The notes under the pieces are model-generated. The model saw only the letters and a program-made list of their open reading frames with translations. It was not told the DNA's origin and searched no databases. DNA of 64,000 bases from Trichuris trichiura (lineage: Eukaryota > Nematoda > Enoplea > Trichinellida > Trichuridae), in the NCBI GenBank assembly GCA_037903355.1, contig JBAJFE010000062.1, forward strand, positions 310,001 through 374,000. The letters run 5' to 3'. Position numbers and translations under genes: made by a program. Of the stretch, positions 1 to 64,000 are shown in pieces. Positions within the stretch are counted from its first letter, which is position 1; the number at the start of each line of letters is the position of its first letter.

Positions 1-167
1 TAATTTCGTAATCAAAACGTGTGCCTAAAAATTTAATAAACTGGCTTATTTACGATCGTAGGTTTCAAGGTATTGTCGTTACCATGAATTAGTCCGATGT
101 GATTCAATGGTTGGGATTTGGGGCTCTCGCAAACGCAGATATTGTCAGATCCCTGGCGCGGGAATAC

Positions 168-364
168 TATGATGCGTTGTTAAAAGCAGGCAGAGCAAGT
201 GCTTCATCGATTTTTTCTTGGAACAACTGGAATATCGGTTACGTGACATTTTTGTGCCCTGCCATTTTTGTCCGGAACAGTCCCACACTAGTTTAGTCAT
301 AGGTCTCAATCTACTCCTAAGGCGGAGTCTGCATCATGCCTTTCCGCGTGGTTATAACAGAGTT
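168..364 (+). other. Weak open frames, possible gene end, unidentified
   Basis: Two overlapping frames of about 65 codons are open here. One is rich in charged and aromatic residues (FLEQLEYRLRDIF, then CHFCPEQSH) and ends at a TAG near 364. It could be the last exon of a gene that starts outside the window, but I recognise no family and see no convincing splice acceptor. Chance is an equally good explanation. Confidence 0.12.
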
Positions 365-775
365 CATTAGTCATTCATTAGTCTTTATCAGGTACAATTC
401 CAAATTCGACTGGTGAATAGCTTTTAATGGAAAACAGTGAAACACGACCATTCGTTCTTCGAAAGGTTCCCCTGCTGTGAGATAAGTTTTTCATAGTGGC
501 ATGTTTCAAAGCTGCGCTTATGTATTCCATAGCACGGCATCAGAATTGTTAAAATTTTCATATTTGTGCTGTGTTCAGCCTTTTTTAAAACACCAGAAAC
601 TGGTACAACACACAAGGAGGACGAGTCCCCAACTAAAAAGTCCGGTAACCACTTGAAAAGGAAGAAAACGTTTCCGCATTATTGGTCTTACTACTACAAT
701 TTGTAAACTCATTCATTGCTTTTGAGTCGTTTAGTTGCTAAAAACAAAGTTTCGCATAGAAGATATACACCTATT

Positions 776-847
776 TTCCCGTGCCGGGAATCGAACCCGG
801 GCCGTGTGGGTGAGAGCCACAAATCCTAACCACTAGACCACACGGGA
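776..847 (-). tRNA. tRNA-Glu (anticodon CTC)
   Basis: On the minus strand a 72-base cloverleaf has a 7-bp acceptor stem (TCCCGTG/CACGGGA), the D-arm GGTCTAGTGGTTAGGA and an anticodon stem TGTGG/CCACA closing the loop CTCTCAC, giving anticodon CTC. The T-arm is CCGGG-TTCGATT-CCCGG and fully paired. No intron is present. Box A and box B are intact, so the gene looks functional. Confidence 0.95.
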
Positions 848-1168
848 TACGTACAGTACTAAATGTGTAAGGTGGAATGCAGAGCAAGATCCTTGAATGC
901 CACGCTTTTGAAATGAAATGACTTTGGTCACTATGTCGTTTACAAATAGTCATGACATTGTCGTTGTGCTGCCTAAATAGATTAAAATTATGCAAATTTA
1001 TAGAATATCTCGTGAAAGATATGAACGAATAAACATGGCCTATTCAGGACATCCCAGATTGCGTTTTACGGTCTACTCTATCCAACTGTCTATGTTAAAT
1101 GCAAGTCCTTTTCTTCTAAAAGTCTTTTGGCCATATTGAATTAATTTTACAAGAAATAAGTGGAGCAG

Positions 1169-1236
1169 TTCCCATGCAGGGAACTGAAATCAGCTCTGGA
1201 GAAAGGGAATCATAAATCCTAACTACTAAACAACAC
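1169..1236 (-). pseudogene. Decayed tRNA-Glu copy
   Basis: The minus strand keeps a recognisable tRNA-Glu order: a D-arm like GTTTAGTAGTTAGGATT, a CTTTCTCC anticodon region and a T-arm remnant, TTTCAGTTCCCTGCATGGGAA. The anticodon stem no longer pairs, the T-loop has lost its TTCGA core and the acceptor stem is mostly broken. It is best read as an old pseudogene of the nearby tRNA-Glu genes. Confidence 0.6.
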
Positions 1237-1779
1237 TGGTTCTGCTTGCTTAACGAAGACAGGATAAGGTTACGCCTGAGATAAAAGTAGAACCTAGACT
1301 GGTTGTTATGCTATTTTTCCTTTTTCCCGCGTAAGACTTCACGCTGAAAACAGCGTAAAGCCAGTCGCGAAACTTCTGGCTTTGACGCTAAACGATTTAT
1401 GTAGTCGTCTAGCTCATCCGTAAGAAACTACGAAGTCTAGCCATATCGAATACTTTTTCGTTTTATTTTCGAAAATGAAAAAATATAAGAGAGTCGTCTA
1501 ACCGCATGAGTTCAAATTAATCAGAAGGAAACAAGAATTAATCAGAACAACTTGGCTTTACGCTTGAATGAATATTCACGAGTGAAGCCAAGTTACTCAA
1601 ACAGCAATAATTGAAAGGCAACCTCGGTGTAAGGGCATAAAGGACTTCAGCTGTTTTCCGGCGTTCCTAACTGTCAAGATATCATTAAAAGTCACAATCG
1701 GCATTTCCATCGCAACAGAAAGTGTCATCTTCTTCTTAAGCTTTTTGCCCGGTAATTTAATCATGCTCACAATCCAACA

Positions 1780-1851
1780 TCCCGTGTGGTCTAGTGGCTA
1801 GGATTTGTGGCTTTCACCCACACGGCCCAGGTTCGATTCCCGGCACGGGAA
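1780..1851 (+). tRNA. tRNA-Glu (anticodon TTC)
   Basis: A 72-base cloverleaf with acceptor stem TCCCGTG/CACGGGA, D-arm GGTCTAGTGGCTAGGA and anticodon loop CTTTCAC, giving anticodon TTC. The T-stem is CCAGG opposite CCCGG, so one A-C mismatch sits in its middle; the other Glu genes here have CCGGG. The loop TTCGATT is intact. It is probably still functional, although the mismatch makes it the weakest of the four full-length Glu genes. Confidence 0.9.
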
Positions 1852-3397
1852 AAAATCGTTTAGTTTTGTTTGCTGATTATCATTCACGGGTGCTCGTACA
1901 TGCCGAAGAGTTAACCTTGCTTTATAGGCCTACATAGGGCATTATTAAAGCGTGAATTTTTTTACGCTTATCTCAAGAGTATGCTTTGTTGTTAGCACTT
2001 GAATTTCCAAGCGAACGCTTACCTTTATCAGAACTTAAAAATCTGGTATACATGGCAAAAATTTAGCTGCTATTGAATCTTAACCCTATTCTATTCGTGC
2101 TGCGTATATCCGATGCTTAGACTCAGGTATCCGTAAGCGTAGAAAAGCAAGAGGAGCTATGTCAAGGGTAAAATTGGGTCCAGTAGCGGAATAAAAGCCT
2201 TAGGTACAACTAATTATGCTGTACAAGCAAAACTAGCAACGTTTTTAACCGACAATATGGAAAACCTGCAAATCTTTCTTCACTTCTCTGGATTACTGTA
2301 AGTTTGCGGGCAAAGTCCGGACAAGTCACCAACTTTGACGCAGCTTCCTGGGTTTGCTTCTTTTGTTTCCTGAGGCCGTTGACTATAACACAGTACGACA
2401 AGTAGGTGTCGAGAAGGATTTTCATAAAATATTTTCTCCGCAATTGCAACCTCAACTAGCTCGCTGTCTGAGAAGCAGTATCATCCCAGTTTCAGTATAA
2501 ACTGCCAATACGACTGCCCAGAACAAAGTTTTCGTACAGACCGTGCAGTGGGCTAACGTACCTGCTGGTCATTAAAGTTTACAGTAGATGGGCAGAATGG
2601 AATGCGCGGCTTAATCAGCAGGATTGCTTATAAGTTTCCTTAGTTTCCCCTTGTACTGGTAACATTTAATAATATCAAAAATATCTAAGACACGATTTCG
2701 TCTTATTTGCTGAATAGTCCAGGTACTGCGTTACCAAAAAGGATAAGTTCATTTCAGCGCGTTTGTCTCACCTTTCAGTCGTTTTCCATATCGTGGCGTG
2801 CTTTGCTGATTTGCTTGCCGCGTAAAATGACTTTCATATTAGCGTTTGGTGCTAATGGTCTTTTCTTGCGGGACTTTGCCTGCGTTTGAGAAGACTCTGT
2901 AAGCTTTTCCGTCAGGGTACGTAGATGCCGTAATGCTTAGTTGAATACCACCATTTTTAAACTAAGAGTATAATTTGTAAATCGAGTTAGCGCAACCTGT
3001 TTGCGACGTTTGCTTGATTTTGACTGTTGAAAGCGCATTTTTTCAGAAGAATCAATAACGAACAATGGTGTACCCTGGTATGATGGTTGGTAGTCGGGGA
3101 AGAAAAAGGAATTACGTTGCGCGGCGTCCGCTCCCATTGTCCCATTCTGGTTATTACCAGGTAACGTATATTTTCCTTCATCTGTAGCTAGTGCAGCCTG
3201 TTCCTCAGTCCTTGGCCTTAGCAGAGCTTTAGTCAGTCAGATATTATGGTAAAGCGTTGAACATACGAAGCCTCTTGTTACCAATCCGATGTAGTTTGGC
3301 GTAGATTTCTAAAGCAATAAAATGTTTAGTAGGCATAATTGTATTCTAGGCTCCAAGAGGCAGCATACTGAGGCCTCCATTCCCGCTAATTCAACCT
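1852..3397. other. Intergenic, contains left copy of an inverted repeat
   Basis: Apart from the repeat copy at about 2098-2478, I see no gene here. Small frames on the minus strand between 2937 and 3181 have no recognisable product and no splice context. Confidence 0.4.
2098..2478 (-). repeat. Inverted repeat A, left copy (exon-like)
   Basis: Read on the minus strand, this segment matches 5851-6375 over most of its length with scattered substitutions. It opens with GATACTGCTTCTCAG, which looks like a splice acceptor. An open frame follows, containing LSYCVIVNGLRKQKKQT, and then a shared tail around GGCTTTTATTCCGCTACTGG. I do not recognise the protein. It may be a fragment of a duplicated gene or a piece of an uncharacterised mobile element. 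Confidence 0.6.
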
Positions 3398-5437
3398 ATG
3401 CCCTTGGCTAACAATCGATCTGGTAAACGTAACGTGTTCGCAAGGACGAACAAATACAATTTTCGCGATGTTACGAGAAGCAATTTGAAAGACAGACAGG
3501 ACAACTGCTTTGATTTGATGTTAACGCAAGTAAGTAATGTTTTTCCTTAAATGGACGTGTATTGGTGTTCATCGTTTGCAGGATTTATTAAAACGTAACT
3601 TCGAATTAGTACCCGAACGATTTAGTGTCGGTGGCTTAAGTTACTTAGTTGAGCTGGTCGTCCGCGTCATCGAAGGTTACATGTTGGACCCCGAAGCGAA
3701 GGATGACGATCTCGTTAGTGATTTTTTTTGCTAAGCGTATGCACTCTTTATGGTCATTCGCGTTTTTCACATTTCTGCAGGCTATCGCAACCGTCAAGAG
3801 TGTTGGTTCCTTCGAAAAGCGCACTTTGATAACAGGAAAAAGCGTTGCAGATGTCGCAGTTGTTTTTCGCGGACTTCCCAGCGGTATGCCAGTTTGTTAC
3901 TGTAGCGGCAGTATTCAAGACATTACTATTTCTAGCCGAAGCAGTAAGCTCGTTTGGAAATTGCATTGCTTCGAAGATAATGGAGTTCGACTCATTCTTT
4001 GGTACGGCTTCATGCCGCGCACATTTCAAGTTTTCTCCTCCTATTGCGTTTTTCCTATTTTAAGATGTGACCTGTCAGACAGCGGAACGTGGTTTTAATA
4101 TTGTTGGTCATATGGCAACAGTACGAGTGATCGTTTGCACGTTGCCTTCAAACTACTGCAAAGTTACGCCTGAATATCATAGTAACTTGGCGTACACTCC
4201 AAACACCGATTCATTCGTAATGACAGACTTCATTTTAGTGGATTTGAAAACGCTCTTCTCCAACTCTATGACAATTTCTCATACTCGCTGGTTTGAACAA
4301 TTCGCAAGTCATCCCGCCGTGCGAATTATCGTTCGCGTAGTGAAAGATATTAAAAGCAGATATAAAGGATTCGATTCGTTGAATCCATGGATGATCGAAG
4401 TTCTGGTAGGATAGCTTTTATTTTTGCTTTTTTCAGACAAGGCAGTTTTCCGTAGTTTAGGTTCACTACAGCGTAACGTCAATTCCTCTCTGCTCTACCA
4501 TTGTTGGACTGGCGTTCATGTAAGATATGCCAAGACGTTGCGATAAACTAGATTGTAAAAGCGTTAAATATTCACAGGCGTTTTCTAATGCTGTTGTCGA
4601 GCAATGCCCTTTCTCCAGTTTCTATTGGACTTTTTGATCCTTGCAATGCGGCTACACGAATTCACGGTAAACTCTCCTTGGAGGAGATGGTATGTTTGTC
4701 ATTAATCATCGACAGTTGTTGTCCAGTAGTTTAATATTTCAGAACTCGATTAGACAAACAGCTCAATTTTTGTTGAACCTTATGGCAATAGGCGGTCATA
4801 AATTGGTATTAGGTTTGGACAAGTGTTCTTACGGTAAGTTATTGTCTTACCGGTTTTTGTTGTTACAGTTTTGTCCCGTTCTTTCAGTCAACAAAGTTTG
4901 TTCGGAGCAACCAGAAAGCTCCGGCAAACTTTATTGACTGATACAACCGAACAAAACCGTAACAACAATAAAAGCCTGTCTACTTTACATGAAGCACTGC
5001 GATCCTGCATCAAGAAACTACGTTTTCAAAAATTATCATATTAGTTGTAAGCGGTAACTCTCAAACTGTTTTGAACTGTTGCATTGGGAGCATAAACAGG
5101 ATGCATCCCTGAAGGGCATGTTAGTTATTAGTTTTCATTTTTTCCCACTTTAGACGTCACCGAATGTGGAATTTCCTTGAATGGCTTTTCGCTCGAACCA
5201 ATCGTTCCGTTGATCAATGAAGAAAATCGTGACCGCTTTGAGCGGTACTTATATTTGCTGAAAAACAAGAGATTGCCGTCGGACAACGATTCACTTAATG
5301 CACAATTAACTTCTCAGTCAGCCGAAGAAGCTACTGATCAAGCTTGCTGCCATTCGCCTCTTCCGGAAGCTGTTTCATCCGTTCCTCCAGTTGACGAAAG
5401 CGAGACGATTGTTCCAGTGGAAGTAGAAAGCATTTAG
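3398..5437 (+). CDS. ILF2: NF45/ILF2 homologue (DZF-domain RNA-binding factor)
   Basis: This encodes the NF45 subunit that in animals pairs with NF90-family proteins through its DZF domain, a catalytically dead nucleotidyltransferase fold, and acts in nuclear RNA metabolism. Readable exons are 3398-3529, 3582-3713, 3781-3883, 3906-4001, 4065-4405, 4578-4689, 4743-4833 and 5154-5437. The first starts at MPLANNRSGKRN; exon 2 begins DLLKRNFEL, matching the human ALLKRNQDL. Other landmarks are SVADVAVVF, TRWFEQFASHPAV, RYKGFDSLNPW and VSIGLFDPC. Splice phases agree at all resolved junctions. One short exon between 4406 and 4577, covering the human HYAVMNNP region, could not be placed. The C-terminal tail is acidic and Ser-rich, as in the family. 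The start is the first ATG in frame with a conserved exon-1/2 junction. Confidence 0.88.
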
Positions 5438-5850
5438 TTGGCGGCAGCAGCTAACAACCTTTTTATCTTATAAAATCTGATATATTTGTGTTGTAGCTCA
5501 TAATACCCAACCCTAATTTATGCTTGTTTTTTTACGGTAATTTGTACTGCCGTTCTGTGACCCCATAAAGATATTTAAGTGTGCATTCATAGTTTTTACG
5601 GCTTGTTGTACGCGAATGTCTTTTTCTATCAATCGCAGAAAAAGTTTGTTTGATTCCAGTCTGTCGCGATAACTGTAAGCTGAGAGAACAGAGAAGCCGA
5701 ACTGATTTGTCGCCTTGAAGTCAGCGCTAAGCTTTTACAATACTGACCAAAATAAATGTTAATATTACTAATATTACTATGTTAGAAATGTAGCAGTTGT
5801 TCAGCGGCAGCGTTTTAAACGGAAAAGAGGTGTTTATATCGGAAGTAAGA

Positions 5851-6375
5851 TGATACTGCTTTTCAGACAGCGAGTTAGTTCAGGTTGCGATGACGGAAAA
5901 AATGGTCAACGAGAATCCTTTCGACATTTACTTGTCGTACGGTATTGCTGTCTATGGCCTTAGGAAACAAAAGAAGCAAACTGAAAAGGCTACATTATGA
6001 TTTTTGCCTTGTCCCGAATCAGCCCGCAATCATACAGTAGTCCAAGAAATGCAGGTTTGTCTTAGTCTTGAAAATAAACAAAAATTCCCGCTGGCATACA
6101 ATAATTTAGAGAGGTAAAGAAAGATGTGCAGGGTTGTAATTATGTAGATTAGAAATGTTGAGACTCATACAGTAAAAAGCGAAATTAACACGTTTTTCTC
6201 GCTGAGCAGCCACTGTTTCGTTTATGTAAACGTTGCTAGTATTGCTTTTGCAGCATAATTAGTTGTGGCTAAGGCTTTTATTCCGCTACTGGAACCACTT
6301 TTTCCCTTAATCGAGCCTGTCTTGCCTTTCTACGCTTACGGAAACCTGAGTCGCAACATCGGATAAGTGCTGCGC
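5851..6375 (+). repeat. Inverted repeat A, right copy (exon-like)
   Basis: This is the plus-strand partner of 2098-2478. It begins GATGATACTGCTTTTCAG, an acceptor-like sequence. The frame that follows includes ENPFDIYLSYGIAVYGL and RKQKKQTEKAT before a TGA. A stretch of roughly 150 bp, absent from the left copy, interrupts it before the shared tail GGCTTTTATTCCGCTACTGG. The shared reading frame suggests both derive from a real exon, but the stop and insertion suggest decay. Confidence 0.6.
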
Positions 6376-7530
6376 GACTGTAATAAAATTAAAATTCAAA
6401 ACTTTTTATTCGAACTGACTGCAGAGCAAAACTGTTTCAGATTTTCCAAGGCTGGAAAATATTCTTTCATGTGTTGTTATGTTGCTAACTCATCATCTAC
6501 TGAAAAAAATTGTTGACTTTTAGCTCCGCCTTATCTCCTATCTGTTTTAGCAGGTATACTTCTCTTTGCTAATTCACCTAAACATCTTAGAATAAGTTGC
6601 GCTGCAGTGTTTCTGTCGAACGCGGGGAATGGTCGACTGAATTTTTTTGCTCGAGCAGTTTCAAAATAAATGGTTTACACTTTTGACAGGTTGCTTCGTA
6701 AATTACGAAGTTCACTCATACTTGCGACTTGTTTCTGAGGATAATGCATCCTAGAGCTTGCAAACGTACGGTAAGCAACGAAATGCAGCTTTCTTTAGAA
6801 AAAACGCTGGCCATTCTGCTCTGCCCTTAGTGGTAAGCATGCGGACTCCCCTCTTCTTTCCTTATTTAAGCCTGAGCCACAAAATCCGCATAATGTCTGC
6901 TTTAGGCTTAGACTTAGGCTACAACAAAACGTGAGACCTGCAACAGACCACCTATCACGTCAATGTACGGTGGCGCTCGCCTTATTCGCCTTTACCTAAG
7001 CCAAAGTTCAGGCATACTGCTAATATTTTAGATTAGGCTTGGGTAAAAGCCGAACGGGTCGGCTGATATTTTCCCACTTCGGCCAGAAAAGGGTAGCCGA
7101 CCCTTTTCTCGAAAGTAGTATTTTGTTGTTCACTTTTGCTAATCACTGTTTGCTTTGAATTTTGGAACGTTTTGATGGAAGTTTACCAATTGCAAGCTGC
7201 CACTGTTCAAACGAAGGTCCCTGCGAATCATTAAATGGTAATTAAGTTATCTAAGTAGCATAAGTTAACTGTGATATTGCCTTTACACAAAGAACGTCAC
7301 TACACGCGTAGCGGTACCCGTGCACAGCAGATAACAGCTGTGTAGCACTCTAGAAAATACAGTACATTTAATGGTATGCAAGATACGATGACGAGATTAC
7401 GGCAACCCTCGATGCTACAGCGAGGAATGGCGGTCAAACGCTATAAAGTTGCTAAAATATTTTAACAAGAAAATATTTTGATGACTTTTCTTGCTTTGTC
7501 TCGAAATCACGGATTTGTGGTTTAAGTTTC

Positions 7531-7601
7531 TTGTCCTATCTGGTGGGTAGGATTTGTAGCTTTCAATCAGACGGCTTGAGTTCGATTCCTGGCATGGACA
7601 A
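7531..7601 (+). pseudogene. Decayed tRNA-Glu copy
   Basis: The order GGTGGGTAGGATTTGTAG, then CTTTCAA, then a T-arm GAGTTCGATTCCTGG follows tRNA-Glu(TTC) closely. The anticodon stem is unpaired (TGTAG against TCAGA) and the acceptor stem keeps only about five pairs (TGTCC/GGACA). The intact TTCGATT T-loop shows its origin. It is unlikely to fold or function. Confidence 0.7.
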
Positions 7602-8232
7602 GCACTTTGCATTTGCTTGCCGATGACCTCTCATTAACAGCAATACGTGAATAGTCATACATAATAGGAAAGTGTCGTTGTCTTTTAAGCAGTTTGTGGG
7701 ATCAGAAGTTGTGCCCGGTTTGAAATCGTCCAGTTCAAGCTTAGTTGTGGTTATTAATATTCATGAGCGCTTATTTCTATCTCTTTTTAGCAGCCTAACG
7801 TATTCGAGCCTGGGGCTAAGCTTCTTTGTAATGCACTAGTTTAAAGGTCGATGTTTAAATACTCATTTAAAATAACCCGAATACGGTTAGTCAGTCTAGC
7901 GCAACTCAGAGATAGCAGGCTTTTTATGCGTGTGCAGTTTAAACGTGCTTGGATGAGTCCCTACTCGAGACACTGCTGAATGTCTTGTACGCCTTCAGCA
8001 TAAGGTTAAAGGCGTCAGTTTTTCTTTACTGGGATATATACGGAAGCCACGCGATGAAAAGTTAAATAAACGTTCTTACTGACAATGCTTTCTGGACCAA
8101 TGGCTTTGTTACCAAGAACATTAAAATCTGACGACATTTGTTCTGAAAGGTTTGCCAAAAAACGGTACTGCATTTCCCCAAAGCATTGCTCCCGCTTGTC
8201 TCACAGAAATGTGAATAAAAGTAACTTATAAA

Positions 8233-8286
8233 ACTGCCTCGAGCTGGAGTCGAACCAGCGACGGGTAGATCTTCAGTCTAAGGCTA
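8233..8286 (-). pseudogene. tRNA-Phe 3' half (fragment)
   Basis: On the minus strand TTAGACTGAAGATCTA reproduces the tRNA-Phe anticodon arm with anticodon GAA. It is followed by a T-arm (GCTGGTTCGACTCCAGC) and an acceptor-like end GAGGCAGT. No D-arm or 5' acceptor strand precedes it, so only the 3' half is present. It could be a truncated gene copy or the relic of a tRNA-derived insertion. Confidence 0.6.
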
Positions 8287-8475
8287 ATTTTGTTTAAAAC
8301 ATTTACTCCATATGAAAAAACAAATGTTATAATTTTTCATAATGAAGAAATTTATTACGGATATATTGTTGATCTAACCTTTGTCGATTTCTGTTCATTT
8401 TATCTTACCTATTCCCACTCAGGTGTACACAACAACTCCAGTCACACCACATATATTACTAGTATTGGTCTAGTT

Positions 8476-8528
8476 TCATAGTTGGTCTTCTGGTTCTAAG
8501 TTCTAAGAACCAGAAGACCAACTATGAA
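8476..8528. repeat. Near-perfect 23-bp palindromic hairpin
   Basis: Arms TTCATAGTTGGTCTTCTGG.. and their exact complement face each other across about five bases. A short direct repeat, TATTGGTCTAGTTTC, lies just before it (about 8464) and just after it (about 8561), so the hairpin may have arrived as an insertion with its own flanking duplication. No coding frame is associated. Confidence 0.7.
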
Positions 8529-9585
8529 GCAACCTAAGCCTGTTAAAAGACATCCCGTCTTATTGGTCTAGTTTCTGAATTCCGTATTGCAACTCTTTTT
8601 GCGAAACGAAACTTTCGATCTTTACAAAAAACAGAGGCTGCATTTTTAACGTATTTCGCTCCGTAAAAAACGGTCAATCATGAGTCTACAAAAGCATTAA
8701 ATATTCAGGTTCATGCCATTTGTTCATGACGCACACAGCGGACATAATGTAAGCTTGCTGACCGTTATCCTTATGGCTACTTACCCATGCCCGAACCAAA
8801 ATACAAGCCTTACGTTTAGCCTTGGGTTTTGTTGAGCGCAGTACAAGACAGTTGGCATGTTTACCAGATAACCTGCATTTTTTAAAGTTACAGTATGAAT
8901 GTTAGGCCTATAACGAACAAGATTCAAAAGTTAGCATACATGTCCAGAATGGTCACATCTGAAGAATATCGAGAGAAATAAGTGAAATTTTTGGCCTACA
9001 AAAACAAAATTCCATTTTAATTTGTCTGCTATAGCGATAGTCATGTTGCCTTCCTTTTCTACAGACCTGATTCCGCTTGACTAGACTATTAGTCTCGCTG
9101 TCCGCTATAGTTAACGAAAAAAGTAGCTTTCTGAAACTAAGCAAAGAAATGCCTACAACGAAGGCTGCGTAGAACAAAAGTATATCGTTACCGTGTAAAC
9201 CTACGCGTATGGACCGAAGCAAGCTGGCATTCAGTATATCGATCCGTAGTTACTTCAGACGAATGCAAATTGTGTTAGCATGCTTTAACATGTTCTGTTT
9301 CAAAAGTTTTCCGCCTTACAGCGTCGGAGCTAAGTGGAAAACTGAGCAATTTTTACGTTACGGTTCGCCGGTAACAGATTCAGTTGATTCTAAACTAAAA
9401 AAGGCAACTGCTTTAAAGATAGGAATTGCATACTTGTAGTTAAAATGAATAGGTTATCAAAAGACTGCAGCTCTCAAAAAGAGGTGCGCACAATCAAAGA
9501 AAGGCAACATTTTATTTCATTCAAACAATGGTAACACAAAAAGGTAAGGAAGTGAAGTAAATACTTGTGCAAGATAAAGGAAGCC

Positions 9586-10474
9586 CTACTGCTTGCGAAA
9601 ACCTTTCAAAATGGGATAAATATTCGTGAAAGCTTCGTCTATATCTTTCTTTTCTTTAGCACCCGTAATCACTACCTTACCGGAAACAAAAATTAAAAGG
9701 ACCACTCTTGGCTTTACCATACGGTAGATCAAGCCGGGAAATAACTCAGGTTCATATGTGCTGAACTGCGAGTGAGTTAGGCACAATCCTTCTAGCTGAA
9801 TGGAAAATCGAACGTCGCATGAGCCAACCATGTTCTGCACCTAAAACGTTACCGCTATCACAGCATAGGGTGGCAGCAAAATTAGAACCTTGAAGTCCAT
9901 GAACTTCGCGTCGAAACCAAGCTTCTGAATTATCCTCGCATATTTTCGAGCCCCCAGTCTGGACAGATCCTCCGATTTTGCCCCGGTGCATACCATCTTT
10001 CCGGAGCTGAAAATTAAAGCCGTCGTTCTAGGATCCCTTATACGCATGATGACGGCGGCAAATCTTTTCGGATTGTACTCCGCATTTCTGGCGTGCAAGG
10101 CGATCTTCTTCAAGTCTAATTTACAGCCTGAAATCAAACTTCCCGCCAATTGTAAAGCAAACAACCTGAGCACATTTGTAACCTAAGTTCACGGTAGATA
10201 CAATATTTTGCAACTGCGGCACCGGCATATTGATCTCGGAAGAAGGGGTAGGGGGTACAAAGGCTGGTATGCTGCCAACCGTGTTTTGCTGATTGGACAG
10301 AGCCGATACACTTTGAGGAACCGAGGCTACCATAGGTGTCATCGGCGGAAACAGCGGTTGAACCCGCGGTAAATCGGCAGCTACACTTGGCGGTTTAAAC
10401 ATGGCACTGACGTCTGTAGGCGTCTGTGCCACGTCGGGATCATCGGGGCTCATGCCGAACTGAATATTGTCCAT
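9586..10474 (-). CDS. TBP: TATA-box-binding protein
   Basis: General transcription factor that binds the TATA box and nucleates TFIID and the Pol I and III initiation factors. Exons on the minus strand are 10474-10183, 10127-9889 and 9840-9586, all with GT..AG introns (55 and 48 bp) and consistent phase, giving 261 residues. The N-terminal ~90 residues are Pro/Ser-rich with no polyglutamine tract. The saddle begins at [13 protein letters not shown] and carries both direct repeats: [19 protein letters not shown] and [11 protein letters not shown] in the first, then [13 protein letters not shown] and [11 protein letters not shown] in the second. The DNA-contacting Phe and Asn residues expected from the family are present. 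It ends at GFRKQ. The start is the ATG of [10 protein letters not shown], the only one in frame before the exon-1 donor that yields a normal N-terminal length. Confidence 0.97.
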
Positions 10475-12880
10475 TGTTCTAAATTCATACGCATACGTTC
10501 TAAAATCTCTTAAATTTTGTAGTAAGATCAAAGGTTACAAAGGTCTTTATTTCAAAAAAAAATCGTGCATTCTGTATAGATAGATCACTTACTGCTGCCA
10601 AGCTGCAAAGGCTACAAAACACTACAACTATATACGGCTCCATTTGAAAAACCATGGTTATAGCGGACTAACAGCCGTAGGAACGAAGTTAGAAATAGAA
10701 ACATGATAACGCATTCATTTTTATTAAACGAAGCTGTCAGTACCCTTTCAGTTCTGCTACAGAACGACAGCGGCCTATTCCTTATTGCGAGCACTAACCC
10801 TTACATCCTAGATGCAATATTTCTTTATTTTGCAGAACATACTTTTCAACCTGTTCAAATTATCCAAGAGAAAACGTATTCTTCCCTACTACTAAATAGT
10901 AGTCAACTCGAACAAGCCCTAGGACAAAGTTGCTTATGCTGAAAATGTTTACCGCCCCTTCCAAACGTTTAACTGCTTTTCTAACTTCTAGAATGCGATA
11001 GCCCTTACAGCTTTTCCGTCACGAATATAAAAGGTAACCATGCGTCATTAAGCTCAAAACAGCAACACTTAAAAGCATAAAGTTCTTATTTCAATATCTG
11101 GAAAACTAGCAGGAACAATATGGAAAAAATTGTTCAAATCAAGAAAAAAACTTTCTGAACGCCCTTGTACCATCAACAACTCTGCGCTTAAATCGTAACG
11201 GAGCATTCCAGCCTTTGGCTTTCAAAATCTTAGCAAATGAAAACTTACAAAAATGGAATTGAACGAAATGGCAACTGCCTTACAAGTTTATGAAGTCAAG
11301 AGCCAAGACGTATACTTCCTGTTGCGAGGGTAACTTGGACAAACGAATTCTTACCAAGGTTTGCAAATACTGACCGTACCGCAAAGTGCAGGAAAATGCG
11401 CAGGTACATCAAAGAACATTGCTAAGCGAATGGAAACTTTCGATGGCATGTCAGCAATGGTTTGTACTAAAAAAATCGTTACCGTATTAGCTTGAGAATG
11501 TATAGACGAAAAAGTGCTTTTGAGGAAGGTTATCGTTTTTAATTTGTCATTAATTTTTTCCTGTATGTGTTCCCTCTCAGCCGCCCAGCGAATCTGCGCC
11601 TGCCAGCGTTGAAGACGAAACTGAGGGTAGTTGTTCCTATGCCGCCTTTAGTGAAAAGCAACTTAAACAGTTTCTAGCTAAAAAAATTTAGTTTCACTTG
11701 GGATTTATTAGCAGCTATACAGGGAGCAAATATTAGCAGATAGAGAGACGTTGCGCCTCGAGCAATTCCGATTCGAGAGCATACAGGATGCTTTGGAATG
11801 GACGTACGAATTTCCATTTTTGAACAATTAGTTTTTGAGATAAGGTTTGTTCCCGTCGCCAGCGTCTTTGCACGCTAAAGCAGACGTATCCCGAAAGCAA
11901 AGCGGAAAACTTGCAGTTACCAGATCGCGAATAAAACAAGTTAAACACAGCATAAATGTTCAAGAAAATATTAATGGGTTGCATACGGTTGAAATGGACA
12001 GTTTAAAAGAAAAAATCCTAGCATCACATTCCGCAAAGTGATGAACATAACTGTTCTCCCTCCGTAAAGTAATGCTATTGCTTTGAAGTTCAAATCGAAT
12101 TTTTTATAGAATTTATGCTCTTCAAAATTCCCAGTAGCCCTCTCACTGATAGATTAACTTATTGATAGAGTGGTACTTGCAAATCATTATTTCGCGCATT
12201 TTTCTTAGTGAGGGAATTGTCATATTGATTCGGCGGCTCATGAGCAGGTTTTGAAGTTTAGTAAATGGTTTGCAGGTTTTCTTCACAAAAGTTTCTGTCA
12301 TTTGCAGCACAAAAATGTTTACTACAATCCAGCGCCTTGGGAGTCTGTTTTGACCAACAAGCATGGTCACTGTAGCTTTCTAAGCTTAGTGAGCTGCTTA
12401 TAAAATTTCTTAGTCATAGTTCGACTAAACATTGTTGGTAGATGACTCATACGTGTTTCAGCGGTTAGGATCCCTGTTTTAATTCTTAGGGTACTCTCAG
12501 CGGCAATGCCTGTTTACTATACTCAATGAAATCTTCGTTTCTTAGTAAAACGTACGGTAAAAGTAACCTTCTAAAGTTTGGTGGAGTCGAACTTGCTATA
12601 GGCATTGGAGCTGGAAATGCTCCTTTAAAAGAAAGTTCAGCTACAAAATCCGTCGGTAAAGTGTGTGGGTCGCATTGCTAAGGGAATATTAAGCGATGAG
12701 ATTCAAAAAAATACAAACAACAGAGAAGCACGATCAATATTGTTGGTACATTGTATGGCGTCCGATCAGTAGTGCACTAAATGCCTTCGCGTCATTACTT
12801 GTCGAACAAAACAGCCTTATTTCAAGCCTGTTTTGGTTTCTTCGTAAAGCGAAGTTAAACTTGAAAAATGCAAATTTTTA
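10475..12880. other. Unresolved region between TBP and tRNA-Gly
   Basis: One stretch looks weakly coding on the plus strand: after an acceptor CCCTCTCAG, bases 11581-11691 read PPSESAPASVEDETEG and then SEKQLKQFLAKKI before a stop. An ATG at 11253 opens a 25-codon frame with a GT donor at 11330, but the phases do not join. A Lys-rich frame at 11880-12041 is also open. I recognise none of these products. They may be parts of a small gene divergent from TBP, or chance. Confidence 0.2.
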
Positions 12881-12952
12881 TGCGTAGACCGGGAGTCGAA
12901 CCCGGATCGATTGCTTGGAAGGCAACCATGCTAACCGCTACACCATCTACGC
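12881..12952 (-). tRNA. tRNA-Gly (anticodon TCC)
   Basis: The minus-strand cloverleaf has acceptor stem GCGTAGA/TCTACGC, D-arm GGTGTAGCGGTTAGCA, anticodon stem TTGC/GCAA closing loop CTTCCAA (anticodon TCC), and a fully paired T-arm CCGGG-TTCGACT-CCCGG. All invariant positions are present and no intron is seen. Confidence 0.95.
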
Positions 12953-13265
12953 GTTGATCGAATACCTGTAAAACGCAATTATATTATAATGTAATGAGTT
13001 AGTAGCGAAAGTACTTCATGCTACTGCTATCATTAGAATTATAATTTCGTTAGCTGTTAATTGCTAAGTGAATAGAGGCTGTTCATAGTAATCAACGCAA
13101 CCTTATTTGCCTAGTTGGATGTAGCGGTAAGATGCAGCTAATTGGTGCTATTTTTAACTACGTAATTCTGAAAATCAAGTTTAATTGGTTTATCTTGTAA
13201 CATACATTATTTTCATTTGACTTTTCGACGTATTGATAATCTGCTTTCATCGTAAGGTTCATGCG

Positions 13266-13337
13266 TCCCGTGTGGTCTAGTGGTCAGGATTTGTGGCTCT
13301 CACCCACACGGCCCGGGTTCGATTCCCGGCACGGGAA
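13266..13337 (+). tRNA. tRNA-Glu (anticodon CTC)
   Basis: Nearly identical to the gene at 776-847, differing in the D-loop (GTGGTCAGGA rather than GTGGTTAGGA). Acceptor TCCCGTG/CACGGGA, loop CTCTCAC (anticodon CTC) and T-arm CCGGG/CCCGG all pair. Confidence 0.95.
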
Positions 13338-13977
13338 TAATTTCAAATTTTTTTGTGATGTTGAATATAACCCGTAGATTCTTTCATTATTGTAATCTAG
13401 TACGATGTGGTAAGCAATAAGACGAGGATATTGGGACTTTAAGATTCATTTCTGTGCATGTAGTCAAGCTGTAATTGAAGCGCGAAGTGTTTCTTCTAAA
13501 CATCATTCCACTGACAGCATCAGACGTTTTGTTTCATCGAAAATCTCTTTCATTTTGTGGTCTGTGATGTGCAGATGCTCTGCCACTATTCGCGCTTTTT
13601 GGATTCGTTATTTAACTCATGAATTAATACACAGTACTTAATGTCTGAATACTTAAAATGGGCCTAATTATTAACTGTATTGCTACACCCTTCTGCCAAT
13701 AGTTAATCGCTTGTTTCCACGGTGCTTTCGGGATTGATCACACCCCTTACACAGCGTCAGTAGTAATGACCATAGCCATTAATTTTAACACTAATGAAGG
13801 GACACGGTTAATCCTGAAAGTTTCCTTTCCAAAAAACATCAATAGCAGCACGAGCTGCTCATCTAAATTGCTCTATTCTTTATTTTTCGTACAAATACTT
13901 CCACTAGTTTATGACGCAATAACGAAAACAATGGTTGAGACGCATTGGCAGTGTATTTTCTCGAAACAAAATACAAG

Positions 13978-14049
13978 TTCCCGTGCCGGGAATCGAACCC
14001 GGGCCGTGTGGGTGAAAGCCACAAATCCTAGCCACTAGACCACACGGGA
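13978..14049 (-). tRNA. tRNA-Glu (anticodon TTC)
   Basis: Minus-strand cloverleaf with acceptor TCCCGTG/CACGGGA, D-arm GGTCTAGTGGCTAGGA, anticodon loop CTTTCAC (TTC) and a fully paired T-arm CCGGG/CCCGG. It is the clean version of the TTC gene at 1780-1851, which has one T-stem mismatch. Confidence 0.95.
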
Positions 14050-14539
14050 GATTAATGTTCAAGGCCCATAGGAAAGTTAGGACAGCAATAGACTTTCAAA
14101 GTTCCAGGAAATAAATTTGGCCCTATTGACGTTTTTCCGCTAACTGTGCCAGTCTAAACTCCGACCATTCATTCCTATTTTCAATGATGCCCTCACTTAA
14201 CGACACTTCGGGTCGAAAAACTCAAAAGTAATAGGACACACCTTTTGCAAAGCATTTTTCAAAACTCTTCGTCATTTTCAATAGCGGAGTATTCGTACGG
14301 CTGTCTGTCTTGCCCGTTGTCATAGAAAACCGCCAGACACGTTAAGAAGCATCCAGTGTTCGAGATTTTCAATAGCGACTAAAAATATCGTGCCTACACT
14401 CGTCTATTAGTGATTGTTTTCATAGAATTAGATTCGCATAACTTCTATAAGACCTAAAAACAAATTTTCGTTCTTAGCGGACCAATATTCATACTGTAAG
14501 CTTGCCAACCGTCGTGTTTAGTCATCATATAAGTATAAG

Positions 14540-14744
14540 TGAAGTGTTTGACCCGCCTGAGCATCACTTAGTGTGCTGGCTGCTCACCAAAGCGTTCGCT
14601 GCGGTTGGCTTACGTTGGGCGAATCGTTTTGCCACATACCGTAAAAACCAGTCTTACGCAGTGTTTCGTTTTCGTCGGCTGCGCTAGCGATATAGTTGTG
14701 TCTTGTTTCGGTAGTAAACGTTTCGCGGGGCTTCAGACACAACA
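14540..14744 (+). repeat. 5' LTR of Ty3/gypsy element
   Basis: A 205-bp direct repeat starting TGAAGTGTTTGACCC and ending CAGACACAACA, so it has TG..CA ends. It appears identical to 17487-17691 by eye. The five bases before it, ATAAG, recur right after the 3' copy as a target-site duplication. Confidence 0.95.
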
Positions 14745-14758
14745 GTTTGGCGACGAGC
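14745..14758 (+). other. Primer-binding site of the gypsy element
   Basis: Immediately after the LTR comes GTTTGGCGACGAGC. TGGCGACGAG complements a ...CTCGTCGCCA 3' end, which fits tRNA-Ser isoacceptors whose acceptor starts GACGAG. The tRNA assignment is from memory of such tRNAs and no tRNA-Ser is in this window to compare. Confidence 0.6.
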
Positions 14759-17518
14759 ATGTCGGATTCATCTCAGATGGCGGAACTCCTAGCCGCGCTC
14801 TCAGAACAGCAGAGGACAATGGCAGCGTTGATAGCCAGCCTCTCACAGAACTCTCTCCGCGAAGCGCCAACCTCCAAGGCATCCGTCCCCAGCTTTCCAC
14901 CCTTTGACAGGACGAAAGAGACCTGGGACGTCTACTTCGCTCGCCTCGGACAGCACTTTGAAGCTCATAGGGTGGTCTCTGACAATCGAAAGCGTGCGTT
15001 CCTGCTCTCGTGGATCGGTTCAGACACGTTCGAGCTACTGCAAAAGCTCTTCTCCGGCGAGGAGATAGCGAACGTCCCCTATGATTCACTGGTGGCGAAG
15101 CTCAGTGAATACTGGAAGACGAGCGTGCACGTTATGGCCGCACGATGTTTGTTCTATCGGCAGTGCCTACAGCCCGGTCAGACGTACGCCGAGTGGGTTG
15201 CGAATTTGCGTGGCATTGGCAAGGATTGCCAGTTTCTGTGCCCTGACGAGAAATGCGGCAAGTCTTATCTCGACGGTCTCATTCGGGACGTTATCGTAAC
15301 GAACACGCCCGACGAACAGGTCCGCCTTGCAGCCTTGCAGCGGCCAAATCCTTCTTTGGCGCAGGTTATTGAGATTGCCGAAGCTCACGAGATCGCTACG
15401 AAAGCCATGGCGACAATCAAACAGCGCCCACCAGAAGTGATGGCGGAGGTTCAACAGGTTCGCATGACTGCTCGGACGGCTAAACGTCCAGGCAAAGATT
15501 CTGGCTTGCCGTCCTGCCCTCAATGTTTCCTTGGGCATAACAGGAGAGACTGTCGTTTCCGCCTAGCTGTGTGTCACAGATGCAAGCGTAAAGGACATAT
15601 TGCAGCTGTTTGCGGAACTACGTCTGATGCCGATTCGCCTCCAGTTCGATCTACTGATCGACCAAAGAAGAAGGCACCGCGTCGGAACTTCCGCTCCAAG
15701 ATAAATGAAGCAGCACGGCTTGTGTCACTCACGTCGACTAACAGAGAAGCGCACCGTTCAGAAAGTTCAGTGCATTCATGTTTTTCTTTGAGCGTCTCGG
15801 AAATGGCGAGCTTTCCGTCGGAATTATCGTTAACAAAGAGTCGACTGCCATACTGGCGCGAAAACCGGAAGATCTGGGTGTCCTTGGAAGTAAACGGTAT
15901 CCCGCTGATTTTTCAGGTAGACACGGGCGCTACTTCGTCCATGGTTGGCCTCCGCGGGTGGCGGCAACTAGGGTCCCCGCCGTGCAGCCCCACTAACCAG
16001 AAACTTTTCGCATATGGTGGTATCACAGTTCCGCTCAAGGGACAGGCGAATGTGCGCGTTATCCTGGGAGAACAGGCACGACGGCTGACCTTGCTAGTGA
16101 CTGACTTGGAACAAGGCTCCAACCTGATGGGACTGGACTGGTTGGATGCGTTCGGCCTCCGTTTGTCACCCTATGACTCTACCTCTCTGATTGAGGAAGA
16201 GCAGATGGGAGCGGCTATTAAGGACATCAAATATAAACGCGGGACGCACCATAACAACGCTGATGCTCTATCTCGTCTACCGATGGGTCCAGACCCGGAG
16301 TTCGACAAGGAAGAAGCCCACTGGACTGAGTTGACGGACGCCGACCTAGACTCTGATCTCTTTCCCGTTGATCGATCTCAGGTAGCTGAGGCAACTGCAA
16401 GGGACCCAGTTCTGAAGCAAGTGCTACGTTTTGTAACGTCGGCATGGCCACTATCTGTCAAAGCAGTTGCAGAAGAAATACGGCCTTATTGGAACAAACG
16501 CCATGTGATCGGTTTTCAAAAAGGTGTCTTGCTTTACAAAACCGAATTCAATCGAGTCATTGTGCCCTTAGAACTGCAAGAAAAGGTCGTCGCGTTGCTC
16601 CATCAGGGACATTGGGGAATCGCGCGCATGAAACAAATTGCGCGTCGTTATTGTTGGTGGCCAACTCTCGATGCAGAAATAGGTAAAGTCGGGAGTCGTT
16701 GTTCTTCGTGCACCGCCGTTGCAGCGGATCCGCCCAGCGAGTATCAGCCGTGGCCCATCCCGAAGGACCCATGGGAAAGGGTACATATTGATTACGCTGG
16801 CCCGTTTTGGGGTCAAATGTGGTTGGTCTGCATAGACCCCTTGTCCAAGTTTCCATACGTCTCGCCTATGTCAAAGACGACTACAAGGGCAACTGTGCTA
16901 GCACTTCAAACCATTTTTGCGATTGAAGGACTTCCCCGAACAATTGTGTCCGATAACGCGCCGCAGCTGGTGGCATCGAGTTTTCAAGATTTCTGCAAAA
17001 TGAACGGAATAGAGCATATCACGACAGCCCCCTTTCACCCTGCATCAAATGGCGTTGCTGAAAGATTTGTTCGCACCTTTAAAAATGCGATGAAGAAAGA
17101 AGCCAAGGCAGGTACTTGTAAGACAGAGGCACTCAAGAGGTTTCTCGTGACGTATAGGACTACGCCTGACCCGAGCACCGGGATGTCTCCAGCGGAAGTC
17201 CTCCACGGCCGACAGCCAAGGACTTTGCTAGCGTTGATGCTGCCGTCAGACATGCCTAAGGCCGACCCAAGAAGTCGCAGGACGCGCAGCAGCGGCAAAG
17301 GTCGCGAATTCGTCGAAGGCCAAATTGTAATGGTGAAAAACTTTGCTGCAGGCGACAGGTGGTTACGAGGAACTGTAGTCAAGCGACTCGGTAGCATGCT
17401 CTATCAGGTCAAAACGGCAAATGGCCTGCTCAGGCGCCATCAAAATCAACTTCGTCGCATCGCGCCAAATTTGGGTCGGGAGGAGATGAAGTGTTTGACC
17501 CGCCTGAGCATCACTTAG
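14759..17518 (+). CDS. Gag-protease-integrase polyprotein lacking RT/RNase H
   Basis: A single open frame of 919 residues. Order: a Gag region (residues ~1-240); two zinc knuckles from ~252 (CPQC..H..C, then CHRCKRKGHIAAVC); an aspartic protease with VDTGATSSMVG at ~387 and the partner region NLMGLDWLDAFG; then, at about residue 480, an abrupt jump to KYKRGTHHNNADALSRLP, the extreme C-terminus of RNase H. Integrase follows with its HHCC finger (HQGH..CSSC, ~614), catalytic Asp in VHIDYAGPF (~676), Asp in VSDNAPQ (~731) and Glu in NGVAERF (~766). No YxDD reverse transcriptase or RNase H core exists. The frame closes inside the 3' LTR. Start chosen at the first ATG after the primer site. A normal polyprotein of this clade would be roughly 450-500 residues longer. 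Confidence 0.92.
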   Translation: MSDSSQMAELLAALSEQQRTMAALIASLSQNSLREAPTSKASVPSFPPFDRTKETWDVYFARLGQHFEAHRVVSDNRKRAFLLSWIGSDTFELLQKLFSGEEIANVPYDSLVAKLSEYWKTSVHVMAARCLFYRQCLQPGQTYAEWVANLRGIGKDCQFLCPDEKCGKSYLDGLIRDVIVTNTPDEQVRLAALQRPNPSLAQVIEIAEAHEIATKAMATIKQRPPEVMAEVQQVRMTARTAKRPGKDSGLPSCPQCFLGHNRRDCRFRLAVCHRCKRKGHIAAVCGTTSDADSPPVRSTDRPKKKAPRRNFRSKINEAARLVSLTSTNREAHRSESSVHSCFSLSVSEMASFPSELSLTKSRLPYWRENRKIWVSLEVNGIPLIFQVDTGATSSMVGLRGWRQLGSPPCSPTNQKLFAYGGITVPLKGQANVRVILGEQARRLTLLVTDLEQGSNLMGLDWLDAFGLRLSPYDSTSLIEEEQMGAAIKDIKYKRGTHHNNADALSRLPMGPDPEFDKEEAHWTELTDADLDSDLFPVDRSQVAEATARDPVLKQVLRFVTSAWPLSVKAVAEEIRPYWNKRHVIGFQKGVLLYKTEFNRVIVPLELQEKVVALLHQGHWGIARMKQIARRYCWWPTLDAEIGKVGSRCSSCTAVAADPPSEYQPWPIPKDPWERVHIDYAGPFWGQMWLVCIDPLSKFPYVSPMSKTTTRATVLALQTIFAIEGLPRTIVSDNAPQLVASSFQDFCKMNGIEHITTAPFHPASNGVAERFVRTFKNAMKKEAKAGTCKTEALKRFLVTYRTTPDPSTGMSPAEVLHGRQPRTLLALMLPSDMPKADPRSRRTRSSGKGREFVEGQIVMVKNFAAGDRWLRGTVVKRLGSMLYQVKTANGLLRRHQNQLRRIAPNLGREEMKCLTRLSIT

Positions 17519-17691
17519 TGTGCTGGCTGCTCACCAAAGCGTTCGCTGCGGTTGGCTTACGTTGGGCGAATCGTTTTGCCACATACCGTAAAAACCAGTC
17601 TTACGCAGTGTTTCGTTTTCGTCGGCTGCGCTAGCGATATAGTTGTGTCTTGTTTCGGTAGTAAACGTTTCGCGGGGCTTCAGACACAACA
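17487..17691 (+). repeat. 3' LTR of Ty3/gypsy element
   Basis: Second copy of the 205-bp LTR, TG..CA bounded, followed directly by the ATAAG target duplication. It supplies the stop codon of the polyprotein. Confidence 0.95.
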
Positions 17692-17696
17692 ATAAG

Positions 17697-18211
17697 CGTA
17701 CGTATAAGGCATATATTTTGGCATACTTTTATGTATGAACAAAACAGGATGACTGCAATGCCCGCTGGTAGGAGTGGAACGGGATGAGCGGCACTCTTTC
17801 CAGAAAGGAACCTGCATTTTTTTTATCGCCTGGACGACTAATTGACAAAGCGGACCAAAGCTACCATGGAGCGTTGTAACTTTAAAAAGCATTGCGGGAG
17901 TTAGAACAGTGCGTTGGCTTTGCTTCATTGAAGAACCGGGCCGCAGCTGTCATCTTAGAGTAATTTAATTTTCTTCAATTAAATGGTTAAAAGGCGCAGG
18001 CCGCAAACAATTAATGCGTATCATTGATGACAAGCGTTAGCCAACTGATAATCTGTGCTAATCATTTCAGCCTCTGCACTTCACTTAGCTTCTTTTCCAC
18101 ATGGTTCCAGATGATTTTCATGTTCATCTAGCGGTTACTGTATGAGTGCGTTTTCGCTTAGATTAAAGTTTTCGTCACTCCTTGAGATTCCATCTGCCGC
18201 TTAGCTTCGTT
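17697..18211. other. Intergenic stretch before RPA3
   Basis: No gene is visible. Around 17750-17830 there is a piece (GGAACCTGCAT) shared with the dispersed repeat at 32.6 and 35.3 kb. A TTAG just upstream of the RPA3 ATG could be the acceptor of a 5'-UTR intron or of spliced-leader addition, which I cannot distinguish. Confidence 0.35.
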
Positions 18212-18556
18212 ATGGATAGCGATTGGATTGATCAGCCGAAAACAAGAGTAAACAGCAGCATGATCAAGTCTGGCAGATTCAATGGTAAATTAGTCACTGT
18301 GCTTGGCCAACTTGGTACGGTTGACGAGGAGCGCCGCCGTTTTCAGATCGACTTGGGTGACCACGTAATGTTGGAAGCTAGATTTTCCGGCATGTGGTCA
18401 CCATTCCTTGGGAACATCGTCGAAGCTACAGGCATGCTCATCAGTAGTCGCGAGATGTTGTGCTACTCTTATTGTTCTTTTGAGCCGCAGCTAACGGCAA
18501 AATTTGATATGAGCCATTACAACAAAGCAGTCAGTGTTTTTCATGAGGTTATGTAG
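18212..18556 (+). CDS. RPA3: Replication protein A 14-kDa subunit
   Basis: Smallest subunit of the single-stranded-DNA-binding RPA trimer used in replication, repair and recombination; a single OB fold that joins RPA1 and RPA2 through a C-terminal helix. The gene is one exon of 114 codons, close to the 121 of human RPA3. Landmarks shared with the family: PKTRVNSSMI near the N-terminus (human PRSRINAGML), LVTVLGQLG (VCFVGRLE), GNIVEATGMLISS (SGIVEVVGRVTAK) and the trimerisation helix DMSHYNKAVSVFHEV (DLGLYNEAVKIIHDF). The start ATG at 18212 gives MDSDWIDQPKTR. It lies 616 bp upstream of FHIP1 on the same strand. Confidence 0.9.
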   Translation: MDSDWIDQPKTRVNSSMIKSGRFNGKLVTVLGQLGTVDEERRRFQIDLGDHVMLEARFSGMWSPFLGNIVEATGMLISSREMLCYSYCSFEPQLTAKFDMSHYNKAVSVFHEVM

Positions 18557-19172
18557 CCTACCATTTACGTTTCATGCTTTCATTCAGGTTATTAAATTGT
18601 TTAATCGAGCAAGCGGCCTTTCATTAATTGCCCGCATATTGACACGAGCTCTAATGGCCCCGTAGCTTTCGAAGATGCCATGTCTTTAGCGCATATGCTC
18701 TACGCACGCTTAGGTATGTAATTTCGTATGACCTGCCCGATATTCGAAAGGATAAATGGCATTGGGAAGGTAGCGGCCACCCAAACGGAGGTAACCCTCC
18801 GCAGAGTAAGGTATGCTTGGTTAACATTTCTAACGCAGTTTTGCTTCCTCAGTGGAGCAAATAACTTCGCGTACTACGTAACGCAGTCTACCTACCGTTG
18901 CCATGGAGAAACCTGAAAACATTGAGTGTACTGTCAGTTATTTTTGCCCGAACCGTCGTTTAGTGCTCTCCCTATAGAAAGTATCCTTGCAAGGTTGGCT
19001 GCGCTTCACGTCTACGCGCAGACGGCAGAGGCAGACTTGTACGCAAAAGTCCTCTTCTATTTTACCGTATCACTTGGGATTTTCAGGGAAGTCGTTTTAT
19101 CCGTTCCCTTCCACTTGTTAGGCGGTTTCGGATGTTTCTCGGAGGCCGCCTTTTCTTGCTAAAGGTTTGAGC
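18557..19172 (+). other. Gap between RPA3 and FHIP1
   Basis: A short frame at about 18640-18714 (SSNGPVAFEDAMSLAHML) ends at a GTATGT donor and looks exon-like. Frames at 18728-19162 are open but unremarkable. I cannot connect them to either neighbour; they may be 5'-UTR exons of FHIP1 or an unrecognised small gene. Confidence 0.2.
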
Positions 19173-22100
19173 ATGTACTGGCTGAAAAGGGCAATGAACA
19201 TCGGCAAGGTAGAGTCAAGTTCCGAAGAAACCGTCGGTGGAGCGGACGCCCAGGCTTGCATGGACGCTTTTCATTCCCACTGGATGCAAGTTAAGGCCAT
19301 CCTGCTGTCCGATCATCCGACCATTGAATCGCAGACAATTGTTTTTCGCCATCTTGAGCAGTTGATAACTCTTATTGTGGCCGAGGTAAACGAAGCGACC
19401 GGGTTTCGCATTGGACCAATGCTAGAATTAGCCTTTAACGAAAGCATCTTTTCAATGATCGTCTCATGGGCAACCGACTGTCGCGGCCAAGCGAGATTGT
19501 TCGCATTGCGAAATATATTCAAAATATACGAAATTGTCGTTAGTCAAACATCACCTTGCATTATTGTTCACAAGCCGATCCTGCGGCCTTTGTTATACGT
19601 GCTTGACGAGTGCGACAACGGCGAGGAATGGCTGTTGAACGATATTCGGGAGCCCATGGTGTTCCTTTTGCATCAGGTGTGCACCAAGATCGCCCAGAAG
19701 GAGGAGTGGTCAATGTTGGAATTTTTTTTCGACAAGGAAACGGACCATAAGGCTCCTCGTTTCCTTGTATTCACTTTGCTGGTACCCTTCCTGTACTTTG
19801 GAGGTCGGGTCGAGCAGTTGGTCAGGGATGCCCTTCTCCTGGTGCTATCGGTTTCTAGTCAGCTAGACTCTGCTGGCCTATTTTTGGCCAACGAAACGAA
19901 TTTTTGCCCAGTAAGTTGATCATTCCAATTGGAGTAATCTGCAAACGGCCATATCAGGTTTTAGCCAGCGGTTTGGCAGCTGTATATTCCTCTTTGCCAA
20001 GAAGGTTATATTATGCCGATAAGTTCGACGACTGGTGCCGAGTTACACCGGTCGATTTGGAGCGGTCGCCCGAATTGTTATCCTTTCGAAACGCGTTGGA
20101 ATTCTGCAACGCTGTGGCTCAAGTAAAGTTTTTGCTTTTTCACCCTTTGCAAAACTATAAGCATTTGATAGTACGCTTTTCTTGACAATGTATTCTTTTC
20201 TCTCATTTTCCTCTTTCCTTATATGTCAGTTATTTGCATAACCGACAGGTGACTTGCTGTTGCAGGCGTCGCACCACCGCGTCGTATCTTCATTGGTCAA
20301 GTATATATACAACGGGTTTCTCCTTTCGGTGTTCAAGCAAGCCCTGCTCGAGGTAAGGTTGCATTTGTGGAAGACGACATACCTTATATCGTCGTTATCC
20401 TTTTCTTCGACAGAGTACCGTGGATGACTTGCATTCCGTCATTGCCTATTTGGAGCTGATTTTTCGTTGTCTAGCCGAGGCGCCTTTGCAAGAAGCGTTG
20501 GTTCGGTTCATGACCATCAAAAATACGAACGGAATGAGCGTCCTCGAATCGCTCGTATATCGAATGGGCAAACACGCCAAAGTATTCATTATGTTTTTTT
20601 CTTCAAAAGTAAAATATTGGCTCAACTGTCTATTTTTTCAGCTGACGAAAGTTTGCTTGGCCCTGTTCGAAACGCTGCTTGATTTGAATTCCGAAAAAGT
20701 GATGTTCGAACTCATTTTTCGGTTCGTATATGACTCGCGGATCCGTAAGACCTATGCATCTATTCTTTTGAAGTTATATCATATCTTGTCGTCACATCGT
20801 GCCCGGTCAGATCGCGTGGCTGAAGCAGCTAACATTGTTTGACGATGCTTACGACGTTTTCCTGGCATTGTCGCCCATTGGTGAGCCTGAGACAAACCCG
20901 AATGAACAGTTGGTCGAGGAGAAAGGTTGACAAGCAAAGAAATATAATATAAATCCCTGCAGTCTCTTTTACTTGATTTAGAACAGCATACGGGTGAAGA
21001 CAGCTATATGGACGACGATAGCTCAATAATGGACACGGAAGTTGGGGCTCAAGCTGATCCGACCGTTGTTCTATTCGGTTATTGGAAATGGGCTCGCTAC
21101 AAAGTAGAGGCATGCCGACGAGCTTGTCGAGCTTGGAACTATCCCTACGATGGAAGTTCACCCAGCCCGCACCTCCCGGAGGCGAGCTCATCCCAGCAGG
21201 GTGCCTCTTTTCTGTTGGGCGCCGAGTCTGCGAGGAGCGCGGCGGAAACGCTGAGCTTTCGGAGGTCGGAGAATCAGTTCGGTTTGAATCCCAATTGCCT
21301 GTATCGACAATCGAGGACCAAAGCCTACTACGCTAAAAAAAAGTTGGACAAAACTTATCCGGACAATTCTCAAGCGCTCAGCGCCCTCGACCTGGCTATA
21401 AGCGGTGCCGATACGGATCTCGAGGTGAGCGAGCAGTTGGACTTTGAAATTTTTTCGCGCGCGTCTGCTATTGCCGACTATTAATTCTTCATTTTGACCG
21501 ATCGGCTCTGCAGCACTTTTCATATTTGCTGCCCTTCTCCATTCCTCAGAGACGGCGCGTATGGTGTGAAATGCGGATGCGCGCGTCAGTCTTCTTCAAG
21601 TCCATTTAGATAAGTCTCTATTACTTTTGGCATTGTGCCAGGTCACGTGACTGCTAACTTGACGTTTTCGCGCTGTAGCGCAATGTTGATCCCGCACTTT
21701 TTGCTGGTTTTGCGGCAAGCAGTCACGTGACCAGAAGAAAGTAAGGTTCGGCATTTTTTCACTATTGGCCAAAGCTAATTGCTTCGGGGAATTCACTTGA
21801 ATCAATTTTCAACTTGCAAATACTTCGTCCAATTCCCGGTCGAATGCTCAGCCAACTTTGCCATTGCTCCTCTCGGGAAGTTTTTTTCAGACGTGGGCCG
21901 AAGCAATTCCCGTGCATTTTGCTTTTCCTGCGTTATTCGTCTTTGTAATTCATTGCCTCGGCGGACGTTGGCAAAGGGAGACGTATTTTCAGATTTTATT
22001 ACGAACAGTTTGCAGCTTAGGGATTTGGTGTGCAATTAGGGGCCCAGTTATGGTCAGCTAATGGTTTTCTATTGAAAGACGGTGCCAAGCTTCACCATCA

Positions 22101-25100
22101 TTCATTCAACAACTAAAGTATTTTCAAATAAGCTTTCTCTGTGGGATTTTGGCTAGTTTCGATTAAGGCGGTTGTTTCGCAGACGCACACGTCAATTAAT
22201 CACCATTTACGCCACATAAAACAGTGAACTCTCGTCCTTTTAGCCGCAGGCGACACTGAGGCACTTTTTCTCTCTTCTGTGTTTGTTCGAAGTCTATTTG
22301 CCCACTTTGACGTACGGATGCTGCTCGGTGAAACGACCCATATTGCAAATGTTTTCACGCGGCATACTTCTCATCACTGCTGATAAATTGAGCTCGTTTT
22401 TCAAAATTCCGTCGTGTTGCGCGAAAAGGTAACGACCGAAAGTGGTAGCTGTTTCTTTCTCGCCTGCCAGCAGGCAGCGTGTGCCGCTTTGATAGACAGA
22501 GAAGACTCGTTTGCCGAGTTGGATACATCTCAGGCTTTTTCACGGCGTAATACGCCAAGCGTTGATCGAAACGACGTTTTACAGCGTAAACAACGTTGGC
22601 AAACGCATTGATTCCTTTTTAAAAGCGCTTTTTGTAAAGACATTATCGTGACAATGATCCAAAATCGCGAAGTTGGATGAACCATTTATTCCGGAATCGC
22701 TAATCGGCCATGACGTCCGCTTGTTTAAAAGTGCCACTTACGCAGGTTGCAAATATGCGACGCCAGATAAGCGCACAAGATTTGCATAAGTCTACGAAGG
22801 AACTGCGTTACTCAGTTTAGCGAAAAAAATCGATTCTAAGTTTTACTATTTTCGTTCTGCAAAAGGAGTGCATCAGTTACGTTCTCGTGACGGCGAGTCG
22901 AAAATAGTGCTTTAAAAACTCGACTACGTTGACTATTCTTTGCAATACGCGCTTCGGTTAATCAAAAATTCATATATCCCAACACTTGACGATGCTATAA
23001 GCTCTTATAATGTGAATACGTAATTCGTTGCAACTGGTTGTTAAGTTTTCATCGTGTAAAGTTGTATGACAGTTGGGCCCCTTTCATGTAGCAACCCGTG
23101 CGTCTCTAATTTCCGTTGACACAAAAAATCAAGTTTCTATTGCGTAGGCGAAAGGCAGCGTAGGTGCAGACTACTTGAGTATAGATAATAAATTTTTGAA
23201 ATTAATTACCGTAATAAAACTTTACATATTGCAATGTGACAAAATGGAAATGAAAACTTACCTAGCTTTTGTAGAATTTACAACAAGCATGAGGGTGTCC
23301 CCCTACGAGTTCCCTCAGTGGGTAATAGCGTGGATTATTACCCATTGAAGAGCGTGGCAGCAAGAACAATAAGTCGGCTACTAAAATGACGTCAAAAAGT
23401 TAAGCTTACTTGAAAAAACTCGTTCCAAAAGCTACTTTTAAGACGGTTCCGTATTTCTTGGTCATTTTCAAACTTTTCTTTGCGAGCAGCACTTCCTTTG
23501 CCTTTCGACGCATAACCAATTTCAGCGAGTCGAAAAATCGTTTCCCGCTTTGGCTACTTGCAATTTTTGGCCGAGTCTTCCGGCTGCGCTTGGATAATCA
23601 ACAATTTCGTCATCGTTCAATATTTCAAATCCCACAACTTCATTTGCACTTGTCAGAATCAGGCTTGAATTCCCCGGATTCAATACTTCTCCAGCAAAGC
23701 TGCTGAAGGTTGAAGGCAAATGTCCGTCCATGTTTTGCGCCTAAAATTGCAACTTCGGTCGATTCAGATAATCGAGTTTCTCTTCTATAGGCCAAAGGCA
23801 ACGTAGACGCACTCTACTTGAGCGCAGATAATGTTTTTAAATTAATTTCCTTAACTGACTACCGTAGGTGTGGACTACTTGAGCACAGATAATAAATTTT
23901 TGAAATTACTTACCGTAATTGCTATGAGAGCGCTGCAGCCTTAAAAACCACCCTGTTAGCACTCGCCAGGGTTTTGCACGGCTTTTCCTCCTGCATAATC
24001 TTCGTTGCTGGTTGTTTCGTCAAGATTCGTTCTTTTATTTTCTGCGGTTGCAGTTTTCCAAAATGCATGGCTGTTTATTGCGTTGTAGCAAAACCTCGAT
24101 TATTTGAACTAGGCAAAAAATACTGCTTAGGCTATTTTCGAATTGCATTTCCAACGCTTCGTGAACATCCGTTATTTTACACCAATTTCTCTTTTTTGAG
24201 AATACCTAGTCAGTGTTTTTATTGATATCTCAGTTGTTCCAAGCCTTAATTAACTTATGTTATACTCAAGCTTCCTAACAGCCATGTTTGACTACGGAGT
24301 GTCAGGAAATTTAAATAAGTCTGCGTTTAGTCCCCCCCGCGGGACCCCAACGTTGACATCCGTTGCTTCGAAGCCTATGGAGACCAACAAAACTTTTTTC
24401 ATTTTAGGGTTGGCATCAAATGCTGAACTCCGACCAGGACCAATCGAGATTGATCTCGTTTGAATCAGAGACCTTTTTGAATCTTTACTGCTCCACCGCT
24501 GTGCCTTCGTCCTTTATGCAGCTAACTTTTGTCGACAACTGTGCCTCAAGTCGAGAACCGGACGCTTTGGATAGCAGGGAGCAAACTGACACCAGTGTGA
24601 CCGAATCGACCGCTGCCGATTGGAGCGCCGCTGTGGACGCGGAAAAATTTGAAAAAATGCTTCTCGAAGTAAACTACATCAACGACGAGTCGCCGGCCAG
24701 CGTCCACGACGCCGTTCACTATATATGCTACATGTACGACAAGTTGCTGCTGTCAAGAACGCCGTCGGCGACCATGAACGATTCCGAATCGATCGAGTCG
24801 CCCAAGACGCACCCTGTTATTTCCAGACTGGAACTAGACGAGTCAACGCTTGAAGACATGAACGACATTGACCTTCAGGAGATTGTCCGCGACGGTGACG
24901 CGCCTCTTCTTGGTGAGCTCTCTTTTTTACAGGCAAATCAGTGTTGTTGAAAATTATCAGATATACCGTATTTGCAGGACCCTTTTTGACGCTTTTGTTT
25001 GGAATGATGGAGCGTATGACGGATAACTCCCTGTTGGAGAATCTTCTTCTAACCGGTCTGTTGGCTCGACTGGCTTGCTATCCCCAAGTACTGATTGCCA

Positions 25101-25854
25101 CTTTGCTGCTGTCCACAGTTCCGCTGTTCAATGCTACGGTTCGATCGTTAAGTCAGGTAAGCAACCAAAAAAAAGTATTTGCATAAACTTGCTTCCGTAG
25201 GCAAATTAAGGGCGGTACATTTTTGAACAGTACCTGCGAAGCTTTATATACAGTACGCATTTTTTTGCACCTTTAAAATAAGCGTACCCGCTTCTTGCGT
25301 ACGAAGCGCAAGTAAAGCCTAATCAATAGTGGCTTTTTAAGTCATGTCAAAATTTACATATCATTTACACATGGATCATCTTCAGATTCTCGCGTCACTG
25401 TCGACGCAAATTCAAGATAGCATTCGCCCGTTGGAACACCTTCCAATACGACTGCAGTTGGCGAGGGAAATGATAGAAGCGCGACAGGGACATCGACTGC
25501 AGCGCCGCCGCCCGGACGGTAAATCAAAGCAAATACTTTCACTGTTCATCTATATTAAACTCTTAGGCTCGTTACCGAACTCGGCTGAAGAGGACGATGG
25601 CGCCAAGACGAAGTCTCAGCGTAACGCCAGTTAGTAAGTCGTCTTTTCGTTCAAAGCGTTTTTTTTTTTCAACTTTGTCTTTTTTTTTCTTCAGCAGTCG
25701 GCTTGGAAAAGAAGAACGCGCTTTTCTGGCCGGATTTGGCTTCAATGACGCCATCGGTCCGTTGCTTCAGTGCGCCGTCATTCTGGACGAGTTTTGCAAA
25801 GAAATTGCGGCCATTGCCTTGGAGCAGTCGCTACAAATTCGACTGCCCTCTTAG
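19173..25854 (+). CDS. FHIP1: FHIP1 (FTS- and Hook-interacting protein, FAM160A family)
   Basis: Scaffold subunit of the FTS-Hook-FHIP complex, which links Rab5-positive endosomes to dynein through HOOK proteins. Twelve exons with consistent phase: 19173-19910, 19958-20122, 20266-20352, 20414-20581, 20642-20725, 20811-20925, 20982-21424, 24408-24912, 24978-25156, 25386-25518, 25567-25633 and 25695-25854, about 947 residues. The 20725/20811 junction is the least certain. Matches to human FHIP1B include MYWL at the N-terminus, RDALLLVLS, GLAAVYSSLPRR, FRNALEFCNAVAQV, TVDDLHSVIAYLEL, RRACRAWNYPYDG, the block LLENLLLTGLLARLACYP and a C-terminal AVILDEFCKEIAAIA. The variable Ser/acidic linker (24408-24912) is poorly conserved, as in the family. 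Intron 7 is 2.98 kb. The gene ends 62 bp from the COQ2 stop codon, tail to tail; AATAAA near 25880 is a likely poly(A) signal. Confidence 0.92.
21641..21732. promoter_or_regulatory. Pair of palindromic GTCACGTGAC E-boxes in FHIP1 intron 7
   Basis: GTCACGTGAC occurs at 21642-21651 and 21722-21731. The flanks extend it into a 14-bp inverted repeat (GGTCACGTGACTGC against GCAGTCACGTGACC) with about 64 bp between arms. This ten-mer is the consensus bound by USF and MiT/TFE-type bHLH-ZIP factors. A regulatory role inside the 3-kb intron is inference only. Confidence 0.45.
23129..23925 (+). repeat. Three diverged copies of a ~75-90 bp repeat in FHIP1 intron 7
   Basis: Copies at about 23129-23219, 23774-23859 and 23861-23925 share the core GACTACTTGAG..AGATAAT, then AAATTTTTGAAATTA and TTACCGTAAT. 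The first two also share GCGAAAGGCAGCGTAGG-like upstream sequence. The third copy is partial and directly abuts the second. No coding capacity. It may be a local duplication or a short interspersed element. Confidence 0.6.
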
Positions 25855-25916
25855 TAAAGGTCACATTCATGCGCTGTACCAATAAAAGAGACATTGCTTA
25901 CCGTATGCTTTCGTTT

Positions 25917-27588
25917 TTAATACTTTAGAAGGTTACTTAAGACTATGCCGCCGAATAGGATCAAGCCGGCGTAACGATTGCTACTGAACTTCTTCCAGCA
26001 ATCGTCGGGACTGTCTATATTCACCGTTATGATCTACAAAAAAAAGCGTCCAGCTAAAGATATTGTACCTGACGTACCTGACGATCATTTAGCGGCACTT
26101 ACCTGCCAGCTTAACTGCGCAGTTGCTAATGCCACACCGAGATAATAAGGCCATGTTTGGTCACAAATAGCACCGGTGACGAGCAAACAACCGGTCATGA
26201 GGGAACCGAAACCGGCAAGATACGTTTTTGTACGATTTCCAAACTTAATGGCCGTCGATTTGACGCCAATCGCCAAGTCGTCGCTTTTGTCCTGAAGAAA
26301 ACGTAGAAACCGAGCCGTAGGCTGCCTTTAACCTCACTTGATGGGCATATATAGTGTCGTATACTATGGTCCAACAAATACTACCGGCGTAAGCAGGAAG
26401 CACGCAAAACCAGTCAACTGTTCCGCATACGGCCGCCCAGCCAAGAAGGACACCCCAGTTAAACGTTACGCCTGAAGGAATGAAACCAGCAGTGCTAAGC
26501 GACAGAGCGAGAGGCGGATAGGTTAGACAGGTAAGATAAGCATCGGGCGAAAAGCATGCTAGTCACCGTAGGATAAGGCAAGCGAAAAGTAGGTATTGAA
26601 GGATACTGTAGACCGTCACCCAATTAGTTCAAAACGTTAAGTATAATCAGGTTCGATTATTTGAAAAGTGAAGTGCTATACCTGATGGGAGTAAATCGTG
26701 TCGTAAACTATCGTATAGCACACGCAAGCTGTATAAAGTGGTAAAACTGACATAAGCGCACTCAACGATGCATTCAGTTCGACCCAGGCCAAAAGAACAC
26801 CCCAGTTCGAAGTGACGCCTAGAATACAAGCAGTAAGCGTGCAGGTCGACCTAACTTGTGCCTTCGTGAAGGCGCTGCGGATACTTTACCTAGCGCAAGC
26901 TGGGGCCAAAAGGTAAACCTTTTGAACAACGGATATGTTGCGACAAGAGGAAGGCTGCAGATGCCAAGCAGGACTCTGCAATTGGAATTTAGGCGTAAAC
27001 AAGTAAGGAAATAGCCGGTGTGTACGAGGAGTCGTTAAGCTGAAGTAGTACAGCCAGCGAGCCGGTAAGGAGACCTCCGAGAAGACCAAAAGCTTGCAAA
27101 GTCGATACTTCACCACTGGCCAAAGGCCTAGACTTCGTTCTTGCCACCTTCTTGTCAAATTCTTTGTCCCAGAGATCGTTGACAATGCAGCTTGCTCCTC
27201 GCATCAGGAAGGAACCGATGCCAAAAAGAGCAAGTAATTTCAAGTCTGGGAAACATCCCGGCGTCGCGCAAAGAGCAATACTCCACGTGCAAGGCCAGTA
27301 CAGCAGAAGAGTCCCTAACAGAGTACGATTAGTTGTCAAGTTAGGCTTGTAATTTTATCCTCTCCTACCTGTTGGTTTGTCCACACGCATCAACCTCAAG
27401 TAGGGTTGCCACTGCCTTGGCATACGGTTGACAAAGGCAGTGGCCAGCTGATGTCCGCGTGAGCTTAAATGAAGGCTTCGCATCTGAACGAGCTTTTCCC
27501 ATTTCCACCAATGATTAAGCGCAGTAGCTTGCCTGCTTTGAAAGCTAGACAACGCAAAATAGCTAAGCGCCAAACCACGAGCGAACAT
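25917..27588 (-). CDS. COQ2: COQ2, 4-hydroxybenzoate polyprenyltransferase, with two alternative exons
   Basis: Integral inner-mitochondrial-membrane UbiA-type enzyme that attaches the polyprenyl tail to the quinone ring precursor. Minus-strand exons: 27588-27369, 27314-27026, 26975-26890, then either 26818-26682 (exon 4A) or 26471-26338 (exon 4B), then 26291-26103 and 26033-25917. With 4B the protein is 344 residues, with 4A 345. The N-terminus is a basic presequence. [16 protein letters not shown], the first Asp-rich motif NDLWDKEFD with [14 protein letters not shown], and the second Asp-rich region YDTIYxHQ+DKSDD (split across exons 4/5) are intact, and the tail [13 protein letters not shown] matches human. 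Exons 4A and 4B are homologous and phase-equivalent. Each has length 2 mod 3, so skipping both or using both breaks the frame. COQ2 is head-to-head with secernin (137 bp between ATGs). Confidence 0.95.
26338..26471 (-). other. COQ2: COQ2 alternative exon 4B (canonical ubiquinone type)
   Basis: 134 bases encoding [12 protein letters not shown] ... [12 protein letters not shown] once joined to the preceding G. It keeps the Phe of TFNWG and the Ala of IYAHQ found in human COQ2. Acceptor TTCCTTCAG, donor GTGAGG. It lies downstream of exon 4A in transcription order. Confidence 0.9.
26682..26818 (-). other. COQ2: COQ2 alternative exon 4A (candidate rhodoquinone type)
   Basis: 137 bases encoding [12 protein letters not shown] ... 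[12 protein letters not shown]. Compared with exon 4B it replaces Phe with Ser in the TxNWG motif, Gly with Ala in LLxW, and Ala with Ser in IYxHQ, with a largely different middle. Acceptor TATTCTAG, donor GTATAG. Both splice sites and the open frame are intact, so it is a usable exon and not a relic. Confidence 0.88.
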
Positions 27589-27725
27589 ACACCTTAACAG
27601 CGTATACGGTAACCCTCTAACTTGATAATCCTTTGTTACTGTAGAGATTTCTTAGTACGCTCGCTTTTTTAGGTTTTCTGGTAGTTTTTTTTTATCAAAG
27701 AATTTTTTTTGTTTTATAGAGGGTG
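27589..27725. promoter_or_regulatory. Shared 137-bp region between divergent COQ2 and secernin starts
   Basis: Only 137 bp separate the COQ2 ATG (minus) from the secernin ATG (plus), so both must be driven from a bidirectional promoter or from upstream 5' exons. The secernin side carries a T-rich tract ending GTTTTATAG eight bases before the ATG, which resembles a 3' splice site and would fit a 5'-UTR intron or spliced-leader acceptor. No clear TATA box. Confidence 0.5.
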
Positions 27726-34630
<6,905 letters not shown>

Positions 34631-37600
34631 TTGTTTTCCGTTGCGTTCGCGTCTCAGTCTGCCTTATGTCAGAGTCGTCTGTCAAGCTGATCTGTCGCAT
34701 TTCTTGTGCTTCAACTGCTATATTTGGTAATACACGAATCTCAGCCTGATTGTCCGTAGCGTTGTTTTCTTGTAGTTTTCCGTTGCTTGCGTGCAACACT
34801 TACAAGAAGAGCAAAAGCTTTAATGTTTTTCTTATTTGTTTCTGCCACGCAATTGCCTAATTGGGTTAATGTGAGTGCACTTCTGCTTTTCATCCTGCGT
34901 TCCGAACTCTACGTGTTACATGGTTCTCTGCAATGCAAGAGAATGCGAAAGTTCAAATATTTTAATTAAAAATGTTTCAAACAGCCAACAAGACGTAAAT
35001 ATTTAATAAAGCAAAAGCAAAGTCGAGTTTAGATTATTTTATAGGCAACTCGACATAGCTTGTATGGTTACTTGAGCGTGCGCTGTATTCCCCGCAGCTG
35101 GAGACGCTACCCTGTGAGTGAAACTTGCAAATCATAATACGGTAGGAGAAAAGAGTGTTGACCTGTAAAAGCTGGAAAGAAGCTCTCTTGTCTAATAGTT
35201 TGTGGTCGCGCGTTTCGTTAACAAGTAAAGTCGTCGTCAAAACAAATTTTCCCAATGGTGAGCGGACCAGGCGGGGCGTTTCGCTGCTTTTTTCTGATTT
35301 TGTCTCTAGCCGCCCCACCATCTGAGAAATGCAGGTTCCTTTCTGGCAAGCACGTTATTAACTTGTCATGCCTTTACTGGAGAGCAAGCTGATCTTCCTT
35401 TTTTGCCTTTACGCAAATCTAGACCATGACGTAAGCCGTATTTTTAGGCTTAGGCTTAAGTAAGGGCAGAAAAGGATGGCCAGCAAGCTTACTGTATGAC
35501 GCTGCGACGCCTACGAGATAAATCTTTTTTTTCCAAGTAATTAATGTTTTCCAGCTTTGTCAGTGTTAGGACAAGCCATGTCCTTCACGGGAAGCCTACG
35601 ACGTGAGGAGCCTGAGAATCGTTTTCTCTTGTGCCTACAGTACCTAACCTGCTTTTAGTTAGTCGGTCATTCTGCTGTGTCTTGCTGTAGTGTTACCTGT
35701 TCTTACAAGTAAATGCTGTCCTACCTACTCTCAAGTCCCAACAGTCAGCTTGTTTCCAGCCCTACAGCATTAAGACTAAATTATTCAAGAAGCAGTAACT
35801 GTTCGAAAACGTTTTAATTCAAGAGATCGATCATTTATCTAACACTCAAAAAGTCTCATTTTAGTTTCGTCCGGCAAAAAATGTGAATCATAATTATTTA
35901 ATACAGTGATCTTACTGTTGCCAAAAAACTCCCCATAATTGACGTGTTGAAAACATGCAACACTGCTATTGGAGTAAAAAGTTTCTTTGTTTTTCTCGTT
36001 TTTACGGCAGCAATCAATGGAAAGACTAAATTACACGAACATAGCCAGACTATGGTCCACACGCTTAAGCTGGTGCAGCGCGGCAGTGTAAGTTACTGCA
36101 ACAAATCGAATTTAGTCTTATTAATCAAATTTTTACAAGACCTTTTTGTGCCAAAAAAACGAAATTAGTGAGTAGAGTCATTATGAGATAGATATCTGTG
36201 CGTAGGGAAGAACTTTGTCATAGCAAAGTATCGAGAGCGGATTGCCTCCTTAATGCCATTACTGAATAGCGTTTCCGGACGCTTTATATCATTATTTCCA
36301 TAAGGTGGTAGCGAAAAATGTAAAACCATCTTGCGTTTGCTAAAAATGATTTAAGTTTCGTCGCTATTTTGTTATGTGAAGTTAATGGAACCTGAAAGTA
36401 CTTAACGGGTACTCGCTTGTATGTCTGCGCTTATCCGCGTCGCATCTTTTTAAATGAACAACAAGAGATCGATAATTATGCGCGCAAATCTTTTTTTGAA
36501 TAGATAACAGCTTAGTTTGCGTTTTAGTAGTTTTAGCAAGCGCAGGTAAGCATTATTAGTATTCTTGGAAAGTTGATATAAAAGTGCGTATTATTGTTAT
36601 TGCATCGGTTTTTCTGCCAGTGGACTGAAGTAGTAAAACATGGAAAGCTAAACACAAAAACTAATCATGCTGGCAGGTTTCGTTCGCTGAATTCGTTGCT
36701 CTGCATCTAGCATTTTCTACGTTTGTTGTTATGATACTTGTTGCGTAATGCTTCGAAAGCAGCCGTAATTAACTACGTTTTTCTTTGTTTTTTTATTATT
36801 TAGCTTCGCAGAGTTCATTTTCACGTTCGTTTGCAAAGTTGCTAGAGGCTTCTAAAGTTCCCAGTGCTTTTGCTAAAAAGCGCATTTTCCTTTCGCCGCA
36901 TTTTAAGTCACGTGATTTTTTTCTAGCGCATGCTTTTCGAGCAGAATGGCACGAACACTTGTGTAGTGTTTTATTGAAGCTAAGTAGCAATGAATGCGTA
37001 GTTAACTGGACAAACTGCAATTGAGCGATCTCTTCTACCCAGATTGATTCTAATCTAATTTTGTTTGAGTTCATTTTTTTGCTAACCTCATAAACGTGAG
37101 CTTGCGTGGTTTCCATCGTCGGTGTAACAACTTTCAACGCGGAACATTCTTGCAGCAAAGTTTACCATTGTCTTATTTTAACGCAATTTTAAATAAACGC
37201 AAGCTTGTTAGCTAATAGAAAAACCATTGCTAAACTCGGTATCTGTTCCCACGTTTTCTGCAGTTTAAGTTTCTACAATCAAAAAGCTAGTCTTATGTGG
37301 GTTGACTGTAGTTTTCAAACTTTTGAATAATTGGCTTTCAGGTTCTAAGTATTTTTTTTCTTTATCTTACAACCTTTCACATATCTTTTTGCTGCAGATA
37401 GTGGCAAGTGTTTGTATACTGTTAGTTTCACATTAACCTTGCTTTGTAAATCCATTTAAATGGCTTCGCTGTAACGAATGATACAGTATAAATCAACTAG
37501 ACTTCTTTACCTTATAAGCCTTTGACTGGAAACCGATTCTGTAAGGAAGAGATGACTGGTTTCGTCCTTGAATACGTTATTTTTTTACTACTATTTTTTG

Positions 37601-37642
37601 CGTCTTCAGACTTCGTCTATTGCACGTCGATCTTCAGCTACA
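34631..37642. other. 3-kb gap between secernin and CISD3
   Basis: Contains dispersed repeat B (copy 2) and several unassignable frames, the longest a 120-codon frame on the minus strand (36796-37158) without any recognisable motif. I see no supported gene. Confidence 0.35.
35280..35512 (-). repeat. Dispersed repeat B, copy 2
   Basis: Minus-strand copy of the element at 32592-32800, with the shared order GTCATACAGTAAGCTTGC, GGCCATCCTTTTCTGCC, CTTAAGCC, GTGCTTGCC, AACCTGCATT and GGGGCGGCTAGAGACAA. No coding capacity or terminal inverted repeats were recognised. Confidence 0.5.
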
Positions 37643-38202
37643 ATGCGTCGTCTACCGAGTTTGTGTCTTCAAATTGCCCGTCTTAAGACTGGTTGGGGTC
37701 CCAATACGGGATATAAAGAAGGTAAGACGTTCGTTGGAGTTCAGCAGCATCCACTGAAGTACTACGCGGTTAGTAGTTCATTTTTGATGCTATTTCGCTG
37801 AAGTGTGATTTTTTCCGCAGATTTGGGATCGTAAGCCTGATGAACCCTATGGCCTCCAAGGTAGTAATCACCTACTTCCTATGATGGGTAAAATTGCTGG
37901 TAGATTGCCTATCAAGTTTGAAATGCAGCGTGACAAGAAGTATTCCTGGTGCAGCTGCGGTTTCAGTCACAATCAGGTTCGCGATCCGATTGCGATTCAA
38001 CCTGCAGCAGTTTTAACTGTGATTGTTTTTCCTGCAGCCCTTCTGCGATGGTTCGCACAACCGGGAAAACACGCAGTTACTACCGGTGCGCTATATAAGT
38101 GACAAAGATTGCACCGTCTGGTTCTGCAATTGCAAGCAGACGAAAAACCGACCGTTCTGCGACGGTTCCCACAAGACCTTGGTGGAAACGGAAGAGCAGT
38201 AG
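37643..38202 (+). CDS. CISD3: CISD3-type mitochondrial protein with two CDGSH iron-sulfur domains
   Basis: CISD3 (MiNT) is a soluble mitochondrial-matrix protein whose two CDGSH domains each bind a [2Fe-2S] cluster through three Cys and one His. Exons 37643-37768, 37821-37976 and 38038-38202 (introns 52 and 61 bp, phase 0) give 148 residues. The N-terminus (MRRLPSLCLQIARLK) is basic and fits a matrix presequence. First domain: KYSWCSCGFSHNQ joined to PFCDGSHN; second: WFCNCKQTKNRPFCDGSHK. All ligands (CxC, then C-DGSH) are present twice. The second domain is in a different frame from the plain reading of exon 3's neighbour, so only splicing after AATCAG restores it. The ~40 residues before the first domain are longer than I expect from human CISD3. 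Confidence 0.93.
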
Positions 38203-38589
38203 TTCCCGTTTGATTTCGGCTAGCAGAGATTCTTTTCCGCTTCTCAACTTGCCTCAGTCAGCCCTTTCCACCGTGGACAGCGCTAACGCTTCATCATGCT
38301 CGACTTTCTTAGTTGAAAAATAGACATGCTCTTGTTGTTGCGCAGTCTTGCGAGCTCTCTCGGTTTGCTAACGGTGACGCCGGTTAACCAGTTTGTTTCT
38401 TTAAGTAAAACGGTGTAAAACTGGTTTCTTTTCTGCGAACCTGCATTCACTATAGCTATTTCTGCTTCAGGTACAGTATCGAAAGACAGGATGTCTTTTA
38501 ACAGGCTTGAATAGTTTCATAGTAGATCTTCAGATTCACGGGTTTGGCCTGTTGGATGTATCTGTAAATAAACTTCAAAATGCCCTACC
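38203..38589. other. Short gap before PLE2
   Basis: CISD3 3' flank. A fragment CTGCGAACCTGCATTCACT resembles dispersed repeat B. Nothing else is recognised. Confidence 0.35.
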
Positions 38590-38633
38590 AACGGATGGAT
38601 GAGCAAATTGTAAGAGAAAATACAGTACAATTT

Positions 38634-38679
38634 GTATACCGTACGTTTCGGAACTGCTCGTGTTCCGTCGTCAGCAGTG
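38634..38679 (-). ncRNA. Hammerhead ribozyme-like motif (PLE2)
   Basis: Minus strand: CACTG, core CTGACGA, extra C, stem II GGAAC/GTTCC with loop ACGAGCA, GAAA, tiny A-CG-T stem III, A at the predicted cleavage position, then CGGTATAC. CACTG pairs with CGGT (one G-T). Sequence differs from PLE1 throughout the stems while the core and spacing are the same, which supports a conserved structure. Confidence 0.7.
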
Positions 38680-38742
38680 TTGGGGAGAAGGTGTTTATTC
38701 GGTAAGGGGTTTATATAGCGCATGGGTACAATGGGTGTTTAG

Positions 38743-40968
38743 TTAGTTGGGTAGGGCGCAGCATTGAAATTTATTAATCGGTGCAGCCCATACTTCACTA
38801 ACCTCCACGCCATTGTCGCGATTTATAGTGGAGTTGCTCTGGATGTACAGAGCCTCCTTAATACACCTAAGATGTAATAAGTTTTCGTGGCATATGATCT
38901 TCGGGTGCGGGTCGAGTGTGCACCGAGATGCGTGCTCAACGATCACTGAGGCACTTATCGCGTTCTCCATGGCTTTTCGAGGGTCCGTTGTCGGTGGACG
39001 CCCTCGGCCGGTGGCCTGTATCCCATTGAGTCTTCGTTCGGCGTTCTTGTATGTCAACACATTCTTCATGTGTTGGCCGAATCTCTTAAGTAAAGTGTTG
39101 CCCGTTTCTCCTATGTAGGAGGCGTTGCAACCACACTTTATTTGGTAAATGACACCGGGTCTGCTGTCAAAAGGAACCTTGATCTTGTCATTTCTCACAA
39201 TCGAACGAAAATTACATGAACTTTTAAATCTCACGTTGAAATTTAAGGAGCGCCCCAGTCTCCTGATTCGTTCACTTAAACCACTGTAGTAGGGAAGGAG
39301 CAGCACCGGGCGTTGTTGGTTATCAGGCGGGGACGGTGATGAAGGTTTATTTTGTTGGCACTGTTTAATAATGGAATTGATGAATTTACTGGGGTATCCG
39401 TTACTGCATAGTGTGTTATAAATGTGTCTTAATTCTGTATTTAAATATTCGGGGTCACAAACCGTTAGGGCCCTGTCAACCATCCCTTTAACTATACCTC
39501 TTTTAACTGAAATAGGGTGATGAGAAGAAAAGTTTAGGTGCCGGTCCGAGTGGGTAGGTTTCCTATAAACTGTTGTTTTTAACTTATTCCCTTGTTTAAT
39601 GACTAAGACATCTAGAAAAGGGAGTTTACAATTATTTTCCTTCTCAATGGTTAGCGTTATCTGGTTGGGGAAGAGACTATTCAGGTGTTCCAAGAGAGTT
39701 TCTTCACTGCCTGATTTTATGATGGCAAAGATGTCGTCTACATATCTTTTGAAAATGATAGGAGGGGCACAGTCTTGCAGAGTGCTGAAGGCTTTTTCTT
39801 CGAGATGTTCCATGAAGATCTCCGCAAGTATGGGGGAGAGTGGACTGCCCATAGGCGCACCGTCCTTTTGTGAGAAGAAACTATCCTGGAATCTGAAGTA
39901 GTTGCCCTCGCGCATGCAGAACGACACTAATTTAACTATGTGGGTGGGGTTTAATTTCGTCCTCTGCAAGATGGTGTCATCTGCATCTAACAGAGTTTGA
40001 AGCAAGTTGATGGTATATTTTATGGGAACGCTTGTGAAAAGGTCTTTTACATCGTAACTGACCATGATGTCACCGGGCTGCATTTTTATGTCTTTTAGTG
40101 TGGAACAAAATTCTTTACAATTTTTAACATTGGACTCACGTTTACCGGTTAGGGGTTGGATTATAGTTTTTAGATATGAACAAAGTCTTGAGGTGACACT
40201 ATTAATGCTGGAGACAACTGGTCTTAGAGGGACCCCTGGTTTGTGGATTTTGGGAAGGCCGTAAAGTTCAGGGCACCTAGTGTTACTGATGTATGAGAGA
40301 CTACGGTTTATTTTAGAAATAATTGGGTCTTGGGGTTCATTGGCGAAGGAGTCTAACATATTTTGCAAAAGTTTTCGGGTCTTATCGGTCGGGTCTTGTT
40401 TTATGGGACGGTAAACGGGGTTGCTGAGGAGCTCATTTATCTTTTGTGTGTAGAAGTTCCTATCCAGTATAACAACCGTATTACCTTTGTCAGCCTTCGT
40501 AATCACAATGTCTGTTCTAGATTTTAGACTTTTAATGATCCCCCGTTCTGAACTGCTTAGGTTTGGGGTCGGACGATTGTTGTTGTTGTTGCGCAATACT
40601 AGGCTGGAGATGTGACCTTTAATTTCTTTAGCCACCTTAGGATCGGTTTGCGCGAGACCGTACTCTGTGGAGGCAATTATATCTAAAATCGGGGGGTTCT
40701 TAGGAGTGGGAACGAAATTTAAACCTTTGCCTAAAACTGTTTTCTCAATGTCATTTAGAACAAGGGAGCTGAGGTTAACGATAGTTTTATCTGTGTTATT
40801 GAGTGAAGATGATGGACGCGCTTGCTTATTGTTGGACTTACGGAACTCCCAGGAGCGGGAACAGTATAGGGATTGGAACTTTCTGTCTAGAAGCGCTGTT
40901 TGGTTTATTTTTATTAGGGAACTAGTATTTTTAATGTGGAATCTCAGTTGGACGAGAAGGTACAGTAA
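38743..40968 (-). CDS. Penelope RT/GIY-YIG protein, 5'-truncated but otherwise open (PLE2)
   Basis: An uninterrupted frame of about 740 codons without a proper start. In order: KGLNFVPTPKNPP near the N-terminal edge, the DKG motif (VITKADKGNTVVILDR), LYGLPKIHKPGVPLRP, SYDVKDLFTSVP, GAPMGSPLSPILAEIF, catalytic FKRYVDDIFAII, FLDVLVI, YRKPTHSDRHLNF, and the GIY-YIG domain with SYIGETGNTLLKRFGQH. A Cys/His-rich stretch (CTLDPHPKIICHENLLH) lies near the C-terminus. All RT catalytic residues are present. The only damage is loss of the 5' end, so it is a young dead-on-arrival copy. Confidence 0.9.
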   Translation of the reverse strand, partial: LLYLLVQLRFHIKNTSSLIKINQTALLDRKFQSLYCSRSWEFRKSNNKQARPSSSLNNTDKTIVNLSSLVLNDIEKTVLGKGLNFVPTPKNPPILDIIASTEYGLAQTDPKVAKEIKGHISSLVLRNNNNNRPTPNLSSSERGIIKSLKSRTDIVITKADKGNTVVILDRNFYTQKINELLSNPVYRPIKQDPTDKTRKLLQNMLDSFANEPQDPIISKINRSLSYISNTRCPELYGLPKIHKPGVPLRPVVSSINSVTSRLCSYLKTIIQPLTGKRESNVKNCKEFCSTLKDIKMQPGDIMVSYDVKDLFTSVPIKYTINLLQTLLDADDTILQRTKLNPTHIVKLVSFCMREGNYFRFQDSFFSQKDGAPMGSPLSPILAEIFMEHLEEKAFSTLQDCAPPIIFKRYVDDIFAIIKSGSEETLLEHLNSLFPNQITLTIEKENNCKLPFLDVLVIKQGNKLKTTVYRKPTHSDRHLNFSSHHPISVKRGIVKGMVDRALTVCDPEYLNTELRHIYNTLCSNGYPSKFINSIIKQCQQNKPSSPSPPDNQQRPVLLLPYYSGLSERIRRLGRSLNFNVRFKSSCNFRSIVRNDKIKVPFDSRPGVIYQIKCGCNASYIGETGNTLLKRFGQHMKNVLTYKNAERRLNGIQATGRGRPPTTDPRKAMENAISASVIVEHASRCTLDPHPKIICHENLLHLRCIKEALYIQSNSTINRDNGVEVSEVWAAPINKFQCCALPN

Positions 40969-40970
40969 TC

Positions 40971-42149
40971 ATAAATAATGTTTTTCGACTAAAAACGCCG
41001 GTTGTTTTGCACTTTCGTTTTGCTCAGCGTTACTCAGGCAGTTGCAGCTGCTGCGCCGGTTTATTTGCTTTGCAATGCAGTAAACATGTACTTTGGGCCC
41101 AAGTAAGTAAAAATGCTACAAAACGTGTCCGACTGAAAAGCTTGGCGTCCTGCTATAATAGAAGTTTAGTTGTTCAACACGCCAACGGCCATGCTAGTAC
41201 AATGGACCCTTGTACTTCCCTTCAGCTGACAATGAGCCCAGTTGGCATTACATTTCTTGAAGAAATTAATTTGTTTCGACAAGTTATTTTGTTTATATGT
41301 CCAGATTCAGTTCGCCTTGCTAAAATATCCAAATTATTTTTCATTGCACCTGAAGGCCTAGTTAGCTTACTGTACGGTGCCCTGCATTTGAAATTCATTG
41401 TTTTCTTTCGGTTTAACCGCTACAGTTTTGATACTAAAAAAATAAAAGTTAACTTTGCATAAAAATTTTCTAGTCCTAGTGCATTTTCTTGCTAATGACG
41501 GGAAAAGTAACAAAGTCGTTTGTCAAGAAAGTTGCTTCTTGCTTAGATGCTATTTGTGTTAAACTGTTTTTGCTGCTCATAAAAAAAATAAAATTTTCCT
41601 CCGTTTTCTTGCACCTTCCCGGAAGTATGGAGAAGAGGAATTATTAAAGAATGATTTGCAGGTACAAATATTCTCAGTTTCTAGGGAAGTTGCGAAGTTT
41701 TCGTGTTCAATAATAGAAAGAGAGCCGAATAGGAAGCGCAAGTTGAAAAGGGAAAGAAACGCAACGAAAAGTCGTAATATTCCGCTAGTGCCTGTCAAGC
41801 TGATCTAAGCTGCAGTGACGGCTGCGCGCAAGAAAATCAACGGCAATTGTCTACAGCGCACACTACTGAGAATTGGCAAAAGTGTGACCTACGGTTAGGC
41901 GTATGGTACGCAGGCTTGGCTTTCGCGCTTCGTCACTTCTCGTTGTGATCGATTCGCGTTCAGTCGTTTGCCTCACTTTTGGCCCTTTATAATTTAAGGT
42001 AGTAATTTTTGGGGACGCAAACGCTGCTTGGTTTTATCGTAGCGTCATTTGTGGTCGAATAAACGACTACTTTACGTTTCAACGGTTGCCTGGCTATATC
42101 TGTCCACTGAAATTGTCCGTGGCGAGCTGTTTACGGCTCGGCAATTGTA
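40971..42149. other. Gap between PLE2 and ubinuclein
   Basis: A 151-codon frame (41007-41462, plus) is open but shows no motif, codon periodicity or homology I can name, and I do not call it a gene. The last 200 bp are the presumed ubinuclein promoter and 5' UTR. Confidence 0.3.
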
Positions 42150-45100
42150 ATGGCTGCGTCATCGATGCAACTTAGTGTCAAAACCAAGACGAAACCTTCG
42201 CCTGCTATCCTTCGTTTGAATATCGACCTTACCAGTTGTTCGGATAACGATACCCCGTGTTACGACGTGGCATCCTTAGAACAGCAAGCGGTATTTGCTT
42301 TTTGCCCTTTTCTCTCGCTCGCACGCTCGCTCGTGCGCCATTCGCTGCACGCATCTTTTCAGTTCGGTCGCGCGTTCACGGCCGAAATTCCTACTTTGAA
42401 TTCGTGAACATTCGAAGAAAATTCGCGTTCCACCAGTTAGATTGTTGCTTATTTCCTGTCATGCCGCGTTTCCAACGTTTGCGAAAGCAACGTCATCCTT
42501 TTCAGCCGTCGACTTTATTAACGCGCTGCTCTTATCGGTACAACTCTCTATGCGACGGCCGCTATTTTTCTTGCGCGCATCGTTGTGTTCCACGTTTTGT
42601 CTTCGGCATAGGCGCTGTTGCCAACAGTTTTTCCAAAAAGACAAACGGACATCTGTTACTGACCAATCGGTCGGCTTCTTCGCATAGTTTCAAACTCCGC
42701 TTCTGCGCTGTTTACCTACGTAAATTCCGACTGATTGTGAATCAGAAATGGCGCCCGCTGTTCATTTTACGCTTTCAGTTTGTGCGTGGGCGTGGGCGCT
42801 TTGCGGGATTCAAAATTTGTCGTTTTTTGTTTTTAAGCCCTACCCTCAGTCGGGATGTTCCGCTAAACAACTTTTTTCTTTTTCGCTACTGTAGAAACTA
42901 CGGTAAAACAAATGATTTTACCCTCTATTCGGGCTAGGCGGACTAGAAAGCTATTTATTTTGAACTGGCATTTGACACGGGCTGAAAGGTGACCATATTT
43001 ACTACACGTAAGGTATAAAGCTGCTTTGTATTCCGTTTTTCTGTTATTATTGCTTTCAAGCATTTCTCGATTAGCATAAGTTTCTTTAAGTGCTCTTAAT
43101 GACCGGTTAGTTGGAAGAGCTTTTAAAGAGACAGCACATTAAGCCGTGATTCACCAGAGTGCCCGTTTTTCATTTTTGTAACGTTCGCCTGATGTTTAGG
43201 CACTGTTACATACTAGTATCCGTTGTGGCGCGTGTCTTTAGCCTATTTCTCTAATCTACGTTTTATCGCTTCACTTGTAAATTTGTTAAAACCAGGCCAC
43301 ACCAGGCCTGATAACATTGATCCCGTCATTTTTGCTTGTTACCGTCAACACAATGAAGCGTAGGTACAAGGTATACTGTATTGACTTGTTTTGCTGACTG
43401 CGAGGCTTTTCGCCTGCATGCGGTCACAATTTTTCGTTTGACGTTCTTTCGTCGCTTTTTTATTATAAATACAGTAGAACCTCCGTAAGTTGACCACCCA
43501 AGGGACCGGAGAAAACTGGTCAACATAGGAGGTGGTCAATATATTGGAACTGTGGGTATAACTGGCTCGGCTGAACAGATTAGCATCTGTATGCGTTTTA
43601 TTCTATTGCAGAGCATCAATTGGAGGTCTATTAAACGGTGAGATGCATAAAAATAACACTGTAAAATCATGCATAAGCTTTTTAGGGGCTACACTGCTTG
43701 CTGAAAAAGGTATCAATTCTAGTCTGGTGCTTCTTCTTACTGCAAACATAAGCACCAAGGGCGGTCTCCGCGATAGCTACCGCGCTCAGCATCTTTGGAC
43801 ATTTTTCAGCAGCAAAACACTTCAGCTGCGCTAACACGCGCCCGACGTCCTCTTCCTTCAGCTTCTGTACCATTTCCGTCTCATTTTCACTTTCCTCCTC
43901 TACGTCGTCTTCTGGGCTCAGTCCCGCTTCGGCTAGTATAGACTGAAAGATTGCTTGTGGGTCGGGTTCGGTAGAAGTGGCCAATTCATCATCCATTGAA
44001 ACGAAATCTTCGAAGTTTACTCCTTCAATCTCTACTTCGGGAGTGGGACTATCAGGCCGGAGCTCGACATGATCCTCTTCGTCTCTGACGAATCCAGCTC
44101 TCCTGAAGCATTTCCGTATTGCCTCCGGTTGAACCACAGCGTCCAAAGCATTAATGGACGCAGCAATCGTAGTCGCTCCCGCAAATGAGCTGGTGTGTTC
44201 TGCTATGCCAACGATCCACCGCAGAAGCTGGGTCCGGTATTTCGCCTTAAACGTCTTAATTACTCCTTGATCTAAAGGCTGGGTCTTTGAGGTAGTGTTT
44301 GGGGGCAGGAATTTTAACGTGACATTTGTGAGGTCTTTCACGTGGGGATGGCTCGGCAGTTGTCTACTACCAATAAGATGGAACGTTTCATTCGCTTCAT
44401 CTGTCCGTCGACACTTCTTACCCACTCTTCGAATATGGCGGCTGTCATCCAGGCGGATTTATTTGATCTCCAAGTGGCAGGGAGGTCATCAGGCTTCAAG
44501 TTCTTAAAAGCTCAGGGGTTTCGTTGACTTACCAATGACCAATGGCTTCAACTTCTCCCCAGTTGCGCTAGCGCAAAGAAGCACAGTGAAGCGTTCTTTG
44601 GAGAGCTTCCCGCTTTTGCATTTATCGCCTTTTAGTACAAGACTTCTATCAGGCATAGCTTTGAAGAACAAGCCGCATTCATCAGCATTGAATATGTCTT
44701 CTTCCTTAAAGCCACTGGCGAAATGACGAAATTTCAAGATGAAGTCTTCCAAGACCTCGACGGGAACTTCGCTAGATTCGCCGCATAAGATTTTCTGAGA
44801 AATCTGATAACGGAGCTTGAACTTTGCCAGCCAACCGTTTGATGCTTGGAAACCTGTGAAACCGAATTCCACGGCGAATTTTCTAGCAATTTCCTGGATC
44901 ATTGGGCCAGAGATGCGTGCATTAGCTGCTCTCATTTGCTTAAACCAATGTAACGCTGCTTCATTGACTTGGTCCAGGGAGGTTCTCCTTTTTCTTCGCC
45001 GCGTCTCCGCTTTCCTTCTCATATCTTTCCAAGTACTCACGTTTACGTCTCTGGATGTTGCCAACGGTAGTCTTGCTCACATGAAACCGTTCTGCTGTCT

Positions 45101-48100
45101 TCCTTTGACTGTTAGTTTCGAGAAAGCGGATAAGATCCACTTTTTCCTTCAGTGCCAACTCTCTCGATTCTTTCCGTTTGGCCATAATGCAAACTGCAAC
45201 CAGCTTGGTAGCTACTACTGCGTCTATTACTGCGTAAGTCGGGCTATCTTTACTCGCGAAGACACGTTAAGGAAACCTGCCGCACACCTATAGCAAAGCG
45301 AATGAATAGAACTGAGCTCGACGCGAACGAGTTCAAGTAGGCTCGATTTGTCATATTTCCCTCAATGGGCGAATGCTGCCAACGCGTAGGTGGGAGCTTA
45401 TGTACTTGAGGAAACGCGCAAGCTGTGCCGGCAAGCATAAAAGAAGCATCGTCAAAGCGACGGAATCGTTCTGTAATCAGGAATCTCCAATGTAGGGTAA
45501 TGAAAAACTTCGCTACGTTGAGTAACAGCACATTGAGGCAATGATGGTTAACAGCTGCTAGCGACTGACACAGAGCAAACTGAAGTGGCCAATTTACAGA
45601 GTGCAAGTTAGCATTGCTTCATATACCATGTCACGGCTAAAGCGGTCAACTTCCCACTTACGGTGGTGGTCGACGTATAGAGGTTGTCCTTGCGCTTATT
45701 AACGTGCTGACCAACCAACTGGTCAAAATTCGGTCAACTTAGGAGGTGGTCAACTTCGGAGGTTCTACTGTAGCTTAGTTCAACCTGCCACTTTCGACGA
45801 AAAAATGTAACACCACGTTGCCGATATCCTTTTGCCTTCCTTTTTGTACCTTCTTGACGCCACAGCAGAGCATATCCGAATAGAAACAAACGTAATCGAA
45901 CCTTTAGGGAATATAGAATGAAAGAATTTGAAAAATGGCGAACTGGGAAGGCGGGATGAGAGTTGTAGCTTTGAAATGTAAAATACGCTCTGATTTAGAA
46001 GTCGCTTCAAAGTTGCTCAACAGCGTTCGGTCGCCGCTTTGCGCGTAGCTAAATTTTTTCGCCAAGATCGGAAGGGTAAGAAGTCACGGAAGCTACGGAA
46101 TTTACTGTTTTTCTAAACAAAAAGGTGGAAATGGCGTCAGGCGAAGTTTTAGCGCATGACGCGTCACTTTTCCTGAACCATTAGCGAATTCATGACCGCT
46201 TCAACGTAATCTCAAATTAGGTTAGCGTTTTGGACGAAAATGTTTGCAATATGTCTCCCTGTTGTATACTGCGGTTGAAAGAGTGCCAATTTTTAAAAGC
46301 CGGTTTGGCTCCTTGCGGTTGAGGTATACTGTTTCTATCTATTAAGCTGCTTGTAGTATCCCGCGTCGAGAGTTCAGTTTTTACAAACCTTTTGCAAAGT
46401 TTATTCCTGGTTGCTTTTTAATATCTCAACGAGTTTTAGTCGGCTATTATACCCCCCACCGGTTTTGCGTTTGATTTAATTTATATCTGTGAGAAAATTG
46501 CACAGCTGAGTAGCGTTTCCGTAAAGACAGTCCATCCTCTTTGACCGTATCCTAACGCGCAGTTGATCTTATTAAACGTGCTAAATATGTAGGCAAAATT
46601 TAAGCAAACGTTTTGCTGTCACTGTCTTTGATTCGCAGATTACTTATCTGCCTTTTGAATATTTGAATTTTTTTCCTTTCCGCAAAAAAAAATGTTCACC
46701 GTTGTTCCAAGTTGAGAGGCAAAGCAGTTGCCAGGACAGTTATGCGGCTTGATATTTTTTTTGTACTCATTTGGAATAATTGGTTTCAGAAAACCTCTGC
46801 CATTACTTCCAAAGATGGGATACTATCCGAAGACGAGGAGGAAAGCAAGTTAGCTGCTATTGCAAAGCGCTTGGAAGAAAAATACGTACGTTGTTCCCGT
46901 ACGGTTTTGGCTCTCTTTACGAGCATTTCTTCTACAGGGTCGATCGAGAACGTATCGCAACCATTTGCAGGATACTTGTGATCTCGGCGACGGATATGAC
47001 ACGGACGATTCGTTTATCGACAACGCTGAAGCGGTAGGCTTTAGAAGAGTTATTCGACGCTTTTGAGGTGTGCGCTTTGCAGTATGATGAATTGGTGCCC
47101 TCAACTGTGACTACGGAACATGGCGGTTTCTATATTAATTGGGGTAAGCTGAAGTTCAGGAACTCTGGAAATGAGGAGAATCCTGCGGATAGTGAACGCA
47201 CGGTTAGTCGGGTCAGTTGCCACTACCGCAATTTAAAAATTCAAATAACGACGCTGTCACTTCAGAGAGGACGACAGCATGCTATGTTACCTATATCGAA
47301 TTCTTGCAAGGCAGCGGCCAAGTTAAAGAAAAAATGGTTAGTTTCCCGTTGTTGCGTTGGTTAGCGTTTGACACTATTGTCTTCGTTGCGCAGCTTGAAC
47401 AATCCAAAGCCTCGCGTTTTGAAAAAGGCACTCAGCTCTTCAATGCTGAAAAACCGCGAGAAGTTTGTCCACTATTTAACTTGAAAACGCGACAGTTGAT
47501 CGGGTTGCATTTTTTTAGAAATATCGAGGCCGTCGTCGACGCCGTTGTTGGTTGCCAATTGCCTTGCAATGGAACGCCGACAAAATCGTGGGACTCGATG
47601 GAAAACGCAATTAACGCCACCATTAGTCAAGTAATCCGAGAGGAAATTCAAGCTACCACCGACGCCAATGAAAATATGGTCACTTTGAATGATGCTACCG
47701 CCGAAAGTAGTGATATATCGTCCGCTGTTTCAAGCCAAAAATCGAATTCCGTAAGCCGCTTGAGAACTTGGGATGAACTTTTTTAAAGCTCTATTCCAGG
47801 TGTCACCGTCTGCTTATTCTATGATTGGCCGACCTCCAACCCTCGGACACGTCCGAACTCAACGTTCCTACGCTGTACCTGAAGCTTTGCTCTCCATGTG
47901 CGACGAGCTGGCAAAGGTACAGATAGAGTTACGAGAGTTTAAGGCATTGTTTTCGTTTGTTCTGCAGATGGTTGGAAGTGAGAACAGTTGCTTAAGAAAA
48001 TGGAGTCCCGAAGCGCTAAGTCAACTGATCAAGTTTGAAGCGATTTTCAACTATTGTACCCTTTACGTTTTCCTTCGTAGAATTCAAAAGGCTTGCCAAG

Positions 48101-50076
48101 AGAAGGGTTTAAACAAATTTTACCGCGGCGCTGTTTTTCGCCACGTGCAAAGCCGAACTGGCGTCCCGCGCGTCGAGTTGTGCGCATTCGTTAAACGTTA
48201 TCAACATCAAATCGAAATGCTCGAAGGAATCTGCGCTTCGCCGGCGCCTAAGAACAGCGCCGCTATGCCGCTGGACATATTTTTAAATGGCCACGATCCT
48301 CTACGCCAAGCTGTTGACCATTTAAGGCAGGGTAATTATTTCCACATTCGAGTCGAACCTTCTTTCCGACTTCAATCGCTTTTCTTTCGCAACAGAGATT
48401 GCCGCCACTATGCCATCCTTGGAAAGCAGCTACGCCATCGATTGTGCGAAAACAATAAGAAGAAAACAACAAATGTAGGCAATCTATTTCGTGCGTCGCT
48501 TTTGTTGAGCTCTATTCCATTTTAGGACAGACGTATGCAGTGCAAATGGTAAACAAAAGTCCGTCTACATGCCTAGGCGGCGATTCGCTTGGAAAAACAG
48601 CAGTCGGTACGAATGCACACTTAACTCTCGCGCGCGCTTTTGGAGACTGCATGCAAGATGGTCTGCCTATTTTAGCAGTTGCTTGCACGCGGTTTTCAAC
48701 GAGCTGGAAAAATGTCATCAGTCTGGTCAGTTTAAAAAATCCGTCGATCTCAAAACGCTTATGGACAATTTCCTCCAAACGCTGTCCGTCGAACTTTGGC
48801 CAAGTAGCTGGATGTCTTTCAGGTAGGTTGATTGGGGCACCTTGTCTTCAAAAATCCGTAAAAAATTCAAATAGGCTAAATACAGTAACGATATTAATCA
48901 AGTAAGTTAAACAAGAAGATAAGGACAGAACTAAATTTGCATTTTCTCCAATGCCTTGCGTAGATCAAGTAAGTTCTAGGAAGGAGCAGAAAGGCTGAAG
49001 CTTTTTGAGAAAGCTTTTTGAAGGTTGAATTTTAAAAATGCCTCGAAACTTCATTTGCATTTGTTTCTCTTCCGTACGATGGTTGCTTTTTTTTTTACAG
49101 AGAACTGCGAAAGGAATATTCTACGTTTAACTACGAGCAGAATAACGGCGTCCAGAGGCGTCCAAGCACCGCGAGAGCCGTTGCAACTACGTCAAGCAGG
49201 ACGAAATTGTTTGTCACCGATACGCGTAAAAGGTGTAGCACGCCAAAATCTTCCTGCGAACCTCAGCGAACTGCTCATGCAACACCAGTCATTACGCTGG
49301 TACCTCAAAGAAGCCATGCCGAAATGGCTAGCTATAGTAATGCTAATCGTAATGCAACGCAAGTGTCCGGAGCTGCGGGTACTCAAAAACATGATTTGAC
49401 AAAGTCTTGTTTGATAAGCCCCTCGGTAGATAATTTAAATTTTGCTTTCTTTTTGAGACAGCTTCATTTTTTCTTTTGCTTATACAGAAGGCGACTCCAG
49501 TTTCAATAACAGTGCCAACGAAGCTGTCAATAAGCGGTGGAATATCGCCTACCATCCATCATACAGTTCTTGTGTCACCAATCAAGTCAACAGCTTTGTC
49601 GCCAACTCGCGGAGCGTCTTCCCCGAAGGTTGTGATGAACCCTGAGAGCTCAAGGAGCGTCCAACAAGCGGCTTTTGTAAAAATGGGTGCCGCAATGTCT
49701 TCCACTGGAGGAACAGCGAGCCCGCCGAAGCTGATGCGTTTTTCCATACCGCAACCGACGGACGCCGGTAGTGCAGCATCGGCTGGCCTTTTGAGCAAAG
49801 CGAATCAGCAGCAAGTCAGAATGGCGACCAATCCATTTTATCAAACGGTTCAGAGTCATTGGTTTGCCGAGAAGGATCGCGGCGACCCGTCTTCCATAGG
49901 ATCGACTATGTCGCCTAATGCCGCCTCCACATGGTCGAGTGGCCAAATTCGTCACATGATTGTCAATGCGCCGCAGCATTTGTCCTTTTTGCATAACGTC
50001 AATCAAGCGACCGTCATGGCCAACTCGTTGGAACAACAGCAACGTCAGCAGGTCAAACAGGAACAGCTAATGCACG
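42150..50076 (+). CDS. UBN1: Ubinuclein (HIRA-complex histone H3.3 chaperone subunit)
   Basis: Ubinuclein/yemanuclein is the HIRA partner that recognises H3.3. Exons read with confidence: 42150-42290 (MAASSMQLSV..., ..LRLNIDL), 46790-46885, 46938-47033 and 47083 onward. They spell ESKLAAIAKRLEEKY, then DLGDGYDTDDSFIDNAEA, then YDELVPSTVTTEHGG and FYINWGKLKFR, a textbook HUN/Hpc2-related domain. Further exons: about 47266-47336, 47394-47750, 47800 onward (with FRHVQSRTGVPRVELCAFVKR), 48569-48822 (middle domain ending ELWPSSWMSFR), 49101 onward and about 49490-50076, a Ser/Thr/Pro/Gln-rich tail ending QQQRQQVKQEQLMH. Junctions around 47200-47270 and 48300-48570 are uncertain. The frame has no sensible stop at 50076, where a GT donor sits; a 32-bp candidate exon at 53589-53620 would continue the Gln-rich sequence. 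Intron 1 (4.5 kb) holds a Tigger element. Confidence 0.88.
43472..45770 (-). mobile_element. Tigger/pogo-type DNA transposon 1 (decayed) in ubinuclein intron 1
   Basis: Terminal inverted repeats CAGTAGAACCTCCG..AGTTGACCACC at 43472 and ending 45770, each flanked by TA, the Tc1/mariner-superfamily target duplication. Total 2,299 bp. Sub-terminal GGTCAAC/GTTGACC motifs repeat several times inside both ends and are likely transposase sites. The transposase lies antisense to ubinuclein and is frameshifted. Confidence 0.92.
43682..45185 (-). pseudogene. Tigger-like transposase, three frameshifts
   Basis: From ATG 45185: MAKRKESRELALKEK opens a pogo/CENP-B-type helix-turn-helix (KTTVGNIQRRK), then an HTH_Tnp_Tc5-like domain (NGWLAKFKLRY), the DDE_1 catalytic domain with IFNADECGLFFK (first Asp), LLVVDNC (second Asp) and the downstream PPNTTSKTQPLDQGVIK block carrying the third acidic position. 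Single-base shifts near 44985, 44515 and 44350 break the frame into segments. The tail is acidic. It is not functional as read. Confidence 0.88.
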
Positions 50077-50490
50077 GTATATTGATTGGCACTTTAAAAT
50101 TTTTAAAATTTACACAAAGTTTAGGGCTGCAGCTAAAAATTTTAAAACGTAAAACGAATACGATTGGTTCTAGCTTTAAGAACGATTATGCTTAATGGGC
50201 CAAGTAAAGGGAATGAAAAATGTAGCTTTAAAAGGTCATTTAAAAACTGACAAAATCTTATTCACATCGGTAAGAATAGCGAGCAAAAAAAATAACAGCA
50301 AATCTAACAGGGCGGATGGACACCTCTTCAAGAATTTTTGCTGCTCCGTAAAATTGTTAAATTTGATTTTCAAGTTGTTTACCATTGCTATGTACGGTAT
50401 CTGTTATTTAAAGTTAAACTCACCGACCTTTTTTTGGCTTCTTTTTGTACGGATTTTCTATGTCCCGTTGAAAAAAACTTTTATTAATAA

Positions 50491-50537
50491 ACTGTCCGTG
50501 GCTTTCGGGTCCGAACTTGACCCGTCATCAGCGGTCT
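50491..50537 (-). ncRNA. Hammerhead ribozyme-like motif (PLE3)
   Basis: Minus strand: AGACCG, CTGATGA, extra C, GGGTC-AAGTTCG-GACCC, GAAA, then GCCACGGACAG. Core and stem II are intact with a changed loop, but the stem-III closing base is C instead of T, so cleavage may be weakened. CCG/CGG of stem I still pairs. Confidence 0.55.
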
Positions 50538-50672
50538 AAGGATTGACGTATGAATAAAGTGTACTAGTAACGTGCAAGGTGTATAGCTGTTGTTTAAAGG
50601 CCAGTGTTTTAAAGTGGGCCTTGTAGTTCTTTTCTCTTTGTCTGTCAGCAGTTCGAGCGGGTGTATCCAATT

Positions 50673-52783
50673 TTAGTTGAGTGAGCAACAATTCGAGCGG
50701 GTTACAATATTCGTCCATATTTCATTTATTTCCGCTCCCTTTATCTCGGTTGTAGGTTGTGTTGTTTCTAATATACAGAGCTTCCTTAATTTTTCGTAAG
50801 CGTGCATTCTTTTCATAACATAAAACTTTTGCGCCAAGGCTTAGATTGCAATGTGATGCGTGTTCCACAACAGCCGAGGCTAGTATTGCCTTCTCCATGG
50901 TGATCCTTGGGTCTGATATTGGTCTTCCACGTTGTCTTGTGTGGTTGTTGCCGTTGCTGAGAATGTTTTTAGCGTTGTTATAAGTGGTTAACCCCTTTAT
51001 GTGTTCATTGAATCTGTGTTCGAGGGTGTTGCCCGTTTCCCCAATGTACACTCCTGAACAGGGACATTCGATTGCGTAGACTAATCCTGTCCTTTTGTTT
51101 TCTGGGATTTTCGTTTTGTCCTTCCGGAGAATTGTCCTGAGGTTGAGGAAGTCTTTGAAAAAGACTCGGAACCCTAACCGTTTTCCTAACTGGACAATCT
51201 TTTCTCCTAGTCCTGCCACATAGGGGATAACTAAGCGTATATCAGGCAAATTACTTAGTTGCCGTGATTCCTGGTTGCGCAGCTTTTGCTTGAATACTTG
51301 GTCAATAAAAGATTTCGGGTAGTCATTTTTGTAGAATGTTTTTCTAATGTAGTTGAATTCCGATCGGAGAAATTCTGGATCACATAAATTGATTGCTCTG
51401 TTAATCATTCCCGAGAGGATTCCGCATTACTGAGCGTGGATGGTGCGATGAGAAATTAAGATATTGGTCAGTGTGTGTTGGTTTTCTGTAAACTCTGGTT
51501 TTTAGTCCTTGATTAGTGCGAATAATCAGTGTGTCAAGGAAGGGGAGGGTTCGGTTTGATTCTTTCTCCATTGTAAAAACGATTTGATTGGGGCATACGC
51601 TGTTAAGAAATTCTAGAAACTGTTCTTCCTTTCCATCTTTGATAATTACGAAGATGTCATCAACGTATCTTTTGAATAGTCGTGGGGCTATTTGCCTATC
51701 TACCGTTTTCAACATTTGCCTTTCAAAACTCTCCATGAATATTTCGGCCAGGATAGGAGATAGTGGGTTGCCCATAGGGACACCGTTAGATTGTTTGTAG
51801 AACTTATTATCAAACATGAAGTAATTGCTTTCTTGCATACAGAATGATACCAACTTGACAATGTGGAAAGGATTTAACTTGGTTCTGGTGAACAAATTTG
51901 TGTCTGTATTGAGGAGATTGTATAGTGTATCGAGAGTTTTCGAAATCGGAATGCTAGGGAATAAATCTTTTACATCGTAGCTAACTAAGATTTCGTCCGG
52001 TTCTAGATGGTATTCTCGTATTTCGTTGACGAAGGTGTTACTATTTTTGACGAAGGACGGTTCTTTGCCAGTTAGTGGTTTGATCACCTTTTTCAAATAT
52101 CGGCTGAGCTCACTTGTGGTGCTGTTAATTGTGGAAACTATTGGTCTTAGTGGGACCTCCGGTTTGTGCACTTTAGGCAGGCCGTAGAGCTGAGGGGGTC
52201 TGTAATTTGATGTGAACCTAAGATGCTTCGCTATCTTGATGATTTCTGGTTCCTTGGTTTCTGTGCCGTATGTGATGAGAAGGGAACGAAGATTCTTCCG
52301 TGACAATTCTGTAGGGTCATTGGGCAAAGGTGTATAACTGTCGGTGTTCAAGATAGTTATCATTTTTTCGTTGTAGGTGGTTCTGTCGAGTAGGACAATT
52401 CTATTGCCTTTATCTGCTTTAGTTATAATTCTATCAGGCTGCCTTTTAAGTCGATTTAAGCAGTTGACCTCATATCGGCTTAAGTTTGGGGTGGTGTTGA
52501 AGCGGTGATCTAGGATTAACGTAGATAAATCCCGCTTGATCTGCGTGGCTTTCTGTGGATCAACTGAAGATAGGCTATCTTCAACTGAGGCAATGATGTC
52601 AAGAAAGGGTGGCTGTTTAGGAGTTGGTACAAAGTTCAGTCCTTTTCTCAGGATAGTTTTTTCACTTTCGTTTAGAGGTAAGGAGCTGAGATTTATTACC
52701 TTTGTGTTTAGGTCTGAACCAAGAGATTGTATTAATTTGTTAAGGAAGCCCCCGAAGGATGTAAAGTACAAAAAGCTACCCAA
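50673..52783 (-). pseudogene. Penelope RT/GIY-YIG protein, truncated and frameshifted (PLE3)
   Basis: Carries ITKADKGNRIVLLDR, LYGLPKVHKPEVPLRP, SYDVKDLFPSIP, NGVPMGNPLSPILAEIF, FKRYVDDIFVII, YRKPTHTDQYLNF and the endonuclease motif GVYIGETGNTLEHRF. A two-base loss near 51415 (just after HHPRSVMR) and a one-base loss near 50735 disrupt the frame. The conserved Gly-Ser of MGSPLS is Asn here (MGNPLS). Confidence 0.87.
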
Positions 52784-52790
52784 TAAGAAA

Positions 52791-53967
52791 CGGGAATTTG
52801 GCGCTAAAATGCGTTAAGGTAAAAGTCATTACTTGACTACAGTGTCTGTTTGAAATGTACAATACGATTGTTTGTGATCTTCAAGCATAAATTCGAATTT
52901 AAAAATTACCCTATCTTCCTTTGTTATTTACTATTCAGCTTCTGCTAGCTTTGCGTAGTTAAGCTTTGTTTAGGTTATTTTATTTAAAATTATGAACGTT
53001 CATGCACTTTAACGTCTAATCCATGTTAAAAGCTTAGTGAATAGGTACATTTAGCCGAAATTTTTGTAAGACAATATTCGGGACTCAATTTTAATTTTCC
53101 CACAAGTCAGCTATTGGAATGCGCAATTTAAATGGACATAGTTTCTCGCGAATTTTGCCTCTGCACATGTATACATAACATATGCGAACAACGGCTGTCA
53201 GTGTTAAAAAAGTACGCCTCGAGTTAGTCAACCGATTTTTTCCGTTTCAGAGTTGAACGAGATGATCGTCCGAATGGAAGGACGAAATTCGTCCGGATGA
53301 AATAAGCAGTACAACAAACAATGTTTTTACATCAAGTGCAGCAAAGCGACGGGGAAAAGGCAATACATGCGTGAGAACGTGATGTTCATACTTTCGTCTT
53401 ACTGTGATTACGTTTGGCGTTGGAAACTTTTAGTTAAACAAAATTCCGCGTTCTTACGTTTCTTGTATCTATATTTCATTGAACTAATGCAACTAATGAT
53501 TGACTTAGCGTGTATAAAGTGAGTTCAGTCGGCTGAAGCGCGTCGTACTGCAGTAAAAGCACTAACGTCATGTGCTTCAACGTTTCAGATCAACTGCATA
53601 CAAAGCAGATGAAACAGCGGTAAGCGCAATTAGATGTTACATGACTAAACAGCTCATCATGACATCATCATGACTTTGATCATATGCAAATTTTAAGTAG
53701 GCGATTGAAGACCTTTTAAGTAGCAGTTAAGTTTTTATTGCGTTACGTACCAGCTAAAGAGTCTGCCTCGGACAAAGTTTTATTTATTTTACTGTTATGT
53801 TATCTCAAAACAGTTGTAACCGCTTTCGCATTTTCAGCGGACCATGTTTAGGTTTATTTTCCGTTGAGGCTTATGGATAAACATTGAGCATTGCATAAGA
53901 TTTAATTTTGACAGCGTACGAGATAGAAAGCAAAAAAATAGCATTGAATGCTCCGCATATCCTTTAC
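52791..53967. other. Gap between PLE3 and TIMM9
   Basis: Mostly featureless. A segment 53589-53620 is bounded by ACGTTTCAG and GTAAGC and reads DQLHTKQMKQR when joined to the phase of the last ubinuclein exon. It is the best candidate for an additional ubinuclein exon, but nothing after it could be placed. Confidence 0.25.
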
Positions 53968-54749
53968 CTAAGAATTTTTGCTTTGCGTTTCGATATTCTT
54001 CCGCTCTTGAACAAACGCGTTCATCGCGGCAAAGGCGACCACTAAACGACGATTGAAGTGAACACTCTTTTGTACGCAGCGATGAATACACGATTCTTCT
54101 TCACTATTCAAAGCACGTCGATTAAAGTCAAAAATGCATCGATTGAAGCAGTGCTGCGTGAGTGCATTGTAAGTGGTAAGAAAGTCTCGAAACTGAAACA
54201 CTATCAGCTAACGCACAATCGTTGTAAATGTATCGTTAATTAACAGCGGAAGCATTTTGAAAATAATGAATTCAGGCGCCTGTAAATAGGACAACATTTT
54301 AGCTTGCTATTGATCATCCGCACATCTCATCTAATGGAAAAAACGTGTCAACAAGCTTCAGCTTGCTGACACGTTTTTTCCATTAGATTACGCATAAACA
54401 GAAACTGCTATTAGCGGTGATAAAATTCAATGTCATTATTACCTGAGCATATTTAACCAAGCTCACTACAGTACGCGTTGAATGAAGAGGAGCTGTTTTG
54501 TCTGTTGCGCGAGCAGCATACACAATTCAACAGTTGTCAAACTAATAACATATGAAAATCAATTCTTCTTAAAGGGTTATTAAATTAAAGATGAAACAAA
54601 TAATCTATGCTGACGCAGACAATAGAAAAAGGTTCGAACGCCCTGCCATCTTGCGATACCAAATGAGCTTTTAGGGAAACGTTTTTAAAGCTTATAAAAT
54701 GTTTTACAGATACAAGACGCGTACTTACCGCCTGGATTTCGGTATTCAT
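53968..54749 (-). CDS. TIMM9: TIMM9, small Tim chaperone of the mitochondrial intermembrane space
   Basis: Tim9 pairs with Tim10 in a hexamer that escorts hydrophobic carrier proteins across the intermembrane space to the TIM22 translocase. Two exons on the minus strand: 54749-54729 (MNTEIQA) and 54192-53968, joined in phase 0, 81 residues (human 89). FRDFLTTYNALTQHCF matches human FKEFLGTYNKLTETCF. The twin CX3C motif is complete, HCFNRC and SCIHRC, with 15 residues between the pairs, as in human TIMM9. A helix rich in Phe, Met and Gln follows. The tiny first exon was chosen because it has a strong GTAAGT donor, the right phase and a Tim9-like N-terminus. The intron (536 bp) contains a 26-bp-arm hairpin. 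A Tigger element is inserted 110 bp upstream of the ATG. Confidence 0.9.
54331..54387. repeat. Long near-perfect hairpin in the TIMM9 intron
   Basis: Arms of about 26 bp, TAATGGAAAAAACGTGTCAA and its complement, meet across two bases with a single A/G mismatch. There is no larger element around it. It could be a minimal foldback insertion or a structured intronic RNA. Confidence 0.8.
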
Positions 54750-54858
54750 TTTTCTCCCCTAAAAATAATGGCAGTTCAATTTCTTCCGACTGTAACACGG
54801 ATAAAGATAATCAAGGACAATTTTTAAAAATACGCTTAAGAAAAACAAAAAATAAATA

Positions 54859-57492
54859 CAGTCGGCCCTCGTTATCCGCGGATTCTTTACAACGCGGTTT
54901 GTCCAGCGTGAAATAGTGACGTCATCTTTTCACAGAGACACGCGAACCGCTGGCCGGCATTATAATTCCACTAGTGTCGTTGCATGCCTGTGCAGCAGTG
55001 TGATCATCTGCGCGTTCGCGAAAGACTTTCTCTGCCCACAGTGCTCTCTAACCGTGCACAATGCTAATGAGGCCTTACCATTTTTCTAATTGTTCATTAT
55101 TGCTTCGTGCGCGTTGTCGAGCCTATTCGCTGTGCGCGAACATCAGTTTTCCTCCAGCATGGTAGGTTTGAACTCTCGCGTCGTGTAACTAGTGTCGCAT
55201 AGGAGGATGACTGACAGAAGGCAACTAAGTGAACAGAGCGGTTCCTCTAGGGCTAAGAGACAACGTAGCGTCCTTACCCTTCATGAGAAAGTAAAAGTCC
55301 TAGATCTTTTGAAAAGCGGATTGTCATGTGCCGAAGTGGGCCGCAAGATCGGGAAGAATGAATCCAGCATTCGTACGATAAAGCAGCAGGAAGCTGAGAT
55401 TCGAAGAAGCGTGCATCCCGACCCTTCACTGGCGAAAAGAGCTGCTGTAGTTCGCAACAAAGTCCTCGTGAAGGCTGAGAAAGCGCTAAGCGTTTGGATA
55501 GAGGACATGTCGCGGAAGCATGTCCCTGTCGACGGGAAAGTTATTCGGGAGAAAACGCTGAGCTTATATGAGCACTTCTCTGGCTCGGTTGCAGAGAACG
55601 AGAGAAAAGGGTTTATTGCTAGCAAAGGATGGCTAGCCAAATACGTGAAGCGCTTCAACCTCAAGAACTTAAAGATCACTGGAGAAGCGGCATCGGCTGA
55701 TTGCGTAGCTGCCTCGACATTCCCGGAGGAATTCAAAGAGATAGTGGACCAAAAGGGATATCTCCCAGAACAAATCTTCAATTGTGACGAGACGGCATTA
55801 TTCTGGAAGCAAATGCCAAAGCGCACGTACATCCACAAGAGCGCAAAGCAAGCCCCGGGATTCAAGCCACTGAAAGATCGACTCACTCTTGTGCTCTGTG
55901 GCAACGCTGCAGGACACATGATAAAGCCCGGCGTTGTCTACCGGACTCGTAATCCTCGGTCGCTCAGAAACAAGAACAAGGATTGCCTGCCGGTCTTCTG
56001 GCAGCACAACAAGAAGGCGTGGATGACGGTTATCCTTTTTACGGAGTGGTTTAACCAATGCTTCATTCCTGAAGCGAAAAAGTACCTGGAAAGCAAGGGG
56101 ATGGCTTTCAAGGTCCTCCTCGTAATTGATAACGCCCCCGGTCACCCGCAATCTCTTTGCTTCGCTAATGAGAACGTCGAGGTGAAATTTTGCCCGCTAA
56201 CTCGACATCACTACTACAGCCACTGGATCAGGGCGCCATAAAATGCATTAAGGCTACTTATACTCGTCTCGTATTTGGAAAGCTTCGTGATACCCTCCAC
56301 GCTAATGCTGATTGCGATCTTACCGGCCTGTGGAAGCGTTTCTCAATTGCAGACGCTATCGCCCTCATTGCGGAGGCAGTACACGAGATAAAGCCTAGAA
56401 CAGTCAGTGGTTGCTGGAAGCGTTTGTGGAGAGACGCAGTCAGTGAATGCGAGGACTTAGGTGCCATCGATGAGGAGGTCATGGGCATAGTGAATATTGC
56501 CAAGGAGTTGGGAGGTGAGGGTTTCTCCGACATGATAGAAGACGATATCAGAGAGCACATAGAAGATTGTGGAGAACCGTTCACCAACAAGGAACTCGAA
56601 GAACTGATGCAATCACCTACGGCCAGTGACGACGACGTTATGGAAGATACAGAAGCTCAAACACCCTCGGATTGGACGCTGCAAAAGCTGGCCACTATTT
56701 TCCGGCAAGCGCAGGTCCTAAAGGATATGATTGTTGAATATGATCCATCCATGGAACGTGGCATCATCGTTACACGAGGAATAACGGCTTCGTTGAAACC
56801 GCTACAGGATTTATTCGATGAAGCGAAGAAAAGGGAGAGACAGCTCCCTATAACAATGTTTTTAAATAAAGCTTTGGCAGCTGCGGAGCCTATCATTTTA
56901 AGGCGAGAAGTTTCGCTACCAACAAGTTCAAGCAACCCTAGGGCTGGCCGGTCTCCAGGGGATCTGCACCCACCTACAGAAAGTGGGTGAATTGTCTGAT
57001 TCCTGATGCGCCAAACATTTCTGCCCGTAGACGTTTTGTTCTATGTGGATGTGTTCCATGTGATGTTCAGTATTTCTGCTTAAGTGGGCCTGTGCATTTT
57101 ATATTTCCCCTGCTCTGTACCCATTCCGCGCACCAGTACATCGCTTAGCTCATTAAAGCAAGGTGATTCCAAGGCGTTTAAAGAAAGATCATCCTACTTT
57201 CGTCCTTTCTTGTATGTAATGGCTTGGACTCTGATGGCTTGCCCCACTGGACAAGCGCAGTCTCATTGATGTCATTATCTCGTAGCTAGATTCCGTAGTA
57301 CCAAGCTTCGAAGGATCACTAGGTATGATAACCGTTCCGGAAGGAATTCAAGGGGATAGGATGAAATACGCGGCTGGAATACAAGCTATTTGGCCTCTTT
57401 CATAGGGTATCCTATACAACGCGGAATTCGTTTTACGCGGTGTAACGCTCAAAATTCGGGACGAATTAACCGCGGATAACGAGGGCCGACTG
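54859..57492 (+). mobile_element. Tigger/Jerky-type DNA transposon 2 (near-intact)
   Basis: Perfect 23-bp terminal inverted repeats beginning CAGTCGGCCCTCGTTATCCG at 54859 and ending at 57492, each flanked by TA. Total 2,634 bp. It encodes a transposase broken by a single base. The family is distinct from the intronic Tigger at 43.5 kb, sharing neither TIR nor close protein sequence. Confidence 0.95.
55207..56990 (+). pseudogene. Tigger/Jerky-like transposase with one frameshift
   Basis: From ATG 55207: an HTH_psq-type motif (LLKSGLSCAEVGRKIGKN), a CENP-B-like second DNA-binding domain (ASKGWLAKYVKRF), then the DDE_1 domain with IFNCDETALFWK (first Asp), VLLVIDNAPGHP (second Asp) and, after the shift, PANSTSLLQPLDQGAIK leading to the third acidic residue region. 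The break is near 56186 in a T-run, where one base is missing relative to the conserved reading. The C-terminal ~260 codons are otherwise open. Loss of one base in a homopolymer could be natural or a sequencing error; if the latter, the element may be active. Confidence 0.9.
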
Positions 57493-57494
57493 TA

Positions 57495-58686
57495 TATTCA
57501 AAAAAGAGCGAAGATATTCAAAGGGAGACACCTAGGACAAGCTTACAGAAGTTTAGTTGAGTGAGATTAGAACTTTAAACGTAAGCAGCGACGGGATCTC
57601 AAAGAGAGCTAGCCAACTCAAAAAGGCGGTGTAGCGGCGCGCTACCTGCGGTGATTCTGGTTCCACGAATTCTACGAGGAAAGACGGCTTCCGTTTTCTT
57701 TCAGTTCTTTCCGTCCAAATCGATCTATTGTTCTAGCACTCAAGGTAAACATTTCAAAAAACGAGGCGAACGACGTGTTCAGACTCTTTGCATTTGACGA
57801 TGCAAATGTTCTGAAACAAGCAAGTATGTAAATCTAACATAGATGACGCGATTATACGATAAACAAAAAAATTTTCGCCGCTCTGTCGGCTACAGGCTTA
57901 TTGTATTATTTTACGCAATCCTGATAGGATACTGGTCGTAGAAAATTGAAATAATATTTGTACCAACCAGGAAAAGCTGTTATTTCATTATTACTTGAAA
58001 TAGCGTGGAAAATACGTACACAATGAGCAGATTATGCTCCAGTCGCATAGACTTCTCTACTTGGCTGCGTGGAGGTTCTGGATCAACAGTGAGAACGCGG
58101 TAAAGAATTTCGGCAATGGCAGCGTTAGGCAGCGGTATTGACAATTCGCTAAATAGAAAACATCAATCCTTTCATGGCTACACGAAAGCTCTTAACATTA
58201 ACATGAAACGCCGGGAGGTAGTTCAATTTCCGGAAAAAAATAACTGAAATATACTACCGAGTATGACTGGAAAATTTTGTCCAAACGCCTTACTACAAAG
58301 CTCCTTTTCTTAAACTTGAAGTGGGGAAATGAAGTAGTACAGTAAGCTAACTTACTGGTAGCGTTAAATTTTGCCCGAAACGCACTCCTTAGATTAAAAT
58401 AAGCTTTGTATGGCTGCTTAATTCATCGGCTAGCTTCGCTTAATGGTCGCGCCAAGTTATTATAATTTCAGTGCCTCTAAACTTGTTCGAACCTGTCAAT
58501 CATATTGTACTAAGTTGATTTTTGTAACTTTCAATTGTTTGTTTGTGATGTGTAAGATCGACAGTTTTATGCGCCATTTGCTTAGTTTTTGTTACACACC
58601 GCAGCCGCATTGCTTATTTTGTAGGTATTGCTTAGAAGCTCAGCTGTTGGCCATCGTAAGTGCTCTTTTGTTGACAACGTAAAAAA
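57495..58686. other. Gap between Tigger 2 and HOOK
   Basis: No gene, repeat or RNA recognised. The last few hundred bases presumably hold the HOOK promoter and 5' UTR. Confidence 0.35.
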
Positions 58687-61600
58687 ATGGACATGCAAGA
58701 CGTATTCCAGTGTTTGTGCAAGTGGGTATGGCTAGTAAGAAGTTTCGCGTTGACTTGCGCTAATTCACAATTGTTACAGATAGCTTTTGTTAAGCAGTCG
58801 CCGTCGCCGGTTTCCTTGGACTCTTTGGTCACTGGTCATGCATTTGCCGAGGTTCTGCATATCATGTATGTATTGCGAAGTTCATATTCTTGGACTGCGA
58901 ATGCAGTTTGCAGTGATCCTTCATATTTCGACGAAAACTGGCGAGATTCAATCAAAGCTGCCGTCAACTCCTCTAGCTACTGGCGGATCAAAGCATTTGC
59001 CTTACGTCGCCTTATGAAGGCTTTGTTGAAGTACAACGCGGAAGTTTGCAATAATCCAGTTACTGGTAGAATTATTCCCGACGTTACACTGATAGGTAAG
59101 TTGCATGGTTGGCACTATTACCATACATGTCTTGTTAATATTCGACCTAATTTTTAAAAAAAAGGTTTTTACGCAACTGCTCAGTAAATAGGGAAATAAT
59201 AGTAGGCGTTACGATCAATAAAGCAATGTATGGTCGCGTTACGGATCAGTTCTTTGCCTAAAACTTACGTTCATCGCTTTGTAACATTATTGCTAAGCTT
59301 TAATTCAGCAAGAGACAATAGTTTACCCGAATTGGTAAAATTTATGCAGTTACTGGTTGCTTCGGCTGTGCACGGCCCGAAAGGAAAAGGTAGGCGTATT
59401 TTAAAAATTAACTTTTCGCAACGGCAACCGTCCCGTTGACTCAGAAATGATAGAAGCGATCCTAACGCTTGAAGAGTCCATACAGCAGACCATCATGTTG
59501 TCAATAAAGGAGGTAAATGGGTACTATTCCCGGCGATGGCAAAAAGAATCAATTTGAATTGATTTTTACAGCTCGAAACTTCCAAAGGAAAATGTGAGCC
59601 AATAACGCCGGACGAAGAGGTTGGTCCGGCGACTGCTAGTCGCTTTCGGCAAGAGTATGAACGCGTTTTTAAATTTTCGCAGAAGCAAGTGATGTTCGAA
59701 GAGTTGAATGACGCTTTGCAATCGCACGAAAACATTGCCGCCCACTGCGTGCACTTGGAAACGCAGGTAAGCTAGGACGACGTGCAGTTTCGCTTTAACA
59801 GCTTCATTTAAACAGCTGGCTGAGCATACGGCGGAAAAGCAGTCTCTTCTAAGCAAAATAGCTTCCCTTACGCAGCAGCTACAGGCTAGCTCATTGTCCT
59901 TCGAGGAATTGAAGTAAACGCGAATTCCAATAGTTTTCGCAAGTCGTAAGTTGTCTTAACCGTTTTTGAAGGAAAGAAAGTAGCGCCAAAGCCGCCCAAC
60001 TTAGCGCCACCGTAAAGACGCTCGAGATGGAAATGGCAAAAAGCGAAAACAGTTAGAACTACCTTTAAAGTCGATGGAGAAAAAAGAACTCATCCTTTTT
60101 CTTGGCGCTTGCAGGCCGAGATATGCTTTCCTACGAGCTGGAGCAGCTGCAAAAGGAGCTGTGGGACTACCAAATGCGGGTAGAGCTGAAATTTATTTTT
60201 TTCGCAGAGCGCTTGCTGACTTTGCGTTTTCAAAAAAAAGGGAGCCAGCAAAAGCGAAGACCAATCGAGAAAGGCGAAGGACGAAATTGACGAACTCAGA
60301 GCTAAAGCTGCCGATGCCGACACGCTCAGCGAGCAAGTGGTCACCTTAAAGAAGAAGTTAGGTTAGTTATCTTTCGTCTTAAGTGAATGAGTCCTCTTGC
60401 GGGTAATACTGTATGCTTTCAGAAGTAGTCGGTGATCTCAGATCCGAAATTAAAGTGCTCGAGGAGAAGAACGCTTCCCTGGTCGCCCAGTTAGTTCAGT
60501 CTGAAGAAGTTAGTTGCGTATATATGTACGATGAAATGTTTTCAAAATTTTTTAAGGAGCAGAGAAAGTCGGCAGGTAGAAAGGTTCAGCTGGAAACGCT
60601 GAAAATGAAGCTGCAACAGGCGGAATCGAAAGCGGAGGAGGAAGCCAGAAAGGGTGTTCAGTTTGAACTTGAATTGCGCAAACTTACCGAAAAGGAGGCT
60701 GAAATGACGCAAGAGCGCGATCGATTAATGCAAGAGCGAAAAACGCTCCAAGACAACGTCGACGAACTGCAATGTCTTCTTTTGGAAACGGCCAACTCAT
60801 CCGGCGTTGCACAAAATTCTTTAGACGTGGCATCTCCCGGCGCTGACATGGATACCGTAATGGCACTAGTTGCGGACGCGCCGGTGGAAATCAAGTACTA
60901 ACCTTTACAGTACCCAATTCAAAAATTACTGTATTTCTATGCGCAGGCAAAAACTGCTACGGTTGTACCAAGAGAACAGATTGCTGAGGTCGCGCCTTAC
61001 GAGCGAGAAGGAGAGTACCAGCGATAATGAAATTTCTCAGAATATCCTCGCCGACGAAAGGTGCCCTTCGTCTCACTTTTCTACGCTGGCTATTTACTTT
61101 TTTTTGCTTTACAGACTGACGCCCGCTTCAAATGTAGCGACTAGATCAACTACAGTATTATCGGACGAAACGGAGGTGGAAATGTTGAGAAGCCAAGTCG
61201 AGAAGCTGACAACCGAATTGGAATCTAAGGACGAGCAGGTCAAGCAAGACAAAAAGGCCTACTACGACAACCTTGAAAAGGCCAGACAAGTAAAAAAATT
61301 TTTATCGTGCCCAACTGTGATCGCGTTGTCAGCGATTTCATTAGGTCATTTACGCTTTGAACACGGCCGTCAAATGCGGCGCCGATACGAATTACACCAT
61401 CAGCGACATAGAAGCAATGAAAGCGAGCATTGCGCAAAAGGAACGTATGATAGAAGATTTGCAGGTACGAATTACTGTACTGATTCGTTATTGGCCAATT
61501 CAAAAATTCAAACTGACGCGTTTCGCGAGCGGCTTTTGGCTCGTCGCCAGTTTGAAATTTTTCCACTTAGGAGTCGCTCAATCGTACCAAAATAATGTAC

Positions 61601-61961
61601 GAGCAAGAGGAACGCCTTATAACGACCGCATTCCACGAGTTGGTAAGTTCAAACGTTGTTTATTCTTATTTTTATATTTTTAAATCGATCAGTAATCTTG
61701 CGCGCGCAAAAAAGGTAGCTTAGAAACGTGACAGCAATAATATTCTATGGAGGTTAAGTCTTAAGTTTTACGCATTGCGGGTGTGGCATTCCAAAATAGG
61801 CGGTATTGTCCGTAGGCGTGGCAGTTGCACAGAAAAGCGGGAGAAGAACGAATGGCCATCGCGTTTGGCGAGGAACCTCCAACGTTCCTCAATCAACAAC
61901 GACAACTTAGCATGACGAAACCGAAGGCTGCCGGGGACACTTATGCAAATCATAATTACAG
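58687..61961 (+). CDS. HOOK: HOOK protein (dynein activating adaptor)
   Basis: HOOK proteins activate dynein-dynactin and link it to cargo through FTS and FHIP. The N-terminal Hook domain is spread over 58687-58725, 58780-58865, 58914-59095, 59309-59389 and 59445-59512: YFDENWRDSIKAAV, then WRIKAFALRRLMKAL (human WRIKASNVKKVLQGI), PELVKFMQLLVASAV, and ILTLEESIQQTIMLSIKEL (human IMTLEESVQHVVMTAIQEL). Exons 59572-59766 and 59816-59913 begin the long coiled coil, which continues to about 61630 (KAKDEIDELRAKAADA, LETLKMKLQQAESKAEE, KLLRLYQENRLLRSRL, AYYDNLEKARQVKK, YEQEERLITTAFHEL). A C-terminal exon ending 61961 reads PPTFLNQQRQLSMTKPKA, like human RSFLAQQRHITNTRRN. Some coiled-coil junctions between 59914 and 61600 are approximate. 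The frame past 61961 is not settled; a further exon at 62044 would add a hydrophobic tail. Confidence 0.92.
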
Positions 61962-62043
61962 GTGACCGTTTTTACGGTTCGTTCCAATTTTATCCATCAC
62001 GTAGTGACAAAAGTATTTAAACTGAATGCTCTCTGTCGTCTAG

Positions 62044-62230
62044 ATGGTTGACAGCACTGTTGGCTTTGGTATTTGTAAGCGCGGCATGTAGTAGTGATAC
62101 TTGGTCGAACGCGGTCGATTGTTACGTCATCGGGCACGAGTTTAACGAAGCCAACATTTTCAAATTCATTTGGCATGTATTTTTTCCTTCTTTTAGCCTC
62201 ACCTTTTACGGTGCGCCGCCACCAACGTAG
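62044..62230 (+). other. Open frame with signal-like start, uncertain
   Basis: After an acceptor TCGTCTAG, a frame reads WLTALLALVFVSAACSSD and remains open to 62230. It resembles a secretory leader. It may be the last exon of HOOK, the start of a small secreted protein, or noise; I cannot decide. Confidence 0.2.
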
Positions 62231-62594
62231 GCGTACAAAGTGCACGCATATTTGACGCTGTTTTCTTTTATTCACTTTTTGCCACTTTGTTTACGGTGAA
62301 GGTTGTTCCAAGGCTGACCATTCTTCCCAACTGTGCGCGCTCGGTTGACCATTCGTTAATAGTATTTTTCAGATTGCACTGAACGGTCGAGATTTGAAAA
62401 AAAGACTTAATGCTATTGCGCTCCGCCCTTCTGGCAGTCGGCGGGCGTCTAAGCGCCTATCTTCCTATTACCACCCAATGAAATAAACATGAAAACTATC
62501 CGCGTCTGTTTTCTTGCCTTCCTTCCGTCAGCGTTTCTGCTTCCGAACAGATTTATCGACGATTATGGTAATTTATGTTGTTCCATTTGGAAGG

Positions 62595-63311
62595 ATGAAT
62601 ATTTTGCCGAAGAAACGATGGCACGTTCGTACAAAGGAAAATGTGGCGAAGGTAAGGAGAGACGAAGCGGCCGCTGCGGCCGAAGAGCGAGCTCGTATGG
62701 CGCGAGCCGCCTTAGCCGAACAAGAGGCGCGAACGAAATTTTTGATTTCTCGTCTCGGCGATGACGCCGAAGCATCGTCGGACATTGTTGGCATCTCCGA
62801 CAAAGAACAAAAGGGACATCTCAACTTGTTTGACGAAGCCGGCTCGCGAGGGGGAATTTTCGGCGTCAATCCCGAAGCTGAGGCTGAAAAGAAGCAACAG
62901 CGCGAACGAGAGGAACGTCGCATTGGTCTGCTTCGATATTTGGGCGAAGGCTCAATGGAATACATGAAGCAAACGCCATGGTACGAGCAAGTGCCCGAAC
63001 GTTTCAAAAATCGCGACCACCCTCCTCCTGCTCCTACAACAAGCCATGACGATGAGCAAAGGAGTATTAAGGAGGCTGAAAAGCGGAAGAAACGTAAGAA
63101 ACACCCGCCAACGATGGAAGAGCTCAGAGCTGAGCGCCTTAAACGAGAAAAGCTAGAAAATGCTCGCAGCGAATTGCTTTTGAAACACCGTACTCCCGCG
63201 AGGTCCGAACGCGTCGCTAAGAAAGACCGCAGTGATAGGGGAGCGCACGATTTCAGACAGAAGTACAGCAGCCAATTCAATCCAGTTTACGCTAAGCAGA
63301 ACCTACGTTAA
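62595..63311 (+). CDS. LENG1: LENG1 homologue (splicing-associated nuclear protein)
   Basis: Single-exon gene of 238 residues; human LENG1 has a similar length. LENG1 proteins carry a CIR-type N-terminal domain and appear in spliceosomal preparations. The start MNILPKKRWHVRTKENVAKV matches human [20 protein letters not shown], which fixes the ATG at 62595; an in-frame ATG 21 residues upstream is open but outside the family alignment. Other landmarks: EQEARTKFL, GLLRYLGEG, TPWYEQVPERF, LRAERLKREKLENARSELL and YSSQFNPVYA near the C-terminus. Long Glu/Arg/Lys-rich helices fill the middle. Confidence 0.93.
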   Translation: MNILPKKRWHVRTKENVAKVRRDEAAAAAEERARMARAALAEQEARTKFLISRLGDDAEASSDIVGISDKEQKGHLNLFDEAGSRGGIFGVNPEAEAEKKQQREREERRIGLLRYLGEGSMEYMKQTPWYEQVPERFKNRDHPPPAPTTSHDDEQRSIKEAEKRKKRKKHPPTMEELRAERLKREKLENARSELLLKHRTPARSERVAKKDRSDRGAHDFRQKYSSQFNPVYAKQNLR

Positions 63312-63474
63312 CCCCACAATATGCAAATTAAAATCTCTTATCACCATCCGTGTTATCTCTGTTTTTTGAAGTCTTCGTTTCGTCGATTGTACAGCGCTCG
63401 TCTCCAATCGATTGCTCTGTTCAACGCTTATCTCATTTTCCTTTCAAGCACAGCGTCTGATAAGCCTTAGGACT

Positions 63475-63808
63475 ATGGCAACCAAGGTAGGGGTCGCCCC
63501 AATCGCTTATTGATCTTCCGACTTTCGTTTCAGCTGGGAATCAATGGCGGTTTTTTGGACAAGCTTTATCGTCTTGTCGTGCAGCGCAACTCAACTTTCC
63601 TTATGGCCGGACTGATCGGCGCTTTCGCTCTTGAGCGAACTGTCGACGTTGTGTGCGACTCCATTTTCGACAAGGTCAATGAAGGAGTAAGTTTAAAAAA
63701 AAAAAACAATTTTTGCAGCGGGCCACGCGGACAGCGAGCTTTGTTTACTGTTTACAGAAACAATTCAAGGACTTTGTTAAAAAGTTGGAAGCGCAAAACC
63801 AGGAATGA
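63475..63808 (+). CDS. UQCR10: UQCR10, cytochrome bc1 complex subunit 9
   Basis: Small single-span subunit of respiratory complex III that contacts cytochrome c1 and the Rieske protein. Exons 63475-63486 (MATK), 63534-63686 and 63758-63808, 71 residues (human 63). LYRLVVQRNSTFLMAGLIGAF matches human LYSLLFRRTSTFALTIIVGV and contains the membrane helix; FALERTVDVVCDSIFDKVNEG aligns with FFERAFDQGADAIYDHINEG, followed by KQFKDFVKKLEAQNQE. The four-codon first exon is supported by its GTAGGG donor and phase. The N-terminus is about eight residues longer than in human. Confidence 0.93.
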
Positions 63809-63900
63809 ATCGAAGAGAAAAGCTACAAGCTGTTTAGATTAGTTAAACTCTGAAAAAGTGGGCAATTAAAGGAGTACTACGGCTGTAGTTGATGTGCCGC

Positions 63901-64000
63901 TTACTTTTTGACTATTTGTACCACGTCTTCGTCGTACAGAACGTGGTCTTTACCGCATCTTTGCGGGTTGTGCTTGACGGAGGAGCCCCAAACTAGGGCG
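63901..64000 (-). CDS. DRG1: DRG1 GTPase, C-terminal end (partial)
   Basis: Developmentally regulated GTP-binding protein 1 is a conserved Obg-related GTPase of the translation machinery. Only the last 33 codons are inside the window, on the minus strand, ending at TAA 63901-63903. They read [19 protein letters not shown] then [10 protein letters not shown], matching the TGS domain end of human DRG1 (ALVWGLSVKHNPQKVGKDH, EDVIQIVKK) nearly residue for residue. It is tail-to-tail with UQCR10, with 92 bp between stops. Confidence 0.92.

Follow-up and report, generated by a model that had tools for sequence, protein, structure and literature searches.

Paired alternative exons of COQ2 in a Trichuris trichiura genome, with serine at site 204 of the rhodoquinone-type exon

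The window, a 64,000-nucleotide stretch of Trichuris trichiura contig JBAJFE010000062.1 (positions 310,001 to 374,000), contains a seven-exon COQ2 gene on the minus strand between 27588 and 25917. All of its introns are of the GT-AG type. Two of the exons, termed A and B, are homologous versions of a single protein segment. The features are listed below; residue numbers 204 and 243 follow the C. elegans numbering of PMC7434440.

27369..27588, minus strand, COQ2 exon 1, 220 nt, with the start ATG, an open frame and the donor GTAGGAGA
27026..27314, minus strand, COQ2 exon 2, 289 nt, with the first Asp-rich motif NDLWDKEFD and the same splice choice as in the public T. trichiura protein P0001
26890..26975, minus strand, COQ2 exon 3, 86 nt
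26682..26818, minus strand, exon A (4A), 137 nt, the alternative exon that is e-type, or rhodoquinone-type, by grouping
26808..26810, minus strand, codon TCG in exon A, Ser at C. elegans site 204, where published e exons have Leu
26688..26690, minus strand, codon TCC in exon A, Ser at C. elegans site 243
26472..26681, minus strand, intron between exons A and B, 210 nt, the longest between neighbouring COQ2 exons
26338..26471, minus strand, exon B (4B), 134 nt, the a-type, or ubiquinone-type, alternative exon with Phe204 and Ala243
26103..26291, minus strand, COQ2 exon 5, 189 nt, with DKSDD, the remainder of the second Asp-rich motif
25917..26033, minus strand, COQ2 exon 6 and stop codon, 117 nt

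When joined, the exons encode one UbiA protein (PF01040, E 1.1e-54), which scores 354.6 bits against TIGR01474, where the cut-off is 275.45. By these matches the predicted product is a 4-hydroxybenzoate polyprenyltransferase of the UbiA family. Exon 1 starts at the same point as in P0001, and the B isoform shares 339 of its 344 residues with the public T. trichiura protein, with the exon B segment itself unchanged. That public model contains exon B only and lacks exon A. All COQ2 matches in the 72.7-Mb genome (62 contigs) fall at this single locus, and the exon A peptide, searched against the same genome at E values up to 1, matched exons A and B only. This search found no second COQ2 copy with Leu204 elsewhere in the genome.

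The remainder of the window carries mobile elements. Copies of a reverse-transcriptase element lie on the minus strand at 29896-32123, 38743-40635 and 50722-52783, with RVT_1 in three of the five ORFs scanned; their ORF ends read YIGETGN, a motif that resembles the GIY-YIG nuclease of Penelope-like elements but has no Pfam match. On the plus strand, 14696-17518 holds a retroelement ORF with an aspartic protease, an integrase zinc-binding domain and an integrase core, and with no RVT match listed. DDE transposase ORFs are present at 43682-45064 (minus) and 55192-56990 (plus), with DDE_1 in all four of the ORFs scanned and Tc5-type DNA-binding domains in two.

Exon A has the acceptor CTTGTATTCTAG/G and the donor CATCAG/GTATAG (slashes mark the boundary), and exon B the acceptor TCATTCCTTCAG/G and the donor CATCAA/GTGAGG. 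The two encoded peptides align globally with a BLOSUM62 score of 134, whereas 2000 shuffles average -16.8 (sd 10.1) and reach 22 at most, and 89 of 131 aligned bases are identical. Codon 204 is TCG (Ser) in exon A and TTT (Phe) in exon B; codon 243 is TCC (Ser) and GCC (Ala), respectively. The first-pass annotation had given the coordinates of both exons exactly to the base and had read Phe/Ala in 4B and Ser/Ser in 4A, as these codons confirm. Its description of two homologous exons for one segment also stands, but the segment had been placed before the second Asp-rich motif and in fact ends inside it (YDTIYxHQ/DKSDD).

The lengths of the exons, 137 nt for A and 134 nt for B, are each 2 mod 3. 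A reading with either exon alone runs to a single terminal stop, giving 345 amino acids with A or 344 with B. When both are included the reading of 1172 nt (2 mod 3) meets a stop one residue past exon A, and when neither is included the reading of 901 nt (1 mod 3) stops within exon 5. The joined readings thus bear out what had been proposed at first sight, namely intact splice sites, 2-mod-3 lengths and a frame kept only by one exon or the other. From the frame, transcripts with both exons or neither would be expected to be removed or useless, and selection would therefore be expected to keep one-or-other splicing.

How double splicing might be prevented was considered. Steric exclusion by a short intron is unlikely, as the A-B intron is 210 nt long and the others are 46-71 nt. 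Pairing between intron RNAs was rejected as the switch since the duplex energies are no better than those of shuffles (100, 165 and 131 of 200 were as low). The region contains one GCATG, at 26559, and no TGCATG; about one GCATG is expected by base odds and so the motif was set aside as evidence.

The same early stops, in transcripts with both exons or neither, could be read as the signature of a pair kept for another purpose, such as a poison exon that sets the COQ2 level by nonsense-mediated decay, in which case enzyme would come from exon-B transcripts alone. Such an arrangement would suit the public T. trichiura model, which is restricted to exon B. We regard it as very improbable, given that the A-only reading is fully open, that the public T. 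muris protein P0003 uses the A-type exon and that exon A is homologous to C. elegans exons whose function has been tested, as described in the text of PMC7434440.

To place the two exons, we assembled 127 proteins (120 of 1109 matches, these being the matches listed, five new ones out of a further 21, plus both isoforms of the window gene), from which 129 complete segments were obtained; six proteins gave none. Among these segments, from the matches listed, 42 have Ser243 (e), 86 have Ala243 (a) and one has Gly243. A profile test was constructed with columns 204 and 243 omitted and with the Trichuris and window rows excluded from training. Exon A scores +37.1, on the e side, and exon B -14.9, on the a side; leave-one-out misassigned one of 40 e rows and two of 83 a rows. 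The leave-one-out median for a-type rows is -50.6, and the score of exon B therefore indicates divergence in the Trichuris a exon as well.

A maximum-likelihood tree was calculated from 52 of the 129 segments, picked to span phyla. Exon A lies within a set of 23 rows (22 e and one e-like exon of Bradybaena) with support 98/100, and joins the e exons of T. muris, Soboliphyme and two Trichinella with support 95/97; exon B is placed among the a-type rows. With 44 columns and an unsettled bootstrap, finer forks of this tree carry little meaning. A test set beforehand had asked whether exon A would group with ubiquinone-type sequences; in both tree and profile it is e-type. Between exon A and its T. 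muris counterpart 42 of 45 residues agree, compared with 116 of 133 and 86 of 100 in the flanking parts. The higher conservation of exon A fits, at the level of sequence, an exon that is used. The idea that exon A is a decaying duplicate was rejected on these 42 shared residues, the open frame and the intact splice sites.

In the text of PMC7434440, all e exons examined are described as having Leu in place of Phe204 and Ser in place of Ala243. Exon A has the Ser243 of this signature but Ser instead of Leu204, and is a variant of the published e signature rather than a strict member. Among the matches listed, Leu204 is found in 39 of the 42 complete e segments, and the three with Ser204 are those of the window, Loa loa and Brugia malayi. 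A further 18 rows among these matches have an e-like start without a complete Ser243 segment. Eight of them have Ser (Onchocerca ochengi, O. volvulus, Thelazia, Acanthocheilonema, Cercopithifilaria, Elaeophora and two Dirofilaria entries) and ten have Leu, two of which, P0078 and P0089, are complete segments but carry Ala243. Incomplete e-like rows arise mostly from public annotation that splits or fuses the exon. T. suis, T. muris, Trichinella, Soboliphyme, Dracunculus, Ascaris and Toxocara have Leu204.

Set on the relationships among nematodes, this distribution makes two or more separate origins of Ser204 likely by parsimony. A single base change separates TCG from the Leu codon TTG, whereas the Phe codons are two changes away, which fits a Leu ancestor at the site. 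Serine here had been guessed to be a lineage variant; with Leu in T. suis and T. muris, and Ser also in filarial worms, the guess was a good one. The public B. malayi protein P0032 has Ser204 although the species is in the list of PMC7434440, and the rule in the text of that paper and this protein conflict. No mention of Ser204 was found in the text covered of PMC7434440, PMC8659336, PMC6656428, PMC6859908, PMC10400150, PMC11079024 or PMC5569373, and this literature text yielded no experiment on Ser204 or Ser243 alone.

As one genome was examined, TCG might be private to it or erroneous. The species would then have an ordinary Leu204 e exon, with Ser204 due to misassembly or to a rare allele. 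One base suffices (TTG to TCG), and the public T. trichiura COQ2 among the matches listed has no exon A for comparison. We nevertheless hold this to be improbable: the substitution is single and clean, the exon is intact in all other respects, and the same residue occurs in other worms.

Several other departures from the two signatures were noted. The e-like exons of P0089 (Bradybaena similaris, a land snail) and P0078 have Leu204 but Ala243, and have lost the opposite half of the signature. Three rows labelled as a-type have Leu204, namely these two e-like entries, of which P0078 is unnamed, and Hydractinia P0101. Exceptions to Phe204 among a-type rows are Leu in Hydractinia P0101, Ile in Branchiostoma P0077 and Met204/Gly243 in Antedon P0109, so that the published pan-eukaryotic Phe/Ala pair has exceptions too. 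An e-type COQ2 exon (ITLNWGVLL ... YSHQ) is also present in the ribbon worm Lineus longissimus (P0125), from a phylum that the passages covered of PMC7434440 do not name. The archaeal enzyme that served as template in that paper, Aeropyrum pernix UbiA (PDB 4od4/4od5), carries Leu at the first site and Ser at the second in our alignment.

We consider it likely, at a probability of roughly 0.8, that the locus is whipworm COQ2 with a one-at-a-time exon pair, in which the exon-B protein would prenylate 4-hydroxybenzoate towards ubiquinone, and the acceptor of the exon-A protein, towards rhodoquinone, would be 3-hydroxyanthranilate or a closely related compound. By extension from C. elegans work, one side of the active site, and with it the substrate, would change with the exon chosen, and Ser204 would do the job of Leu204 elsewhere. 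The worm is predicted to make ubiquinone with oxygen and rhodoquinone without it. Points that count against this explanation are the weak a-type score of exon B, the single genome behind the TCG codon, the break of the Leu204/Ser243 rule by Ser204, the failure to detect TDO, and the lack of a match to KMO, the enzyme needed for 3-hydroxyanthranilate, with four weak probes.

The last two points come from a survey of the genome for the gene set of rhodoquinone-making animals, taken from the text of PMC8659336 and PMC6656428. Kynureninase is represented by six collinear exon pieces that cover profile positions 21-399 of 400, with gaps at 106-151 and 272-292. No piece alone passes the whole-protein cut-off and one has an in-frame TAG in the stretch; all four matches of one open piece to solved structures are kynureninases. 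The nearest solved structure to SDHC is 3vr8 chain C (E 3.7e-35; the next is 1.2e-17), which we take to be the Ascaris protein, and SDHC thus appears nematode-like in sequence. ETFDH reads RPSF where the pig protein has RPSC; from the alignment, this Phe in place of Cys is likely to be the rhodoquinone-linked change described as Phe437 in the text of PMC8659336.

TDO, with a helminth Pro in its PLD loop, is given as the first enzyme of the pathway in the text of PMC8659336 and PMC6656428. A six-frame search of the genome with PF03301 gave no match, although a very split gene could escape such a search. An IDO gene is present instead (G000:C1:3763594-3764808, locus L011, minus strand; PF01231 E 6.5e-76, profile 2-411 of 412, one 45-nt intron), and its protein agrees with the public T. 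trichiura IDO at 396 of 399 residues. Public IDO proteins exist for T. trichiura, T. suis, Trichinella and Romanomermis, and IDO is therefore likely to be ancient within this branch. No KMO match was obtained with human KMO, the VioC model or a bacterial KMO, but these probes are weak, and an empty result that lacks a positive control carries no weight. The PF01494 probe found one exon, whose motif resembles that of MICAL; PF01494 also missed COQ6, which TIGR01989 found. Judging by this survey, the amino-group precursor would come from tryptophan via IDO and kynureninase, not TDO. T. muris infection raises host IDO, according to the text of PMC5569373, and host kynurenines might conceivably be a source of the precursor.

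These gaps leave the supply of 3-hydroxyanthranilate uncertain, and they bear on a second account of exon A. The exon might be spliced in while the change from Leu204 to Ser has weakened or altered substrate choice, giving little rhodoquinone or the use of another acceptor such as anthranilate. The text of PMC7434440 calls Leu204 invariant, and site 204 is the sole difference from T. suis in 19 comparable residues. We judge a changed substrate to be unlikely, though less so than either an assembly error or a poison exon: the rest of exon A is conserved, as the T. muris comparison shows, and Ser204 occurs, among the matches listed, in nine spirurid species that retain the exon or part of it, which is unlike decay.

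Returning to the ubiquinone/rhodoquinone switch, we tentatively propose, as an idea we would not yet favour over its negation, that Ser204/Ser243 constitutes a second working rhodoquinone active site that evolved separately in human-type whipworms and in filarial and Thelazia worms. Ser243, and not the Leu204/Ser243 pair, would then carry the switch, and the whipworm enzyme would be fed via IDO and kynureninase rather than TDO. The natural Ser204 forms offer a ready test of which residue, 204 or 243, controls substrate choice.

COQ2e and TDO have been proposed as drug targets in soil-transmitted worms since, in the text of PMC8659336, their active-site residues are shared by worms and absent from the host. 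With a different residue at one COQ2e site and TDO undetected, inhibitors shaped on other worms may not fit whipworms.

The coq-2 exon-pair system is known in kind, as the text of PMC7434440 makes clear. What is new is the exon pair in a T. trichiura-like genome, the Ser204 held in common with filarial worms, and IDO without detected TDO. The first-pass annotation is confirmed in its observation of the pair and supported in its interpretation; we infer the splicing-in of the exons and the quinone switch. Its account of the C. elegans literature, covering the exon pair, the residue changes and the link to rhodoquinone, agrees with the text of PMC7434440.

In that text, exons 6a and 6e of C. elegans coq-2 differ by Phe204Leu and Ala243Ser and are tied to rhodoquinone (PMC7434440; Tan et al. 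2020). Deletion of 6e abolished nearly all rhodoquinone and deletion of 6a lowered ubiquinone (PMC7434440), and F204L;A243S in exon 6a restored survival in cyanide, as reported in the text of PMC8659336. PMC7434440 describes such pairs in C. elegans and in further helminths, and its species list includes T. muris. The T. trichiura pair fits this a/e class by sequence, with one UbiA gene whose homologous exons lie in tandem where C. elegans has exon 6. In both animals the exons are internal, homologous, 2 mod 3 in length and within one coq-2 gene, with Phe204/Ala243 in the a-type and Ser243 in the e-type. C. elegans differs in having Leu204 and two exons of 134 nt, whereas the pair described here has Ser204 and lengths of 137 and 134 nt and is known from sequence.

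Among closer relatives, the e-form of T. muris (P0003) has its e-type exon at the same place, with the 42 of 45 residues noted above, but has Leu204. T. suis COQ2 (P0002) also has an e-type exon there, with 18 of 19 comparable residues shared and Leu at site 204 as the sole difference. The public models of T. suis (P0002) and Trichinella (P0004-P0009) run the e exon, whole or in part, into the a exon within one protein, and are probably gene-prediction errors at the exon pair. P0002 ends its e exon early, and at the equivalent position exon A of the window offers a possible in-frame GT donor. The e exons of filarial worms and Thelazia (Brugia P0032, Loa P0015, Onchocerca, Dirofilaria and others) share Ser204 (LTSNWG) with exon A, and both complete filarial segments, those of Brugia and Loa, also have Ser243. 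They belong, however, to a distant nematode branch and differ in the remainder of the exon. Exon A groups with Dorylaimia and not with Loa or Brugia, and Ser204 is therefore likely to be convergent.
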